From positions 992,139 to 1,056,138 of the forward strand of contig NZ_JAASRM010000001.1 in assembly GCF_011761565.1 (NCBI RefSeq): a DNA stretch of 64,000 bases. Reading direction: 5' to 3'. The notes beneath the pieces were generated by a model. The model saw only the letters and a list, made by a program, of their open reading frames with translations, was not told the DNA's origin and searched no databases. Position 1 is the stretch's first letter. Each line of letters opens with the position of its first letter. This stretch comes from Rhizomicrobium palustre (GTDB taxonomy: Bacteria > Pseudomonadota > Alphaproteobacteria > Micropepsales > Micropepsaceae). The position numbers and the translations under genes were made by a program. This document shows, piece by piece, positions 1 to 64,000 of the stretch.

Positions 1-2
1 TT

Positions 3-1541
3 CAGCCAATGGATGCTTTTCTCCGCCCGCGGCGCATTCACCCCGGTGAAGGGATTTTCTTTCGCCGCCATCGCCTTCAGCTTGGGCATGAGGCGGGCCA
101 CCTTATCGCCGCCATAGCCGGTGCCGACGCGGCCCGCATAGATCAAATGTTCGCCATGGCGCACCCCGACCAGAAGCGAGCGGAACCGCCCGTTAGTGTC
201 ACTCCAGCCGCCGATTACCACCTCATGCCCGGCACGGCATTTGGCTTTGGTCCAGGCGCCATCGCGATCTGAACGATAGGGCGCGGAAAGCTTTTTGGAG
301 ACGATGCCTTCGAGCGACATGCGGCAGGCCGATTTAAGCACCGCGTCACCGCCGCTTTCGAAATGGGCGACGTAGCGCAAAGCACCTGTTTGCGGCAGCA
401 AGGCTTCGAGGCGCGCTTTTCGTTCCGAGAGCGGCAGGGCGCGCAAATCCTCGCCGTTTTCAAACAGAAGATCGAAGACGAAATAGATGAGGTTCTCGCT
501 CTTTCCATCCGAGAGCGCGGCTTGCAGCGCTGCGAAATCCGGCGCGCCATTATGATCGAGCGCCACCACTTCGCCATCCAGGATGCAATCGGGAAGCGTG
601 GCGGCAGCTTTGGCGATGGCATTGAACCGCGCCGTCCAATCAAGCCCCTTGCGGGTGCGCAGAATACATTTGCCCTTCTCTATCCGCGCTTGGATCCGAT
701 AACCGTCGAACTTCACCTCATGTACATAGCCGGAAGATTCCGGCGGGTGATCCACCAGCTTGCACAGCATGGGCGAAATGAACCCCGGCATCGCGGTTTT
801 CTTCGGCGGACTTGTTTTCGTAGCTGCCTTTTTGGGGACGGGCTTTTCTTCGGCTTTGCGCCCCACCGGATCGGAATGCTGCGCGTGGTTGGAGTGCCAA
901 ACCGCGTTCTTGGCAAAAGCGGCGCTCAACATGAAGGGCTTGGGCTTTTTGCCCTTGCCGGAAGCAATCTCCTCCATGCTGCGGCCAGAGGCGACGGAGT
1001 GATCTTCATCCAGCAGCGCGTCGGCATTTCCAGGCTGCTCGAATTCGTCGTGGTGCTTGATGAGCAGCCAATTCGGCCGCGCCCGGGATTTTCCGCGCGC
1101 GTATTTATCGTTCTTCATCCGCACCAGGACAAAGCCGCCCTTCAGCTTTTCGCCCATCAGCACGAATTTAAGATCGCCTTTCTTGAGGAGCTTTTCGGGA
1201 TCGCCTTCGGGCTGCCAATAACCGCGATCCCACAGCATTACCGTGCCGCCTCCATATTGTCCTTTGGGAATGGTGCCTTCGAAATCGCCGTAATCGAGGG
1301 GATGATCCTCCACCTCCGCCGCGAGCCGCCGCACGCTGGCATCGACAGAGGGACCTTTGGCGATTGCCCAGGATTTGAACACTCCACCTATCTCCAAGCG
1401 GAAATCATAATGCAGATGGGATGCGGCGTGCTTCTGCACCACAAAACGCAAAGCCTTGGCTGGCAGGACCTTGGCCTTGCCACTCGGCTCTGCGGTGATG
1501 GTGAAATCACGCTTGGCTTGGTAATCAGCGAGTTTGACCAT
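3..1541 (-). CDS. ligD: NHEJ DNA ligase D, partial (runs off left edge)
   Basis: ATP-dependent ligase of bacterial non-homologous end joining, the partner of Ku. The minus-strand frame opens with ATG at 1541 and stays open to the window edge (513 codons seen). About the first 190 residues match the 3'-phosphoesterase module (motifs HYDFRLE, DYGDFEGTIP, GGTVMLWDRG). A low-complexity Lys/Pro linker follows, then the nucleotidyltransferase ligase core with EVKFDGYR, whose lysine is the adenylated residue, and further on DGEVVALD and EGIVSKK. This PE-then-ligase order is the usual proteobacterial one; the polymerase module, if present, would lie beyond the edge. It sits 77 bp downstream of the manganese catalase on the same strand, so the two may be co-transcribed as a stationary-phase or desiccation damage module. 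Probably chromosomal flank, outside the mobile element. The start is set by a GGAGGG stretch a few bases upstream. Confidence 0.9.
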   Translation of the reverse strand, partial: MVKLADYQAKRDFTITAEPSGKAKVLPAKALRFVVQKHAASHLHYDFRLEIGGVFKSWAIAKGPSVDASVRRLAAEVEDHPLDYGDFEGTIPKGQYGGGTVMLWDRGYWQPEGDPEKLLKKGDLKFVLMGEKLKGGFVLVRMKNDKYARGKSRARPNWLLIKHHDEFEQPGNADALLDEDHSVASGRSMEEIASGKGKKPKPFMLSAAFAKNAVWHSNHAQHSDPVGRKAEEKPVPKKAATKTSPPKKTAMPGFISPMLCKLVDHPPESSGYVHEVKFDGYRIQARIEKGKCILRTRKGLDWTARFNAIAKAAATLPDCILDGEVVALDHNGAPDFAALQAALSDGKSENLIYFVFDLLFENGEDLRALPLSERKARLEALLPQTGALRYVAHFESGGDAVLKSACRMSLEGIVSKKLSAPYRSDRDGAWTKAKCRAGHEVVIGGWSDTNGRFRSLLVGVRHGEHLIYAGRVGTGYGGDKVARLMPKLKAMAAKENPFTGVNAPRAEKSIHWL

Positions 1542-1618
1542 GCATCCCTCCGGCAGGAGGGAACGCGCCAAGGCGAAAATGGATGCGAACGGGCGCCGCA
1601 GCGCCCGCCCTTAAGAAT

Positions 1619-2527
1619 TCACGCGACCTTGGTCGTTTTACCGGCGCCAGGGCCAGCCCCGAGATCGGCGCCGGTGATGACATCGGCGTCCGGGTCCGAA
1701 CTCAAGCGCTCGGCCATGGCGTCGAGGGCAGTTTCTTCCTCTTCGGACAGGCTAACCGAAGCGGAGCCATCGCCGCCATCGACGGCGATCTGCAAGCCCG
1801 GCTCATCGATACGCTCCCATTGCGGACCGTCATTCCAAGGCCCGGTGAGATCGCCATCGATATCGCCATCGCCGCGCGAGAGATTATAGTATTTGTCGGC
1901 AAAGCTCGGATCAGCAGGAAGCTTGCCAGACGGGAAGTTGTTCTCGATGGAATAGAGCGCCTTCTCGAAGGATTTCTGATGCGCCACTTCACGCGTCATC
2001 AAGAAGCCGAGCGCATCCTTGACGCCGGCATCATCGGTAACGTTGATGAGCCGCTCGTAAATGACCTTGGCGCGGGATTCCGCGGCGATGTTGGAGCGCA
2101 AATCGCAGGTCGGATCGCCGATGGTGTCGATGTAAGCCGATGTCCACGGCACCGAGCCCGAATGCGTCAGCGCAGGACCACCGCCATAAAGCAGCGAGGT
2201 GGTGTGGCTGTCATTGCCCTGGCCCAGAGACACATAAAGGTCTGCTTCCGCCATGGCGCCTTCGGAGAGTTCGGCTTTGACGCCCTTGTTCAACATGGCG
2301 ACGATCATGCCGATCACCTCGAGATGGGAAAGTTCCTCGGTGGCGATATCGATCAGCATGTCCTTGCGGCCCGGATCGTCTTCAGCGAGGTACTGGGTGA
2401 AGTAGCGCATGGCCGCGGCGAGTTCGCCCTGCGGGCCGCCGAATTGTTCCAGCATCAGATTGGCGAGCGCGGGATTGGTCTCGCCCACACGCACCGTATA
2501 CATGAGCTTCTTGTTATGCATGAACAT
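1619..2527 (-). CDS. manganese (non-haem) catalase
   Basis: Dimanganese catalase that dismutates hydrogen peroxide. The ferritin-like four-helix core is visible: LEQFGGPQGELAAAMRYF (first Glu ligand), EELSHLEVIG (Glu and His) and REVAHQKSFEKAL (Glu and His). The C-terminal part carries the family's NLSRGDGD and PWNDG segments and then an acidic, Ser/Glu-rich tail. I chose ATG 2527, giving about 302 residues, because the family usually starts just before this helix (MFMHNKKL here). The frame stays open upstream to 2668, which would add 47 unlikely residues running up to the tRNA fragment. Cytoplasmic; same strand and just upstream of ligD. Confidence 0.9.
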   Translation of the reverse strand: MFMHNKKLMYTVRVGETNPALANLMLEQFGGPQGELAAAMRYFTQYLAEDDPGRKDMLIDIATEELSHLEVIGMIVAMLNKGVKAELSEGAMAEADLYVSLGQGNDSHTTSLLYGGGPALTHSGSVPWTSAYIDTIGDPTCDLRSNIAAESRAKVIYERLINVTDDAGVKDALGFLMTREVAHQKSFEKALYSIENNFPSGKLPADPSFADKYYNLSRGDGDIDGDLTGPWNDGPQWERIDEPGLQIAVDGGDGSASVSLSEEEETALDAMAERLSSDPDADVITGADLGAGPGAGKTTKVA

Positions 2528-2669
2528 GAGAGGCTTGCCTTTCGCGGGATATCCACGAAGGCCAACGCCCCAAACAGAAGCCGGTGCCGCGCGCACCGGA
2601 TGAGGCGCGTGCAAACAAAGCGGCTCCCCGGTGGGGAGGTTCACTTCTGATCTGAAGGGATTTTTCACT

Positions 2670-2716
2670 TGGAGCGGGCGAGGCGAATCGAACGCCCGAC
2701 CCTAACCTTGGCAACG
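2670..2716 (-). other. 3' half of tRNA-Gly(GCC): probable attachment site
   Basis: On the minus strand this reads as the anticodon loop (TTGCCAA), the 3' side of the anticodon stem (GGTT), variable loop, a T arm with TTCGATTC and an acceptor 3' strand ending in CGCCCGCTCCA. Sequence further 5' does not form a D arm or the acceptor 5' strand, so this is a half tRNA gene rather than a working one. Elements that integrate into tRNA genes rebuild the tRNA at one end and leave exactly such a 3' duplicate at the other. With the tRNA on the minus strand, the element is expected to the right of this site. No second copy or intact tRNA-Gly was found in the window. Confidence 0.75.
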
Positions 2717-3157
2717 TGGATCCTTCTAGCGGAAATTGGCAGGATTTCTGGGATTCTGGCTGAGATCGGCGCCGAACGGAGCGCGAACTAACACAGAACA
2801 TGCGAGAACGTAAACCCAAAGTTTTCTCAAGTCACCATGTTGGCAAAGCAGCTTCTCTATCAACTTCGAGGTTCGGTGCTGGTGATATCTCATTGCCGAT
2901 ACGCTGCCTCTGCAAAATCCGCGAAAGCAACGAGGGCGTCTTGCGAGGAGAGTGCGTGTGTCGAAGCGCTCACCTTTGCGTCAAGGAGTGAAAGACACCG
3001 CCCAGTCATCTGAGCAATCGCATCTATCTCACTCAGATTTCAACGAATTGGCTGTCGCACTGCCGTGCTCAATTCAACCTCATGTCACGAACGTGATGAC
3101 GGAACTCAGGACCCCACATGATTGCAAGCGTCGATCGGAGAGTTCACACTGCCATGA
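2717..3157. other. 441 bp between the att-like site and the first cargo gene
   Basis: No convincing gene. The stretch is more AT-rich than the flank on the left. The only structure noted is a short dyad, TCACG-AA-CGTGA, at 3085-3096. It probably represents the terminal segment of the element next to attL/attR. Confidence 0.4.
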
Positions 3158-4750
3158 TCAAAATTTCAGCCCATATAGATGAGCGAGGACTTTCTCAATT
3201 GTCTTTCGGTAATTCACAATATCTGCGTCAAGTACGTCGAGCGTTGCACGTTCATGGATGAGCTTATTTCTCATCAGATAATAATGCTTCGCTTTCCCAA
3301 TAAGCGTGTCCGGGATCTTGATCGGCAATTTCGCCTGCACCGTATTCATAACCTCTGTCCGGGACCTAAAGATACCCGCGATACGGCTGTCCGTGTATTC
3401 TCTTGCAGGAAATAGATCATCGCGGTGAACGATGAACTCCTTGAGAGCGATTTCGAAATTACTGTCTAGAATGATCAAAGCCAGTCGGTTCTTCGTTGCG
3501 TAGGTCTGACGTGAGACCAATTCTACCGCTGCCATCGCTTCGACAAGCCCTAGTGTCCACGGGTGATCGCCGAGGACTTTCTTGTTACGCAGCTTTAGCT
3601 TTTCGGCGCGAGATTTATTCCGCTTGGGCAGATCTGGCATATGAAGGAAGTGTCCCGCATCCACATCCTCGGGCCTCATAATCTCCATAGAGCCGGACTT
3701 GTGTCGGAAAACATTTCCATCCCAATCATCCTTTAGGCGCCGAGATAGTTTGCTGAAGTAGCTTGTTAGCTGGACGACCGTTGGCCTCACCCGCTGAAAT
3801 GCGGGGTGACTAAAATTGATCCCGTTTTTGCTGCTGTTCCAAGGCATCAAGATTGCGGGTCCAGTTAGACGAACAATCACACGGCTGAGCGAAATGTCCC
3901 AATGAGGAACCCCCGCCTCAAGTGAGTTCAGATAGCCGACTTCCCTGCTCTTTAGCTCCTTAACAATCAGGCGATCGTTACAATAGAAATAGACACCGTA
4001 GTTGTCCTCCTCTGGATTGCGATCAACGATAAGACCGCCCGTAATATCTACTTGGATTACCCCATCGTCGCCAAAGCGTGAGGCAAAGACAGCTCTTCGT
4101 GGAACTTGGTTTGGTGGGTAGGACCAGTTTTCAAACGAGATCGCTTGAACAGGTGCCTCATTCAGCAAAATCAGACAGCCATCACCAATAAATCGGCAGT
4201 ATGTTTGCCCAAGATGAATGGCGATCTCCTCTAGATCGTGCTGGATAAAGGGTTTTCTGAGGTGTGATATGTGAACTCGCGTTGTTCCCGAGGGAATATC
4301 TGGCACTTCATACCCACGCAAATGCCAGTCGTCGTGCCCTAGCCACGCTTTATCAATTTCAATTTGATGCGTGTTCTCGCCTCGATGGTGGGTCGTGATT
4401 TCAACTCTTTCGCCGAGCGCGATGCTGGCGCGTTTGCTACCCACTCCGAATATTCCGACGATCTCGGCATGAGGATCGTTTTTACTACCACCCGGGGCAA
4501 GCAGAAATCGGAGATCCTCTACCCCAACGCCGCCGGCATTATCGGAGACGTATATGAGTTGGCGTGCAACGTCGAGCACAACAGAAACAACAAGCTGCTT
4601 CCGCTTGCTACCCTGTCGCCAAATGTCGATAGCGTTGTCGACGAGTTCGCATAACGCGGTCTTCAGGTCATAGTCACTCATTATCGACCAGAACATCCGC
4701 TTGTCAGGAGTTCCGTCGATTAGGGCCACTTCTCTTTTTTCTGTGGTCAT
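3158..4750 (-). CDS. GHKL (Hsp90/MutL-like) ATPase with C-terminal HEPN-type motif
   Basis: A 530-residue protein. The first ~170 residues carry the GHKL ATP-binding fold: N-box ELVDNAID near residue 37, a G1-like VSDNAGGVG and a G2-like GIFGVGSKRAS. The middle looks like the transducer part of MutL/Hsp90-type proteins. Residues ~490-530 contain RNKLIH (Arg494, His499), the R-N-x3-H signature of HEPN domains, which are often RNases in toxins and defence proteins. It lies just downstream of the giant DUF4011 helicase gene on the same strand (207 bp gap). The neighbourhood is relatively AT-rich compared with the trb region, consistent with acquired cargo. I infer a sensor ATPase coupled to an RNase-like effector, probably anti-phage. 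A plain MutL-like ATPase with a chance RN...H motif remains possible. Confidence 0.6.
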   Translation of the reverse strand: MTTEKREVALIDGTPDKRMFWSIMSDYDLKTALCELVDNAIDIWRQGSKRKQLVVSVVLDVARQLIYVSDNAGGVGVEDLRFLLAPGGSKNDPHAEIVGIFGVGSKRASIALGERVEITTHHRGENTHQIEIDKAWLGHDDWHLRGYEVPDIPSGTTRVHISHLRKPFIQHDLEEIAIHLGQTYCRFIGDGCLILLNEAPVQAISFENWSYPPNQVPRRAVFASRFGDDGVIQVDITGGLIVDRNPEEDNYGVYFYCNDRLIVKELKSREVGYLNSLEAGVPHWDISLSRVIVRLTGPAILMPWNSSKNGINFSHPAFQRVRPTVVQLTSYFSKLSRRLKDDWDGNVFRHKSGSMEIMRPEDVDAGHFLHMPDLPKRNKSRAEKLKLRNKKVLGDHPWTLGLVEAMAAVELVSRQTYATKNRLALIILDSNFEIALKEFIVHRDDLFPAREYTDSRIAGIFRSRTEVMNTVQAKLPIKIPDTLIGKAKHYYLMRNKLIHERATLDVLDADIVNYRKTIEKVLAHLYGLKF

Positions 4751-4956
4751 GGGACCGAAATCGAAAAGAGAAAAGATGTCTCGTTAGTAACTTATAGCTG
4801 AGTCCTTATCCTAGGGCCACACGCTGACGTTTGCGAGGCAATCGCAATTAGTCTCTTGTCCGATGGAGTGACTGTAGACACTACTCCTTTACGCCTTTGA
4901 GCCGGCAGATCTCGTATAGCCTACCTTGCTCGGCGTGCTGCCAAACACGACGTTGA

Positions 4957-7900
4957 TCACTTCCTGCTGGTAATGAAGCTCGCCATTTGACTAAGCGACA
5001 GCTCCTGTGTCGAATTGGCGACACGAACATAAAAACGCTCCGCCGTATTCCCTCCTCGATCCGGCAGTTTAACAACCACACCCGTCGGCGACTTCTGGAC
5101 ATCAACCCTGCAGAGTGTCTTGCCTGCCAAAATCGGAAAGCTCAGTCGTAGGCGCGTAGCGTGAAAAGCGGGACCAAAATGTGAATTGATGAGGTGTGTC
5201 AAATGCAGCTCGAACTTGTCGCGATTTCCGCCGCTCAAAGTTGAGATGTCACTTTCGATACCCGTGATAATGCCGTCATCACGAACACCAATTAACAGGA
5301 TTCCGCCAGCTTGGTTCGTAAAGCCCGCAATAGTCTTTATGACAACGTCTTCGAGTTTGCGGTTTACGGCATTCATCTCTACATCCCACCGCAACGTCTG
5401 CTTAAATTCGAGACGTTCGCTCTCGCCACTGTCAATCAGGGCATGTAACGCGTCTTGAGGTAGCGTTTGAGGAACTGGACGGTCGGCTGCTGGTCCCGCA
5501 ACAAGAAGCTCATTCTGCACAACCAAATCCCTGCTCGAAATACCACGCGATATGGCGGCATCAATGACGGACTTTAGTTGAGCGCTAGTCGCCTTGAAGC
5601 CAAGGTTACGCGAGACAAATTGAATTACTTGGTCTGGTGTAGCTCCAAAGTTTGCCTGCACCACCTGAAGAATCGCAGCACGCAATTCTGTAGGTGGAAG
5701 CATCTCAGGCTTGCGCAATCCCAACGAGCGCACCTCAGCCCTATTCCGAACTGAGGGATCAGCTCCTGGCAACCACAAGAAATTGTCCTCGCGATACATA
5801 TGCCCCTGCGCTGTTGAAGCAATTACCGCCCGCTCCACAGCCTCTCGAATACGCCCGCCAGCTCGTTCAATACCCCAAGCATCCCGTAGGCGAGCTATCA
5901 CCTCGTCCACGTGCACGGGTCCTTCGCGAGAAACAACTTGTTCTGCGAGATAACTCAAAACACCGGTTGGTGTCAGATGGAGCTCCTCTGGTGCGGCAGG
6001 GGGTTTCCGAATGCAAGCCTCCTGATAGGGGCCATTAAATGGAGCGGCATCCTCCTCTAGCTCCGCCAAACCAACTTCGGTGACGTTCTCACGTTCGATC
6101 GTGACCACATCTACCGGCACCGCGCGCGGCGCAGTTTTACGTTGAGCATCACGCGTCCGAAGCTCCGCTTTTGCCTCTTCTATCTTAGCGATTAATCGCT
6201 CCAATTCTTCGCCAGGCCTCTGAAACCAATCCGCACTCCATATCCTATGGATGTACCAACCGTGATCTTCCAACACGGCTCGCCGAATACGGTCCCGATC
6301 TCGCGCTGATCGGGCTGCACGATAAGATGCCCCGTCACACTCCACACCGAGAATATAGCGCCCAGGTTGATCGGGATCGGCAACCGCCACATCAATGAAG
6401 AGACCTGCAATCCCCACATTACGATGAACCTGATATCCTTTATCCTGGAGTGCCCTAGCGATTTGGGCCTCCAACACCCCCTCGTGATCGCGGCCAGTCG
6501 CTTCTACATGTGAAAGACGCCCCGTTCTGGCAAAGTGCAAAAAGAGACGAAAAGCGAGGATACCCTTGCGAGTGGATGCAAAATCGGGGTCGATATCCTC
6601 GTCCGTGATGGATGAGAAAACCTCACAGCGACGCTTCGCCCGGCTGATCAAAACGTTGAGACGCCGGTCACCGCCGGTGGATCCCAACGGTCCAAACCTC
6701 ATCGCTACCTTTCCACCAACAGCGCTAGCCGCGTAACCGACAGAGATGAAGATAACGTCGCGCTCGTCGCCCTGCACGTTCTCCAAATTCTTGATAAAGA
6801 ACGGTTCGGCCGTTTGTTGCTGGAAGAACGCATCTTGTTCAGGTGCAAGTCCACGGCGCAACAATTCAAGTTGTTCAAGAACTGCGCGCCGCTGCTGAGA
6901 CGAAAATGCGACGACGCCTAATGACTGATCTGCATTGGTGAGGGCATGCTCTATAATCGCCTTAGCAACAGCCTTTGCTTCAATGATATTAGTGCGCGTT
7001 TTTCCTGTATCGAATAAACCGTCCGCAACATGATGAAACCGCAATCCCATTCCAGCTTCGTTCGTATAAGGGCTAGGAACTATAAAAAGTTTATTTTCGT
7101 AGAACTGCGAGTTAGAAACAGCGATCAGTGATTGATGGCGGCTGCGATAATGCCAACGCAACATGCGCGTTGGCAGACCGCGTGCTGTGAATAATCCCAG
7201 AATACTTTCTATGTCTGCGACTTTAGCGGCATCTTCATCGTCGTCGTTGTCAGCGGCCGCCGTTGTCATCTTGCTGAAGAAAGTTGTGGGTGGCAATTGC
7301 TGGGGGTCACCAACGACAACTACCTGCTTGCAACGCGCCACAGCGCCAAACGCATCTACTGGCTGAATCTGACTGGCTTCGTCCATGACCAAAAGGTCGA
7401 ACTCGATAGCCCCTGGCGGTAAAAATTGAGCCACAGATAACGGGCTTACCATTAATACCGGTTTTAGGGCCTGAATCGCTGGAGCCGCCTTCTCCATCAA
7501 CTGTCGAATAGGCATGTGCCCGCGCTTCCTGGCGATCTCACCACGTAGAATTTTTAGAGGTCCCGCAGTTCCGCCTTGCGTAGGTGGAATACGCCGATGA
7601 TGCGCACGGGCAACGTCCAACCTCGATTGCCGGATACGCATCTGATCGAGATCTGAGAATTCACTGACAAGCTTATTATGTAGGAAACCATTAAAGCGAG
7701 CGAGCTCGGGATCCAGGCGTATCATATCATTGAAGATTGCTTCAAATACGCTCAGTTCGAAAAGGGGGAGCACTTCTTCAGTGGCAATAGCCCCCTGCTC
7801 CAAACCTTCTACGAATTCACCTAAGCCATCTTTTTGGGCGGCATCTGCTCGGTCACGATATTCGATCCACTTCGGTAGAGCCTCGCCAGAAACCACCCAA

Positions 7901-10900
7901 GTGCCAAGGCGACGAGTTAGCCGCTCAAGATAGCAACTCGACGGTTCGGCATGCCCCAAGGCCAGCACTCGATCCAAGCGAATAGCATCACAAAACGCCT
8001 TAATACGTCGCACAAAAGTATCACGATCTTGACTTAGGACAGCGACGCGCTTTGCGATATCAATGCGGTCCGGAATTCTACTGGCTAAATGACGAATATC
8101 AGCATTTTCTTTGATCCAATGGGCTGCATTACCAAGCACCGTCCAATTTGAGTTCGCCCCTCCCCAAGCGCCAGCGAACGCTTCTTTCCCGAGTGCATCA
8201 GCAGAAACCAATCCGGCCAAGCACCTCTGCCCATCTCCTAGAGCATCAAGAATGCGGCGCCGTTCGGGTAATTGCGATGGCACGGATATGAAGATGGACT
8301 TACAAATGGCATCAGTCGCAGCCAATCGGGTGAGCCTTGGTAGCGCTGCCGCGAGATCAGCCTGAAGAATCGATTGGGCCCCTCCAAAAAATGGCTTAGC
8401 TGCGCGATCCAGTGCCAACCAAAGCCGATTCAGCTCCGATTTTAATTCGTTCAAATCTTTTGAGATTTTGGAGCTTAACTCCCGCAGACTATCCTGGTCA
8501 GGTTTGCGTGCGGCGATCAACCGTGGCTCAGCGCCCAAATCACCGAGACTGCGCATCCATGCAACGAGCGCCCGAAGTGGCGCTGGAGCAGAACGCTCTC
8601 CCCTCCAATGAGAGCCGAACGCTTTGCGTCCGAGATCATCCCCCTTCTGAATCTCTTCGAGAGCTGCTTGGCCCCGACATAGCGCATCCAGTAAAGGAAG
8701 TATCTCTTCAAGCTTAAGCTTGGGATCAGCAAGCACCGAGCGGACAAGTTTATTCGCCTTACGCCAATCACCGTTGAAGATACGGAACACACTGTTACCA
8801 TGCGACGCTAAAGTGGCACGAGCGGCAGAGAAATCCTGCCTCCACGCCGCATCCACAAGCCGCTGTCCGATTACTAGTTTTGCCTCATCAAATTTAAATA
8901 CAGCTTCCGCAAGATCCCCGGCCTGTTCTACTCCCGCGTTCCAAAGTTCCGCGGCAAATGCCTCCGGACTCGCAGATGGTGCGCAAGCAACGCGGTCTGC
9001 GATAAGAGTAAGGCGATCGATACTGCGCAGCGTGGAACAGGCAGTGGTGCCAAGTTCCTGAGAAAGCCTCTCCACATCACGAATAAGATCGGGCACGTGT
9101 TCAACAATGCGGGCGAGATCTGAAAAATCCTCCAATCGAAACTCATCAGGAAGATCGCTGAGGTCCAGGTTCAAACCGGTAGCGTCTGTAGCCCATCCTT
9201 CACTTGAAACGGTACCTGCCAAAGCCTCAGTGCACCGGGCATAAGATGCGCCGGCTGCAACGAGTGCATCAATCATATCAACCTGATTAATCCAGCACGC
9301 GGAGGCTAAAGCGCCTGGATCCAGATTCGGTGCACTGGCGATACGATCAGCCAATTCCTGAAGACGATTAAAATCGGCTAGCGTCACAGGGGAGGAAATT
9401 TCCAAGAGAACGGCAAGTTCGTCGCCGCGAGCTCGTAGCTGGCATAAGATCTCGGAAAGCTCAGGAAGCGGTTGAAGTATCCTGTCTCTATCCATTGGTG
9501 AGATAGGGCCTAGCTGCACGCCATGCCAGGGGTGCTCCAGAGGAGGACCGATCTCAGCTATCCGCTCTGTAAGCTCCTTGAGAAGCTCATAACGCAGCCG
9601 AAAGTCTTCTGTCGACCAACGAGCTGCCTGGGGAAGAAATATATCAGACGCCCTACGCTCATCATTTCTCAGACGCACAAGATGGCCAATTACTTGATAA
9701 GGAGTAAGCTCTGACGGCTTGTGAAGGCAGTGCATGCGGTCAGCATGATCATTAAGCCGGTCTCTAGCCTCCGTCAGCCGCCGAAGTAGTAAATCGGCTT
9801 CCTCTCCCTTTGGCGCACCGAGCTGCCAAGTGCGTTCCAATTCTCTAATAACATCGCGCTTTTTTGCTTTATGGCTATGTAACTCAAGGCAGGCATCACC
9901 CACACCAGTGCTATCAAGACGCCGTTTCACAACCTCTAAAGCCGCCATTTTTTCAGCAACAAATAGTACTGTTTTTCCGTCGGCGACTGCTGAAGCAATG
10001 ATATTGGCGATCGTTTGTGACTTTCCAGTACCTGGAGGTCCCTGAATAACAAGGTTGCGCCCACGCCGAACTTCATGGACAGCGAGCGTCTGAGAACTAT
10101 CGCTATCAACAATATGTAACATCTCAGAGGGCGCGATTTTCCGATCAATCACCTCATCTTCTGCGATCAGATTATCGTCGTTATCAAATCCATCCGTTAG
10201 CAGGGCTTTCACTAATGGAAGCTCGGTGATTTTGGATTTCGGCGGCCAAATATCGGGGTCTAGGTCCCGATACATGAGGAACTTGGCGAATGAAAAGAAG
10301 CCAAGAACTATATCGTTCGGCTGCACAGTCCAGCCAGGCTTTGCTGAAACCGCTTCTGAAACTGCAGCCGCATAGTCTGAGGGTTTGAAATCGTCTTCGG
10401 CCACAAATGCAGGAAGCCGAATACCGTGAAGACGATCTAGAAATGCTTCTAACGAGAGATTGGAAGCGACGTCTTCTTGGCGCCAGCGAAGTTTAAACTT
10501 TTCGGCAGCATTACCTCGTTCCAATGAGACAGGAACAAGCACAAGAGGAGCAAATCTCGTATTTTCCGCGTTTGTCGGATCAACCCACTTGAGCGTTCCC
10601 AGTGCGAGAAACAGGATGTTAACGCCCTGCTCTTCCTCAAGTGTCCGAGAGTCCGTATACAGGCTGAGAAGTCGTTTTTGGAGACCTGCTGGTGTCAGGC
10701 GCGTTTGAAGACGCGTATCAATATGTCTATTAGCGACCCCACGCTCATCAACGCCATCATCTTCGGGCTGAGCAAGCTCGTCGATCTCTTCATCGTCGGC
10801 GTCATCTGCTCCAACTGCGGACTTCCCAGCTAGAAAGGTGAACGGTCTTCCGCCCGTTACAAGTAGCCGAAACACTTCGTCCGGTAGTTCGTCGATGATT

Positions 10901-11067
10901 TCCAGTGTTTGCGCGCTCTTGGCCGACCGCGGCATGTTGAGTAATCGGTTTCTAGCTGAAAGGTCGAGAAGCTCTGTACGAGCGCGTTCGAGCTTGGTAT
11001 CGGCTGGCAGACTGCTCTGAAGAATCGAGACAGCCTCCCCTTCCGTAGCTTCAACAACGTCTAGCAT
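4957..11067 (-). CDS. DUF4011 / SF1 helicase / Vsr-like nuclease / DUF3320 / AlbA_2 giant protein
   Basis: A 2036-residue multidomain protein (GTG at 11097 would add ten residues). Domains in order: DUF4011 near residues 25-200 (LLDLSARNRLLN); an SF1 DNA2/Upf1-like helicase split by a long insertion, with Walker A GPPGTGKS at ~343-350 and Walker B VMDEAS at Asp1229-Glu1230, plus helicase motifs QGDERDVIFIS and LNVLISRAK; a Vsr/DUF559-like endonuclease around 1500-1620 with LGVECDGASY (Glu1576); a DUF3320 segment near 1700-1750; and an AlbA_2 (Schlafen-type) domain at ~1875-2030 with ERLEFKQTLRW and GGILLIGVRDDG. The DUF4011-helicase-Vsr order corresponds to the known 'Hhe' type of defence protein; the AlbA_2 tail is an addition. 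The role is inferred to be recognition and cleavage of invading nucleic acid. It is upstream of the GHKL-HEPN gene on the same strand. Confidence 0.8.
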   Translation of the reverse strand: MLDVVEATEGEAVSILQSSLPADTKLERARTELLDLSARNRLLNMPRSAKSAQTLEIIDELPDEVFRLLVTGGRPFTFLAGKSAVGADDADDEEIDELAQPEDDGVDERGVANRHIDTRLQTRLTPAGLQKRLLSLYTDSRTLEEEQGVNILFLALGTLKWVDPTNAENTRFAPLVLVPVSLERGNAAEKFKLRWRQEDVASNLSLEAFLDRLHGIRLPAFVAEDDFKPSDYAAAVSEAVSAKPGWTVQPNDIVLGFFSFAKFLMYRDLDPDIWPPKSKITELPLVKALLTDGFDNDDNLIAEDEVIDRKIAPSEMLHIVDSDSSQTLAVHEVRRGRNLVIQGPPGTGKSQTIANIIASAVADGKTVLFVAEKMAALEVVKRRLDSTGVGDACLELHSHKAKKRDVIRELERTWQLGAPKGEEADLLLRRLTEARDRLNDHADRMHCLHKPSELTPYQVIGHLVRLRNDERRASDIFLPQAARWSTEDFRLRYELLKELTERIAEIGPPLEHPWHGVQLGPISPMDRDRILQPLPELSEILCQLRARGDELAVLLEISSPVTLADFNRLQELADRIASAPNLDPGALASACWINQVDMIDALVAAGASYARCTEALAGTVSSEGWATDATGLNLDLSDLPDEFRLEDFSDLARIVEHVPDLIRDVERLSQELGTTACSTLRSIDRLTLIADRVACAPSASPEAFAAELWNAGVEQAGDLAEAVFKFDEAKLVIGQRLVDAAWRQDFSAARATLASHGNSVFRIFNGDWRKANKLVRSVLADPKLKLEEILPLLDALCRGQAALEEIQKGDDLGRKAFGSHWRGERSAPAPLRALVAWMRSLGDLGAEPRLIAARKPDQDSLRELSSKISKDLNELKSELNRLWLALDRAAKPFFGGAQSILQADLAAALPRLTRLAATDAICKSIFISVPSQLPERRRILDALGDGQRCLAGLVSADALGKEAFAGAWGGANSNWTVLGNAAHWIKENADIRHLASRIPDRIDIAKRVAVLSQDRDTFVRRIKAFCDAIRLDRVLALGHAEPSSCYLERLTRRLGTWVVSGEALPKWIEYRDRADAAQKDGLGEFVEGLEQGAIATEEVLPLFELSVFEAIFNDMIRLDPELARFNGFLHNKLVSEFSDLDQMRIRQSRLDVARAHHRRIPPTQGGTAGPLKILRGEIARKRGHMPIRQLMEKAAPAIQALKPVLMVSPLSVAQFLPPGAIEFDLLVMDEASQIQPVDAFGAVARCKQVVVVGDPQQLPPTTFFSKMTTAAADNDDDEDAAKVADIESILGLFTARGLPTRMLRWHYRSRHQSLIAVSNSQFYENKLFIVPSPYTNEAGMGLRFHHVADGLFDTGKTRTNIIEAKAVAKAIIEHALTNADQSLGVVAFSSQQRRAVLEQLELLRRGLAPEQDAFFQQQTAEPFFIKNLENVQGDERDVIFISVGYAASAVGGKVAMRFGPLGSTGGDRRLNVLISRAKRRCEVFSSITDEDIDPDFASTRKGILAFRLFLHFARTGRLSHVEATGRDHEGVLEAQIARALQDKGYQVHRNVGIAGLFIDVAVADPDQPGRYILGVECDGASYRAARSARDRDRIRRAVLEDHGWYIHRIWSADWFQRPGEELERLIAKIEEAKAELRTRDAQRKTAPRAVPVDVVTIERENVTEVGLAELEEDAAPFNGPYQEACIRKPPAAPEELHLTPTGVLSYLAEQVVSREGPVHVDEVIARLRDAWGIERAGGRIREAVERAVIASTAQGHMYREDNFLWLPGADPSVRNRAEVRSLGLRKPEMLPPTELRAAILQVVQANFGATPDQVIQFVSRNLGFKATSAQLKSVIDAAISRGISSRDLVVQNELLVAGPAADRPVPQTLPQDALHALIDSGESERLEFKQTLRWDVEMNAVNRKLEDVVIKTIAGFTNQAGGILLIGVRDDGIITGIESDISTLSGGNRDKFELHLTHLINSHFGPAFHATRLRLSFPILAGKTLCRVDVQKSPTGVVVKLPDRGGNTAERFYVRVANSTQELSLSQMASFITSRK

Positions 11068-11426
11068 TCTTCGATAGCCCACCCCTGCAACCCGCACATG
11101 TATCTAGCACCGACTTCTAACGCAGGGGCAAGAGCTAAGGAGTTCGAGACGAACATGGATGAAAGGGTCATCAGCCAATAGAACGTCGGTTAGCCGCCTG
11201 ACCGCCATCTGATAATGATAATAAATCCAATGATTTAGGGACCCGCTAGACTGCGGAGAAGATACGTTGCGAAGCAGTTTCCCGTAGACCGGCATGGTGG
11301 CGTGCCGAACAGTGAGATCAACCCGACACAGGACAGTTTTTGTGCGTAGGAATGCCCCAACGAAATCCGTGAACGAGGGCCGAAGCTCTCCAGTGGTTTT
11401 CTAAGCAATACCTTAGGCGGATGAGG
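11068..11426. other. 359 bp without a supported gene
   Basis: Lies between two minus-strand genes. A 63-codon minus frame (11104-11295) is present but shows no recognisable motif. It is likely to hold the promoter of the DUF4011 gene; I cannot mark one with confidence. Confidence 0.3.
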
Positions 11427-13025
11427 TCAGTTGCCCTTTGGTGATTTCGACACGGTAACCGGATTATCAAATTCCATAAGCAGGTCCTGATAGGTCATCT
11501 CTATGGAGGCCGCTTCCTCATCGCTTAGCTGAGCAAACTCCTTCGTCCGAGCGCGTTGCGAGAAGTGGCCACTATTTTGCCGAAGAAATCCCATCATTAG
11601 ATCGAATGTGGCATCCGGCATTTCGACGAAAGCCTCGATCTGTCGCCGTGCTTGGTCATAGCGGCGAAGATAATCGATCTCGCGCGGCAGCGTGCTGCGT
11701 ATTGCTTCCACCACGCTTTCCGCGAGGAACTCGGCCTGCTTTGTGGCATCAAAAAAGCGATAGAGATCGCGGGTCGGATTGAGAACACGCACATTGAGCG
11801 ATGGCGTTGTCTCCCAATGTGTCAGTGCAAGCCGCGGCAACGAATAGTGCTCCAACACTTCGCGATACCGCTGAATGTGTTCGAGAAAAACCGCTGAAAC
11901 GGGAAAGACGACGCCGGGAGGATTGAACCCGCGGCGGGCTAGCACGTGGTGTACCAGCCAACGGTGTATGCGCCCATTGCCGTCTTCGAGCGGATGAATA
12001 AAGACAAACCCGAATGCGATCGCCGCAGCCGCTATCACCGCATTGAGATTATGGTGCTCGCTGCGCTCGGTATAAGCGATGAGGCCGTTGATAAGCCCCG
12101 CAACGTCGTCGGGCCGCGCGCTGATATGATCGGGCAGAGGTGCATTGGTTTCGCGATCTCGTGGACCGACAAAGCCACCTTCCGTGCGCCATCCGAGACG
12201 TGTGAAGCGTGCCGGGCCGATGACGAGACGCTGCAAATGCAATAACTCATCGACCGAAAGCGGCTGGCGGCCAGCCTCGCCAATGGCTTGCCCCCAACGC
12301 TGAATGCGGTCCTGAGGAGGACGCTCACCCTCGATGACATAGGATGCCTTTGAATCTTCCAGCAGTAGGAATGCTGCGGCACGCGTAACAAGATCGGGTG
12401 CTGTGCGCTGAATAGTGCTGCCGGCCTCCCCCACCAAGTCTTGGTCGAGCAGTGCCGTAAGGACTTCAGACCGCCGGATAAGAGGGCAGAAATCGGGAGT
12501 ACCCGGCAGATTGTTGCGCACGCGATATCGGGTAACCGTTTCACCCTTTACGGCAAACTGCTGATCCTCATTCAGAACACTGGCATAAGGAGCGGGCGGC
12601 GCGCCCGGCAGATCGAGACGTACGCCATGCATCCACTCGTATAGAAACCAAACCCGACGGGCATAGCCGCTCGTTGGCTGCTCGCGGACCCATTCCTCGA
12701 TGAAAGCCGGTGATGCCGCTTGAAACAAGGCGTTGAGAACGGCGAGATCTACGCCTTCGTGACGCAATGCAAATTCAAGCTGGCCGGCAATGGTGTCGGT
12801 GGGGCGATAACGTGGGGTGAGCACCCGCCAGCGCCCTTCGCGCCGCAAGGTGTGCTTGCTGCCGATAGCGAGCATTTCGTCGGGCGCCGGCACATGCAGG
12901 TCGAACGCCGCAATCAGCGCCGCATAACCCGCGGGTATCGCCTCCGCGGGAAAAGGCACTGTAGCTATGGCGGCAGCCTTTTGGAGTGGTTGTGGTAGTG
13001 GTAGTGGTAGTGGTAGTGGCTGCAT
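11427..13025 (-). CDS. Fic family protein (AMPylator-type)
   Basis: A 532-residue Fic/DOC-superfamily enzyme, expected to transfer a nucleotide moiety (usually AMP) onto target-protein hydroxyls. The catalytic loop reads HPLEDGNGRIHR with His344, matching HxFx(D/E)GNGRxxR except for Leu in place of Phe. An inhibitory-helix-like motif, SYVIEG, fitting (S/T)xxxE(G/N), lies upstream near residue 228, as in class II self-inhibited Fic proteins. The extreme N-terminus is an alternating Pro-Leu stretch encoded by a hexanucleotide repeat, so translation may begin further in. It is divergent from the unknown-ImmA pair at 13.3-15.0 kb across a 290 bp AT-rich region. Found among defence-like cargo; it could act as an abortive-type toxin or as a regulator. 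Confidence 0.85.
   Translation of the reverse strand: MQPLPLPLPLPQPLQKAAAIATVPFPAEAIPAGYAALIAAFDLHVPAPDEMLAIGSKHTLRREGRWRVLTPRYRPTDTIAGQLEFALRHEGVDLAVLNALFQAASPAFIEEWVREQPTSGYARRVWFLYEWMHGVRLDLPGAPPAPYASVLNEDQQFAVKGETVTRYRVRNNLPGTPDFCPLIRRSEVLTALLDQDLVGEAGSTIQRTAPDLVTRAAAFLLLEDSKASYVIEGERPPQDRIQRWGQAIGEAGRQPLSVDELLHLQRLVIGPARFTRLGWRTEGGFVGPRDRETNAPLPDHISARPDDVAGLINGLIAYTERSEHHNLNAVIAAAAIAFGFVFIHPLEDGNGRIHRWLVHHVLARRGFNPPGVVFPVSAVFLEHIQRYREVLEHYSLPRLALTHWETTPSLNVRVLNPTRDLYRFFDATKQAEFLAESVVEAIRSTLPREIDYLRRYDQARRQIEAFVEMPDATFDLMMGFLRQNSGHFSQRARTKEFAQLSDEEAASIEMTYQDLLMEFDNPVTVSKSPKGN
12994..13017. repeat. (GGTAGT)4 microsatellite inside the Fic start region
   Basis: Four perfect tandem GGTAGT units lie within the first codons of the Fic gene and encode the Leu-Pro run on the minus strand. 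Since the unit is six bases, slippage would change the length of the N-terminal Pro-Leu arm or the start-site context but keep the frame. Confidence 0.85.
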
Positions 13026-13312
13026 GCTGAAAACCGTTTAACAGACCTGATTATCGCTATAAATAGGGATTAGCTGCGGAAAATCATTATCACGATAGGA
13101 GCTAAAAGTCGATAAACCGGTCTGAAAATCATTAAATACCCAGCAAATAAGCTGATATCTATTATTTCTACAGCCGTTTCCGCTATTTACCCGAATGCGC
13201 CGAGCCCTATTCCAATCTAGTCATGGCGCAACATCGCTTTACAGATACGCGTCCGGTTGACAAATTTATGAAACAGCCCACAATGGCGTTAACATATCGC
13301 CCTGAGGCCGCC
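13026..13312. promoter_or_regulatory. divergent AT-rich control region between Fic and the unknown-ImmA pair
   Basis: About 290 bp separate two divergent transcription units and are clearly more AT-rich than both. A perfect direct repeat GAAAATCATTA occurs at 13079-13089 and 13124-13134 (45 bp apart), and related GATTATCGCTATAAAT-like sequence lies near 13049. Such spacing fits operator copies for a dimeric repressor; the XRE domain of the neighbouring ImmA-type protein is the obvious candidate ligand. No promoter hexamers are assigned with confidence. The 30 codons at 13223-13312 are in frame with the next gene but lack a good ribosome binding site. Confidence 0.45.
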
Positions 13313-13906
13313 ATGACCAAGATCTTCCCATGGGACTATCATCCTGATCTGACTGAGGAGCGCCTCGTTGCCGTCGCCCGCCTTATCGCCGATGGCCGTC
13401 AGGTAGCGGTCGAACTGTTCGATGAGGAAGCCGGAGACAATGGCTGGACGCTTGGCTGCCGTGCCTTTCAATTCGCCCGCGCCCGCATTTTGCGGGCTGT
13501 TGATCACGACGCCTATAGCTGGTTAGGGGTTATTGACCATAGCTTACAGCTCATTTTCACGATCGGCGAGGTGCCCGTACGCATCTATCGCGGCGAGGCC
13601 GAGGAGCCGACTGATCGCACCCGGCGCCAGAGCCTCAACGAGCTGCGCCAACTCGCATTCTCGTTCGATGAGCGCGATGAGGGGCGCGATCTCGCCTACC
13701 GCTTCGCGGTCGAAACTGACATCGACGGCAGTGTGCTCGCCGTCAAGTTCGTCGGGCTGCAAGGCGAAACTGCAGTTCTCAACTGGGACGTCCCGCTCAA
13801 CCTCAGCGCGGGCTCTGGCGGGATTGGCAAGCCGGCGACCGAAACGGTTGAACTTGATGCACCGAACATCGCCGTACGCGGCCGCAAGTCCAAGACTAGC
13901 GAGTAA
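13313..13906 (+). CDS. unknown protein paired with an XRE/ImmA-type protease
   Basis: About 197 residues, family not recognised. I chose ATG 13313 because GAGG sits five bases upstream; in-frame starts also exist at 13223, 13268 and 13283. The protein is mixed alpha/beta in appearance with no membrane segment, signal peptide or obvious catalytic motif. Its last ~15 residues are basic (RGRKSKTSE). The stop is 26 bp ahead of the XRE-ImmA gene, so the two are very likely one operon. ImmA/IrrE-type peptidases normally cleave a regulator or toxin-like partner encoded next door, so this protein could be a substrate or co-toxin. That role is inference only. Confidence 0.65.
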   Translation: MTKIFPWDYHPDLTEERLVAVARLIADGRQVAVELFDEEAGDNGWTLGCRAFQFARARILRAVDHDAYSWLGVIDHSLQLIFTIGEVPVRIYRGEAEEPTDRTRRQSLNELRQLAFSFDERDEGRDLAYRFAVETDIDGSVLAVKFVGLQGETAVLNWDVPLNLSAGSGGIGKPATETVELDAPNIAVRGRKSKTSE

Positions 13907-13932
13907 CGCCGTCACAGCGGCGAGGAAAGCAG

Positions 13933-15033
13933 ATGGGCATTATCGCATTCCACGGCGAACGGCTGCGGCTCGCCCGGGTCGCGCTCGGCCTCACGCTCGA
14001 CCAGCTCGGCGAACGGGTGAGCGCGACACGCCAGTTTCTGAATCAGCTTGAACAAGGTCTAAAGACACCCACTAAAGAGATGCAAGCCGCGCTCGCCGAT
14101 GCGCTCGGCGTTGCCGGGCATTTCTTCGTACTGCCTGCGACCGCTGGCATTCGCCCCGAACAATGTCACTTCCGCAAGCAGCGCACGACGCCGGTCTCGA
14201 TCGTAAGCCAGGTACTCGCGCGCGGCACGCTGCTCGACGGCTTCGTCAGTCGACTCGATCATGAGCTTGACCTGCCCCCGGTCACCTTCCCCGACATTGC
14301 CGCTGCGAGCGCAATCGAGATCGAGGAGGCAGCTGACAGCGCACGTACATATTGGCGCCTCGGCACAGGCCCAATTTCAAACATGATGCGCGTTGTTGAG
14401 AACGCTGGAGCGGTGGTCAGCTTCTTCCGCGGCGTCTCCGAGCGAGTCGACGCCCTCTCGATCGACTGTGCAAGACCAATGATCATTCGAAGTGAAGCCA
14501 AGCCAGCCGCCTGCCGTCTACGCTTCGACCTCGCCCACGAGACCGGGCATCTCATCATGCATCGCGGCGTCCAAACCGGCGACAAAACAACCGAAGATCA
14601 GGCCAATCGCTTCGCCAGCGCCTTCTTGCTACCGCGCTCGTCCTTCATCCATGAATTTCCGCGCGGTCGCTTTCTCGACTGGTCGGCCATCTATGCACTC
14701 AAGCTTCGTTGGAAAGTGTCGGCGGCGGCGATTCTGCGCCGTGCCTATGATTTGCATGTCATTTCCGCCGACCAATACCGCACAGGCTATATTCATTTAA
14801 GCAAGACCGGTCAAAAGCGCTTCGAACGTCGCGACGACGAGATTCCCTCCGAAACACCCGAACTTCTGCCCGCCGCCATGAAAGCGCTGGAAATGACCTA
14901 TCCCGGGGCAGTCGGTCGCCTCATCGCGGAGAGTGGGCTGGGGCCGGACATGTTCGCGCATGTCTCTGGCCTAGAATTGCCTCCTGCCCGGGCCGATGGT
15001 GTGAATGTTGTGCCGCTCCGCTTCTACCAATAG
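13933..15033 (+). CDS. XRE-family HTH / ImmA-IrrE zinc metallopeptidase
   Basis: A 366-residue fusion. Residues ~5-60 form a Cro/CI-type helix-turn-helix (GLTLDQLGERVSATRQFLNQ). Residues ~160-260 carry an ImmA/IrrE-type peptidase with the gluzincin motif HETGH (His202, Glu203, His206) and a downstream EDQANRFASAFLLP helix supplying the third ligand. This family senses stress or damage and cleaves repressors, or acts in toxin-antitoxin and anti-phage loci. A GAGGA ribosome site precedes ATG 13933. It follows the unknown 197-residue gene in an operon and is divergent from fic. The protein probably autoregulates the divergent region at 13.03-13.31 kb. Confidence 0.85.
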   Translation: MGIIAFHGERLRLARVALGLTLDQLGERVSATRQFLNQLEQGLKTPTKEMQAALADALGVAGHFFVLPATAGIRPEQCHFRKQRTTPVSIVSQVLARGTLLDGFVSRLDHELDLPPVTFPDIAAASAIEIEEAADSARTYWRLGTGPISNMMRVVENAGAVVSFFRGVSERVDALSIDCARPMIIRSEAKPAACRLRFDLAHETGHLIMHRGVQTGDKTTEDQANRFASAFLLPRSSFIHEFPRGRFLDWSAIYALKLRWKVSAAAILRRAYDLHVISADQYRTGYIHLSKTGQKRFERRDDEIPSETPELLPAAMKALEMTYPGAVGRLIAESGLGPDMFAHVSGLELPPARADGVNVVPLRFYQ

Positions 15034-15284
15034 CAGTTCGTTGTCGAGTATGCGGTGCGATCACCCGGACCGGCGCGAATTGTAGTACCATGAGTTTCGG
15101 CGGATACGTCGTTTAGCTCGCATGATGTAAATCGCGTACCTTAGAGCTCAGTTGCCTTTCAAATCGCTTTGTGGGTCGGTCAATGGTTGTTTACCGCTCA
15201 TGGCGGTCGCGTCGGTTACAAATCCGATCTTAGCTAGTGCGTGGTCTTTTAATACGCCGGCTAATAATTCAGGTCCTTGTTTGA

Positions 15285-18200
15285 ATGCACCGCTTCAGCA
15301 GTCTTCAGCACGCCCCCGGTGAAACCCGCGTCCTTCTTCGAGGAAGATACCGGCGCCATTTGCGCGTCTATCACGGCCCTATGCTCTGGCCTGATGGTGA
15401 TCGCCTGCCGGACGAGTTGATGCTGCGGCTGCTGCGCGCGGTGGAGATCACCCACGACGCCGATATCGACGCTGCGCGGCGGACCTACGAAGCTGAGCGC
15501 CAAGAAACGGAGCCGAGTTTCGACACGCTCATAGCCGATGGCTGGCTTGCCGTGTCGTGGGGGCGCGTTTGGGCACCCCGGGACTATTTTCTGGCCCTGC
15601 GCAACACCAAGGACTTGCCGGCCTTGGCTGGCCTACTGACGCGCCGGCATAACCAAGCATTCTTGTTTCAAAATCCTACTGTCGGCGATCCCGATATAGG
15701 CTCTCTTGCCGCCGATATTGAGGCAGGCCGCAAGGACCTTCACCACCTGCTCTGTCGGTCGCCAAGCTGGGTCGCAGCCCGGTTATGGGATGGCCGAATG
15801 AAGGTCGAGCTCAGTCGAGATCTGAGGAATTGGACCGATCGCTGGCAACTCCTGGGAAGACCCGAGCTGGTATGCTGGCAGGCTTGGGACGAAACCGACG
15901 CTGAGGAATTCCGGTCCGGCGCCCTAGCTGTTGTGGCGAATGAGGCGGGGTTTTCCGTTTGGGCGAATTTCGAGGCGGCGGTTCTTCGCAGGCTCTCGCT
16001 GCCTCATAGGCAACGACCGGCCTCGTACACCAATTATGCTGGCAAGCTGCCCACTACCATGGTGGGCCGCGCGCTTTGGCTGCGCCAGCCTCGGCTGGAG
16101 GCGCTTGCCTATGAGATGTTGGCCGCAGACGCGCTAGGCCTGATCGGGCTACTATGGCTAGAGGTCGTCCACCAGGAACTTGGCACCGGTCCGGCCGCGC
16201 GGGCCGTCGTGCTATTGGAATTGGCGGTCAAACACCCAGAACTGCTGGTCTCCCTGTCCTTCCAGGTTCAGCAACACCCCCAGCTGCTGGCCGACGTTGC
16301 ACTGTTTCCACCGACGACCGCACTGGCATGCCTCTGGATCGCGCAATGGCAAGCGCCATCCGGCGGATGGGACCGTTCGCTCAACGATGCCGACGACCAG
16401 CACGGCAAATCGGCGGCCTTCACGGATACGGTGTCGTTGCTCGGTGAATTTCTGGAGCAGGGAAAAGCCGATCCGGCCGAGGCCGCAGCGCTTCTGAAAT
16501 GGTGTCACGACAACTCCGACGGCGGCTTTGTCGACGACGCGACCGGGTCCGACACCATCCTTGCGGCGCTACGCGATATCGTCGCCCGGCAGTCAGGCGA
16601 AATTGCTCGGACGATTTTGGCCGCTCTGGTTCACGATATTCCGACCAATCCGGCAATCGGCAGTGGGGCATTTGCCGCCGCACTCGATGTGATCAGCGTG
16701 TGCCACCTCGAAGACTGTGGCGATACTTCAGCATTGATCGCGGCCTATACCGCGTCATTCCGGGAGAATACCTATCGCCTTGATGCGCGGCGCATCGGAT
16801 TATCATCGGCTGCGGCGCTGTACCGCCTGTCGGAGAAGGCAGCCGGTGGCGCGAATAGTTTTCTGTATCCCTTCGATGTCCCGTCTTGGCTGACCAGGGG
16901 CGCCGCCGAAAATACCAATCCTTACGCGCTAGTCGATGACATCGGGCGGGCGCTCCGCGCGCACATCCGAATTCTTTGTAGGGCAATTGCCGGGCTCGGT
17001 ACCGAAATCCCCGGCGGCCTCGTTGATGCCCTAGTGCATGCCATTGCAGCCGGGGCCCTAGACGACAAGGTCAACGGCCGCGTCGATGCCTTTGCACCTC
17101 GTTTTGAAGTCTCGCCTTCCGGACGTACGGAGCGCGACCGCGCTCTCGCGGCGGATCTTGCCATGGTCCTCCCGCTGCTGCCAGAGCCGCAACGGCACAG
17201 CATGCTTCAAGCCGTGCTCGGGACCAACGAACCGTTGATCCTGGCCCAGCTATATCAAATGGTGTCTGTTCCGGACCAAAAGGCGGTCGCCGCACGGATC
17301 AGCCAGATTACCCCAGATACCGCAGCCGAAGTCCGCTCCTACGTAGAAGTCCAAGCACGCATCAATGCGCTCTTGAATGCCAATCTGGCCCAAGCCGCCG
17401 CCCGCTTCATAGACGCCGAGGCGGATGTGCGGACCTTTGGAAAGGTTGGCGGCCGCGAAGAGGAACAAGCGCGCTGGAAGCTTCGCTTGCTCTATACCAG
17501 CCAGGACTGGGATGCCATCCTGGCGACGCCCGATCCGCCCACCGAAGCTGGTGTCGACCCACGCGCAGCCCGCGACTCTGTCCGTTTCTTCAAAGCGATC
17601 GCTATCCTCAGCAAGCCGGCCGGCGACCCCGAAGCTGCCGCATCGATGTTTCGTGAGCTTTTCCAGCGAAACCACCTGTCGGCCTACGCCAGCAACGTCT
17701 TCGCATCGGAAGTGGCGGCTGTCCTCAAGCACAATTCGTTCGGCCAATTGACTGGCGCGCAAGAGCGACGCGCGCGTGATGCGCTGGTGGAAGTCGACAC
17801 CATGATCGCGCAATGCCGCGCGGTCGGGCAAGACGAACAGGACACGATCGCCCTAAACAAGGCCCTTCTGTATTTGGGCCTGGAAGATCCAGATCAGGCG
17901 CTTGCGCTCCTTGATACCGTCAACAAGGCAGAGCGCAATGACAGGGTCGCTGCCTATCGCGCATTGGCGCTGGCGCAGCAGGCGCATGCGGGTGAAGCAA
18001 GCGCAGCCCTCGCGGAAGCCCGCGACGTTTTTGGCGACACCCCCATTCTTCGGGATGTGGAGGCATTTCTAGGAGCCGGCGTCCTACCCCACGGACCGAC
18101 CGTTGCACTGAGCTTGGACGCCTCGACGCGCCAACAGATCAAAGCCGCCCTGTCCGATCTAATGAGGCTGGACCCGGCAGCCCAGGCCGAAATCCTGTCC

Positions 18201-18899
18201 CCCAAACCCGAACCGCTCGACGCAGTGATTATCGATGTGGTGCGAGACGCATGTGCGGCACTAACCGGGTTGATGCCGATGTTTCCTGATGCCAGTGAGA
18301 AGCAAGACGAAGACGATTATTCCGCGGTGCTGCGCGAGCTTATTCAGGTCCACGTCAACACTCTTCTGGGTTGGTCCACGCGGGACCAATCCAAGGCTGG
18401 CTACAGCGCCAAGGGCAATCCAGGCGAGCCGGATATTCTGCTGCAAAAGGGCGGATCGACCCTGGCGGCAATCGAAGCGGTGATTTGCGATCAGCCGGTG
18501 CACCGCGAGAGTGTACAGCAAGACCTGACCCGCCACTTCACAAAACTATTCACCTACAGCACAGGCACATTGTACTTCCACGTGACCTACGTGTTCGCGG
18601 ACGATCTCGAGCCGATTTGCACCTATCTCTGCAGCTGCGCGCACGCCCCCCCGCCCGGTATAGCGTATGATCGGCAGGAGCGGTTGGCGATGTCGGGAAC
18701 TTTGCCCTTAGGCTTTGTCGCGCGTTATCGCCGGGAGGCGGAAGAACTCAAAGTCGTCTTCCTGATCCTCAATATGGGCCAAACGCGTCAGAAGACGGCG
18801 GCCAAAACAGCTGGGGCGCCCAAGGCTAAGGGGCCAACAAAGAAGAAAAAGCCGCGTGGCTCCAAGGCGCCTCCTTCAACATCAACGACCCAGGAGTGA
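15285..18899 (+). CDS. 1204-residue protein with alpha-helical repeats and a degenerate nuclease-like motif
   Basis: Family not recognised. The central and C-terminal parts are Ala/Leu-rich helical repeats resembling TPR solenoids (for example the stretches around residues 690-930). The segment GEPDILLQ (Asp1050) followed after 14 residues by AIEAVI (Glu1064) resembles the core strand pair of PD-(D/E)XK nucleases, but the lysine position is Val1066. The last ~45 residues are a lysine-rich, likely disordered tail (PTKKKKPRGSK) that could bind nucleic acid. It starts 250 bp after the XRE-ImmA gene on the same strand and ends convergent with the conjugation block. A large scaffold or sensor in a defence island is my best guess; I cannot assign a reaction. 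Confidence 0.7.
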   Translation: MHRFSSLQHAPGETRVLLRGRYRRHLRVYHGPMLWPDGDRLPDELMLRLLRAVEITHDADIDAARRTYEAERQETEPSFDTLIADGWLAVSWGRVWAPRDYFLALRNTKDLPALAGLLTRRHNQAFLFQNPTVGDPDIGSLAADIEAGRKDLHHLLCRSPSWVAARLWDGRMKVELSRDLRNWTDRWQLLGRPELVCWQAWDETDAEEFRSGALAVVANEAGFSVWANFEAAVLRRLSLPHRQRPASYTNYAGKLPTTMVGRALWLRQPRLEALAYEMLAADALGLIGLLWLEVVHQELGTGPAARAVVLLELAVKHPELLVSLSFQVQQHPQLLADVALFPPTTALACLWIAQWQAPSGGWDRSLNDADDQHGKSAAFTDTVSLLGEFLEQGKADPAEAAALLKWCHDNSDGGFVDDATGSDTILAALRDIVARQSGEIARTILAALVHDIPTNPAIGSGAFAAALDVISVCHLEDCGDTSALIAAYTASFRENTYRLDARRIGLSSAAALYRLSEKAAGGANSFLYPFDVPSWLTRGAAENTNPYALVDDIGRALRAHIRILCRAIAGLGTEIPGGLVDALVHAIAAGALDDKVNGRVDAFAPRFEVSPSGRTERDRALAADLAMVLPLLPEPQRHSMLQAVLGTNEPLILAQLYQMVSVPDQKAVAARISQITPDTAAEVRSYVEVQARINALLNANLAQAAARFIDAEADVRTFGKVGGREEEQARWKLRLLYTSQDWDAILATPDPPTEAGVDPRAARDSVRFFKAIAILSKPAGDPEAAASMFRELFQRNHLSAYASNVFASEVAAVLKHNSFGQLTGAQERRARDALVEVDTMIAQCRAVGQDEQDTIALNKALLYLGLEDPDQALALLDTVNKAERNDRVAAYRALALAQQAHAGEASAALAEARDVFGDTPILRDVEAFLGAGVLPHGPTVALSLDASTRQQIKAALSDLMRLDPAAQAEILSPKPEPLDAVIIDVVRDACAALTGLMPMFPDASEKQDEDDYSAVLRELIQVHVNTLLGWSTRDQSKAGYSAKGNPGEPDILLQKGGSTLAAIEAVICDQPVHRESVQQDLTRHFTKLFTYSTGTLYFHVTYVFADDLEPICTYLCSCAHAPPPGIAYDRQERLAMSGTLPLGFVARYRREAEELKVVFLILNMGQTRQKTAAKTAGAPKAKGPTKKKKPRGSKAPPSTSTTQE

Positions 18900-18989
18900 C
18901 AATCGCACCGCTGCAAGGCTTCTTAGGCTCAGCAAAGGAAAGCTAACGAAGACTTCGCGGTCGGGCGGTAGGGCATGCCTGTCAAGTGA

Positions 18990-19334
18990 CTACTCAGCAG
19001 TCGATAAGCGCGCGGCATTCTCACTTCGCCGATTCCAAACGACCCGCGCGCGCGTTTGGCCATCGGAGAAGAATACCGCCACCGGGATCGGTTCCGCCAA
19101 CCCAGGACATTCGATTTCACCACTCAGAAAGTCCTGCGGGTCTTCGTCCTTGGTTTTGCGTGCCCACAAAGCCCCCAGATCGGCTGCACCGCTAAAAATG
19201 CGATAGGCGGGAGACTTTCGGCTTGTTTGGTTGTCATTCCGAGCGATGTGGATCTTCACCCATTGGGCTAACAAAAATATCGAGCCAGCCCAACCGCCAT
19301 CACGCGTCTGTGTCAGTGTTCCTATTTCCGCCAT
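18990..19334 (-). CDS. DUF736 family protein (trb-linked)
   Basis: A 114-residue protein of the DUF736 family, small soluble proteins found almost only on conjugative plasmids and ICEs, function unknown. It opens with the typical MAEIGTL segment and later has the YRIF...LGALW pattern. ATG 19334 is chosen over an upstream in-frame start because AAGGAG lies six bases before it. It overlaps the 3' end of the DUF2274 gene by 35 bp and is the last gene of the trb operon. A second, divergent DUF736 copy lies at 40.9-41.2 kb. Confidence 0.8.
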   Translation of the reverse strand: MAEIGTLTQTRDGGWAGSIFLLAQWVKIHIARNDNQTSRKSPAYRIFSGAADLGALWARKTKDEDPQDFLSGEIECPGLAEPIPVAVFFSDGQTRARVVWNRRSENAARLSTAE

Positions 19335-19644
19335 TGCGTTCTCCTTGGCTGGTTGCTGAACCTCCCACCCCATTCTCCCCGCGACGTCTACGAGATCGCC
19401 GCATCGGCGCTTCTGATACCGCATTCAACTCACCGCTCTTCATCGCCTTCGCAAACGCACGGTCGCTGTCCAAGAAGGCTTCAATGATGAATGGGATGAG
19501 TTCATCGACGGGCTCGCCCTCGCCGCCATAGGTGGCGCGATAGCATTCGGCGTATTGCAGCAATCGGCGATGTAGGTCCGGCTTCAGCGTGATCTTGAGC
19601 GAGACCGGCATGCGATCTGGAAGTTTAGAAAGTTTCAGGTCCAT
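19300..19644 (-). CDS. DUF2274 family protein (trb operon)
   Basis: A 114-residue protein with the DUF2274 pattern: MDLKLSKLPDRMPVSLKITL, then LHRRLLQYAECYRATYG and ELIPFIIEAFLDSDRAF. The family occurs almost always directly downstream of trbI, as here (7 bp gap). The fold is predicted to be a small RHH-like alpha/beta protein. The last ~40 residues are basic and Gly/Arg-rich and overlap the start of the DUF736 gene. Its role in transfer is unknown. Confidence 0.85.
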   Translation of the reverse strand: MDLKLSKLPDRMPVSLKITLKPDLHRRLLQYAECYRATYGGEGEPVDELIPFIIEAFLDSDRAFAKAMKSGELNAVSEAPMRRSRRRRGENGVGGSATSQGERNGGNRNTDTDA

Positions 19645-19650
19645 GCGAGG

Positions 19651-20880
19651 TCACCCATTGTAAGGCTGGAGCAGCATGTCTTTATTCAGGATCACCCGAA
19701 GTGGCCAACCTGGGCGCACGGTAATCGTTGGCTGGATGTTGAGGTCCTTTTCGACGATGCGTTGGCCAGCTTGGCTCGTGTTCTCTTGTGCCGATTGCCG
19801 GATGGCCGCGACGAGATCGCTATTGTTTCCGCCAAACGTCATTTGGGTGCCGACGCCGAGCAGCGTTGACATGGCGATCCCTTTGAGCAGCGTCCAGGTG
19901 TGATAGTCGACTTTGTCCTCAAGGCCGGCATACCCCGCCGCATCCGTCGCGGGGAGGTTATCGATCTGGATTGAGGTGCCATTCGGCATGACGATCCGCT
20001 GCCAGACGACAAGCGCCCGCTTCTGCCCGAAGGCAATCACGCTGTCGCTCGCGCCGATAAGGCGGCTCCCTCGCGGCAGTAATAGATAGTGCCCTGCCGC
20101 AGAGTCATAGGTATCTTCAGTCACTTGCGCGACCACCGTACCCGGGAGATCGGAATTTAAGCCCGTAATCAAGCTGGCGGAGATGATCGTGCCGGCGAGA
20201 AGCTCATAGGGCGAAACCGGTGTTTGCAAAGCATGCGGATTGAGCGTGGTCTTGTCCGGCTTACCGCTCACCAGATCGAGCTTGCGGCCTTGGTTATTGG
20301 GATCGCGGGAAGGATCGAGATTCAGCCCGCCAGCGCTCGCTGCGATGCCAGATGCCTCACTCGGCAAAGTCGAAGGTGTTCCAGAAACCGCTGCATTCGC
20401 TGCAACGCCCGCGCCACGGTTCGATGTCTGGAACAAAACACCGGCTTCGTCTGCTTGACGGGCCTGTTGCGCTAAGCGGATGCGCTCAGCGCGCGCGGCG
20501 TCGTCCTCCGGATTGGGCTTAAAGCTATCACCGCCCGAATTGATCCCTACGCTCCTTTCGCGTGCGAGAACGGCTGGCCCCAAATCGCCCGGCAACGGCG
20601 GCCCGAGTTTCACTTTGTCGTAGCTGGGCGGAAGTGCTGCCACAGCATCGGGCATCTTCTTACGGCCGGTATTGTAGAGCTCCGGATCTTTCTGGTGATG
20701 GCTACCGCTTGCCCCGCGCAAGGCAAACCATGTCGCCGCAAAGATCGTAATAGCGCCGAAACCTGCGATCCCGATCAGCAGACCGCGCTTGAAGCGGACA
20801 ACTCTGCGCGGCTGCGCTCGTAACACCAGGGTTTCGGGATCAGTCTTGGGCGGGACATCGGGAGGGGCTTGATCGCTCAT
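19651..20880 (-). CDS. trbI: TrbI / VirB10 T4SS core component
   Basis: 409-residue VirB10-type protein that bridges inner and outer membrane in the type IV secretion core complex. An N-terminal cytoplasmic stretch is followed by one membrane segment (residues ~30-52, LLIGIAGFGAITIFAATWFA) and a Pro-rich periplasmic linker. The C-terminal beta-barrel domain starts near residue 225 (YELLAGTIISASLITGLNSD, then LLPRGSRLIG, ending with RPGWPLRVILNKDM). Lies 2 bp after trbG, almost overlapping it, which fits translational coupling. Confidence 0.93.
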   Translation of the reverse strand: MSDQAPPDVPPKTDPETLVLRAQPRRVVRFKRGLLIGIAGFGAITIFAATWFALRGASGSHHQKDPELYNTGRKKMPDAVAALPPSYDKVKLGPPLPGDLGPAVLARERSVGINSGGDSFKPNPEDDAARAERIRLAQQARQADEAGVLFQTSNRGAGVAANAAVSGTPSTLPSEASGIAASAGGLNLDPSRDPNNQGRKLDLVSGKPDKTTLNPHALQTPVSPYELLAGTIISASLITGLNSDLPGTVVAQVTEDTYDSAAGHYLLLPRGSRLIGASDSVIAFGQKRALVVWQRIVMPNGTSIQIDNLPATDAAGYAGLEDKVDYHTWTLLKGIAMSTLLGVGTQMTFGGNNSDLVAAIRQSAQENTSQAGQRIVEKDLNIQPTITVRPGWPLRVILNKDMLLQPYNG

Positions 20881-20882
20881 GG

Positions 20883-21869
20883 TCAGTCCCCAAACAGAGA
20901 ATGGCGCGTCTTCTTGCCATCGGTGCGGCTGATGCGGACAACTTGCTGCTTGTCCTGACCCAATCGCAGCTCCGCGGCGCCAAACAGGCGGTCGACGACA
21001 TAGTAGTTGCCGCGCACCCGATAATTGACGAGTTCGTTGCCGCCGTCCTGCCCCACCACAAAGAGCGGCGGACTTTCGCCTTGGTCGATACGGTCCGGAA
21101 ACTGGATGTAGACCTTGTGCCCATCATCGAAGGCCCGGACAGGCTTCCAGGGCGGGCTGTCGCCGGAGATCACATAGCGGAAGCTGAGATTCTCCAGTGC
21201 GAGGCCAGATTCTACGACCGCCGGAGCGGCTGGTGCAGGTGTATTGCTGCTCTTTTCGGTAACGAGGCCGCTGTCGGGATACCTGAAGGATACCGCCGCC
21301 ATGGCGACGCGGTCAGTGCTCTGTAACGCGAAGTGATAGGTGCGCTTGTTGGTCAGGATGATGAGATTGGTCTTGAGATTTGGGGCAAAGGGCTTGACCA
21401 GCACATGGACCTGCTTGTCCGTCCCGGCGCCGCTGGCGGTATCGCCAACGGTCCAACGTACCGTATCACCCGAAGAGATTGCCGTGAGTGCTTCGCCGGG
21501 CTGAAGCGCGATGTCGCTGACCTGCTGTGGCGTGGCATAAAGGCGATAAAGGGCGTCCTGCGAATAGGGATACACCTGCACCGCATTGAGAAAACCACTT
21601 CTGGTAGGTTCATGGAGCGCGGCTTGATTGGCAGCCTCAACACGCTCTGTCGGCGGGGTAAGGTCGGGCTTCTCGACCGGCGTTCGCGGCAAGACTGGCC
21701 CCACTACGGCACCAACAGCGACCTGCGACACCACGGGCTTCGGAATCGGGGCACGCAACTCTTTGGCCGGTCTGTACGAGGCCTCATCGTAAGTGATAGC
21801 CGGTGGTGGTGTTCCATCGGCGCAAGCGCTGGCAGACAGAACCACAACGAGAAGAACGGGGACTCGCAT
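20883..21869 (-). CDS. trbG: TrbG / VirB9 T4SS core component
   Basis: 328-residue VirB9 homologue, a periplasmic outer-membrane-associated part of the T4SS core. ATG 21869 is selected since AGGAG lies seven bases upstream and the product then begins with a lipoprotein-like signal sequence (VLLVVVLSASAC). The conserved VirB9 blocks are present: YRLYATPQQVSDIALQPGE, a central beta-domain, and C-terminal FRYVISGDSPPWKPVRAFDD with VYIQFP. The open frame extends upstream to 22034 over trbF but without a start signal. Confidence 0.93.
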   Translation of the reverse strand: MRVPVLLVVVLSASACADGTPPPAITYDEASYRPAKELRAPIPKPVVSQVAVGAVVGPVLPRTPVEKPDLTPPTERVEAANQAALHEPTRSGFLNAVQVYPYSQDALYRLYATPQQVSDIALQPGEALTAISSGDTVRWTVGDTASGAGTDKQVHVLVKPFAPNLKTNLIILTNKRTYHFALQSTDRVAMAAVSFRYPDSGLVTEKSSNTPAPAAPAVVESGLALENLSFRYVISGDSPPWKPVRAFDDGHKVYIQFPDRIDQGESPPLFVVGQDGGNELVNYRVRGNYYVVDRLFGAAELRLGQDKQQVVRISRTDGKKTRHSLFGD

Positions 21870-21879
21870 GGAGCACTCC

Positions 21880-22578
21880 TTACAGTAGATCGTTGGGAGA
21901 GAGTTCGCGCGACCAGTTGATGCCGTTGACGTAAAGGCCGAGTGGATTCTTGCGCAGAACATCGGCGTTGGCCGGCGGTTTGGTAACGACCGATAGGATC
22001 GCCGTCCAATGCTCGGCTTTGGCGAGCACATCATGCTCGTAGGTCTGTTCTCGCCATTTCACTTGGAATGAGGTTTCCGAGACCCGGACCACGCTCGTCA
22101 CCTGCACAGCAACGGTCCGCTCACCAACGTGGGTAAACGGGTTGGTGGCTTGGGCGAAGCCGTCCAGAAACACCGAGCCGTGGTCGGTGGCGAAATCATA
22201 GGCTTCCAGCCAGTTATTCCGTACCACCACGGGATCGATCGAAAGCCCACGGACATCAGTGATGAATCGCGCCAGGAAATAGGCGATCTGTGCATCGGTC
22301 GGCCGATAGCGCGCATCGGCCGGCGTGACAGCTTGGGGGGCGCCTAACCGATCGACCTCCACCACGTAAGGCACGACCCGGCTTTGCATGGAGAGCCAGA
22401 TCATTCCGCCGGCGAGCAGTCCACAAACGCCTAAGGTGCCGAAGGCGGCCATTCGCCAGTTCTTTGCCTGCACACGGGCTGAGCCGATGCGCTCGTCCCA
22501 GATTTGGCCCGCCTTCTGGTAAGGCGTGACCGGTTCGGGTGTCTGGCCATAGCGCTGGATTGTGCGTTTGAACATCAT
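21880..22578 (-). CDS. trbF: TrbF / VirB8-like T4SS protein
   Basis: 232-residue VirB8/TrbF protein: short cytoplasmic N-terminus, one membrane helix near residues 42-62 (AAFGTLGVCGLLAGGMIWL) and a periplasmic NTF2-like domain that nucleates the secretion complex. Family cues include PYVVEVDRLG and the C-terminal KNPLGLYVNGINWSREL. Starts at two tandem ATGs (22578 or 22575) right behind a GGAG that lies in the end of trbL, whose stop overlaps this start. Confidence 0.93.
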   Translation of the reverse strand: MMFKRTIQRYGQTPEPVTPYQKAGQIWDERIGSARVQAKNWRMAAFGTLGVCGLLAGGMIWLSMQSRVVPYVVEVDRLGAPQAVTPADARYRPTDAQIAYFLARFITDVRGLSIDPVVVRNNWLEAYDFATDHGSVFLDGFAQATNPFTHVGERTVAVQVTSVVRVSETSFQVKWREQTYEHDVLAKAEHWTAILSVVTKPPANADVLRKNPLGLYVNGINWSRELSPNDLL

Positions 22579-23933
22579 TACTCCTGACCGAGATCGGGCG
22601 CGGCGCCGTGCATGGGACGATCGCCTTCCCGGATGGCGTGGTGGACAGCTTGAACATGGGCATGGCGCTGTTGGGCAGCACGCAGGCGGCGGGCCCAGGC
22701 GGGTGGCGTCGCGCTGGCCCCGCCGCCACTCCCGGCATTGCCGTCAGCAGGACCAGCTCCGCCGGAAGAAGATGGTGATGTGGCGGAGCCACCGGTGGCG
22801 CGAAACGCGCTGCGTGCGCCGGCTGTTGCACTGGCACCAAGGTCTCCAGTGACCCGCGATGCCGCTCCGCGCGCCGCTTGATAGGCAGCCCCCGCACCAG
22901 CTTTGGCAACACCAGCAAGCCCTGCCCCTACCCCGGCCATACCGGTTTGGCCCGAGGCTGCACTGCCAAGGCCATAGGCAGTCGCGGCACCAGACGCGAG
23001 CGATGTTCCCGCCCGAATGGCAGCAAGGCCCCCGCTACCCAGGGCACGCATCGCGCCAAAACCCGCAGCGCCCGTAAGCGCGGCCCCACCAACAAGGGCC
23101 GCACCGGTCCCAAGCACTGCGCCGGCGCCAAGCTGCGGTGCGCCGGATACCAAGCCGCTGGCGATGGCCGGTCCAAAAATCCCAAGGCCAAACAGAGCGA
23201 GCGCCGCCAGCACCAAGGTCATGGCATTGGCGAGAGTCGGATCGCCGGGGAGACTAGCAGTGAATGTGCCAAAGAAGCTCGACCCAATACCGATGATGAC
23301 GGCGAGCACCATCACCTTCACACCGGAGCTGACGACATTGCCCAACACGCGTTCAGCCAGAAAGGACGTCTTATTCCATAAGGCGAACGGCACCAGGACA
23401 AACCCAGCCAAAGCCGTGAGCTTGAATTCCAGGATGGTGATGAAGAGTTGAACCGCCAGAATAAAGAAAGCGAGCACCACAATGAACCAGGCACCCACCA
23501 GCACCAGAATCGTGACAGCGTGGTTGAAGACGGTCGTGAAACCGACGAGCTTGCCCGCTTCGTGGAGCAAAGGCCATGCCGCCTCAAAGCCAGTGCCAGC
23601 GAGCTTGCCAGGGCGCAATAGGTCCGCCGCGGTCATGGCGCTATGACCGGCATGAAGACCGAGCTGCGAAAACGAATTGAAAACAATCATGGAAAGCGCC
23701 GAGAAATTATTGATGATGAAGGCAAAGGCGCCGACGTAAAGCACCTTCTTGATCAATCGAGCGAAGATGTTCTCCTCGCCATCGAGCAGCCAGAACAAAG
23801 CAGCCAACGTCACATCGATGCCGATCAGGATCGAGGCGAGGCTCGCCACATCGCCATTGAGCAGGCCAAAGCCGGAATCAATGTAGGTGATGAAGGTGTT
23901 CAGAAAGCTGTCAATGACGTTGAAGTCCGACAT
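22578..23933 (-). CDS. trbL: TrbL / VirB6-like polytopic protein
   Basis: 451-residue inner-membrane protein with five or six hydrophobic segments between residues ~30 and 280 (for example LASILIGIDVTLAALFWLL and FIVVLAFFILAVQLFITIL), as expected for the VirB6/TrbL channel-associated subunit. The last ~170 residues are Ala/Gly/Ser-rich and low complexity, a common feature of TrbL tails. The opening FNVIDSFLNTFITYIDSGFG is typical. Stop overlaps the trbF start. Confidence 0.92.
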   Translation of the reverse strand: MSDFNVIDSFLNTFITYIDSGFGLLNGDVASLASILIGIDVTLAALFWLLDGEENIFARLIKKVLYVGAFAFIINNFSALSMIVFNSFSQLGLHAGHSAMTAADLLRPGKLAGTGFEAAWPLLHEAGKLVGFTTVFNHAVTILVLVGAWFIVVLAFFILAVQLFITILEFKLTALAGFVLVPFALWNKTSFLAERVLGNVVSSGVKVMVLAVIIGIGSSFFGTFTASLPGDPTLANAMTLVLAALALFGLGIFGPAIASGLVSGAPQLGAGAVLGTGAALVGGAALTGAAGFGAMRALGSGGLAAIRAGTSLASGAATAYGLGSAASGQTGMAGVGAGLAGVAKAGAGAAYQAARGAASRVTGDLGASATAGARSAFRATGGSATSPSSSGGAGPADGNAGSGGGASATPPAWARRLRAAQQRHAHVQAVHHAIREGDRPMHGAAPDLGQE

Positions 23934-23942
23934 AAGCGCACC

Positions 23943-24671
23943 CTAATGCGATGTGTAGGCCCTGCTGCTGCCAAGAAAGGTCGAGAACTCCGACTGCGCA
24001 GCAGCTTCCGATTCCGCATTGCGCGCTGCTTCGAGCGCGGAGGCGCGATACTGAGCGGCCATCAGATTCTGGAGCTGAAGCTGTTGCTTGGTGGAAAGCG
24101 CCAAAAGCTGGTTGGTCGCCTGCGTCGCCTGCAAATTACCGACCGCACCTTGGGAGGCGTTGACCAAACTCGTGAGCGTGGTGGAGTCCGACTGCACGTT
24201 TTGAACAATTTGGGCCTGGACTTGGAGCGCTTGCTGAAACGCATCCATGGCCTGCTGCCAGCGGGACTGGGCATTGGTTGCGAATGTCGCCGTCGCCGTC
24301 CCGACCGGATAGCTTCCCGGGTACAGAGACTTCCATGCTGCGGTGGTGGCCTCCACGTTGAAGGCGATACCCCGCCCTTCATCCATGAGCGTCGAGATCC
24401 CAGTCAGCCCAGAGATCATCGTCGATAGCTCCGACGTGCTGAGTGAGGAAAGATCCTTTCCCATATTGAGGAGCATGTTCGCTTCGTTCTGCAGCGAAAG
24501 GATCTGGTTGTTTACCTGCTGCAGGGCGCGTGCGGCGGTTAGCAGATTCTGGGCATAGTTAGTGGGGTCAAAAACGATACCGCCCCCGAAGACCTGTGCC
24601 TGCGAAGGCACCGTGACAGCACCAATACCAACGGATGTGGCAAGCAGAATTGCGGCGAGTTTGCGCTTCAT
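23943..24671 (-). CDS. trbJ: TrbJ / VirB5-like pilus-associated protein
   Basis: 242-residue secreted protein. ATG 24671 gives a clear Sec signal peptide (KLAAILLATSVGIGAVTVPSQA) followed by the family's VFDPTNYAQNLLTAARALQQ and a long coiled-coil region rich in Gln and Ala. VirB5/TrbJ proteins sit at the pilus tip or help adhesion. The ATG overlaps the trbE stop by four bases (ATGA). An in-frame upstream start at 24722 would mask the signal peptide and is rejected. Confidence 0.92.
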   Translation of the reverse strand: MKRKLAAILLATSVGIGAVTVPSQAQVFGGGIVFDPTNYAQNLLTAARALQQVNNQILSLQNEANMLLNMGKDLSSLSTSELSTMISGLTGISTLMDEGRGIAFNVEATTAAWKSLYPGSYPVGTATATFATNAQSRWQQAMDAFQQALQVQAQIVQNVQSDSTTLTSLVNASQGAVGNLQATQATNQLLALSTKQQLQLQNLMAAQYRASALEAARNAESEAAAQSEFSTFLGSSRAYTSH

Positions 24672-27130
24672 GGTGTGATCTCCACGTTTGGGGAATAATC
24701 GTCGAGCAGGGATGCGGCCCAACCAAGATCGCGGGCTTTGAGGAATTCAGCAGCAAATCGCTCGTCTCCATGTTCGGCGAGGAGATGGTCGATCAGCGTT
24801 TGGCTCGCGGAATCGGAGGCGCCACAGAAGGCAAGTGCGACGGGACCAAGACCCAACTCAAAAAGGCGGTTGCCTCGGCGCGATTGCAGGTAGTAGTGCC
24901 GCTTGGGCGTGGCACGGCCGATCAGTTCGATCTGGCGTTCATTGAGGCCAAAGCGCTCGTAAGCTTCCCTTGCCTGCGGCTCGACTGCCCGGTCATTGGC
25001 GAGGAATATCCGTTGCGGACAGGATTCGATGATAGCCGGCGCGATGGAACTACCGGCGATATCCGCCAACGACTGTGTGGCGAAGACCACCGACACGTTC
25101 TTCTTGCGAAGCGTCTTCAGCCATTCGCGGATACGAGCGGCAAACAGCGGGTCATCCAGAAAGACCCAGGCTTCATCGAGAATCAGAAGGCTGGGACGCC
25201 CGTCAAACCGTTCCTCCAGTCGGTGAAAGAGATAAGTGAGAACTGGCATGACCGCACCCGGCTCATGCATCAAACTCTCTGTCTCAAAACATTGGATGGC
25301 GCTGAGGACCAGTGTATCGAGATCGGCATCCAGGAGCCGCCCGAAGGGACCTTCCAGCGTGTATGGCATCAGCGCCGATTTGAGCGCATTGGATTGTAGG
25401 AGGACGCTGAGGCCCGTCATGGTTCGCTCGGTTTCAGGAGTGAACGCCAGATTGCTCAAAGCTGACCACAGGGTTTCTTTGATCTCCGGGGTAACTGCGA
25501 GGTTTTGGTGGGCCAGAAGCCCGGCCAGCCATTCGGCGGCCCAACTCTGTTCGGCGGGATCATCAATTCGCGCCAACGGCTGAAACGCCAAAGAGCCATC
25601 CGAGCCGAGATTGTGATGCGCTCCGCCCATCGCCAGCACTGCGGCGCGCGCCGAGCCGCCTTTATCGAAGATGGTGATCTGAGCGTCTGGATAGCGACGA
25701 AACTGCAGCGCCATGAGCGCAAGGAGGACAGATTTGCCAGCCCCGGTCGGGCCGACGATCAGTGTGTGACCGACATCGCCGACATGCAGCGCAAAGCGGA
25801 ACGGCGTCGAGCCGACCGTCTCGCCCAGAAATAGTGGCGGGCCATTGAGGTGCTCGTCCCGCTCGGGGCCAGCCCAGACGGAAGAGAGCGGGACGAGATG
25901 GGAGAGATTGAGGGTATGAACCAGCGGCTGGCGCACATTGGCATAGACATGACCCGGTAAGGATCCGAGCCAAGCCTCCACACCGTTGATGCTCTCCCGA
26001 ATGGTGGTGAAACCCGCACCGTGAATGACGCGTTCGACGGCCCGTAGCTTGTCGTCGGCTCGGCCGGCATCTTCGTCAAAGACCACCACGGTGGTGGTAA
26101 GGTGGCCGAAGCTGACATGATCGCCGCCCAAGGCTTGCAAGGCGAGATCGGCATCCACCACCTTATTGTCGGCATCGGAGTCGAGAAGCTGGACCGGCTC
26201 GTTGTAGAGCACCTCGCGCATTAGGGCGGTGATGGACTTACGTTTGTTGAACCATTGCTTGCGCAGCTTGGTGAGCGCCTTGGTCGCCTCGGTTTTGTCG
26301 AGCGCGATGAAGCGCGTCATCCAGCGATAAGGAAAATCCAGATGATTGAGGCCGTCGAGAAGTCCTGGCCGTGTCGCGTTCGGAAATCCAAGAATGCTGA
26401 GGGTGCGCAGGTGCAGGCTACCCAACATCGGCTCAAGGCCGCCGCTCAAGGGCTCGTCAGCCAGAATGGCGTCGAGGTAGATCGGGATTTCAGGGACAAC
26501 GATTTTTTGGCGCTGGCCTGACACCGTGCCGTGCAGATAGGTCAAGGTTTCGGCGTCGCCGAGCGCGCGGACCTCGGGCATGATCCCTTTGAGGAGATCG
26601 AACACCCTGAGACATTCGGCGTCGAAGGTACTTAGTTCCTGGCGCCAATCACGAGGATTTCGCCCTTCCCGCTCCACCAGCGCGCGTTCGGCGCCAGCAG
26701 CCACATCGGCCGGCGGCATATATAATAGAGTGAGGACGTAGCCGTTCTCGTAATGATCCCGGAGGCGGAACCTCGGCAGAGGCCCTGCCTCCGGGCTTGT
26801 TCCCTGGAAGGCTTCCCGCCGTTCCTCATCCACGATCCATGTGGCGGCGTCGGGAAACTTCGAAAAAGGATAGTCCGGCGCGGCGAAGCGCTCGGACTCG
26901 AAGAACAAGGCCCAGCCCGAACCGAAACGGCGCAGCACATTGTTGAGGCGGGCACAGGCCGAGACGAGTTCGGCTTCCGTGGCGCTTTCGAGGTCTGGGC
27001 CGCGGAAGCGAAAGCTCTTCTGGAACGAACCGTCTTTATTGAGGACGATCCCTGGGGCAACCAGCAAGGCCCAAGGCAGATGGTCGGCCAGACGGTTGGG
27101 ATGGGCACGGTATTCGGCAAGGTTCAGCAT
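24668..27130 (-). CDS. trbE: TrbE / VirB4 T4SS ATPase
   Basis: 820-residue VirB4-type ATPase that powers pilus biogenesis and substrate transfer. Walker A is GPTGAGKS near residue 460 and Walker B LLILDEAWVFLD near 640, followed by FATQSLADI. The start MLNLAEYRAHPNRLADHLPW is the family's usual N-terminus. ATG 27130 is preferred to ATG 27139 because AGAAGG lies ten bases before it, against one base for the other. It overlaps the end of trbD by 7 bp. Confidence 0.94.
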   Translation of the reverse strand: MLNLAEYRAHPNRLADHLPWALLVAPGIVLNKDGSFQKSFRFRGPDLESATEAELVSACARLNNVLRRFGSGWALFFESERFAAPDYPFSKFPDAATWIVDEERREAFQGTSPEAGPLPRFRLRDHYENGYVLTLLYMPPADVAAGAERALVEREGRNPRDWRQELSTFDAECLRVFDLLKGIMPEVRALGDAETLTYLHGTVSGQRQKIVVPEIPIYLDAILADEPLSGGLEPMLGSLHLRTLSILGFPNATRPGLLDGLNHLDFPYRWMTRFIALDKTEATKALTKLRKQWFNKRKSITALMREVLYNEPVQLLDSDADNKVVDADLALQALGGDHVSFGHLTTTVVVFDEDAGRADDKLRAVERVIHGAGFTTIRESINGVEAWLGSLPGHVYANVRQPLVHTLNLSHLVPLSSVWAGPERDEHLNGPPLFLGETVGSTPFRFALHVGDVGHTLIVGPTGAGKSVLLALMALQFRRYPDAQITIFDKGGSARAAVLAMGGAHHNLGSDGSLAFQPLARIDDPAEQSWAAEWLAGLLAHQNLAVTPEIKETLWSALSNLAFTPETERTMTGLSVLLQSNALKSALMPYTLEGPFGRLLDADLDTLVLSAIQCFETESLMHEPGAVMPVLTYLFHRLEERFDGRPSLLILDEAWVFLDDPLFAARIREWLKTLRKKNVSVVFATQSLADIAGSSIAPAIIESCPQRIFLANDRAVEPQAREAYERFGLNERQIELIGRATPKRHYYLQSRRGNRLFELGLGPVALAFCGASDSASQTLIDHLLAEHGDERFAAEFLKARDLGWAASLLDDYSPNVEITP

Positions 27131-27387
27131 GAAAGCCATGCCTTCTGGCGAAGGTGCCTTGCCAATACGATCGCGAAATCCGGATCGCGCTTGGCAGCGA
27201 ATACGGCGAGCGAATGGCCCGCTACCCAAATAAGAACACCGGCGAGCCACATCTGAAGTCCGAGCCCCAGCGCGGCGGCGACGGTGCCGTTGACGATGGC
27301 AAGGCCACGGGGCGCTCCGGCCAAAAGGATCGGCTCGGTTAGGGCGCGATGCAGCGGTACTTCAAAGCCTTCGATCGCGCCGCTCAT
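27124..27387 (-). CDS. trbD: TrbD / VirB3-like membrane protein
   Basis: 87-residue VirB3/TrbD subunit with an N-terminal EGFEVPLHRALTEPILLAG block and two hydrophobic segments (around residues 30-45 and 46-62). It works with the TrbE ATPase at the inner membrane. Overlaps trbC upstream by 4 bp and trbE downstream by 7 bp. Confidence 0.92.
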   Translation of the reverse strand: MSGAIEGFEVPLHRALTEPILLAGAPRGLAIVNGTVAAALGLGLQMWLAGVLIWVAGHSLAVFAAKRDPDFAIVLARHLRQKAWLSC

Positions 27388-27704
27388 GCAATGAGCGCTC
27401 CGCCGCCGAAGGAAAAGAACGAGAGGAAAAAGCTCGAGGCGGCAAAGGCGATGGAAAGGCCGAACACGATCTGGATCAGCTTACGAAAGCCGCCCGAGGT
27501 CTCGCCAAAGGCCAGCGTCAGGCCGGTGACGATGATGATGAGGACGGCGATGATCTTGGCGACGGGCCCCTGCACCGAGTCGAGGACATTCTGCAGCGGG
27601 GTTTCCCACGGCATGCCGGTACCGGCCGCCCAAGCGCAGGGCGCTGTCGCGGCTAAGGCAAGGATAGCGACGGAAGCTCTGATAGAGACGCAACGAATCT
27701 TCAT
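27384..27704 (-). CDS. trbC: TrbC / VirB2 conjugative prepilin
   Basis: Pilus subunit. From ATG 27704 the product is 106 residues with a signal sequence (VAILALAATAPCAWA) and two hydrophobic helices, the layout of VirB2/TrbC prepilins. GGAG sits eight bases before 27704; an alternative ATG at 27722 overlaps the trbB stop (ATGA) and would add six residues. TrbC of the IncP type is cyclised by a TraF peptidase, and a TraF-like peptidase is encoded at 40.0-40.5 kb in this element. Confidence 0.9.
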   Translation of the reverse strand: MKIRCVSIRASVAILALAATAPCAWAAGTGMPWETPLQNVLDSVQGPVAKIIAVLIIIVTGLTLAFGETSGGFRKLIQIVFGLSIAFAASSFFLSFFSFGGGALIA

Positions 27705-27718
27705 GGGAAAATCTCCAT

Positions 27719-28675
27719 TCATGACGGTTGATTGTTGAGGACGTAGTCGCTGTTGGAATCCAATCCATGCATCTCGGCGATGGTCTCGATCCGGCGGGCC
27801 ATGCCCCTGCCCTCGATGAAAACGACGAGATCGATGGCTTCCGCGATCAGGCGCCTGGGAACGGTCACGACCGTTTCCTGGATCAATTGTTCGATGCGAT
27901 AGAGCGCTGCCCGCGCAGAATTGGCATGCACCGTGGCGATGCCGCCCGGATGACCCGTGTTCCAGGCCTTCAGCATGTCGAGAGCTTCGGCCCCACGAAC
28001 CTCGCCGACGATGATCCGATCAGGACGAAGGCGGAGCGTCGAGCGCACCAGGGTCGCCAGAGTGGCAATGCCCGGCTTGGTCCTTAAGGACACGCAATCA
28101 GGCGCGGCACATTGAAGTTCGCGCGTATCCTCCAGAATGATGATGCGCTCGTCGCACTTGGCCATTTCGGCAAGAAGGGCGTTGGCGAGCGTGGTCTTGC
28201 CGGAACTGGTGCCGCCGGCGACCAGAATATTGCGGCAATCCGAAATCGCCCGCCGCAGTATCGTAGCCTGGGACGGAAGCAGGATGCGATCGGCGACGTA
28301 ATCATCGAGGCTATAGATCTTGGCGGCGGGCTTGCGGATCGAAAAGCACGGCGCGGTGGAGACCGGCGGCAGAATCCCTTCGAAACGCTCACCGCTTTCG
28401 GGAAGTTCGGCACTGACGATAGGACTTTCGGCATGAACTTCTTGCCGGATGTGAGACGCCACCAGTCGGATGATGCGTTCTACCTCTGCCGCACCCAAAT
28501 GGGTATTGGTATCGACGCAGCCCTCGCCCAGCCGGTCGAGTCGCAGCGCCCCATCTGGATTGACCATCACTTCGACGACGGCGGGATCGGCCAAGGCAGC
28601 GGCTATCTCTGCGCCCATAGCGGTACGCAGCATGGTCCGGCGCCGCTCCAGCGATTGAGGATTAAATATGCTCAT
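27719..28675 (-). CDS. trbB: TrbB / VirB11 T4SS ATPase
   Basis: 318-residue hexameric traffic ATPase of the VirB11 class. Walker [10 protein letters not shown] is near residue 155, the Asp box IILEDTREL near 183, and Walker B-type [12 protein letters not shown] near 230, followed by [13 protein letters not shown]. It acts at the inner membrane face in pilus assembly and substrate handoff. ATG overlaps the stop of the CopG-like gene by four bases. Confidence 0.94.
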
Positions 28676-29082
28676 GGCCGCTTCTCTGGCTCATGACCAA
28701 AGAGTTCGTCAGCCACACCGCGTCCCGACACGCGGCGCCCCACCAGTTCGATGAAAGCCTGAAAGCGTTCCTGGGCGAGCGCCCGGGCTGCCGCCTGTTG
28801 TTGCTCAGGTACCGGCGGCAACACCGAAAAGTGAAACCGCACATAAGAGGCCAACGTCTCGATCAAGACACGCTGATTGCGCTCTATGCGGCCAAGCTGG
28901 GTCGTGATCTTGTCAAGCCGCTGACGGAAAGCCTCATCGACCGGCTTTGCCCCGCCATGCGCAAAGTGGGCTCTCAAGGCGTCGGCAACGATGGCGGATT
29001 TGGAGCTGCCCGGCTTTTTGGCTAGCCGGTCCAACTCTTCGGACAGTTTTGGTTCAAGATAGAGATTCTGCCGGGGCTTCAT
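28672..29082 (-). CDS. CopG-like ribbon-helix-helix regulator of the trb block
   Basis: 136 residues. The N-terminal ~50 residues (RQNLYLEPKLSEELDRLA, then SKSAIVADALRAHF) match a ribbon-helix-helix DNA-binding domain. A helical C-terminal part follows, with a hydrophobic FHFSVLPPVP segment and a helix rich in Ala and Gln. This gene type sits between traG and trbB in many alphaproteobacterial elements and is expected to repress or tune the transfer operon. GGAG is eight bases before the ATG, and its stop overlaps trbB. Confidence 0.82.
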   Translation of the reverse strand: MKPRQNLYLEPKLSEELDRLAKKPGSSKSAIVADALRAHFAHGGAKPVDEAFRQRLDKITTQLGRIERNQRVLIETLASYVRFHFSVLPPVPEQQQAAARALAQERFQAFIELVGRRVSGRGVADELFGHEPEKRP

Positions 29083-29084
29083 GA

Positions 29085-31097
29085 TCAGAACTCCGGCATC
29101 AAATCGTGGGATGGGCGCGACTGCGGTTCGCCGTTGTTCATGCCATGCGCCTTAGTAACGGTGCTCATGGCATGGCTGTCGGAAGCTGGATCGTCGTCGT
29201 CGGTCAGCGTGGGTTCGACTGTGGGAATTTTCTTTGGGGTCGCTACCGCATCCCAAAGCTCGGGCTGGCGCTGCTGATCCGTCCCGCCGGCGGCCCCAAA
29301 CTCCTTGTCGAGGGGCCGTGATAGCTCGACATGAACGGTACGGACCTGCCCGCTCCAGTCGTCACGTCGCGGGGGAGGACGATCGCGATAAGACTGGAGG
29401 GACAGGTCCGGCGTCGCTTCGACGCGGCGCAGAAAATTGCGGTCTTCGTAATAGCGAAGCTTCTTGGCTTTGATCGGCGCGAGGCCTGAGACCATCACCA
29501 GTTCGTCCGACGGCGGCAGCTGCATGACTTCGCCGGGCGTCAGGAGCGGGCGCGCCGTTTCTTGTCGGCTCACCATCACATGGCTCAGCCACGGCGCCAG
29601 CCGATGACCGGCATAGTTGCGCTGGGCGCGCAGTTCGGTGGCCGTCCCGAGGGAATCCGAAATCCGCTTGGCGGTGCGCTCGTCATTGCTGCTGAAAGCA
29701 ATGCGAACATGACAGTTGTCGAGGATGGCGTTGTTCTCGCCATAGACCTTGCTGATCTGATTAAGGCTTTGGGCGATGAGATAGGCCCGGATGCCATAGC
29801 CCGCCATGAAGGCAAGCTCCGCCTCGAAGAAATCGAGCCGCCCCAGAGCTGGAAACTCATCCAGCATCATGAGGAGCTTGTGGCGAGGAGTCTTCCTCGG
29901 ATCGCCCTCGAGCTTTTCGGTGAGATGGCGGCCGATCTGATTCAGAACCAGACGCACCAGCGGCTTGGTCCGCGAAATGTCGGATGGCGGCACGACCAAA
30001 TAGAGCGACACCGGGTGTTTGGCATCGACGAGGTCGGCAATGCGCCAATCGCAGGCCGCGGTGGTCGTGGCCACCACCGGATCACGATAAAGCCCCAGGA
30101 ATGACATCGCGGTCGATAGAACGCCGGAGCGCTCGTTCTCGCTCTTATTGAGAACTTCGCGGGCTGCGCTGGCCACCACTGGATGAACGACGGGCTTCTC
30201 TTTGGAGCCGAGATGATTGGTCTCCATCATCTTGCGCAAGGTGTGCTGGAAGGAGCGCTGCGGATCGGAAAGGAAGGTTGCGACGCGCGCGAGGGTCTTT
30301 TCCTCTTCCGCATAGAGGACGTGAAGAATTACGCCGACGAGAAGCGCGTGGGAGGTTTTCTCCCAATGGGTTCGCCGTTCCAAAGCCCCTTCCGGGTCGA
30401 CCAGGATATCGGCGATGTTTTGGGCGTCACGGACCTCATTCGGGCCTTTGCGCACTTCGAGAAGCGGGTTGTAGCGGGCGGAACGGGGATCAGTCGGATT
30501 GAACAAGAGGCAGTGCGAGAATCGTGAGCGCCAGCCCGCGGTAAGCTGCCAATTCTCGCCCTTAATGTCGTGAACGACGGTGCTTTCGGTCCAGGATAAA
30601 AGCGTCGGAATGACAAGGCCCACGCCCTTACCGCTCCGGGTTGGGGCAAATGCCATCACGTGCTCTGGCCCGTCATGGCGGAGATAGCGTTCGTTCACTC
30701 TTCCCAGAAACACGCCGGAAGGGCGGAACAGGCCTGCGCGGGAAATCTCGTGGATGTTTGCCCAGCGAGAGGAACCGTACGTCGTGACGAGCTTGGTCTG
30801 CCGCGCCCGCCACAAAGAGCCGACCATCGCAACAGCGATCCCGAGGAAGCCGCCTGACGCGGCGATCACGCCGGCGTGGTTGAAGAGCTCGGGCGCGTAA
30901 GCCTCATAGGCATACCACCACTCGAACAAGCGCCAAGGGTAATAGACGGGAACACCGAGCAGAGGGAACCATGGCGAGCCAAGCCGCGGCTGGTAGCCAA
31001 GATGGAGTGCTGCCCATTGCGTGGCAAACCACAAACCGCCGATCACGACAGCAAAAACGATAACTATCTGGCCTGCGAGAAACTTGGTTGGCGTCAT
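29085..31097 (-). CDS. traG: TraG / VirD4 coupling protein
   Basis: 670-residue type IV coupling protein that links the relaxosome to the secretion channel. Two N-terminal membrane helices (about residues 8-26 and 75-95) precede the ATPase domain. Walker A is APTRSGKGVG near residue 155 and Walker B LLMMLDEFPALG near 420, with the family motif IAQSLNQI after it. The C-terminal ~100 residues are polar and probably disordered. It is the first gene of the transfer operon; two bases separate its stop from the start of the copG-like gene. Confidence 0.94.
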   Translation of the reverse strand: MTPTKFLAGQIVIVFAVVIGGLWFATQWAALHLGYQPRLGSPWFPLLGVPVYYPWRLFEWWYAYEAYAPELFNHAGVIAASGGFLGIAVAMVGSLWRARQTKLVTTYGSSRWANIHEISRAGLFRPSGVFLGRVNERYLRHDGPEHVMAFAPTRSGKGVGLVIPTLLSWTESTVVHDIKGENWQLTAGWRSRFSHCLLFNPTDPRSARYNPLLEVRKGPNEVRDAQNIADILVDPEGALERRTHWEKTSHALLVGVILHVLYAEEEKTLARVATFLSDPQRSFQHTLRKMMETNHLGSKEKPVVHPVVASAAREVLNKSENERSGVLSTAMSFLGLYRDPVVATTTAACDWRIADLVDAKHPVSLYLVVPPSDISRTKPLVRLVLNQIGRHLTEKLEGDPRKTPRHKLLMMLDEFPALGRLDFFEAELAFMAGYGIRAYLIAQSLNQISKVYGENNAILDNCHVRIAFSSNDERTAKRISDSLGTATELRAQRNYAGHRLAPWLSHVMVSRQETARPLLTPGEVMQLPPSDELVMVSGLAPIKAKKLRYYEDRNFLRRVEATPDLSLQSYRDRPPPRRDDWSGQVRTVHVELSRPLDKEFGAAGGTDQQRQPELWDAVATPKKIPTVEPTLTDDDDPASDSHAMSTVTKAHGMNNGEPQSRPSHDLMPEF

Positions 31098-31351
31098 CGC
31101 CCGCTCGCGTGTTGGTGCGGGTCAATGAATCGTTCGAATGCGGTTTGGGCTCAATTGGCCGCGTTATTGCTCATTGTTGTTCTTGATGGCTCTCGTGAAC
31201 CTACACCAACGTTCCGTACGCAATACATCTTTTTTGTGGTGCGGGATTCGATGATCGAGTAGAATCAACCATCCGCATTTCACATGCGCCATTTGCGATC
31301 ACATTCGAGAATGCCAACCCGCAACTTGCCTTGTGGCTGAAGGAGGATTCG

Positions 31352-31762
31352 ATGGGAATCGTCGGAATACTAGCCGGGCTCGGCCTGTTCTTCGTCCTTC
31401 TGTGGAACTTTGCCATCTATGCTCTGCCCGCCGCTATCGGGATCTCGGCCGGGTGGTGGTCCCTCAACCATGGCGCCGGCATCGGCTGCATTGCTGTGGG
31501 TATGGTCGCGGGTGTGGCAGTCTTCGTCGCGGGACGCGCGGCGCTTATGAGCCATAATCTTATTCTCCGCTGGCTGGTAATCGCGCTATTCGTGATTCCC
31601 GCAACCTGGGCTGGATATGGCATCGTGATGGAGTTGACAGGAACAGGAGTGATCCCCTCGCCAATCTGGCGCCATGTCTTTGCGATCGCAGGAGCTATCG
31701 TGGTAGCCGGCACTGCGGCCGCGCGGCTGATGGGACCGGTTGATCGCAGCCAATCGGCTTGA
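31352..31762 (+). CDS. small polytopic membrane protein, unknown
   Basis: 136 residues with four hydrophobic segments (starting at about residues 4, 40, 66 and 107), likely an inner-membrane protein. ATG 31352 is preceded by AAGGAGG at good spacing; a TTG at 31331 is in frame. I do not recognise a named family, though small membrane proteins divergent from traG are common in such elements. It could contribute to entry exclusion or pilus assembly, since no trbK-like lipoprotein is seen in the trb block; this is speculation. Confidence 0.6.
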   Translation: MGIVGILAGLGLFFVLLWNFAIYALPAAIGISAGWWSLNHGAGIGCIAVGMVAGVAVFVAGRAALMSHNLILRWLVIALFVIPATWAGYGIVMELTGTGVIPSPIWRHVFAIAGAIVVAGTAAARLMGPVDRSQSA

Positions 31763-31957
31763 CGCGCTTTATCGCGATCTGATTTGTTCGATGTTGTTCT
31801 TTTTCAACTTCGTCATATGCACTATCGTTGCATGATCCCGATTGAATGGGATGTCTCGAACGTCATGCCGCCCAGAAAGCTGTGCACCGTATTGGCAACA
31901 ACCGTACAGGCGGTACAATGAGTTATTTAGCCTACTCCAACATCGACGCTAATAAAG

Positions 31958-32974
31958 ATGACTATTGCTAGTGAGGATGGGGCCACGCTGGCCAGCAAGG
32001 ATTTCGAGGCCGAATTCGGCGGCAAATATTCTGTGCTGCGCTACGCCAAGGGCGCTGTGGGTTGCGAAGAGCAATACTTCGGTCGCAAGGGTCGCTGTCG
32101 GTTCTGTGACCAGACTGATCCCAAAATGTTTCGGCAGGTTGCTCATCTAGTTCCTGAGGCATTGGGCAATACTTGGCTATTTTCAAATGACGAGTGCGAT
32201 ACCTGCAACGCCATCTTCTCCGAATATGAGGCAAACTTGGTTGATGCTATCCGTCCCATTCTGACAATCGGCGGCATGGCTGGAAAAACCAACAAGGTCC
32301 CTCAAACGGGCCGCTCCGCAGGCAAGTCAGTGATCAAGCATACTGTCAGTGAAGGCCGACGGGGGTTGGCCTTTATGGCGACGGCTGGCGAGCCCGATCT
32401 TGCTATCAATCCGCTGACTAGCACAATGACAATCGGCTTTCCGGTTCCACCAATCCCGTTCAAGCCACGACTGGCCTACAAAGCCCTGGCAAAGATGGCA
32501 TATGCGCTATTGCCAGATGCAGAACTCGTTCATTTTACGAAGCTGCGCGCCTGGATCAGGGATAAATCCGACACGGTGGAGTTTCCCTGTCTCGAGACAG
32601 GCCTCGCATTCGGGAGCCTAGGTAATGCGCCGAAACTGGTCAGCGCGGTCCTGCTCCAGCGCGTAGATCAGACTGACAAAACGCCTTACATCATCTTTGT
32701 TCTTTGCGCGGGATCGGTGTGTTTAATGATTGATCTGATGTCAGACGACATGGAAGATCACCTTGATTGGGCCCCAATGGGATGCGTGAACATCAAATGG
32801 TCGGTCGAACTGGGCCCAAACAGTGAGGTGAGGATAGAGTACGATAGGTTTCGCCCTATGAATTGGGCCTCCGTTGAAAAGGCACCTCAGCCCGTGGAAA
32901 AGTTTGCGTTCCGGTTTAACCCTCGGACTTCCGAAGGTAGCTTCGAACCAATCATGCGCCAACAGTGGCGCTAG
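31958..32974 (+). CDS. HNH-type nuclease-like protein
   Basis: 338 residues. The N-terminal third has the zinc-binding HNH layout: CRFCDQ near residue 49, HLVPEALGN near 64, and CDTCN near 80, followed by an EYE helix. The remaining ~230 residues form an uncharacterised domain that could bind a target or ligand. The frame starts at ATG 31958 with only a weak AAAG upstream. It is convergent with the HEPN/Abi gene and sits between traG and the relaxase, a cargo pocket with other defence-like genes. Expected to cut DNA or RNA, though catalytic competence cannot be judged. Confidence 0.7.
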   Translation: MTIASEDGATLASKDFEAEFGGKYSVLRYAKGAVGCEEQYFGRKGRCRFCDQTDPKMFRQVAHLVPEALGNTWLFSNDECDTCNAIFSEYEANLVDAIRPILTIGGMAGKTNKVPQTGRSAGKSVIKHTVSEGRRGLAFMATAGEPDLAINPLTSTMTIGFPVPPIPFKPRLAYKALAKMAYALLPDAELVHFTKLRAWIRDKSDTVEFPCLETGLAFGSLGNAPKLVSAVLLQRVDQTDKTPYIIFVLCAGSVCLMIDLMSDDMEDHLDWAPMGCVNIKWSVELGPNSEVRIEYDRFRPMNWASVEKAPQPVEKFAFRFNPRTSEGSFEPIMRQQWR

Positions 32975-33093
32975 AGCTCGATTTGGTGAAGACACCCGAC
33001 GCGAACTTCAAGGCTGGCCAACGGGTCCAGTCCTACCAGGTAAATTCTCAGACTTAGAAGTGGCGTCTACGACTAACAACGTGGCCCTAGCTA

Positions 33094-34059
33094 CTAGAAC
33101 GGGATTTCGTCGTCCATTTCCTCGACCGGTATGGACAGTTTCGTATGGACTTGTAACGCCTTGGTCTGTGGCATCGGTGGCGAATTTTTCCGCAAGAACT
33201 GCTCAATAACGAACTGGTTGACGGCTCCGGCCATATGCACTGCAAGTTCGCCATAAGCGCGAGAGGGGGTGACCACGTTCTGACCTTGACCATGGCCGCC
33301 CAATTCATTGCGCAAGATCACGACACCTTGCAGCGCCTTTGCAACTGCCTTAGCCTTATCGGCCGGAATATCATCCATATTTCCGTCTTTGATGAACTGC
33401 GCAACTAGTTGCGTCGCATCTCCGGTCGCCATTCCAGTGGCTGCCTTCAGCGTGCTTTCCACGCTATGCGAGGCGTAGCTGATCGCATCGCGAATTGCCC
33501 CGTCGGTCAGCTTGTCGCGCGCGGTATGGAACTCATCTGATGCGCCCTTAAACTGGGGCCCGCCCAAGAGTTGAACGGTACGTTCCAAGACTTCACCATC
33601 CAGAAACTCAGAATCGATTTTGAAAAAAGCGCCATCAGAGAGCCGCCATGGGCAGCCGAAATCTGTGAAGGCGTCATTAATCGCGCGCTGATAGAGCGAG
33701 AGGTGGTCATCATCCTGCTCAGCCTCCACGATCTCCAATAGGTCCAACACGTCCGGCCCAGGTCCTGCGATTACGACCTGCTGGAGATCCAATGGCTCGC
33801 GGAATCCATCCCGGTAGCTATCTTTGCCCAGCAACCGAGAATAAGACGCCTCTGCCTGCTCCAGGATAGTAGAATTATGCACCCAGTTCGGATTGTCGTC
33901 CGTACTATAATATACCGGCTCATTGAACGCCCTCAGAGTCGACCATAGCCGGTGCCGCAAATTTTCCGGAATGGCTGGGGGTGTCAGGCGGCCATCGGAC
34001 AGCGATTTGGCGTGGCGCAGCGAAAATGGGCGAAGCGAAATCAGCGGTCGGTCAGACAT
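33094..34059 (-). CDS. abortive-infection type protein with C-terminal HEPN (Abi_C-like) domain
   Basis: 321 residues from ATG 34059; a GTG at 34104 would add 15. The C-terminal ~110 residues resemble the Abi_C/HEPN domain, with LRNELGGHG containing the R-N...H signature (His256). This is the usual RNase site of HEPN effectors. The first ~170 residues are mixed and resemble the N-terminal region of STM4504/CBY_0614-type proteins. Convergent with the HNH gene (119 bp apart) and divergent from the nuclease pair at 34.2 kb. Likely a stand-alone abortive infection protein; the activator it responds to is unknown. Confidence 0.65.
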   Translation of the reverse strand: MSDRPLISLRPFSLRHAKSLSDGRLTPPAIPENLRHRLWSTLRAFNEPVYYSTDDNPNWVHNSTILEQAEASYSRLLGKDSYRDGFREPLDLQQVVIAGPGPDVLDLLEIVEAEQDDDHLSLYQRAINDAFTDFGCPWRLSDGAFFKIDSEFLDGEVLERTVQLLGGPQFKGASDEFHTARDKLTDGAIRDAISYASHSVESTLKAATGMATGDATQLVAQFIKDGNMDDIPADKAKAVAKALQGVVILRNELGGHGQGQNVVTPSRAYGELAVHMAGAVNQFVIEQFLRKNSPPMPQTKALQVHTKLSIPVEEMDDEIPF

Positions 34060-34183
34060 GTAATGCTCAGGCAGTGTCCGTGGTAGCCCATTTTGAAGCT
34101 TCACGAGGGTTTCATAAGGCCAGTATACTCGGTTCCCATTTGGTTCCCAAGTGGCCCTATTTCTCTAGCCCCTTTGCGCTCTT

Positions 34184-34750
34184 GTGAGAGAAGACGCTTT
34201 TGCCAGTGAATTGCTGCCGCGATGTTTCGTCCGCTTCGCGGCTTATCGTTTCGCGGATCCCGAATCCGCTATAATGCGGCATCCGAATCCGTTCCGGTGC
34301 TATTTTGGCCGAAGTTCACCCAGACGTTTTGACACTGCTCTCCCCACTTCTGGAGGGTCCATAAGTCCACTTGGACTACGCGCCCTGGCGCGCATCCAAA
34401 GGGACGACGGATCCAATATCTTCGAAGACCAGGCTGAAGGTAAGCGAATAGTGCGTGACGACACCCCTCGTGGGCGGGGCCTGCGACAACTCGATTTGTT
34501 ATATGAAGCGGTGACCGTAGCACTCAAGCGCGAGTTAGAGCTTTGTGAACGCCTTACTGGACTTGCCCAACACTTCAAAATCGACGCAATAGATGTAATC
34601 CCCGACACCATTGATGAGCGATCGCTTCCGCAAAGCGTTGACCATTTACTGGATCCCGAACGTAGGGCTGCGATTGCGGCGTTCTTGGAGGTTTGGCTAC
34701 AGGCCTGGGACCTGACGCGCGAAGCGATGGGGGCTGAACTTGGCGACTAA
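34184..34750 (+). CDS. unknown protein, first gene of a two-gene nuclease unit
   Basis: About 188 residues from GTG 34184, or 158 from ATG 34274. The later part (from RQLDLLYEAVTVALKREL) is predominantly helical. No motif recognised. A TATAAT sequence at about 34269-34274 could be a -10 element, which would favour an even later start. Its last codons overlap the start of the next gene by 11 bp, so the two proteins are probably made together. Possible immunity, specificity or regulatory subunit for the nuclease. Confidence 0.5.
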   Translation: MREDAFASELLPRCFVRFAAYRFADPESAIMRHPNPFRCYFGRSSPRRFDTALPTSGGSISPLGLRALARIQRDDGSNIFEDQAEGKRIVRDDTPRGRGLRQLDLLYEAVTVALKRELELCERLTGLAQHFKIDAIDVIPDTIDERSLPQSVDHLLDPERRAAIAAFLEVWLQAWDLTREAMGAELGD

Positions 34751-35513
34751 ACCCAAACCGATCAATGCGGCAATGAAGAAGGCTTTGCGAAAGGCAGCGA
34801 CGCATTTGGCGATCAAGGCCCCTGGTCTCACAGCTGAGAGCAAAGCCTATGAGGTTTGGCTGGCCTTCGAAGCAGCTTTAGCCCTGCATAATGCTGGCGC
34901 TATTGTGCAGCCACGCAACCATCACGACAGCGCTACCAATATATTCTACGTTCGTGGTGGTCCGGGCAACATTCCTTATATTCACTTAGCTGCCTCGGAC
35001 GCGCCATGCCATTTTCTAATCGTCTGGAAGGGCGGGCAGCTTGAGTTGCACATTTCACTTAATCATCAGCCAATACTGCGTAACAATCGCCATGAACTCG
35101 ACGTGTCGATCGTGCAACGTGCATTCGCGCATGCAGCACGCCATGATCCCAAAACAAGACCGTACGGCGGCCCACGTTTCATTGGTGTCGAACTAAAAGC
35201 TTATCAAGCAGAGAAAACGTTGGATAAGAATATCGCGCGGTCGTTAATTGGCTTAGCGCTTGATCTAGACCCCGGCGCAGTGGCGCCTACGGTCGAATTC
35301 AAAACTCGATCGGGAGACATCCTAGTGAGCGGAGCATTCCGGTCGCCGCAATATTTTTTGCTAACGACTGCTCAATTACGACCCTCCTCCGAAAGGCTAC
35401 TTGCAACGTACGGCATCAAACACGGTGCGGAAATCCATCCAAATTCTCCTGCAGCTCAAATAGCGATAAATGATATCGTTGCTGCAGTTGAGACCCGGCT
35501 GGAAACGACTTGA
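34740..35513 (+). CDS. PD-(D/E)XK nuclease-like protein, second gene of the unit
   Basis: 257 residues from TTG 34740, which overlaps the upstream stop; ATG 34773 is an alternative. The pattern RHELDVSIV (Asp121) followed 30 residues on by GVELKAYQ (Glu151, Lys153) matches the core D...ExK arrangement of restriction-type nucleases. After it comes a helix (ARSLIGLALDL) and a second beta-rich part. Base composition is lower in GC than the trb genes. I infer a nuclease of a small two-gene defence unit; the partner upstream is unknown. No methyltransferase is nearby, so a classical type II restriction system is not supported. Confidence 0.6.
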   Translation: MATKPKPINAAMKKALRKAATHLAIKAPGLTAESKAYEVWLAFEAALALHNAGAIVQPRNHHDSATNIFYVRGGPGNIPYIHLAASDAPCHFLIVWKGGQLELHISLNHQPILRNNRHELDVSIVQRAFAHAARHDPKTRPYGGPRFIGVELKAYQAEKTLDKNIARSLIGLALDLDPGAVAPTVEFKTRSGDILVSGAFRSPQYFLLTTAQLRPSSERLLATYGIKHGAEIHPNSPAAQIAINDIVAAVETRLETT

Positions 35514-35644
35514 ACTCTTACACTCGAAATCAATCAGCGATCGGTGCAGGGGCGCGCACAGCCCCCTGATGATACAAGCTTCAGTGGCTGATCTGGAGAA
35601 GAGCATGCATTTTATCACCATTGAGAGCACGATCTCACTATCGA

Positions 35645-37624
35645 CTACATGCCATGCATCTCCGGCCCGCTGCGCTGGCGGCCGAGTGACCAGGAGATCG
35701 TGTTCTCCCGCGCAATTCCGGAGACGGATTTTCCGAGATTGCGTTCCAGCACGGGCCGCCAAGGAACGAGCGTAAAGTCCCGGCTCCGTTCAACAATAGC
35801 AAATCGCCCACTCACAAGATCAACGGAACGGCGATAAACACCTTCGATGTGGTCGCCAGCCTTGGTTTCGCTATAGGCCAGCCGCAACTCATCCGAAAGC
35901 TGACCAGCCGCGCGCGTCAGATCGCGCCGCCGCAAGAGAGACAAAAGATTAGCACGATAGAGGGTGCGCCCAGCCTCGTCTTCTCGCGCCAGATCTTCTT
36001 CGATCAGCCATTGGCGACGACGCACCAGAGCGTCATTGAGATCACGGCCAAAACCTGCCTCGTGGATGGCAATCTCATTGCGGGCCACAAGCGTGCGATC
36101 CAACCAAGTGGCACCATCAGCCGTGACTTGGCGGTCGAGCGTGTTCGTGGAAAGGATTTCGAGCTGCACCGGTGCTAGGCGGGCTAGTTTGCGCTCGAAC
36201 GCAGCGGCATTCTCCAGATGGTCTCGGCCAATGACCCAGGTGCCGTCCCGATCCCGCTCGACGTTCCCCACCAAGCGGCGCATCGCCTCTAGCCGGCGCA
36301 CATGGGTCTCGGCAAAATCTTGGGTCGCGCTCGGATCATAGCGCAAATGAAGATCGATACTGTAGCGCCCTTCATTGGCCGAGGCGATATCTGCAATGGT
36401 GCGATCTACGTCCCGCGCCCCGGCTGGCTTGGGCCGAACAGCAATGATCGAGCCCTCACGGGTCGGATTGCCGTCATCGGCTTTACCAATCTCGACATAA
36501 TGGGCCCGTCCATCGGCCGCATCGACGACAAGATAGAACCGGTCATTGATCTCATCGGATAGCCCGCGCGCCACTACCCGCCCGATCAAAGGCTTGGCGT
36601 CCTGTTCCGCCGGATCGTAGATCGCATAATCCTGAGCACCGCGCATGATAGCATTGCCAGCCATCTCGCGATGCAGCCTGCGAATGATATCGCCCCGCTC
36701 GCCCATCTGGCGCAAGGTGTTTTCGAGATCAGGCGCCAAACGCCATTGCCCGGGGCGCTCTTCTTCAGCCAAACCAAGGCGCTTCAGCTTTTGCAGCCGC
36801 CCTGTGCACAAGGTCTGCTGGAAGGGATCGCGCGGACCGGTCGACCGAACCACCCCATCGTCACCGACATCCTTCAGCAATCGCCGGTCGAGACTAGTGA
36901 AACGCTCTTGCTCCACCTCGCGCCGCAACCGGTCTTCGATCTCCAAATCGGTGCGCGGACCCAGATCGAGGGTGACGATTTCCGCGGCGCGTTCGCGAAT
37001 GCCGTGGGAGATGTATTCCCGAGCGATGACGAGATCCTCACCTTTGTCATCCTTGCCGCGCAGGACGATATGGGTGTGAGGGTGGCCGGTGTTGAAGTGG
37101 TTGGCCGCCACCCAATCAAGCTTTGTTCCAAGATCGGCTTCCATCTGGGCCATTAGGCGGCGGATGAAGGGCTTCAGATCCTCATATTGCTCGGCATCTT
37201 CCGCCGCGACGATAAAGCGGAATTGGTGGCGGTCGCCGTCGCAGCGTTCCAAAAACTCTTTTCCATCCACCCGATCCCGTTCGGCACTATAGAGCTGACC
37301 CGGCTCACCCTCGCGCGTCACCCCATCGCGCTGGATATAGCGCAGATGCGCTTTGGCAGCGCCCAGACCCTTGCCGGCAAGTTTGGTGAAGCGCGACTTG
37401 GTCACGACCCGGCGCTGACGATAAGCGCCGCAACGATCCCGCGCTGCGAGCACCCTGCCGATCCCGGCGCCGCGACCGATCCGGCTGCCGTGAAACGTCC
37501 CTTTCCCCTTCGCGCTGCGGCCCGCGAGATTGGCGGTGTGCAACACGCGCTGCAAATAGCTCCGCTCGCGCGGAGCCCGGCTGCCGATTTTTCCGAGATG
37601 GGGTTCGAATTCGTCGTCGCGCAT
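35645..37624 (-). CDS. DUF3363 relaxase / VirD2-like mobilisation protein
   Basis: 659-residue relaxase that nicks oriT and pilots the transferred strand. ATG 37624 is preceded by AAGGAG at six bases. The nuclease domain spans residues ~60-250, with AKAHLRYIQRDG and the metal-binding His motif GHPHTHIVLRG (His181, 183, 185). The DUF3363 region follows to the C-terminus. The N-terminus is basic. Upstream lie four phased short repeats (37.67-37.79 kb), a plausible control or oriT region. The product ends with the segment SGPEMHGM. Confidence 0.9.
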   Translation of the reverse strand: MRDDEFEPHLGKIGSRAPRERSYLQRVLHTANLAGRSAKGKGTFHGSRIGRGAGIGRVLAARDRCGAYRQRRVVTKSRFTKLAGKGLGAAKAHLRYIQRDGVTREGEPGQLYSAERDRVDGKEFLERCDGDRHQFRFIVAAEDAEQYEDLKPFIRRLMAQMEADLGTKLDWVAANHFNTGHPHTHIVLRGKDDKGEDLVIAREYISHGIRERAAEIVTLDLGPRTDLEIEDRLRREVEQERFTSLDRRLLKDVGDDGVVRSTGPRDPFQQTLCTGRLQKLKRLGLAEEERPGQWRLAPDLENTLRQMGERGDIIRRLHREMAGNAIMRGAQDYAIYDPAEQDAKPLIGRVVARGLSDEINDRFYLVVDAADGRAHYVEIGKADDGNPTREGSIIAVRPKPAGARDVDRTIADIASANEGRYSIDLHLRYDPSATQDFAETHVRRLEAMRRLVGNVERDRDGTWVIGRDHLENAAAFERKLARLAPVQLEILSTNTLDRQVTADGATWLDRTLVARNEIAIHEAGFGRDLNDALVRRRQWLIEEDLAREDEAGRTLYRANLLSLLRRRDLTRAAGQLSDELRLAYSETKAGDHIEGVYRRSVDLVSGRFAIVERSRDFTLVPWRPVLERNLGKSVSGIARENTISWSLGRQRSGPEMHGM

Positions 37625-37671
37625 AGAAACTCCTTCCACGCCATCAACGCGCCGATCCCCGCAAACCGCAA

Positions 37672-37789
37672 TTGGTGCCAAGACCGTCTAGCAATCTCAG
37701 CAGGTTGGCTGCCAGTTGGTGCCATGCTTCTCAGGCCTGGTGCCAAAATTCTCGATGTGCAGGCAGGAAAACGGCGCCATTTGGTGCCG
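37672..37789. repeat. four helically phased TTGGTGCCA repeats upstream of the relaxase gene
   Basis: Copies start at 37672 (TTGGTGCCA), 37716 (TTGGTGCCA), 37737 (CTGGTGCCA) and 37781 (TTGGTGCCG), all in the same direction, with spacings 44, 21 and 44 bp. These are close to whole numbers of helical turns, so bound proteins would sit on one face. A related TTGGCTGCCA lies at 37705. The array lies between the relaxase and DUF932 genes, where an oriT or an operator would be expected. No canonical IncP-type nick sequence was found. Confidence 0.6.
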
Positions 37790-37941
37790 GAGCTTTTCTC
37801 TTGCCTTCGCGCTCTTATCACCGGCGTCCCACCCCACGGTGCATCATTGTGTATCTTAGAGATGAACTGGAAGGCGCGGCGATGGCGGAATGAGCCGCGG
37901 GGCGCGCAATCAGAAGCGTGACTAGACGCACTCAAAGGCAC

Positions 37942-37980
37942 AAAAAAAGCCGTGCCACCAAACTCGGCGGCACGGCTTTC
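37942..37980 (-). terminator. rho-independent terminator after the DUF932 gene
   Basis: An 11-bp perfect stem (AAAGCCGTGCC / GGCACGGCTTT) with a 12-nt loop, read on the minus strand and followed by a T run. It sits just past the stop at 37989 and separates the DUF932 transcript from the relaxase gene. Confidence 0.85.
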
Positions 37981-37988
37981 GAATGATA

Positions 37989-39188
37989 TTAGGCGACTTG
38001 TTCCATCAATTTCTTGGCCTTGATTTCGAGGTCAAGACGGGCGTCTTGATGGGTTTTGTGACGAGCCAAAGCTGTGATGCCTTGCACAAAATCATAGATG
38101 CTTTCGGGCTTCTTGCCCTCTTCGTTGAGGACCATTTCCACGATTTTGGCGGTCTCCGGTTTGGAAAATCCCCGTTTGCGCAAGAAGCTCTCGCGGTCCT
38201 CGTCATTGCGAGCGACAATCTGTTCCCGTGCCGCCACGATGCCAGCAACGAAGCTCTGGGAACTGGAATTGGCAAAGCTCTCCAGCGCCGGTTCGGCTTC
38301 CAGGGCAAAACGATTGGCGGCGAATTTCGAATGCCGGATGCTGATTTCTTCGAACCTTTCGGTGCCCCAAAGATTGCGGTTCTGACACACCGCACGAAGA
38401 TAGAAAGAAGCGAGACCGAGCGTTTTGCTGCCGACTTCGCTGTTCCAGGCGTAAAATCCCCGAAAGTAAAGATCAGGTGAGCCGTCCGCCAGACACCCCG
38501 CTTCAATGGGATGGGTGTCATCCACCAAAAACAGAAACACGTCGCGGTCGCTGGCGTAGAGCGTGGTGGTTTCCTTGCTCACATCGACAAACGGATTGTG
38601 TGTCATGGTTGCCCAATCAAGCACGCCGGGCACTTTCCAGCGGGTGTCGCCGGTGCCGTTGCCTGCAATTTTCTGCACCGCGGCAACCAATTCGTGGTCC
38701 CAGATGCGGCCGTAATCGGGACCGGTGAGGGCGCGAAGCTCTATTTTGCCGTCTTCGGCTTCCAAGGTTTTGATGAGTTCGGCGCGATGGCTGGAAAGCC
38801 CGTATTGCAGATTGATCCCCGCCAAAGGGGCGGGCAGTCCGCGCATATATGAGGATGGCGCACCGACAAGGCTGCACAATTGCCCAAAACTCCAATGGGT
38901 CGGGGAAACGGGTTCCTCGCGTCCCGGCAGAACAAGGGAAAGCCGTTCGCTATCATCGCGGGCGGCTTCAACCTGCACGTCCCGGCTTTCCACGGTGCGG
39001 GTGGTGGCGTGATCGGCGCGGGATTTCACGCGGTCATAAAGCTCCGACAAGCTCAAATAGCGCTCGTCATCAGGCCGGGAAAACCATTCGGACGAAACCC
39101 GTTCGATGCGTTGGCCGCGCGAAATATCCACGCGATAGCTGCCGGTGACAGAGTGTTCCTTGAGAGGATTGAGGGGTTCGATAGTCAT
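37989..39188 (-). CDS. DUF932 family protein
   Basis: 399-residue member of the DUF932 family (phage/plasmid-associated, function unknown, sometimes linked to protection of incoming DNA). Family-like blocks: WSFGQLCSLVGAPSSYMRGL, LRALTGPDYGRIWDHEL, and VFLFLVDDTHPIE. ATG 39188 has AAAGGAG eight bases upstream. The frame is open upstream to 39311, but that part overlaps a strongly structured region and lacks a start signal. Terminated by the hairpin at 37942-37980. Confidence 0.85.
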   Translation of the reverse strand: MTIEPLNPLKEHSVTGSYRVDISRGQRIERVSSEWFSRPDDERYLSLSELYDRVKSRADHATTRTVESRDVQVEAARDDSERLSLVLPGREEPVSPTHWSFGQLCSLVGAPSSYMRGLPAPLAGINLQYGLSSHRAELIKTLEAEDGKIELRALTGPDYGRIWDHELVAAVQKIAGNGTGDTRWKVPGVLDWATMTHNPFVDVSKETTTLYASDRDVFLFLVDDTHPIEAGCLADGSPDLYFRGFYAWNSEVGSKTLGLASFYLRAVCQNRNLWGTERFEEISIRHSKFAANRFALEAEPALESFANSSSQSFVAGIVAAREQIVARNDEDRESFLRKRGFSKPETAKIVEMVLNEEGKKPESIYDFVQGITALARHKTHQDARLDLEIKAKKLMEQVA

Positions 39189-39275
39189 TGGGTGATCTCC
39201 TTTGAAGGGCTGGGTTCGGCGCGAGCCGAAGCGCCGCGCTGAACCCCTGCCCGTCGGCGAGACCGGGTGTAGCAA

Positions 39276-39413
39276 GGGCAAGGGCGGGCGCGGCGGAGGG
39301 GGATCACCCACCCGAAGGGCCCCGCAGGGCCTCGCAGCGCGAAGCGCGAGAGGTGGGGAGACCGCCGCGCCCGTTCATCGAAGACCCTTGCCCGCGCGAG
39401 GGGCAGCGCCCCT
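39276..39413 (-). ncRNA. candidate structured RNA / leader of the DUF932 gene
   Basis: A long closing helix is built from 39276-39296 and 39362-39393: a perfect 12-bp stem (39285-39296 with 39362-39373) and a perfect 9-bp stem (39276-39284 with 39385-39393), joined by an 11-nt one-sided bulge. Inside are a 6-bp stem (39307-39312 with 39352-39357), a 5-bp hairpin with a 4-nt loop (39318-39331), and a 5-bp hairpin (39331-39335 with 39346-39350). A further hairpin at 39399-39413 (AGGGGC-agc-GCCCCT) lies beside it. It is 88 nt ahead of the DUF932 start, between the transglycosylase and DUF932. It could be a cis-regulatory leader, an independent RNA, or a single-strand DNA hairpin used in transfer; strand is assumed. 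Confidence 0.5.
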
Positions 39414-39452
39414 TAGCATTCCAAGAAGAAACTCTGCCGTTCGGTCTTTTGA

Positions 39453-40037
39453 TCAGCGCGGCGAGGAGGACAACGGCACGAACAGACCACCGGTATCGGT
39501 GTTAATGATACGCGATGGTTCATGTCTCATGTGGGGTGACGGACCGGATGCGATCCGCGCAAGATACGCCTCGGTCTCCACCGGAAGCGGCTTTGTTCCT
39601 GCCAAATAAGCGCGATAGCGTGTGGGTCCGGCATTGTAGGCTGCGAACATGCCTTCCGTGCCGAATTCCTCCCACAGCATTCGCAAATAGGCAGCGCCAG
39701 CGAGAATATTGTCGTGCGGATCGTAGGGATCATCGCCTAGCTTCAGGCGCTGTCGCATCACAAGCCAAGTCTCCGGCATGAGCTGCATCAAGCCCATCGC
39801 GCCTTTGGGCGACGTGATCGGATTGCCGTTCAACGTTAAACGGCCACCGCTTTCCGCCGCCATGACACGGGCGATCCAGTCTTCCGGGATTGCGAACCGC
39901 CGCGCCGCTTCGCCGATATAACTTTGCCAGGACGCAACCGCAGTATCCGCAAAAGCCGATTTGTTCGGCGGTGCCGGACAAGCGAAAGGCGGCGTAAAAA
40001 ACAGCACGCAGGCCGCGGCGGCGCTCACCAAATCCAT
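39453..40037 (-). CDS. lytic transglycosylase (VirB1-like)
   Basis: 194-residue SLT-type muramidase that opens peptidoglycan locally for the transfer apparatus. A short hydrophobic leader (LVSAAAACVLFFTPPFACP) suggests export. The catalytic Glu is in MAAESGGR, followed by GAMGLMQLMPETW, NILAGAAYLRML and AAYNAG, the classical SLT motifs. The start overlaps the 3' end of the traF-like gene by 13 bp. Confidence 0.9.
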   Translation of the reverse strand: MDLVSAAAACVLFFTPPFACPAPPNKSAFADTAVASWQSYIGEAARRFAIPEDWIARVMAAESGGRLTLNGNPITSPKGAMGLMQLMPETWLVMRQRLKLGDDPYDPHDNILAGAAYLRMLWEEFGTEGMFAAYNAGPTRYRAYLAGTKPLPVETEAYLARIASGPSPHMRHEPSRIINTDTGGLFVPLSSSPR

Positions 40038-40519
40038 AGCGGCCTCAGTTTTCCAAGAACCGCATGGCGCGACACCGGCCCGAAATACCGCCCGTCGAAG
40101 GAGGACGGGACATCGGCCATCAACAAAAATACCTCATCGGGGCGCAGGATTTGGCAGCCGGACCAGTGGGGAAGCGGACGATGGCTTGCGTCCCGTTCCT
40201 GGCGTAGTGCCGCGATGTGACCATTGATGACGATGCGGTTGCCATCGGCGCAGATCTTGTCGCCCGCAAGAGCGGCAATACATTTGACCAGCGGCACATT
40301 AAACGGCAGGTAGCCGCGCTTTGCCGCCAACGGGCGCACCCAGTGTGGCGGTTTGGCGAGCACAAGATCGCCGCGGCCAAAATCACGGATGGGCAAAAGC
40401 CGATAGAGCCCGATAGGCGCGCTCGCGGTTGCGTTCCAGACAAGACGCGGTGCGTGCGGCGCGAACAAAGCCGCGGCGGCACCCCCGGCGACCAGGAGAA
40501 TGGCGCCTCGCGGGCTCAT
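40025..40519 (-). CDS. traF: TraF-like S26 signal peptidase
   Basis: 164-residue serine peptidase of family S26. One N-terminal membrane helix (AILLVAGGAAAALFA) is followed by the SAPIGLYRL block (catalytic Ser) and PLVKCIAALAGD (catalytic Lys), then the C-terminal FDGRYFGPV box. TraF of IncP plasmids processes and cyclises the TrbC prepilin, matching the trbC gene here. Start ATG 40519 overlaps the stop of the HTH gene (ATGA). Confidence 0.88.
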   Translation of the reverse strand: MSPRGAILLVAGGAAAALFAPHAPRLVWNATASAPIGLYRLLPIRDFGRGDLVLAKPPHWVRPLAAKRGYLPFNVPLVKCIAALAGDKICADGNRIVINGHIAALRQERDASHRPLPHWSGCQILRPDEVFLLMADVPSSFDGRYFGPVSRHAVLGKLRPLWIW

Positions 40520-40749
40520 GACCGCCGCCCCTCCGACCACGCATCGAGATCATCGATGTGATAGAAAATGTGGCGCCCATGACGGCGATAGCGCGGCCCG
40601 ACCCCACGCATGCGCATGTGAATGAGCGTGTGAGGCTTAAGGCCGAGATAGAATGCCGCTTCTTTGGAACTGAGAAACGGGCTGCCGCTACGGGCCGCGG
40701 TAGCGCGGCGGTTAGCATCTTCATCATCGCTTTCAGGTGGCTTCGGCAT
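40516..40749 (-). CDS. excisionase-like HTH protein (RdfS-type candidate)
   Basis: 77 residues. The segment FLSSKEAAFYLGLKPHTL, then YRRHGRHIFYHIDDLDAW, is the winged MerR-like HTH_17 fold used by excisionases and recombination directionality factors. ATG 40749 has AGGG eight bases upstream. It lies directly ahead of, and overlaps, traF. In Mesorhizobium symbiosis ICEs the RDF gene rdfS occupies the same place next to traF and is switched on by FseA; an FseA-like gene is present at 48.9-49.7 kb. Could also be a transcription regulator only. Confidence 0.65.
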   Translation of the reverse strand: MPKPPESDDEDANRRATAARSGSPFLSSKEAAFYLGLKPHTLIHMRMRGVGPRYRRHGRHIFYHIDDLDAWSEGRRS

Positions 40750-40843
40750 CGTGTCGCCCTGTGGCTGGTCGTTGGCGATGCTGAAGCTAGGTGGCTCACG
40801 AAATGCGCGGCACCGGCAGATTGAGCCCCCTCGCAACTTGCCG

Positions 40844-40878
40844 GAAAAAAGAAAGCCCCCGCACCGGAGCGCGGGGGC
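40844..40878 (-). terminator. rho-independent terminator after the second DUF736 gene
   Basis: Perfect 8-bp GC stem GCCCCCGC / GCGGGGGC (40855-40862 with 40871-40878), followed on the minus strand by a T-rich run. It lies 10 bp beyond the stop of the DUF736 gene and insulates the HTH-traF-transglycosylase unit. Confidence 0.85.
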
Positions 40879-40887
40879 GATGAGGCA

Positions 40888-41208
40888 TCAGTTGGCCGGA
40901 TTCCACAGAACCGCAAAGACGTTCGGATCGTCCTGACCGGCGGCGGGACCGAGATTGGCGTAGAGTTTCTTCGGCCCGAAGGCGGGATCGGCAAGGCTCA
41001 ACGAGACGTAATCTTCGCCGGAATTCTTGCCGCGTTTGACCCAGCCTGCGCCGATTTCGGTGGCCTTTGAGAAGACCCGGTAGTCGGGCTGCTTGCTGCC
41101 GTTTTTGGCCGAATTGGGCAGGATATCGATGGGAGCGCGGAACGCGAGAGTGCGAAGTTCTCCGTGATAGGCGTCGTCCCGCTTCGTGACGTGACCGATG
41201 GCTGGCAT
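40888..41208 (-). CDS. DUF736 family protein, second copy
   Basis: 106 residues, DUF736 family: opens MPAIGHVTKRDDAYHGELRT, then DYRVFSKATEIGAGWVKRG and YVSLSLADPAF. It differs strongly from the DUF736 copy at 19.0 kb, so it is not a recent duplicate. ATG 41208 has GGAG eight bases upstream; the upstream open frame to 41445 is ignored. It has its own terminator and a long GC-rich leader region. Confidence 0.85.
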   Translation of the reverse strand: MPAIGHVTKRDDAYHGELRTLAFRAPIDILPNSAKNGSKQPDYRVFSKATEIGAGWVKRGKNSGEDYVSLSLADPAFGPKKLYANLGPAAGQDDPNVFAVLWNPAN

Positions 41209-41695
41209 GTTCGTCTCCAATGTGATCGCGGGAAGACCATTCTTCCTTGCGATGGCGGACCGGTAATGGGCGGAAGCCGGGCACCCGAACCTTAGGCCGC
41301 AGCGCAGCGAAGGACCGGAGCGGACGGGAAATTTGAAAGCGCAGGCGACCCGCGAGGAGCGCGCCTTGGCGCGCGGGGAAATTTCTAAGGCCCGCGATGG
41401 TTTCGGAAGGACCGCGCCCGCCCATAGGTCTGGCGCCGAGAACAAGGAAAGAAAGGTTTGAAACCCACGCGATGAGAGACGCGATCAGCCAGACGGGCAC
41501 CCCGCAGACGGGATAGGCGCATCGGAGAAGGAACCTCGCCCGCCTTCACCCATGATCAGCACGATACTGGGCGGCAGCAGAATGAGGCCAATTCATCCGA
41601 GTAAAGGCACATAGAAGAAAGCGCGATTGCGTCTCCCGCTACACAACATATGCGACATGATACCATGAAAAATACCATGTTGGCTGGCTGCTGTT
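41209..41695 (-). promoter_or_regulatory. long GC-rich leader of the DUF736 gene
   Basis: About 490 bp without a supported gene. It contains a GCGCGCC-TT-GGCGCGC dyad inside flanking CCCGCG/CGCGGG arms near 41349-41377, a GGGAAATTT direct repeat near 41326 and 41376, and CCTTAG/CTAAGG complementary segments. The layout recalls the folded leader before DUF932, so a structured 5' UTR is likely. Its right end probably contains the boundary between the transfer module and the metabolic cargo. Confidence 0.4.
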
Positions 41696-43183
41696 TCAGC
41701 GCTTGATATCGGTAATCTTGAGCACCGCTGCCGTCGCCGCTCTGGTTGCGCGTGTCGCCTTGGCGTCTTGCGTGAGATCGATGCCGTAGGTGGGGTAGAT
41801 CTTTTTCAGTGCGGGCAGCCAATCCATCTCGGTCAGGCGACCGGCAAAGCACATTTGCAGCACATCAAAGGCAATGGCCGCGGCGGTCGACGCGCCCGGG
41901 GATGCTCCGAGCAAAGCGACGAGCGATTTGTCCGCGGCTGCAATCAACTCCGTGCCGAATTCGAGCCGACCACCGAGGTCGGCTTCATCCGGCTTGATAA
42001 TCTGGACGCGTTGTCCCGCGACCGCCAGCTTCCAGTCGCCGCGCTTCGCCGTGGGAAAGAACTGGCGGAGCATTTCGAACTGGTGATGGTGACTCTGGAA
42101 TACCTGGCCGATGAGATACTCCTCCAGGGCGACATTATCCTTGGCGACATCGATGAGCGGCAGGAGGTTGTTGGGCGTGATGGTTTCGAACAGATCGGCC
42201 AGCGAGCCGTGCTTGAGGAATTTGGTGGAAAATCCCGCATACGGCCCGAACAAAAGCGAGGTCTTTCCGCCAATAATGCGGGTATCGAGATGCGGCACCG
42301 ACATCGGCGGCGAGCCGGTCGAGGCCTTGCCGTAGACCTTGGCGTGATGGCGCTGCGATACGGTATCAACATCGCACCTAAGCCAGATGCCGCTGACAGG
42401 AAAGCCACCGATGCCCTTGGCCTCCGGAATACCGGATTTCTGCAGAAGTTCGATCGCGGCGCCGCCTGCGCCTATAAAGACGAAGCCGGCCGACACGCTA
42501 TGCCGCGTACCATCATTGTTGTTTTCGAACGTCACGGTCCAGCGGCCATCCCTGGCGCGTTCGATGGCAACGACCTCGCTTCGATAGCGCAAATCCAAGC
42601 CCTCCGCCGCAAGCCGGGCAACGAGCAGATGCGTGAGGGCGCCATAATCGACATCCGTGCCGGTTACTATCCGCGTGGCAGCCACCTTCGCGGCCGGATC
42701 GCGGCCTTCCATCACCAATGGCGCCCAGCTTGCAATTTCGGCGTGGTCCTCGCTGTATTCCATGCCGTGATAGCAGTGGTGCGCGCTCATGGCGGCATAG
42801 CGTGTCTTGAGGAAGGCGACATTCTCCGCTCCCCAGACAAAACTCATATGCGGACAAGGATGAAGAAAGGCGCGCGGATCGGGAATGGCGCCGCTCGTCA
42901 CCAAATATGCCCAAAGCTGTCGCGAGACGTCGAATTCGGTATTGACCTTGAGCGCCTGGGAAATGTCGATGCTGCCGTCAGAGCGCTGGGGTGTATAGTT
43001 CAACTCGCAATTGGCGGCATGGCCGGTGCCGGCATTGTTCCAGCCCATGGAACTTTCCAGGCCGCAATCCTCGAGCCGCTCGATCATGGTAATCCGGAGC
43101 GATGGATCAAGCTCGTGCAACACCGTGCCGAGGGTCGCGCTCATGATGCCAGCTCCGATCAAGAGAATGTCGGGATTGTCCAT
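41696..43183 (-). CDS. mqo: malate:quinone oxidoreductase
   Basis: 495-residue FAD enzyme that oxidises malate to oxaloacetate and reduces membrane quinone. The N-terminal dinucleotide fold [20 protein letters not shown] is followed by the family blocks [20 protein letters not shown] and CELNYTP, and later [20 protein letters not shown] and [14 protein letters not shown]. The length is normal for the family. ATG 43183 is chosen because AAGGAG lies seven bases upstream; it overlaps the cupin stop. With the fumarase gene two places upstream, it would run fumarate to oxaloacetate without NAD-malate dehydrogenase. Confidence 0.93.
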
Positions 43184-43575
43184 CACAGAGCTCCTTTTTG
43201 GGGTTCGAAATGGAGATCGGCCCCGTCTTCATAAACGACATAAGCGCGGCGCCAGGGCTCCGAGCCGATCAAGCGCCAGCGATGGCCTGTTCCGCTGTTG
43301 TCCTGTGCGAGCAGTGCATCGCCGGGCCGGATCACGAAGGTGGCACCGGACTTGACTTCGAATTCGATCGTGCCCGACAGGGTCAGAACGAATTGCGGCT
43401 GGGGGTCCTGATGCCAATCGAAAGAGCCCGCCGAGGTCTCCTGAAAAGAAAGCTCATGAACAGCAATCGGCAAACCCGAGGCTTTACCGTGAAGGCCGGC
43501 CCCGATCACGAGTTGACCTTCCTCAAACAGTGAATTGCCGTCCGGACCGGTCCACAGTCTGACGCAGCGGATCAT
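43183..43575 (-). CDS. small cupin-domain protein
   Basis: 130 residues forming a single cupin barrel: [22 protein letters not shown] (here in two overlapping motifs, HQDPQPQ and LSGTIEFEV) and the second motif [15 protein letters not shown]. The substrate is unknown. It lies between fumC (15 bp) and mqo (overlap), so it probably belongs to the same transcript; it might sense or bind a C4-dicarboxylate, which is inference. Confidence 0.75.
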
Positions 43576-43590
43576 TTCAGTCTCTCCTTT

Positions 43591-45039
43591 TTACGCACCG
43601 GATAGGCCTTTGCCGACCATGGCGAGCGGGCGGATGGTTTGATCGAACAGATTCTCATCCACCAACCCAGAGGCGAGCGCGGCCTGTTTCAGCGTTAGGC
43701 CCTCGGCAATGGCTCTCTCGGCGATACGGGCGGCGTTCTGATACCCGATGACCGGCGAGAGCGCGGTCACCAGCATGACGCTGCCCTCCACATAGGATTT
43801 GATCCGCTCTGGGACAATTTCGGTCCCCACGACTGAGAATTCGCGGAACCGATCGCAGCCATCGGCGAGGATGCGGATTGAATGCAACACGGCGTTGATG
43901 ATGATGGGGCGCATCGCATTCAACTCGAAATTTCCCTGGCTGCCCGCGAACGCCACCGCGCTGTCATTGCCGAGAACCTGAATGGCGATCATCACCATGG
44001 CCTCGCATTGGGTAGGATTAACCTTTCCAGGCATGATGGAGGAGCCAGGTTCATTGGCCGGAAGCTTCAACTCGCCTAGACCGCACCGCGGGCCAGATGC
44101 GAGCCAACGCATATCGTTGGCGATTTTCATCAGCGCGACAGCGAGACCGCGCAGTCCTGCGGATGCGCGCACCATGGCATCGAGCGAACCTTGTGCCGCA
44201 AACTTGTTCGGGGCCGTGACGAAAGGCCGACCGGTCAATTCGGCAACCTTGGCCGCGACGTCATTCGAAAAACCCGGCGGCGCATTCAGGCCCGTTCCGA
44301 CCGCTGTGCCGCCAATTGCCAATTCGTGGAGCCCGGCGCGGCTCGCCTCCACCGCCACGATACAGGCGCGTATCTGCCCCGCCCAGCCATACCATTCCTG
44401 GCCTACGGTCAGAGGCACTGCATCTTCCAGATGCGTGCGACCGATTTTGACGACATCCATCCAGCCCTCGGCTTTGGCTTCGATCGTATCGGCGAGGTGC
44501 CGAACCGCGGGAAGGAGCTGGTCGTCGATGGCCATCACCGTGGCGATGTGCATCGCCGCAGGAAATGTGTCGTTCGACGACTGCCCCATATTCACGTCGT
44601 CATTGGGACCAATCGGATGCTGCGAACCGAGCGTCCCGCCGAGCAATTGGATCGCTCGATTCGACAACACCTCGTTGACGTTCATGTTCGATTGCGTGCC
44701 CGAGCCTGTCTGCCACACAAACAGAGGAAAATGATCATCCAGCTCGCCCGCGATCGCCTCGTCGGCGGCGCGCACGATCGCCTCGCACTTCCACCGCGGC
44801 AGCCGCCCCGCAGCCGCGTTCACCAAAGCGCAGGCTTTCTTGACGTAACCATAAGCACGATAAACGGCCTTCGGCATGCGGTCTCCGCCGATGTCGAAAT
44901 GAAGCAGCGACCGCTCCGTCTGCGCTCCCCAATAGCGATCCGCCGGCACGGCGACTTTGCCCAAACTGTCGAATTCCTCACGGCTGCCCGTCGCATCAAT
45001 GCCGATGGGAAGCAGCTTGAGCTCAGGAACATCCGTCAA
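43591..45039 (-). CDS. fumC: class II fumarate hydratase
   Basis: 482-residue class II fumarase (fumarate to L-malate), iron-independent homotetramer. Signature GSSIMPGKVNP is intact, with the active-site blocks TGSGTQSNMNVNEV and KIGRTHLEDAVPLT upstream. The start is set by a perfect AGGAGG whose bases lie inside the upstream open frame; six bases later comes TTG 45039, so the longer GTG 45054 start is unlikely. First gene of the fumC-cupin-mqo unit. Confidence 0.93.
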   Translation of the reverse strand: MTDVPELKLLPIGIDATGSREEFDSLGKVAVPADRYWGAQTERSLLHFDIGGDRMPKAVYRAYGYVKKACALVNAAAGRLPRWKCEAIVRAADEAIAGELDDHFPLFVWQTGSGTQSNMNVNEVLSNRAIQLLGGTLGSQHPIGPNDDVNMGQSSNDTFPAAMHIATVMAIDDQLLPAVRHLADTIEAKAEGWMDVVKIGRTHLEDAVPLTVGQEWYGWAGQIRACIVAVEASRAGLHELAIGGTAVGTGLNAPPGFSNDVAAKVAELTGRPFVTAPNKFAAQGSLDAMVRASAGLRGLAVALMKIANDMRWLASGPRCGLGELKLPANEPGSSIMPGKVNPTQCEAMVMIAIQVLGNDSAVAFAGSQGNFELNAMRPIIINAVLHSIRILADGCDRFREFSVVGTEIVPERIKSYVEGSVMLVTALSPVIGYQNAARIAERAIAEGLTLKQAALASGLVDENLFDQTIRPLAMVGKGLSGA

Positions 45040-45495
45040 CTCAGACCTCCTCACGGGCGTTCGCTGGGATAGTCGGGTCTGATCTCACGCAGATATTGTC
45101 GGAAACGGGGAAAATTGAAGCCGATGCGCATAAAGACACCGGCAGCGCCCCGCACAGATTGCGGCCCGAAGAAATGCGCAGATTAAGACAATGGCGCTGG
45201 GATCCGCCAAGAATGCTTGCCGTTCCCGCTTTAGTGTCAATCCCGGTTTAGAGCAGGAGCAAAGCTAAGAGCTTGTTGTCCGCCCAGCCGACGGCCGTTC
45301 TTGTACATGGGCCGATGGCTCGAGTTGGCAGCGAGTCATTCCGCCTCTCTCGGGGAACCAAATCACAAAAATGCGGACCGTACCCGCTGACGTCTGAAGC
45401 AAAACCCTGTCGCCCTCGTTACCTCAATTTACAACGATTAACAAACGCATGCGTCGTACATCAGGCATTATGGGCCGTATTTCAACGGCTAAACC
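45040..45495. other. 456 bp control region between fumC and an AraC gene
   Basis: No gene supported. It separates the divergent fumC unit and the AraC-type regulator and probably holds both promoters. I could not mark clear -35/-10 boxes or an operator. Confidence 0.4.
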
Positions 45496-46404
45496 ATGGG
45501 TCTGCAGGCATTTGAGACGAGCGAGATCAATTCGGCGGCACGAAATACCGTCGCAGTACGCAGTTCCGTGACGGCAGTCACATATCCGAAAAAGCATTGG
45601 AACGGCTTGGTGGCGGAAGTAGACGAATTGCGAGGCCCCGGCTGCCATTTAGCGAAAAAATGCGCCGACCGCGCTTGGCTGGCCGTTTGCCTTGAAGAAC
45701 GGGGAGGTCATGTCGAGTTGCGTGCAAAACTCGACCATACAGAGTCGCGGCCATGGCACGGCGATGCTCGGCTCTATCTGGTACCCGCAAGATTGCCGGT
45801 GTGGGAGCGCGCCGATCACATTGCCTTTGCACGACGCATCTCCTTTTTCTTCGACGCTGCGCGGCTGGAAGAAGCCGGACACGATACGCAATTGCTGCTC
45901 CAGCTTTCTCACATTGCGGTATTCTCCGATCCCGCCATTCGCCAGATCGCCACCATGCTTGCCACCGAAACGCTACAACAGGAGCCCAATGGACGTCTCT
46001 ACGGTGAGAGTCTTGTCATGGCCCTTGCCGCGGCACTTCTGGCCACGGCCGGCAAAGCTCAATCGCAAGCGCACGGCGGACTGGCGCCGCGAACCCTGCA
46101 ACGGGTCATCGATTATCTGGAAGAAAAGTGGCGCGATCAGGTTTCGTTGGCCGAACTGGCGAAGCTGGCCAACATTTCCCAATCCCATTTCGGCCGCGCC
46201 TTCAAAGCCTCGACGGGCGCTCCGCCATCGCGTTGGCAGACGAATATCCGCATCCGTCATGCCCAGGACATGCTGCTTTCGGCCGAGCAGTCTTTGGCCG
46301 ACATTGCTCTCAATACCGGCTTTGCCGACCAAAGCCATTTCACCCGGACGTTCCGGCAGGTTGTCGGAACCTCGCCCGGCGCTTGGCGCAAATCGCGCGG
46401 GTGA
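45496..46404 (+). CDS. AraC-family transcription regulator
   Basis: 302 residues. The C-terminal ~100 residues hold two HTHs: VSLAELAKLANISQSHFGRA and SLADIALNTGFADQSHFTRT, then the conserved F...GTSPGAWRK end. The N-terminal ~190 residues form an unassigned sensory domain. Divergent from fumC, convergent with the DUF1275 gene (adjacent stops). It may control either neighbour. Confidence 0.9.
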   Translation: MGLQAFETSEINSAARNTVAVRSSVTAVTYPKKHWNGLVAEVDELRGPGCHLAKKCADRAWLAVCLEERGGHVELRAKLDHTESRPWHGDARLYLVPARLPVWERADHIAFARRISFFFDAARLEEAGHDTQLLLQLSHIAVFSDPAIRQIATMLATETLQQEPNGRLYGESLVMALAAALLATAGKAQSQAHGGLAPRTLQRVIDYLEEKWRDQVSLAELAKLANISQSHFGRAFKASTGAPPSRWQTNIRIRHAQDMLLSAEQSLADIALNTGFADQSHFTRTFRQVVGTSPGAWRKSRG

Positions 46405-47085
46405 TCACGCCGTCTTGTGCGGCTGATGCAATAGAATGGCAAGCGCGAGCAGCGGCGGAAGTGCGTAGCTTGCCGCTCCAGCAAAATGCACCAGAAGCGC
46501 CGCCGCGGCACAGCCGAACGCAAACGACAGGATGCTGGTGCCAAGGCGTACAAACCGGCCCCGAATGACCGCGGTCTCGTCTCCCGCTTTTCCGGCCACA
46601 AGATCGGCGATATCCAACATTGCCTGTGTGGTAGAGCCGGTCATCAAAGTCGATGGCGGGATCTGCGGCAGATGAATGCGTTGCGCGCCGTTCTGGATTG
46701 CCATAGCCGAGACGAGAACCATTCCGGTGATCAGCGCCGGCCATTGGTCGCCGCCGAGGAATGGGCTGAACCGAAAGGCTAGTACAGCCGCCGCAAGAAA
46801 TAGCACGAGCATCAGGCACAGCATCATCGGCAGAGGCGCCCGCCCGCGCCGTTCCAGGCCATGGGCGAGCAATCGCGTTACGATAATTACCAGACAGAAA
46901 ACCGGCAATGCCAGAAGCTTTGCCGTTATACCGCTGTTGCCCAACACTAGGGCTGCGCCGAGCGTGACGAAATTTCCGGTGACGTGGGCGGCGAATAGCC
47001 CCTGTAAGCTCAAGAAACTGAGTGTATCGACATAGCCGCCCAAGATACTAAGCAAAATCGCAACGCGGTTTATCGTAGGATTCAT
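46405..47085 (-). CDS. DUF1275 (YoaK-like) membrane protein
   Basis: 226 residues with about six hydrophobic segments. The start region LSILGGYVDTLSFLSLQGLFAAHVTGNFV is typical (YVDTLSFL and AHVTGNF motifs), and a later QNGAQRIHLP...TGSTTQAMLD block is conserved. Function unknown; an inner-membrane transporter-like protein. Its stop abuts that of the AraC gene. Confidence 0.85.
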   Translation of the reverse strand: MNPTINRVAILLSILGGYVDTLSFLSLQGLFAAHVTGNFVTLGAALVLGNSGITAKLLALPVFCLVIIVTRLLAHGLERRGRAPLPMMLCLMLVLFLAAAVLAFRFSPFLGGDQWPALITGMVLVSAMAIQNGAQRIHLPQIPPSTLMTGSTTQAMLDIADLVAGKAGDETAVIRGRFVRLGTSILSFAFGCAAAALLVHFAGAASYALPPLLALAILLHQPHKTA

Positions 47086-47162
47086 TGTTCACCAGCCGGT
47101 CTTGAGTTCCATGCCAAGGAGCAATGGCGATTTGCGGACCACCGGAACGAGCGCCGTTCTGA

Positions 47163-48044
47163 TCACGGAGCGACCGCGTGAATCTCGGCCACATAGCCTC
47201 CCGGGAACTGCACCATCGCCGCTTTACGATTACCGGAAATGGCCGGCTCATTCACCACCGTCACGCCGGCCGCTTTGGCCTTCATAAGCGTCGCATCGAG
47301 ATCCGGAACTTCATACCCCGTCGTTTCGCGCCCATAAGGCCAGGGCAATTGCCCATTGGTCACCAGCACCACCATCTTGCCGTAACCGGATTCGATGCGG
47401 ACCCGGCGATAGGTCGTGCCTGGCTTGCCGATTTCTTCGCCTGGGGCGTTAGCCACATCGGACACCACGTTGGCATGCGCAAACGCGACGAAATCATGGA
47501 TGAAGGCGTTGGCGGCATCAGGCGAAACATAAACCCGGTTTTCCGGCACGGTGGCGAGCGCGGGATAATTCGGGGCTGTTGTGTGCCAATAGAGCTGCAT
47601 GTTCACCCCGCCCGGCCAAGTGATCACCGCATCCTTGCCGATCGGATCGAGGAAGGTCGACACCAAAACCGTCGCGCCCGCTTTCCGTGCGGCTTTCACG
47701 GCGGCGTCGATATCGGTGACGAGATATCCGGTGCGTTCCGCCCCGAAGGGATAGGGAACCGGGGTCTTGAAGCCGAACGTCGAAATCGTTCCGACCGGCG
47801 TAAGCGCCAATTGCGACACGGTCTGGCTCGGAGTCGGCGTGACTTGAAACACGCCTTGCTTGGAGAGCTTACCGCCGAACGTAGCGACGAAACTCGCCAT
47901 GAAACGATCGTAGTCCTCCGGCGCGACATACACATGTGTGGTATCGTATTGTGGTCCGACGGAGAAATTCTTGGCTTCAAGCGGCGTGACCCAAAGGCCA
48001 GCCAAAGCCACACCTGCAAGCACGCCAACTGTAAATTTACGCAT
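47163..48044 (-). CDS. exported VOC (glyoxalase-fold) protein, tandem modules
   Basis: 293 residues with a Sec signal peptide (GVLAGVALAGLWVTPLEA). Two related halves follow, each a vicinal-oxygen-chelate unit with the same pattern: PYPFGAERTGYLVTDIDAAV in the first and PWPYGRETTGYEVPDLDAT in the second. Periplasmic location expected. Substrate unknown; glyoxalase or dioxygenase-type chemistry is typical for the fold. GAGGGACG precedes ATG 48044. The broken DoxX gene lies directly upstream. Confidence 0.75.
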   Translation of the reverse strand: MRKFTVGVLAGVALAGLWVTPLEAKNFSVGPQYDTTHVYVAPEDYDRFMASFVATFGGKLSKQGVFQVTPTPSQTVSQLALTPVGTISTFGFKTPVPYPFGAERTGYLVTDIDAAVKAARKAGATVLVSTFLDPIGKDAVITWPGGVNMQLYWHTTAPNYPALATVPENRVYVSPDAANAFIHDFVAFAHANVVSDVANAPGEEIGKPGTTYRRVRIESGYGKMVVLVTNGQLPWPYGRETTGYEVPDLDATLMKAKAAGVTVVNEPAISGNRKAAMVQFPGGYVAEIHAVAP

Positions 48045-48059
48045 CCGAAACGTCCCTCT

Positions 48060-48391
48060 TCAGCCATCACAGCGCTTGGCGTGCTCCGCAACCAAAGCCG
48101 CCATCACCAGACCTACGATCAATCCCATATGCTCGAAGAAACTGTTAGCGCCATGAATTGCGCCTGCCCGCTCGAGTTCCAGAAATCATAGGCGACCAGA
48201 CTGGCAATCAAGGTCAAGAGGGTCAATCCGCCCGCTGCCAGCCAGACAAACCTTCCCCAAACGATGGGAACGGGACCTACCAGTTCCAACGTGATCGCAG
48301 CCACGGCCCAAACCGCGGCCGGTTGCCGGCGCCCCGAGGACGCCGGCCAGGGCGAAGCCTTTCCCCTCCGTCCGAATTTAATCACCAGCAC
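48060..48391 (-). pseudogene. DoxX-family membrane protein, frameshifted relic
   Basis: Three pieces in different frames together resemble a DoxX C-terminal half. One frame gives GFALAGVLGAP; another gives AAVWAVAAITLELVGP and LIASLVAYDFWNSSGQAQFM; the third gives NSFFEHMGLIVGLVMAALV and ends EHAKRCDG with a stop at 48060. The first transmembrane part is missing. At least two frameshifts plus truncation make it non-functional. It lies just upstream of the VOC gene. Confidence 0.65.
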
Positions 48392-48442
48392 GCTGTTTGC
48401 TTAACAAACAAAAAACTGCGATTCTGACGGTCTGAACACAAC

Positions 48443-48457
48443 TCACTTCAGAAGTGA
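48443..48457. promoter_or_regulatory. perfect 7-1-7 palindrome, candidate operator
   Basis: TCACTTC-A-GAAGTGA is a perfect inverted repeat about 160 bp ahead of the small QseM-like gene. Nearby lie two shorter dyads, ACCT-ttcac-AGGT at ~48462 and GACC-tgcg-GGGTC at ~48478. The clustering suggests a repressor or activator binding region for the control unit. Confidence 0.5.
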
Positions 48458-48616
48458 TGAAACCTTTCACAGGTTCGACCTGCGGGGTCGGACAACAGCG
48501 TTATGGCCATGGTTCGGGGGAAAATTGTTGGGCGCGTGTCGTGCGAACATTGTGGTCACCGGGCCACCAACGTCGCTCCGCCCGAGATGCCGCCACAAGC
48601 CGATGGGAGACCTAGA

Positions 48617-48907
48617 ATGGTGCGACGGCCGAGACCAAGCCCAGATCCGAACATCATTGCTTGCGCTCCCGACGTGCCAGAACTGACCGATTATGACTAC
48701 ACGTTATTTATTTGCTACGTGCGCCTGCTCGACGCCGAGAAAGAGGGCGCCGATTGGCGGGAAGTGGCAAAAATCGTCCTCAAAGCCGATCCTGACCGAG
48801 ATTTTGTTTACGCCAAGCGCTGCTACGACACCCATCTGGCACGGGCCCATTGGATGACGAAGCACGGCTACCGCCATTTGCTGCGTGAAGCCGACGACGA
48901 GTGGTAA
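48617..48907 (+). CDS. small DUF2285-like protein, candidate QseM-type antiactivator
   Basis: 96 residues from ATG 48617 (GGGAGA six bases upstream); in-frame ATGs at 48503 and 48509 would add ~38 residues. The core, ELTDYDYTLFICYVRLLDAE then ADWREVAKIVLKADPDRD and HLARAHWMTKHGYRHLL, is a compact helical domain I know from short ICE-encoded proteins beside DUF6499-DUF2285 regulators. In Mesorhizobium ICEs the small antiactivator QseM blocks both TraR and FseA. Convergent with the FseA-like gene (15 bp apart). Identity as QseM is inference from size, fold class and position. Confidence 0.5.
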   Translation: MVRRPRPSPDPNIIACAPDVPELTDYDYTLFICYVRLLDAEKEGADWREVAKIVLKADPDRDFVYAKRCYDTHLARAHWMTKHGYRHLLREADDEW

Positions 48908-48922
48908 TTCCACAAACTCGCC

Positions 48923-49699
48923 TCAACACAAAAATGCGCAGTGACCGCGCTCCACCAACGCTCGTCCGCGTGCAATCGCGTGTCGCACCTGATCGCGAAG
49001 GTTTTCTCTGGGATCACGCCAATCGCGTTCAACACGCTCGCGTCCGTAGAGCGTCAACGCGATCTCACGTTGGGGCAGACCGAAAAGCCAGCCGTCCAGG
49101 GCTTTAAGAACAAAGGTCAGACGCTTGGCGTGCGGATCCGCCGGGAAATGGCGTTCTAGAAATCCTTGGCCTGCCCGGTATGCCTGAAAGCAGGCCAGAC
49201 TCTGATTTTGGCGGGAAAACAGCGATGGCGCTGCAGCGGTATCAAACACCAGCGTAACTGGATGAAGAAGACTTTGGCCGCGAATGCAGAGTTGCAAGGT
49301 CCGCACACCATCCCGGACAGTTACGTGTTGCAACCCATCTGGAGCAATAAGCAAGCTGGTATGTAATGGGCTTTCGGCGAAGATAAATGGCATTGCCCTC
49401 TTCCGGACGGGTAGTGCCAACAAATGCAATACTTTGGGGCACACACCAGGCTCCCAGAAGACCGTGGCCGAACGGGCGTCGTCGTCGGGCGAGGTAGCGA
49501 AGAGGCAATGGCCACCAAATTTTAGCCGTCGGCCATCAATCACTGTGAACCGATTGCCTACCTGCCGGATATACCGGGAATTGTCGTGGCAAACCTCTCG
49601 AAATCTCTCATTGCGGCGCAGGTATTCCCACGCGAATGCCAATCGCGGAAAGCGCTCAAAACCTTCGTATCCGGTCCGCCAATTGGGCGGTGCGCTCAT
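48923..49699 (-). CDS. DUF6499-DUF2285 transcription activator (FseA-like), single frame
   Basis: 258 residues from ATG 49699 (ATG 49708 is also possible). The N-terminal FPRLAFAWEYLRRNERFREV is the DUF6499 'transcriptional regulator' domain; the C-terminal ~75 residues, LTFVLKALDGWLFGLPQREI to ARGRALVERGH, are the DUF2285 (RovC-like DNA-binding) domain. In ICEMlSymR7A these domains sit in two genes joined by programmed frameshifting to make FseA, the activator of the excisionase gene. Here they are continuous. Located 60 bp after luxI on the same strand, as in that ICE. Confidence 0.7.
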   Translation of the reverse strand: MSAPPNWRTGYEGFERFPRLAFAWEYLRRNERFREVCHDNSRYIRQVGNRFTVIDGRRLKFGGHCLFATSPDDDARSATVFWEPGVCPKVLHLLALPVRKRAMPFIFAESPLHTSLLIAPDGLQHVTVRDGVRTLQLCIRGQSLLHPVTLVFDTAAAPSLFSRQNQSLACFQAYRAGQGFLERHFPADPHAKRLTFVLKALDGWLFGLPQREIALTLYGRERVERDWRDPRENLRDQVRHAIARGRALVERGHCAFLC

Positions 49700-49759
49700 G
49701 CTTACCATTGTCGGTCATCTCCACCCCCATTGAGCAACACATCCCATTTCCCACATGTC

Positions 49760-50389
49760 TCACGCAGCCTGCATCACAGGGGCCCAGAGTACGGGACCAG
49801 GTAGCCCGCCAAGTTCGCGCAAACGCGCTAGCGCTGCGGCCGATACTTCGAGATAGCCCGCCACCGCCATCGTGGTACCAATCGCGCGAGACGGTCCTAA
49901 TCGTTCAAGCGGCCAAGTGGCCCGCCGCAGAATGCGTTCCATCCGCACATCCGTAACGGTGAGGATTTTTCTGAGGGCTTTGGCCAAGCCAAACTCCACC
50001 ATGCCCGCGAAAAGTTCATAAGTCGATTTCGCAATCCCACCAGCCGCTTTCGGCGTATCGCTTTGGAGGTCGAGCGCAAAGCGGCTGCTCTCCCAGATGT
50101 CGTGCGCTGCAGGGGCCGCCCCTTCGGGCACAAGGGCCGGAAAGGCATCACGCAACATGGTGGAGCCTTTTGATGGCAGAAACCGAACACATCCTTGCAA
50201 ACGTCCATCATGAGCTCGCAGCAGCAGATAGGCTGGTCGCAAGGCATCAAATCCATCGGCCTCCATATCACCGGCGGTCTCCACTTCCCAGCCCAGCCGC
50301 TCCTTGAAGACACGGTAACGTAAGCGATGCATCTCAGCGAGATGCTCCCTGAACTCGCCATATCGATCGGGCGTAATCAATTGGATCAC
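49760..50389 (-). CDS. LuxI-family acyl-homoserine lactone synthase
   Basis: 209 residues. Autoinducer synthase making an acyl-homoserine lactone from S-adenosylmethionine and an acyl carrier. Conserved blocks are present: RYRVFKERLGWEV, the acidic pair within ADGFDAL, GCVRFLPSKGSTML and ESSRFALD. GTG 50389 has GGAGG six bases upstream. It is 80 bp behind luxR in the same direction and 60 bp ahead of the FseA-like gene; the three are likely to form one quorum-controlled unit. The acyl chain cannot be told. Confidence 0.93.
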   Translation of the reverse strand: MIQLITPDRYGEFREHLAEMHRLRYRVFKERLGWEVETAGDMEADGFDALRPAYLLLRAHDGRLQGCVRFLPSKGSTMLRDAFPALVPEGAAPAAHDIWESSRFALDLQSDTPKAAGGIAKSTYELFAGMVEFGLAKALRKILTVTDVRMERILRRATWPLERLGPSRAIGTTMAVAGYLEVSAAALARLRELGGLPGPVLWAPVMQAA

Positions 50390-50469
50390 AATGAGCCTCC
50401 ATGCGTAGTACCGGCATGAAAGCGGAAAACATGGACGTGCGGAGCCCCCAAACTCTTATGGGGCGGGTG

Positions 50470-51204
50470 CTAGGAACATTTGCTGCCGTCCTGCGTTGCA
50501 CGGCCCAGTAATCTCGCGATTTGACTCTTGGTCCGGACGCCGAGCTTTCGTTTGGCATTTTCAATATGCCAAATAACCGTGTTCTCACTGATCTGAAGAA
50601 TTTGGGCGGTTTCCCATGCGGTTTTGCCCTCCGCGACCCAACGGATGCAATCAAATTCCCGCGGCGTCAGCCCAGCCATACTGTCGGGCGGTCGATCATC
50701 GAGCTTTCGTCGCACCTGAAAATGCAGACATAGCGACATCAATTGAAGAACGCGCTTATTCTGCTCAATGATCTGCAAAAACTCCCGGCGCGGCGCATCC
50801 GATGCAAACGTGACCGCCGCAACCGGCCCGTGACCGTCCTGCACCGGAATCGTAAGACCGCAACGAATTCCGAACTCCGCGGCCTCATCGAAGAATTGCG
50901 CTTCGGCAGGGGTTATTTCGCTCGCCGGAGTGCTTATCCCCCACTCGAACGGCTCGTCCCATTTGTGGGCTTGAGCGATAACGGGATCGAGCTTCTCATA
51001 GTGCTGTCGCAGATAGTGATCGGTCCAGAGAACTGGGTAATTGGAGATTAGTGCCGCAGGAGCGAGCTGATCGCGCGGCATCCGAAGATAGGCAAAACAC
51101 GAGAGGTCGAAACTCGTTATTGCCTCAGCCATGGCAAGCTGGAACTCGCCTACGTCCCGGCAGATGTTCAGTTGATCAAGGAATCTTTGGAAGATGCGCT
51201 GCAT
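50470..51204 (-). CDS. LuxR-family quorum-sensing regulator (TraR-like)
   Basis: 244 residues from ATG 51204 (a GTG lies one codon upstream). Residues ~15-165 form the autoinducer-binding domain with W/Y/D positions (YPVLWTDHYLRQHYEKLDPV, then FEWG). The C-terminal HTH LTPREFDCIRWVAEGKTAWE, then SENTVIWHIENAKRKLGV, is the usual LuxR type. Upstream of luxI on the same strand. Expected to bind the LuxI product and activate luxI and the FseA-like gene. I did not find a clear lux box by eye. Confidence 0.92.
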   Translation of the reverse strand: MQRIFQRFLDQLNICRDVGEFQLAMAEAITSFDLSCFAYLRMPRDQLAPAALISNYPVLWTDHYLRQHYEKLDPVIAQAHKWDEPFEWGISTPASEITPAEAQFFDEAAEFGIRCGLTIPVQDGHGPVAAVTFASDAPRREFLQIIEQNKRVLQLMSLCLHFQVRRKLDDRPPDSMAGLTPREFDCIRWVAEGKTAWETAQILQISENTVIWHIENAKRKLGVRTKSQIARLLGRATQDGSKCS

Positions 51205-51207
51205 CAC

Positions 51208-51750
51208 TCTTACCAGAGTAAAAGCCAGCGATGATGACTATGCGAGCTCTAGACAGTCAATCAGCAGCTTGGTGTTAAGCAAAAGCAACTCGTGAGAGCC
51301 CAACTTATCCGTAGCCGCAGCGCAATTTTGTGGCTAACAATGATGCCCTAAAGTCCATTACCCCGGCTGCTCTGTTTTGACTACTTAGCGATGCAGACTA
51401 GCTTAGGTATAGGTCATTCATTACGTGAGGAAGCCGTTGTCGCTATGGCGGTGCTTAGGGCGCGAGGCCATTAAGGCGAATACCACCCCATCAGAGTAGT
51501 GGCACAGAACTGGGGCCGAGATATCAGGCGGGCATCCCAACAAATCCGGATTTACCTCTTTTAACCGGTACCGCCAGCGACTCTTTGCTATTTTGATTGG
51601 GCCAACCCGAAAAAGGCGACCTGGCTGGTCCAGACGCAAGTTGGCTACTGCAAAGGATTTGGGCATTGCGCGCCATCTCTGCGACGACCACCTCGTGGCC
51701 GCCCCGGTAGCGCCCGTGCCGAACGAACAGTGTGGAACCTGAGCAAAACC
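51208..51750. other. 543 bp without a supported gene
   Basis: Upstream of luxR and ahead of a broken GlcG-like gene. A 112-codon minus frame (51421-51759) is present, but its composition and lack of motifs suggest a chance frame. It may hold the luxR promoter. Confidence 0.35.
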
Positions 51751-52056
51751 ATGCCTCACATGCTCACCCCCCTGACGCTGTCAGATGCGAAACGGATGCT
51801 GCAGACTGACGAGGACAAGGCGACCAGTCTCGGCATTGTCCACAATATCGCGGTGGTCGATGCTGGCGAGGCCCTCATCGCGTTCGCGCCAAGACGGCGC
51901 GCTCACTGGGAGTATCGACCTTGCCATCGGCAAGACGAAAACAGCCCGCATGTTCGACAAGACGAGATCCAACACACGATCAAGACGATCTCGTTCAACG
52001 ACATCAACAAGAATATCAACCTGATGCACGACTACAAATCGTCGGGCGCGCGGTAG
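51751..52056 (+). pseudogene. GlcG/HbpS-like (DUF336) gene relic, frameshifted and truncated
   Basis: One frame from ATG 51751 reads LTPLTLSDAKRML...SLGIVHNIAVVDAGEALIAFA, the N-terminus of a GlcG/HbpS haem-binding protein. At about 51889 the match moves to another frame, RQDGALTGSIDLAIGK then TARMFDKT. After ~51963 the family match stops; the original frame then runs through an unrelated tail (IKTISFNDINKNINLMHDY) to 52056. A one-base shift plus a junction with foreign sequence best explain this. Probably non-functional; a chimeric short protein cannot be excluded. Confidence 0.7.
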
Positions 52057-52105
52057 TGACGTTCTGAAGGATTGGACACTGAAGGACAAAACCGAAAGGT
52101 GCGAC

Positions 52106-52951
52106 ATGAGTAACGTCAATGACGAAAATGCCTCGAACCTCAGGCGGCGGGACGTCATCCATTTGACAGGTCCGGCGATCATAACAGGTATGGCCGGTGG
52201 CGCACTTTCAACAGCACCTGCGCGGTCGCAACCCACCATCAGCGACCGTGACGGCGCACCTCTGGGCGTCCGACTGCAAGGCGTGCAGCATTTCGGCCTT
52301 ACCGTTCAGAATATGGAGCGTGCTTACGAGTTCTACACGCAGGTACTAGGCGGAACCGAAGTATTTCGGCACGGCAACTTCCACGGTGATACGGTTCAGA
52401 ATACGCTGCTTGCCGACCAGGAAATTCTCGCCACTGAACGCGGCATCGATCCCCAAACCATCGGCGTGCCCGATCTACGCTCCGGGGTCCAGCGTCTAGA
52501 TGTGCGATTCATCCAGTTCGACAATGTGGTTATCGAACTCCTGCAGTATCGCGACGCAAGCCAGCCCATGGGTAGCTCCAAGTCGTTCGCGGAGCCGGTA
52601 CAGCATATGAGCCCGGCCTATCCGCGCATGATGCACATCTGCTTTTATGTGCGCGACGACGTCGACTTCAACAAATTCATCGCCGACCTTGAAGCCGAGT
52701 CCGCTCGGCGCGGCATGGCACAAGTGCGCGCCAACAGGTCGATCCGCGTCACCACCGAACAGCAACGCAAGGCAGCCCCGCGCGACGCCAATACCACCAA
52801 AGTCACCGAACCGCCGTCAGACGGCTGGGAACTGATCTATTGCAAGGGGCCTGAAGGTGAGCAGCTAGAATTCGTGCGCGTGCTCGGGCCGGTAAAGAAG
52901 CGGTTCGGCGACGCCTTCGCCAAACGGCAGGCGCTTGTGGGTGCCCGCTAA
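52106..52951 (+). CDS. Tat-exported VOC family protein
   Basis: 281 residues. The N-terminus has a twin-arginine-type leader (RRRDVIHLTGPAIITGMAGG). The VOC domain starts near residue 58 with GVQHFGLTVQNMERAYEFY and FYTQVLGGTEV, and closes with YCKGPEGEQLEFVRV; possible metal ligands are the first His (VQHFG) and the late Glu (LEFVRV). Periplasmic or secreted. First gene of a run with an exported ABM protein, a small frame and a DJ-1/PfpI protein. Substrate unknown. Confidence 0.78.
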   Translation: MSNVNDENASNLRRRDVIHLTGPAIITGMAGGALSTAPARSQPTISDRDGAPLGVRLQGVQHFGLTVQNMERAYEFYTQVLGGTEVFRHGNFHGDTVQNTLLADQEILATERGIDPQTIGVPDLRSGVQRLDVRFIQFDNVVIELLQYRDASQPMGSSKSFAEPVQHMSPAYPRMMHICFYVRDDVDFNKFIADLEAESARRGMAQVRANRSIRVTTEQQRKAAPRDANTTKVTEPPSDGWELIYCKGPEGEQLEFVRVLGPVKKRFGDAFAKRQALVGAR

Positions 52952-52979
52952 GGACCTTCACTTCGAAAAGGGAAAGGTC

Positions 52980-53405
52980 ATGCGAAAACATTTACGTCCA
53001 CCCGTTCTTGTAGTGATCATGGCCGCCATCGTGGAGCTAGCGATGGTCTCGCCGATGGCGGCGCGCGAACGCGCAGCACCCCCCTATTCCCGGATACCCG
53101 AAGATGCTTGGTCGATCGTTGCGCAGGTCCACGCCAAGCCCGGAAAGGAGGATGAACTGCGCAAGGTAACGCTGCCGCTGGTCGCGCTTGTTCGCAGTGA
53201 TCCGAAAAATCTCGTTTACTTCCTCCAGGAAGATCGCGAAACGCCGGGGCATTTCGTGTTTTACGAAGTCTTTGCGACCCGCGCCGATTTCGAGGCGCAT
53301 AACGCGATGCCCTATGTACAGCAATGGTTCGCGCGGCTGCCCGAACTCGCTGACGGCGGCGTCACAGTGATGCAAATGCGCGTACTGAACGAACCATCCA
53401 AGTAA
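52980..53405 (+). CDS. exported ABM-domain protein (putative quinol monooxygenase)
   Basis: 141 residues. ATG 52980 follows GGAAAGG and yields a signal peptide (VLVVIMAAIVELAMVSPMAA). The mature part is one antibiotic-biosynthesis monooxygenase ferredoxin-like domain: WSIVAQVHAKPGKEDELRK, NLVYFLQEDRETPGHFVFYE, then FEAHNAMPYVQQW. Such small proteins oxidise or bind quinols and polyphenols without cofactor. Follows the VOC gene by 28 bp. Confidence 0.8.
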   Translation: MRKHLRPPVLVVIMAAIVELAMVSPMAARERAAPPYSRIPEDAWSIVAQVHAKPGKEDELRKVTLPLVALVRSDPKNLVYFLQEDRETPGHFVFYEVFATRADFEAHNAMPYVQQWFARLPELADGGVTVMQMRVLNEPSK

Positions 53406-53454
53406 CGCTGTGGGATAAACACCGGCGATACACCTTGCAAGAAAGGACGCAGCG

Positions 53455-53637
53455 ATGACGATGAAACATACCGGCCAATGCGGTGGCGAAGCGGCGACCT
53501 TCCTCGGCATTCCGCAAGATACATTTCCGCTGAAAAGCGGTCAGCCGAAAGCCTTCCACTACATCGCGGGCTCGGGAAAGGGGCTCGACTGGGCCGCTGC
53601 GCTATCCCTGCCGCAATACTATGCCATGCCGGGCTGA
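53455..53637 (+). CDS. 60-codon frame, unknown
   Basis: Starts ATG 53455 behind AAAGGA with good spacing, in line with the VOC-ABM-PfpI gene run. No family recognised; the C-terminal part (HYIAGSGKGLDWAAALSLPQ) looks like a fragment of a larger protein. It may be a real small protein or a relic. Confidence 0.4.
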   Translation: MTMKHTGQCGGEAATFLGIPQDTFPLKSGQPKAFHYIAGSGKGLDWAAALSLPQYYAMPG

Positions 53638-53680
53638 ACGTCCGATGCCCCCATTCCAACGATCAATCGAGGAGAAAACC

Positions 53681-54364
53681 ATGACCCAACATGTCTTGTT
53701 CATCGTCACCAACGCACCAGTCATTGGCCCGCACAATCGCAAGACAGGCTTCTTCTTCGCCGAAGTGGCCCATCCATTCGACGTGCTCGACAACGCAGGA
53801 ATCGCAATAGAGTTTGCGTCTCCCGCCGGTGGCTGGACGCCCTACGATGCATATGACGAGAAAGACCCTGCCCAGAAGGGTTTTCTCGAGAGCAAGGCCT
53901 TCCGGCGGCTGAATCACAGTCGGAAATTGTGCGAAGTAGACACGGCCGATTATGATGCCATCCTGGTGCCCGGCGGGCTCGGCCCCATGGTCGACATCCA
54001 GCGCAATGCGGATGTCCAGAAGGCCATTGTGCGCGCCTGGACCACGGGAAAGATCGTTACCGCCGTTTGCCACGGTCCTTGCGCCTTGCTCGGTGTCAAT
54101 CTCGGTGATGGCACACCATTCGTGCGCGGCAGGAAACTGACATCGTTTTCGACAAAGGAAGAATACGACTACGCCCGCGAAGACGTACCCTACGAACTCG
54201 AAGATGCGCTAAGAGCTGAGGGAGCCGAGTACTCGTCTGCATCCAACTGGCAACCTCACGTCGTCGTCGATGGTCGGCTTATTACCGGCCAGAACCCAGC
54301 CTCGGCGGGACCGCTTGGAAAAGAACTGCTCGCCGCCCTAAAACGAGCTGCCGTTCCAGCGTGA
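53681..54364 (+). CDS. DJ-1/PfpI family type 1 glutamine amidotransferase-like protein
   Basis: 227 residues. ATG 53681 has GGAG eight bases upstream. The nucleophile elbow AVCHGPCALL (Cys in CHG) and the preceding DYDAILVPGGLGPM are typical of the Hsp31/PfpI group; the early Glu-type helix (HPFDVLDNAGI) and the late ITGQNPASAGPLGKELL end are also conserved. These proteins act as glyoxalase III or chaperone-like hydrolases. Cytoplasmic. Last gene of the small-enzyme run. A deleted relative lies at 57.4 kb. Confidence 0.88.
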   Translation: MTQHVLFIVTNAPVIGPHNRKTGFFFAEVAHPFDVLDNAGIAIEFASPAGGWTPYDAYDEKDPAQKGFLESKAFRRLNHSRKLCEVDTADYDAILVPGGLGPMVDIQRNADVQKAIVRAWTTGKIVTAVCHGPCALLGVNLGDGTPFVRGRKLTSFSTKEEYDYAREDVPYELEDALRAEGAEYSSASNWQPHVVVDGRLITGQNPASAGPLGKELLAALKRAAVPA

Positions 54365-54451
54365 ACTGATGAGGTGCAATACGCGATTTGCCGATTGGCT
54401 TAGGAGGCGTCTTGCTGTGATTTGAGCCGCCTTCCTTCGCGAGTGAACTGT

Positions 54452-55348
54452 ATGGAACCGATCAAGGTATTGCTTCAAACCACCATCCCTGTGGCTGTGG
54501 ACGATTGGTCAATTTCGCGCTTCAGCCGTTTAGCGGAATTTCTGCGCAACGAACGCGACGCCGAGGGACGCCCGATTTTTGAGGTCACAACGCGTAATCG
54601 CGATCCCCTGGGATCGCCGGACGCCGTGCTGTCCAGACTTGATCGGAGCGAGTTCGACGAAATGTGGCTGTTCGCCGTGGATGTCGGCAATGGCCTAACG
54701 ACAGAAGATTGCGAGGCGATTTCCAATTTCCGCCGCAAAGGCCGCGGGCTCCTCGTGACCCGGGATCATATGGATCTCGGATCGTCTGTTTGCAATCTTG
54801 GGGGCGTCGGAAAGGCCCATTACTTTCATTCACGGAACCCCGATCCGGACGAAGCAAACCGCAAGGTGGACGATCTCCAGACAACATATATCTCGTGGCC
54901 GAATTTCCATTCAGGAGCCAACGGCGATTTCCAGACAATTGAGGTTCTGAGTCCGATACACCCCGTCTTGGCAGACCCCACCTCACCGACCGGCGCCATA
55001 CGTTTCCTGCCGTCTCATCCGCATGAGGGGGCGGTTGCGGCCCCAGTTGATGAGCACGCGCGCGTTATTGCGCGGGGCGTGAGCAAAGTTTCCGGACGCC
55101 CATTCAACCTGGCGGTGGCCTTTGAGCCCGGTGAAAGGGCCGGCCCCGCGATAGCGCAAAGCACATTCCACCACTTCGCAGACTATAATTGGGACACCAG
55201 AAGTGGCGCTCCCAGCTTTGTGGATGAACCTCCCGGCGATGGCATGCTGCGGGAACCGCAAGCCATCGCTGATACGCATCGCTATGTCCGCAATGTCGCC
55301 CTTTGGCTTGCACAAAGCTCCCTCCTGTCGGACCCTCCGCCAACATGA
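54452..55348 (+). CDS. unknown protein with a glutamine-amidotransferase-like look
   Basis: 298 residues from ATG 54452. Not firmly recognised. The N-terminal half (IKVLLQTTIPVAVDDWSISR, then EFDEMWLFAVD and RRKGRGLLVTRDHMDLG) resembles the ThuA or class I amidotransferase-like Rossmann arrangement. The C-terminal part has conserved-looking His residues (AQSTFHHFADYNWD). No signal peptide or membrane segment. It stands alone, 87 bp after the PfpI gene. Confidence 0.6.
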   Translation: MEPIKVLLQTTIPVAVDDWSISRFSRLAEFLRNERDAEGRPIFEVTTRNRDPLGSPDAVLSRLDRSEFDEMWLFAVDVGNGLTTEDCEAISNFRRKGRGLLVTRDHMDLGSSVCNLGGVGKAHYFHSRNPDPDEANRKVDDLQTTYISWPNFHSGANGDFQTIEVLSPIHPVLADPTSPTGAIRFLPSHPHEGAVAAPVDEHARVIARGVSKVSGRPFNLAVAFEPGERAGPAIAQSTFHHFADYNWDTRSGAPSFVDEPPGDGMLREPQAIADTHRYVRNVALWLAQSSLLSDPPPT

Positions 55349-55549
55349 CGGGATCAAATCCGCTACACTCATCCTCGATCTGCAGAACAAGACGATCGCG
55401 AGGATATTCCGTCCTGGCGCGAACCGCGTCGGAATGAGGCTGATATTGAACAGAGCCTCGCATCCGATCTCAATCACTTCGTCCAGGACCTGCGGTTAAG
55501 CCGGCGCGTAAAACGCAATCAATACACGTGAGCGATGTCAAACGCCTCT

Positions 55550-56458
55550 TCAGATCGCCAGTGTTTCACCATCGGCGGGAATGAGGAGATGCTGATCGTA
55601 TCCGTCCCGTTTCGCGAAGGCACGCAGGTCAGCTCGGCTGAGGATGCAGTGATTGACGGCTTCCATGTGGCTGGCGATCAGCATGGCGTTCGGCGCGGCA
55701 CGATGCACGGCGAGCACATCGGCAGGCCCCATGATGATCGGATCGAGTCCGATCACCGTCGCCATGCCGGCGTTTAGTACAATCACGTCCGGAGAGTGAT
55801 GGGCAATGGCGCGCTTGACCTCAGCGTTCCAGATCGTATCGCCGGCGACATAAAGAGTCTTGTGAGCAGGATGGCTCATGACGAAGCCGCTGACGGGGCC
55901 GAGGATCTGCGGCAGTGCCTTCAGGGCTGCGTCGGTACCATGCTGCCCGCCAGTACGGTTCAGACGCACGCCATGAAACTCGGTATTTTCGGTCAGCAAT
56001 CGCACATCTGAGAAGCCCGCAGATCGGAGCTGGGCAGCGTCCTCGGCATTCTGCGCGAAGATCGGCAGCGACTTGTTCAGCTTGGCCTTCGCTGCCTCGT
56101 CCCAGTGATCGGGATGCAGGTGCGTCACGACGACGGCATCCACGTCGACGATCGAGGCGAGCGGTATGGGCAGCGGCACCAGCGGGTTGCGCCGCTGGCT
56201 GTTCGCCGTACCCTCGAAGCCAGGATAGGCGTCTTTGTCTCCCAGCAATGGGTCGACCAGGAAACGAACCCCGCCATAATCGATGCGCAAGGTCGCGTTA
56301 CGCACCTGGGTCAGGCTCGCGCTTCGGGTAGAACGCTCAGTAATGGCACTGGCCGAGCCGTGCGCGACGAGTAGCGCCGAGCCAAGCAGCGCACCGCTAC
56401 CCATGGCGATTGTCTGTCGGCGTGTCATTGATTTCGGCATGTGTGTAGCATCGACCAT
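55550..56458 (-). CDS. Tat-exported MBL-fold metallohydrolase (UlaG-like)
   Basis: 302 residues. A twin-arginine leader (MTRRQTIAMGSGALLGSALL) is followed by a metallo-beta-lactamase fold: VVVTHLHPDHWDEA supplies the HxHxDH ligands, later GDT (LYVAGDTIW) and SHMEAV give the others. The overall pattern, including FLVDPLLGDK, fits the UlaG/RomA-like L-lactone hydrolase group. Substrate not known. GGGAG lies nine bases before ATG 56458. Same strand as the following alpha/beta hydrolase gene. Confidence 0.82.
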   Translation of the reverse strand: MVDATHMPKSMTRRQTIAMGSGALLGSALLVAHGSASAITERSTRSASLTQVRNATLRIDYGGVRFLVDPLLGDKDAYPGFEGTANSQRRNPLVPLPIPLASIVDVDAVVVTHLHPDHWDEAAKAKLNKSLPIFAQNAEDAAQLRSAGFSDVRLLTENTEFHGVRLNRTGGQHGTDAALKALPQILGPVSGFVMSHPAHKTLYVAGDTIWNAEVKRAIAHHSPDVIVLNAGMATVIGLDPIIMGPADVLAVHRAAPNAMLIASHMEAVNHCILSRADLRAFAKRDGYDQHLLIPADGETLAI

Positions 56459-56537
56459 CTAACATTCTCCCTCAACTCCGATTGTTCTTCGGCGTTTCCG
56501 GGCGGGCGGCGCACGCGCCGCCGCCTAGAACTTTAGG

Positions 56538-57293
56538 TTAGTGGGTGTCGGCGGCCGCAGCCTCAATGAAGGCGGCGACTTCCTTGGGATGAGACAGCAT
56601 CACGGCGTGGCTGCTGTGGATCTCGGTCAGTTTGGCCTTGGCGCGGGTCGCCATAAAGCGCTGGGTGGTCGGCGAGACCATGTGGTCCTGTGTCGTCAGC
56701 ATCCAGTGGACCGGTTTGTCATTCCACGCCGCCTTGGTGAGCTTGGGCTGCACCGCACCGAGCCCCCAGGGAACTTGCCCCACCGCCATGAAGCCGGTGA
56801 CCGAGATATCGACATCCTGGGCAAAAGCAGTTGGGAACTTGGCGGGATCGACAATGATGAACCCGTCGTCCGGCGGCAGCAGTGGCGGACCGGACTCGCC
56901 CGGCACCGGCCGGGTGGCGAGCTCGAACACCGATTCCCCGGCATCGGGCGCGAGCGCCGCGATATAAACGAGGCTCTTCACCTTGGGATCGGTGCCGGCT
57001 TCGGTGATGACCGCGCCGCCATAGCTGTGGCCGACCAGCAGGACCGGCTTGGTCGCCCTGGCGATCACCTGGCGCGTCGCCTCGACATCGCCATCGAGCG
57101 TAACGGTCGGGTTCTGGACGACTAACACCTCATAACCGTCGTGTGTCAGGATGTCGTAGACGGACTTCCATCCCGAGGCATCGACAAAGGCGCCGTGCAC
57201 CAAGACGATCGAGACGGGCTTATCAGGGGTCTGAGCGGCGGCGGAAGCGATGGTAGCCATGGCGAGAAACACTCCTGTAATAAGATGTTTCAT
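56538..57293 (-). CDS. exported alpha/beta hydrolase
   Basis: 251 residues. ATG 57293 has GGAG eight bases upstream and gives a signal peptide (ITGVFLAMATIASAAAQT). The fold begins SIVLVHGAFVDASGW, with the nucleophile elbow VGHSYGG, an acid near HWMLTTQDHMV and a late His (SSHAVMLSHP). This is the EstC-like/salicylate-esterase subgroup of the superfamily. Lies 80 bp upstream of the MBL gene on the same strand and may be co-transcribed with it. Confidence 0.87.
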   Translation of the reverse strand: MKHLITGVFLAMATIASAAAQTPDKPVSIVLVHGAFVDASGWKSVYDILTHDGYEVLVVQNPTVTLDGDVEATRQVIARATKPVLLVGHSYGGAVITEAGTDPKVKSLVYIAALAPDAGESVFELATRPVPGESGPPLLPPDDGFIIVDPAKFPTAFAQDVDISVTGFMAVGQVPWGLGAVQPKLTKAAWNDKPVHWMLTTQDHMVSPTTQRFMATRAKAKLTEIHSSHAVMLSHPKEVAAFIEAAAADTH

Positions 57294-57375
57294 TGACGTC
57301 ACTCCAGGTTGAACGGGTCGCACGCTTCCGGAACGGAGCGCGCATCACCAAGTTGGGATCTTGTTCGGTACGCTG

Positions 57376-57555
57376 TCAGGCGAGGCCGAGCTTGCGATCC
57401 AGCGCTGCGATAGGTGCCTTAGCAATCGGATGGTCTGAGCGTGGGTTCTGGCCGGTGATCAGTTCGCGATTTTCGATGACATAGGGCTCAAAGTCCGACC
57501 GGTTATCGATGCGCGCAGCATTCGAACCGATGACGACGACCTTTCCTTTGCTCAT
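57376..57555 (-). pseudogene. in-frame deleted PfpI/DJ-1 relative, 59 codons
   Basis: ATG 57555 has GGAG seven bases upstream. The product begins SKGKVVVIGSNAARI and ends YVIENRELITGQNPRSDHPI then KAPIAALDRKLGLA. These are the first strand and the last helix of a PfpI-type amidotransferase; the ~170 residues between them, including the nucleophile Cys, are gone without breaking the frame. It is most likely a deletion relic, though it could still be translated. Confidence 0.7.
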
Positions 57556-57975
57556 GACGTACTCCGTTGCGTTGATCTGCCGAAGCAGCAGCTCACGTCT
57601 AATACGCTCGCGTCCGGGGTCTCGGTCGTGAATTGCGGTTAGGTTGGGTTAAGAGAGAACATTGCCCCACAAGAGAGCCTGGTTGATGGTGCTAAAGATC
57701 AGTCGGCCCGCGATCGGACATTGCCCGAAATTGATCCCGCTTAACTCTCCGGACCTGCCGATTGGTGATAAAGTTGGTAGCGTATCCACAGCGACGAAGC
57801 CGCCGATCTGCTTGCTGAGAGGTTATCGGTGTTCGTCGCAGGAGCACGATGAGAATGCGAAAGCGCGCCTAACCGAGTTTTGCTGCGTTTAACCTTGCCA
57901 ACGCAGCCTGCTGGTCTATGCCGCAGTCCGCCGAGAAGGTGCGTAACGAGGACCGTCTGTAACAGGAGAACGGAC
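57556..57975. other. 420 bp between the PfpI relic and the second ABM gene
   Basis: No gene supported. The two flanking genes diverge, so promoters for both are likely here. A 76-codon plus frame at 57662-57892 shows no motif. Confidence 0.35.
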
Positions 57976-58272
57976 ATGACCAGCAACGTGAAGACCGTGG
58001 GCATCTTGACGGCCCATCCAGGCAAAGAAGCCGAACTGCGCAGCCTGCTCGAAGGGTTGATCCGTTCCAGCCGGTTGGAACCGGGCAATTTGCGCTACGA
58101 CCTCTGGGCCGATCCCTCCCAGCCAGGCGTCTTCGTGCTCGACGAACTCTATGTCGACGCGGAGGCGGCCGGCGCGCACCAGGCCTCTCCGCATTTTCAA
58201 TACTATCGTGCGAACGTCGGTGCGCTGGCTGACCGCCAGGCCTTGAGCCTCCGAGCAGTCGTGGTTGCCTGA
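57976..58272 (+). CDS. ABM-domain protein (putative quinol monooxygenase), cytoplasmic
   Basis: 98 residues, a single antibiotic-biosynthesis monooxygenase domain: VKTVGILTAHPGKEAELRSL, GNLRYDLWADPSQPGVFVL, then HQASPHFQYYRANV. ATG 57976 has AGGAG seven bases upstream. Unlike the ABM protein at 53.0 kb it has no signal peptide. It stands just ahead of a broken Tat-leader gene. Confidence 0.82.
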   Translation: MTSNVKTVGILTAHPGKEAELRSLLEGLIRSSRLEPGNLRYDLWADPSQPGVFVLDELYVDAEAAGAHQASPHFQYYRANVGALADRQALSLRAVVVA

Positions 58273-58295
58273 GGGAGAGAAGGAGATTCGAAACG

Positions 58296-58346
58296 ATGAG
58301 CAGGAAGATTAGCCGACGGGCCGCCCTTCTGGGCGGAACGACATAG
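58296..58346 (+). pseudogene. orphan Tat leader ending in an early stop
   Basis: GAAGGAG precedes ATG 58296. The 16 codons encode SRKISRRAALLGGTT, a clear twin-arginine leader, and then TAG. The next ~250 bp contain no continuation in frame that I can recognise. It looks like the 5' remnant of an exported oxidoreductase or similar gene cut off by mutation and deletion; it follows the ABM gene as an operon member would. Confidence 0.6.
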
Positions 58347-58600
58347 CTCGGGATGGGCTGTTCCCCGTCATGTTCTTCACGCGGGTGGCCAGTATGGTGT
58401 GTCCGGCGTGGCAAAACTGGTGGTGATGCCGTGTTGGTCTCGCATAACGATGTGCGAGCGGCCTGGGGCGTATAGAGCGATCACGCAAAGCTTCCTCTGC
58501 GATACTTCGCAGCGAGCTTTCAAGAAGCTGTCGACACGGCAATACATACGGTGAGATTTAGGTCTCGCCGTGCTCCAGCGTGACACCGCGTCCGATTTGA

Positions 58601-61600
58601 ATGAAAATATCGGACATGCCGTCCGCTAGGAAATTGCTTCTGCTGGGGATGCTTGCCTCGCTCCTGCCGGACCTGGGTGGCGCATGTGCGGCAGATGCGC
58701 AACGTAGCCTTCAACAACTGCAGCACACTGCCTGGACTTCGAGAGACGGAGCCCCACCGGAAGTTTGGGCTCTCGCTCAGTCGAACGACGGTTATCTCTG
58801 GCTGGGTACGGGCGGCGGACTCTACCGGTTCGACGGAGCGAGCTTCGAGAAGTTCCGACCAGTCAAAGGCGAGAGCCTTCCTTCGCTCAACGTCAATTCC
58901 CTGCTCGCCACTCGCTCCGGTGATCTTTGGATCGGCTTTGCATCAGGTGCTTTGGCGAGACTCCGCGCGGGCCACCTGACCACGTTCGACTTAGGCCTGC
59001 CGCCGGTCCCCGTGCTGGAGCTATCTGAGGACCGCACAGGCGGGATCTGGGCGGCCCTAGGCGAGAATGACAGAGGCGGCGTCGCGCGCTTCCATCAGGG
59101 CAGATGGGAGATTTTCGGTCGTTCACGTGGGGTAGCCGCAGGCGCGGCAACCAGCGTCCTCGGGGCGGCCGACGGATCGGTCTGGATAGCGGCCGGCGGT
59201 GAACTCGAGGTGCTGCGTCCGGGCACAAATCGCTTTTCGCCCGTCACCGCCTCGGCTTCGGACAGACCAAAGCTGAAGCAGTCGCCTGATGGAGCGATAT
59301 GGCTCACCACCGGCGCCCGCCCCGGTCTCCAGCGCATCGCGGCATCGCCTGCCCAAGCCGCGCCGACATGGATTGTGCCGCCGATGACGGCCGATCCTCG
59401 AGCAGAAAGCATCCTGTTCGATCGGCACGGCAATCTTTGGGGAACCTACGGGAGTGGCGGCGTCTTTCGTCTCGATGGCGTCGGCTTGGGAGATAGGGCG
59501 CTCATTGCCGATAGCGCGAAAGAGAAGTTCGGCGCGGAGCGCGGCCTTACGTCCAACCTCGCCAACCCTATCCTGGAAGATCGTGAAGGTAACGTGTGGG
59601 TAGGGACGAATCTTGGTCTCGACCAGTTTCGTGAGACGAGCGTGGTGGTGGCGACCGGGCTGCCTACGGATTCACGGAATGGTTTCCGGATCGCGCGAGG
59701 CCGCTCCGGCTCGATGTATGTGACTTCAAAGGACGCTCTCTTCAGAGTGGACCCAGAGCATGTCGCCCGGAAGCTGGTCCAACTTCCGCAGCGGCCATTG
59801 ATCCTTCACACAGATGCATTGTTGCGGACCTGGATCGGCACAGACCGAACGCTGGGCATTCTATCAGGCGTAACCGTGCGGGACGTGCCGCTGCCATGGG
59901 CAAGGAGCAGACCGTTTGCCCTCCTTGAGGAAGCCCCGGGTCGAATCTGCGTCTCATCCGTGGAGGGGGCCTTTTGCCGGAAAGAGCGTGGATGGACGTC
60001 CGAACCACGCCTGGCGACCCCAGGAATTTTGCCAATGCAGATGCTCCGCGACGAGCTCGGGCGCGTATGGATCGCAGAAGGCGACCGCATCGAGATGGTC
60101 GATGGAACCACACGTCGGGTGTTCTCCGCGCGCAGCGATCTTTCGCTGGGAACCGTTGTGGTGATGGCCGTCCGGGGACGACATGTTTATGCAGGCGGCG
60201 ACTTCGGATTGGCGCGGTTTAGCGGCCAGCGCTTCATCACTCTCACGTCAGACACGCACCCGTTTTTGAGCCGGACAGCCGGAATCGTCGAAACCTCCGA
60301 AGGCGACCTCTGGCTCAACACCGTTGCCGGCGTTGTTAATATCGCGAGCACTGACCTAGATTATGCGTTCGCTCACACCTCTCGCCCGGTGAAGGCACGG
60401 GTGTTCGATCGTGACGACGGAATGCCCGGCGTGGCGCAGCAGGACTCCTGGTCGCAAACGGCAATGGAGGCCTCCGACGGACGTCTTTGGTTCGTGACAA
60501 GGCTCGGCGTTGCCTGGATCGACCCCAAGCGGCTTTCCTTCAATTCACTTCCACCGCCAGTGATCATCAAGTCTTTGGTTTACGACGGCCGCATCTATGC
60601 GGTCTCTACGCCCATTCAGCTGCCGAAAGGCGCTTCCAATCTCCAGATCGAGTATACCGCGCCGAGCCTTTCTATGCCTTCACGCGTGCGGTTCCGCTAC
60701 CGATTGGAAGGCGTGGACGATGATTGGGTCGACCCGGGCACCCGCCGCGCGGCCTTCTACACGGGGCTTAAGCCAGGCAGCTACAGGTTCCGCCTTATGG
60801 CGGCGAACGATGACGGCGTATGGAACCGACGGGGCGCGACGTTAGAGTTTGAAATTCCGCCGACTTTTTTCCAGAGCTGGCCGTTCTACCTCCTCTGCGC
60901 GGCTCTAGCGCTGGCGCTGCTGTGGCTCGGCTATTCGCTGCGGTTACGCGCCATTGCCGAGCGCATCCGGGCGCGGATGAACGAGCGCCTGGACGAGCGC
61001 GAACGCATCGCGCGCGAGCTGCACGATACCCTGCTGCAGAGCGTGCAGGGGTTGATCATGCGCTTCAGCAACATTGCACAGGACATAACTGCGATTCAGC
61101 CGGCACACCGCGATATGCTGGATGCGCTGGACAGCGCAGACGCCGTCGTGGTGGAAGGGCGCGACCGCGTCCACGAATTGCGGCGATGGAGCGGAGCACG
61201 GAGCCTGTCCGACGTCGTCACCCACACCGCCGAGCGGCTCCTGCTGTCTGACAAGATCGAGATTCGAGTAGGCGTCGAGGGGCTGCAACGGGAGATTTAC
61301 CCCGCAATTGCCGATGAACTCCTGCGTATCACGGACGAGGCATTGTTCAACGTCACCCGTCACGCGCACGCGCGCAAAGTCTCGATCGCCGTTTCCTATG
61401 GCGCGGAAGAACTTGTTTTACGCATCATCGACGACGGTGTCGGAATCGCACCGGAGATCGTCGCCCAAGGCGGTGTCGCTGGTCATTTTGGTCTCGTCGG
61501 CATGCGCGAGCGGGCGGAGAAGATAGGCGGACAACTGGCCATCACCCCTGCCCCAGCCGGAGGGACACAAGTAGAAATAAAGGTCGCTGCCGAGATTGCC

Positions 61601-61672
61601 TATGCCGACAGACCGCAGCCGATATGGCTGGCCTGGTGGTATCGACTCGCAAAGAAGCGCAACGGTAAATGA
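58601..61672 (+). CDS. two-component propeller sensor histidine kinase
   Basis: 1023 residues. A signal sequence (LLLLGMLASLLPDLGGACA) leads into a periplasmic sensor made of repeated propeller blades (recurring GDLWIGF, GNVWVGTNLGL, GDLWLNTVAGV) to about residue 640. A Y_Y_Y domain follows to ~755 (YRLEGVDDDWVDPGTRR), then a membrane helix at ~762-782. The kinase part is HisKA_3 with RELHDTLLQS (His808) and a HATPase with DELLRITDEALFN (N box), IIDDGVGIAP and GLVGMRERAEKIGG. The usual partner is a NarL-type regulator; one lies downstream at 62.7 kb. A truncated copy of its C-terminus follows. Confidence 0.92.
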   Translation: MKISDMPSARKLLLLGMLASLLPDLGGACAADAQRSLQQLQHTAWTSRDGAPPEVWALAQSNDGYLWLGTGGGLYRFDGASFEKFRPVKGESLPSLNVNSLLATRSGDLWIGFASGALARLRAGHLTTFDLGLPPVPVLELSEDRTGGIWAALGENDRGGVARFHQGRWEIFGRSRGVAAGAATSVLGAADGSVWIAAGGELEVLRPGTNRFSPVTASASDRPKLKQSPDGAIWLTTGARPGLQRIAASPAQAAPTWIVPPMTADPRAESILFDRHGNLWGTYGSGGVFRLDGVGLGDRALIADSAKEKFGAERGLTSNLANPILEDREGNVWVGTNLGLDQFRETSVVVATGLPTDSRNGFRIARGRSGSMYVTSKDALFRVDPEHVARKLVQLPQRPLILHTDALLRTWIGTDRTLGILSGVTVRDVPLPWARSRPFALLEEAPGRICVSSVEGAFCRKERGWTSEPRLATPGILPMQMLRDELGRVWIAEGDRIEMVDGTTRRVFSARSDLSLGTVVVMAVRGRHVYAGGDFGLARFSGQRFITLTSDTHPFLSRTAGIVETSEGDLWLNTVAGVVNIASTDLDYAFAHTSRPVKARVFDRDDGMPGVAQQDSWSQTAMEASDGRLWFVTRLGVAWIDPKRLSFNSLPPPVIIKSLVYDGRIYAVSTPIQLPKGASNLQIEYTAPSLSMPSRVRFRYRLEGVDDDWVDPGTRRAAFYTGLKPGSYRFRLMAANDDGVWNRRGATLEFEIPPTFFQSWPFYLLCAALALALLWLGYSLRLRAIAERIRARMNERLDERERIARELHDTLLQSVQGLIMRFSNIAQDITAIQPAHRDMLDALDSADAVVVEGRDRVHELRRWSGARSLSDVVTHTAERLLLSDKIEIRVGVEGLQREIYPAIADELLRITDEALFNVTRHAHARKVSIAVSYGAEELVLRIIDDGVGIAPEIVAQGGVAGHFGLVGMRERAEKIGGQLAITPAPAGGTQVEIKVAAEIAYADRPQPIWLAWWYRLAKKRNGK

Positions 61673-61910
61673 TGCGGTATTTGCCAATGCAATCACGGAA
61701 TTCACGTTGTAGCCACTCCGAATACGATGCGGCGACGTGGCATCTGGTTGTTCATCTCCGTGAAGCGGGGTTAATTCTGGTCGCATGACAACCTCGGGCG
61801 GGTGCTGGCTGTCGACGCGCGTGAGGCGAAGGGGCTAAGTCGGACGACTAAGTTCGACATGTCTCGAGACGCGCTCCGCTCGATCAGGGCAACGGCCATG
61901 AAAATCACAA

Positions 61911-62732
61911 ATGCATAAATCGGCGCGATATCTATCTATGGGTAGGCGCATCTCGATCGCGCTGCTGCTTTTGGCATTGCTGTGGTTCGCCTATTCGCTG
62001 CGACTTCGTGCCGTTGCCAACCGCATCCGAGCGCAGATGAATGAGCGGCGGGACGAGCGCGAGCGTATCACGCGCGAGCTGTACGACACGCTGCTGCAAA
62101 GCGTCCAGGGGCTTATCATGCGATTCAGCAACATCGCCCAGGACATCACTACTATACCGTCCACGCACCGCGAGATGATCGATGCACTCGACAGCGCCGA
62201 TGCGATCATTATCGAAGGACGCGACCGCGTCCACGCGCTGCACCAATGGAGCGACACGCGCAGCCTGTCCGACCTCGTCAGGCGTACTGCCGAACGGTTG
62301 CTGCGGCCCGAGAAGGTCGAGACACGCGTGGTCATCGAGGGCTCACAACGTGACGTCTATCCGGCGGTCACCGACGAGTTGCTGCGGATTACTGACGAGG
62401 CGCTGTTCAATATTGCGCACCATGCCCAGGCACGTAACGTCACCATCGCGATCATATTCGGGCCCAAGGCATTGACACTACGGATCATCGACGATGGAAT
62501 CGGTATTGCGCCGGCGATTGTCGCGCAGGACGGCGTCACTGGTCACTTTGGCTTGGTCGGCATGCGAGAGCGGGCGGCGAAGATCGGCGGACAACTGGCG
62601 ATCACACCTGGGCTCACTCGTGGCACTCAAGTCGAAGTGACGGTTGGGGCTGAGATTGCCTATGCCGACAGATCGCGCTCGATATGGCTAGCTTGGTGGC
62701 GTCGGTTCGCGATGGTACGTAGTGATGAATGA
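61911..62732 (+). CDS. truncated kinase paralogue lacking the phospho-accepting His
   Basis: 273 residues (ATG 61938 would give 264), one membrane helix (ISIALLLLALLWFAYSLRL), then the same HisKA_3 and HATPase domains as the kinase just upstream, with no sensor domain. The phosphorylation motif reads RELYDTLLQS: Tyr58 replaces the His, a single C-to-T change (CAC to TAC). The ATP-binding boxes (DELLRITDEALFN, IIDDGIGIAP, GLVGMRERAAKIGG) are intact. It overlaps the response regulator gene by 8 bp, so it is likely translated with it. It may bind and modulate the full kinase, or it may be decaying. Confidence 0.85.
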   Translation: MHKSARYLSMGRRISIALLLLALLWFAYSLRLRAVANRIRAQMNERRDERERITRELYDTLLQSVQGLIMRFSNIAQDITTIPSTHREMIDALDSADAIIIEGRDRVHALHQWSDTRSLSDLVRRTAERLLRPEKVETRVVIEGSQRDVYPAVTDELLRITDEALFNIAHHAQARNVTIAIIFGPKALTLRIIDDGIGIAPAIVAQDGVTGHFGLVGMRERAAKIGGQLAITPGLTRGTQVEVTVGAEIAYADRSRSIWLAWWRRFAMVRSDE

Positions 62733-63363
62733 CTCTGTAACCGCCAGTCCCATCCGCGTGATGATCGTGGACGATCACCCGATGCTGCGCGACGGGGTCG
62801 TTGGGTCAATCAAGCGGCAGTCTGATATGGTTGTGGTCGCGGAGGCTGGCGATGGCGCCGCGGCGATCGCCGCGATTGAGGCGGCCAGCCCCGATGTGGT
62901 GCTGATGGATCTCCAAATGCCCGGCATCGACGGGGTCGAGGCGATCCAGACGATCAGCAAAAAGCATCCGCAGGTACGTATTCTGGTGCTCACAACCTAC
63001 GTCGGCGATGCGAAGGCATTGCGTGCGCTCAAGGCGGGGGCCAACGGCTACTTGCTCAAGAGCGCGATGCGAACCGATCTGATAGACGCGATCCGCGCAG
63101 TGCATGGCGGTGGACACCATATCCCTCCGGAGGTCGCGACACAGATAGCGGTGCACGCGATCGGCGAAGCCCTGACCGAGCGCGAAATCGAGATTCTGTC
63201 GCTGGTGGCTGCCGGCAATCCGAACAAGCAGATCGCCTGGAGGTTAGGTGTCTCGGAGGACACGGTGAAGGCACATCTCAAGCGCACCTTCGCCAAGCTC
63301 GGGGTCACAGACCGAACGCACGCGGTAACGGTTGCCGCCAAGCGAGGTATCATCGAACTTTAG
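62725..63363 (+). CDS. NarL/FixJ-type response regulator
   Basis: 212 residues from ATG 62725 (a GTG lies one codon upstream). Receiver domain with IVDDHPM, the phospho-acceptor in VVLMDLQMPG, the TT and the YLLKSA lysine. A LuxR-type HTH follows: LTEREIEILSLVAAGNPNKQ, then VSEDTVKAHLKRTFAKLG. It overlaps the pseudokinase gene. Probable output of the propeller kinase. Confidence 0.93.
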   Translation: MNDSVTASPIRVMIVDDHPMLRDGVVGSIKRQSDMVVVAEAGDGAAAIAAIEAASPDVVLMDLQMPGIDGVEAIQTISKKHPQVRILVLTTYVGDAKALRALKAGANGYLLKSAMRTDLIDAIRAVHGGGHHIPPEVATQIAVHAIGEALTEREIEILSLVAAGNPNKQIAWRLGVSEDTVKAHLKRTFAKLGVTDRTHAVTVAAKRGIIEL

Positions 63364-63599
63364 CCATTCCGTCAAGTTTATCGACCGGAAGCAATTTCGC
63401 AAGTCGCTGACTTCGTGCACTAGACATGGCTTGTCACTGACATGGGTACTCTGGCTTACCCGCTTTGGGGCCATAGACCGATGTTGGGGCCGACGCCTAT
63501 TCTGCCACTGTCGGATAGAGCAACACTGTCGAACGCACTCCAGTGATGGACCAGATGCCGACAGCTCAGACTATGCGTCAAGCTAGAAGGAGTGTCGAA

Positions 63600-64000
63600 A
63601 TGCCGACTACTGCAGCTTCCGAACCTCTTCTTGGGGCAACTCGTTCACCGGATTACGCACCGGTTTTTGACCAAGCCGTGCTGCCCCAGCGCTCCTTTGC
63701 GTTCGGCCTTTTCCTTCTGAGGCCGGAACAGCAGTTACTGCTAAAACAAGAGGTGCCGGTCAGAATCGGGGGACGCGCACTCGACATCCTCACGGCTCTA
63801 GTCGAGAAACCGGGCGAACTGGTGGACAAGCGCACGCTGATCTCGCGGGTCTGGCCGAACACCCACGTCGAAGAAACCAATCTCAAGGTCAATGTGGCCG
63901 GCCTGCGACGGGTCCTAGAGGACGATCCTTGCTTGCCACAATTTATCGCGACCGTCGTCGGTAGAGGCTATCGCTTCATCGCGCCAGTCCGTGCGACTGG
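63600..64000 (+). CDS. winged-helix (Trans_reg_C / OmpR-CadC type) regulator, partial
   Basis: 133 codons seen, open at the right edge. ATG 63600 has AAGGAG seven bases upstream. After a short N-terminal extension (~30 residues) comes a winged-helix DNA-binding domain: VRIGGRALDILTALVEKPGE, RTLISRVWPNTHVEETNL, then FIATVVGRGYRFIAP. Proteins of this start are often large regulators with a C-terminal ATPase or TPR part, which would lie beyond the window. Confidence 0.88.
   Translation, partial: MPTTAASEPLLGATRSPDYAPVFDQAVLPQRSFAFGLFLLRPEQQLLLKQEVPVRIGGRALDILTALVEKPGELVDKRTLISRVWPNTHVEETNLKVNVAGLRRVLEDDPCLPQFIATVVGRGYRFIAPVRAT

Follow-up and report, generated by a model that had tools for sequence, protein, structure and literature searches.

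A conserved folded leader, mainly of alphaproteobacterial conjugative elements, may act on the strand that is predicted to lead into the recipient

A folded element of about 210 nt was found ahead of a DUF932-like gene in a stretch of 64,000 nt from Rhizomicrobium palustre (contig NZ_JAASRM010000001.1, positions 992,139 to 1,056,138; hereafter the window). The base changes among its copies suggest folding on whichever DNA strand is predicted to reach the new cell first, and the element may switch anti-restriction genes on during transfer. On balance, the element is probably a single-strand DNA promoter-like leader (or start element), working like the Frpo element of F, for anti-restriction genes on entry. 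This Frpo-like working is proposed because of four features: the fold on the non-mRNA strand, the near-fixed spacing to the start codon, the anti-restriction genes that follow, and the orientation toward the relaxase gene.

The element in the window

The mRNA strand (window minus) is called sense, and the opposite strand (window plus) antisense; the plus strand is the template strand of the DUF932-like gene and the predicted T-strand. A sequence-only reading had described a candidate large folded RNA or ssDNA at 39276-39413, with perfect helices of 12 and 9 bp closing over further stems. Both helices (P2 and P1 in Table 1) are perfect and lie at the claimed positions, and the additional stems were found where that reading had placed them. 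Its limits were too narrow, as the core hairpin and the terminal hairpin also belong to the conserved element. No protein-coding explanation had been seen, and the element is indeed intergenic: 264 bases separate the lytic transglycosylase and DUF932-like genes, both of which lie on the minus strand. The fold had also been judged too long and exact to be ordinary, and the region does beat dinucleotide shuffles on either strand (RNA folding, z = -3.7 for plus and -3.2 for minus). Single-stranded DNA folding of the plus strand (39230-39420) gave z = -3.5, which was reached in 0 of 200 shuffles. The gene order of the ICE is as follows: HTH (rdfS-like), traF, SLT, element, DUF932, relaxase, VirD4, and Trb.

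Table 1. Features of the element and of the adjoining genes, in window coordinates
Feature	Coordinates	Strand	Remarks
Whole element	39206-39418	+	Predicted functional fold on + strand, from homologues, alignment, strand bias and ssDNA fold
H1 hairpin, sense AGGGGCGCTGCCCCT	39399-39413	.	Element end distal to gene
P1 helix, sense 5' arm GGGCAAGGG	39385-39393	.	Pairs with 39276-39284
P1 helix, sense 3' arm CCCTTGCCC	39276-39284	.	Pairs with 39385-39393
P2 helix, sense 5' arm CGGGCGCGGCGG	39362-39373	.	Double changes in 7 of 9 aligned pairs
P2 helix, sense 3' arm CCGCCGCGCCCG	39285-39296	.	Pairs with 39362-39373
P3 helix, sense 5' arm CCCACC	39352-39357	.	From alignment
P3 helix, sense 3' arm GGTGGG	39307-39312	.	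From alignment
Core hairpin CCCGGTCTCGCCGACGGGCA, loop TCGCC, 20 nt	39248-39267	-	From homologues and alignment
Terminal hairpin	39212-39246	-	Adjoins Shine-Dalgarno; sequence highly variable among copies, hairpin kept, no strand bias
Shine-Dalgarno AAAGGAG of DUF932-like gene	39197-39203	-	From sequence
DUF932-like gene served by element, 399 aa	37989-39188	-	ATG at 39188
RlxS-type relaxase (DUF3363, PF11843)	35645-37681	-	Downstream; oriT expected just upstream of relaxase gene, from ICEMlSymR7A gene order (PMC11963761)
Lytic transglycosylase gene	39453-40037	-	Other flank of element

An Rfam scan, which the sequence-only reading had recommended, matched no family, either in the window at gathering and permissive thresholds or in 18 related loci at the gathering threshold. 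The DUF3085 RNA motif (RF02959) is cis-regulatory and likewise leader-type, and overlaps the element weakly on the same strand; however, the element scored 14.4 bits (E = 4.8) against a gathering score of 40.6, and RF02959 had no match among the 18 related loci. In the plasmid records carrying annotation, no annotated feature lies under the element, and no earlier description in alphaproteobacteria or rhizobia was found in the open-licence literature. The element family is unannotated and without an Rfam match.

Copies, subtypes and genes served

Of the 96 genomes of the family to which the window belongs, 13 had BLAST homologues, some of them in several copies. The exact 19-base core (CCGGTCTCGCCGACGGGCA) matched at least 118 DNA stretches, from which about 20 unrelated coding or weak matches were removed. 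At least 12 exact seed matches fell within coding genes (of Streptomyces, Nocardia, Mycobacterium, and others) and were dropped by eye, their flanks being without the element. Judged from their sequences, the remaining matches are one leader family, with the following order: H1 hairpin, P1, variable hairpin, P2, P3, core hairpin, terminal hairpin, Shine-Dalgarno, and start codon. About 95 copies were counted among the matches listed, mostly on alphaproteobacterial ICEs and plasmids; the non-alphaproteobacterial copies among these matches were single ones in Nitrosospira, Ideonella, Pseudomonas, and Solidesulfovibrio. The core hairpin is changed to CCCGCCTCGCCGGCGGG in Caulobacter plasmids, which is a paired change.

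The copies were divided into three subtypes by their upstream part (A, which is window-like, B, and C); the core is common to all. In subtype C (L043, L053, L067, L085, L089, and L107), an AT-rich stretch CCATTTATTCCACGG with GGCATAAACGG replaces the GC-rich P2 of subtype A, and might be a promoter-like variant. A copy in Rhizobium beringeri (L153:20001-20090) has a changed core (CCGCGATCTCG) without an annotated same-strand gene directly downstream; this copy is probably a decaying relic.

The leading region of conjugative elements is marked by anti-defence, methylase and similar genes (PMC11541004). Anti-defence or establishment genes of the kind served by Frpo-type elements also follow the element, including ParB-like, DUF932, methylase, ArdA, ArdC, and DUF2958 genes. 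Among the matches listed, 96 downstream proteins were clustered: 41 were ParB-like, 15 and 14 fell into two DUF932-type groups, 9 were N6/N4 DNA methylases, 7 ArdA, 6 ArdC, 3 DUF2958, and 1 other. The window gene falls in the second of the DUF932 groups, whose PF06067 matches stayed under the cut-off (18.5 bits for the window protein, with a cut-off of 23). The distance from the core to the start codon is 57-79 nt in all but one copy among the matches listed.

Covariation and the strand of wobble pairs

Compensatory base changes, proposed earlier as a check on the fold, are present. In 33 aligned subtype A copies, 27 pairs were counted, and changes on both sides occurred in 14 of them. Double-changed cells numbered 110, whereas shuffles averaged 39 and 0 of 500 reached the observed number. 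Pairing fell to 35-58% when the partners were slid by 1-3 columns. The fold is therefore conserved, given the excess of compensatory changes over shuffles and the drop in pairing on sliding. The H1 hairpin shows a G-C/A-T exchange in the alignment, and in 15 of the 33 copies its outermost pair reads G-T on antisense.

The two strands differ in their wobble pairs. Over the 27 pairs, standard pairing accounted for 96.6% of cells on antisense versus 92.5% on sense; G-T cells numbered 44 in 9 columns on antisense versus 6 in 4 columns on sense. With flank-anchored registers, the distinct P2 and P3 arm pairs gave 27 A.C versus 5 G.T on sense (p = 1.1e-4); counted per alignment column and not per sequence, the figures were 11 versus 3 (p = 0.057). 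In the shortest copy (L170:11856-11997), a 20-bp stem departs from standard pairing only at three sense A.C pairs, which are G-T on antisense. The evidence leans to folding as ssDNA, on the non-mRNA strand. The wobble bias is established for subtype A only; the strand count for subtype B was 3 versus 2, with too few informative pairs.

The automatic register search for P1 was set aside as ambiguous: CCCTTG is repeated there, and the counts mix registers. The bias shrinks when P1 is included, to 74 versus 41 in one count and 60 versus 40 (p = 0.057) in another. The strand claim therefore rests on the fixed-register P2 and P3 counts and on the alignment counts. The RNAalifold energy was lower for antisense than for sense (-47.6 versus -31.8); it was not used as evidence because antisense energies were lower in the tRNA control too. 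The bias expected from folding on antisense could also arise if transferred single strands were deaminated. The terminal hairpin has no strand bias (40 versus 37), which argues against such a general mutational cause.

The main alternative is an ordinary cis-regulatory mRNA leader, in which a sense 5' UTR fold would control translation or elongation of the anti-restriction genes. Several features agree with it: the 5' leader position, the near-fixed distance to the Shine-Dalgarno and start codon, the terminal and core hairpins abutting the Shine-Dalgarno, and a sense strand that also folds well and keeps standard pairs in 92.5% of cells. However, the wobble pairs lie mainly on the other strand, and an RNA should tolerate G-U, not A-C, on sense. 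The tRNAs of the same loci, read on their own strand, gave 24 G.T and 0 A.C, although the ARAGORN model itself favours G.T. The element also matches no known riboswitch or Rfam family. The mRNA leader explains the position of the element, not the strand of its wobble pairs, and we consider it unlikely, while still deserving serious weight.

Orientation, comparison with Frpo and further alternatives

The stretches with an R7A-type RlxS relaxase were uniform (23 of 23): among the matches listed, all 30 copies lie upstream of rlxS and are co-directional with it. In multi-copy stretches other than the Caulobacter plasmids, the copies share one direction in 11 of 11 cases among the matches listed. 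The relaxase is usually the last to enter the recipient (PMC11541004); therefore the side carrying the elements is expected to lead, with antisense as the T-strand, as we infer for the window's element. Co-direction with the operon is also expected of an ordinary leader.

A nic-like site was found on two related Caulobacter plasmids only, pCB4 and p2, where an RP4-like nic (CCTATCCTG/CCC) stands just upstream of mobC. By the RP4 convention, the T-strand of both plasmids presumably runs from nic toward ParAB, ArdC, and ParB. The copies ahead of ParB, DUF3768, and ArdC point back at nic, as expected. The nic-adjoining copy on pCB4 (L151:18914-19075, plus) and the matching copy on p2 (L150:10294-10454, minus) point away from oriT, and the orientation of this copy counts against the ssDNA promoter reading. 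The RP4-nic-like sequence CCTATCCTGCCC occurs on these plasmids at L151:18773 (plus) and L150:10588 (minus), and is a candidate oriT.

Frpo of F is a single-strand promoter that expresses genes on entry, and early anti-defence expression from incoming single strands was established with enterobacterial plasmids, F and ColIb-P9 among them (PMC9849209, PMC11541004). The element resembles the Frpo/ssi sequences of the F and ColIb-P9 leading regions in several respects: long hairpins ahead of genes typical of leading regions, the presence of several copies on some mobile elements, adjoining anti-defence genes, and, if antisense is the T-strand, a gene orientation that for most copies would allow reading from the entering strand (PMC11541004, PMC9849209). 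Unlike these, it is GC-rich, has several stems and a conserved core hairpin, and occurs mainly on ICEs and plasmids of Alphaproteobacteria. It does not qualify as an Frpo family member: a search for Frpo-type -35/-10 boxes with a sigma70 model gave 0 sigma70-like sites in window 39150-39560, both strands included, and 5,426 E. coli genomes (chromosomes and their plasmids), through which sequence similarity to Frpo was judged, held no match to the element.

In the proposed single-strand promoter-like working, the T-strand of the ICE or plasmid would enter the recipient with its 5' end first. At each element the strand opposite the mRNA would form a long hairpin with bulges (P1-P2-P3) between H1 and the core hairpin. 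The folded element might then recruit RNA polymerase or primase, and the adjoining anti-restriction or establishment gene would be transcribed toward oriT, ahead of second-strand synthesis. We infer both the start of transcription on single-stranded DNA at the element and the enzyme responsible. A bolder proposal, put forward tentatively and with less than even confidence, is that the family may be a separate, widespread class of ssDNA promoters in Alphaproteobacteria, without -35/-10 boxes and recognised by their three-dimensional fold and conserved hairpin, which would fire anti-restriction genes on conjugative entry. If the element does the same job as Frpo, it would reveal the means by which symbiosis ICEs and other mobile elements of Alphaproteobacteria are protected as they enter, would provide a sequence tag for their leading-region anti-restriction genes, and would allow a test of whether a single-strand promoter needs the classical boxes.

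The same strand bias and leading-side location would also suit a single-strand initiation (priming) site, in which the T-strand fold recruits primase or polymerase for second-strand synthesis and the position ahead of genes is secondary. The title of the original Frpo paper (Masai and Arai 1997) names primer RNA synthesis besides transcription. The tight start-codon spacing, the consistent pairing with anti-restriction genes, and the several copies on some elements speak against a priming site, which appears improbable. Slightly less probable again is regulation of the adjoining gene by a double-strand DNA operator, a cruciform or an antisense RNA gene. Blocks that hardly vary, among them GGTCTCGCCGACGGGCA and GATCCCCCTCC, could be sites for a protein, and an antisense RNA would likewise put G-U on the antisense strand; however, double-strand sites leave the G-T versus A-C asymmetry unexplained, and the promoter of an antisense RNA would be needed in the gene-adjoining region, which is the variable part.

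An identity of the element with the ICE's oriT is very improbable and was rejected on copy number and position: in ICEMlSymR7A, rdfS-traF-msi107 lies upstream of oriT and rlxS (PMC11963761), and the window copy does occupy the same syntenic interval, from the lytic transglycosylase gene to rlxS, but an oriT should be a single site at the relaxase gene with a nic, whereas genomes carry several copies (a single plasmid has as many as four), most of them lying kilobases away from the relaxase and ahead of other genes, and the RP4-like nic of pCB4 and p2 is separate from the element. The sequence-only reading is supported in part: it was right about a genuine conserved fold on an ICE, and in leaving open both RNA or ssDNA and a link to transfer. 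The element is neither a lone regulatory RNA nor an oriT hairpin.

Two other regions of the window were noted. Between the ICE relaxase and VirD4 genes, 33097-34104 (minus) has weak matches to AbiJ_NTD4 (33.7 bits, with a cut-off of 34) and Abi_C, and is a possible abortive-infection cargo gene. Beyond the transfer genes, a very large ORF of 2046 aa (4957-11097, minus) has a neighbouring ORF of 530 aa (3158-4750, minus).
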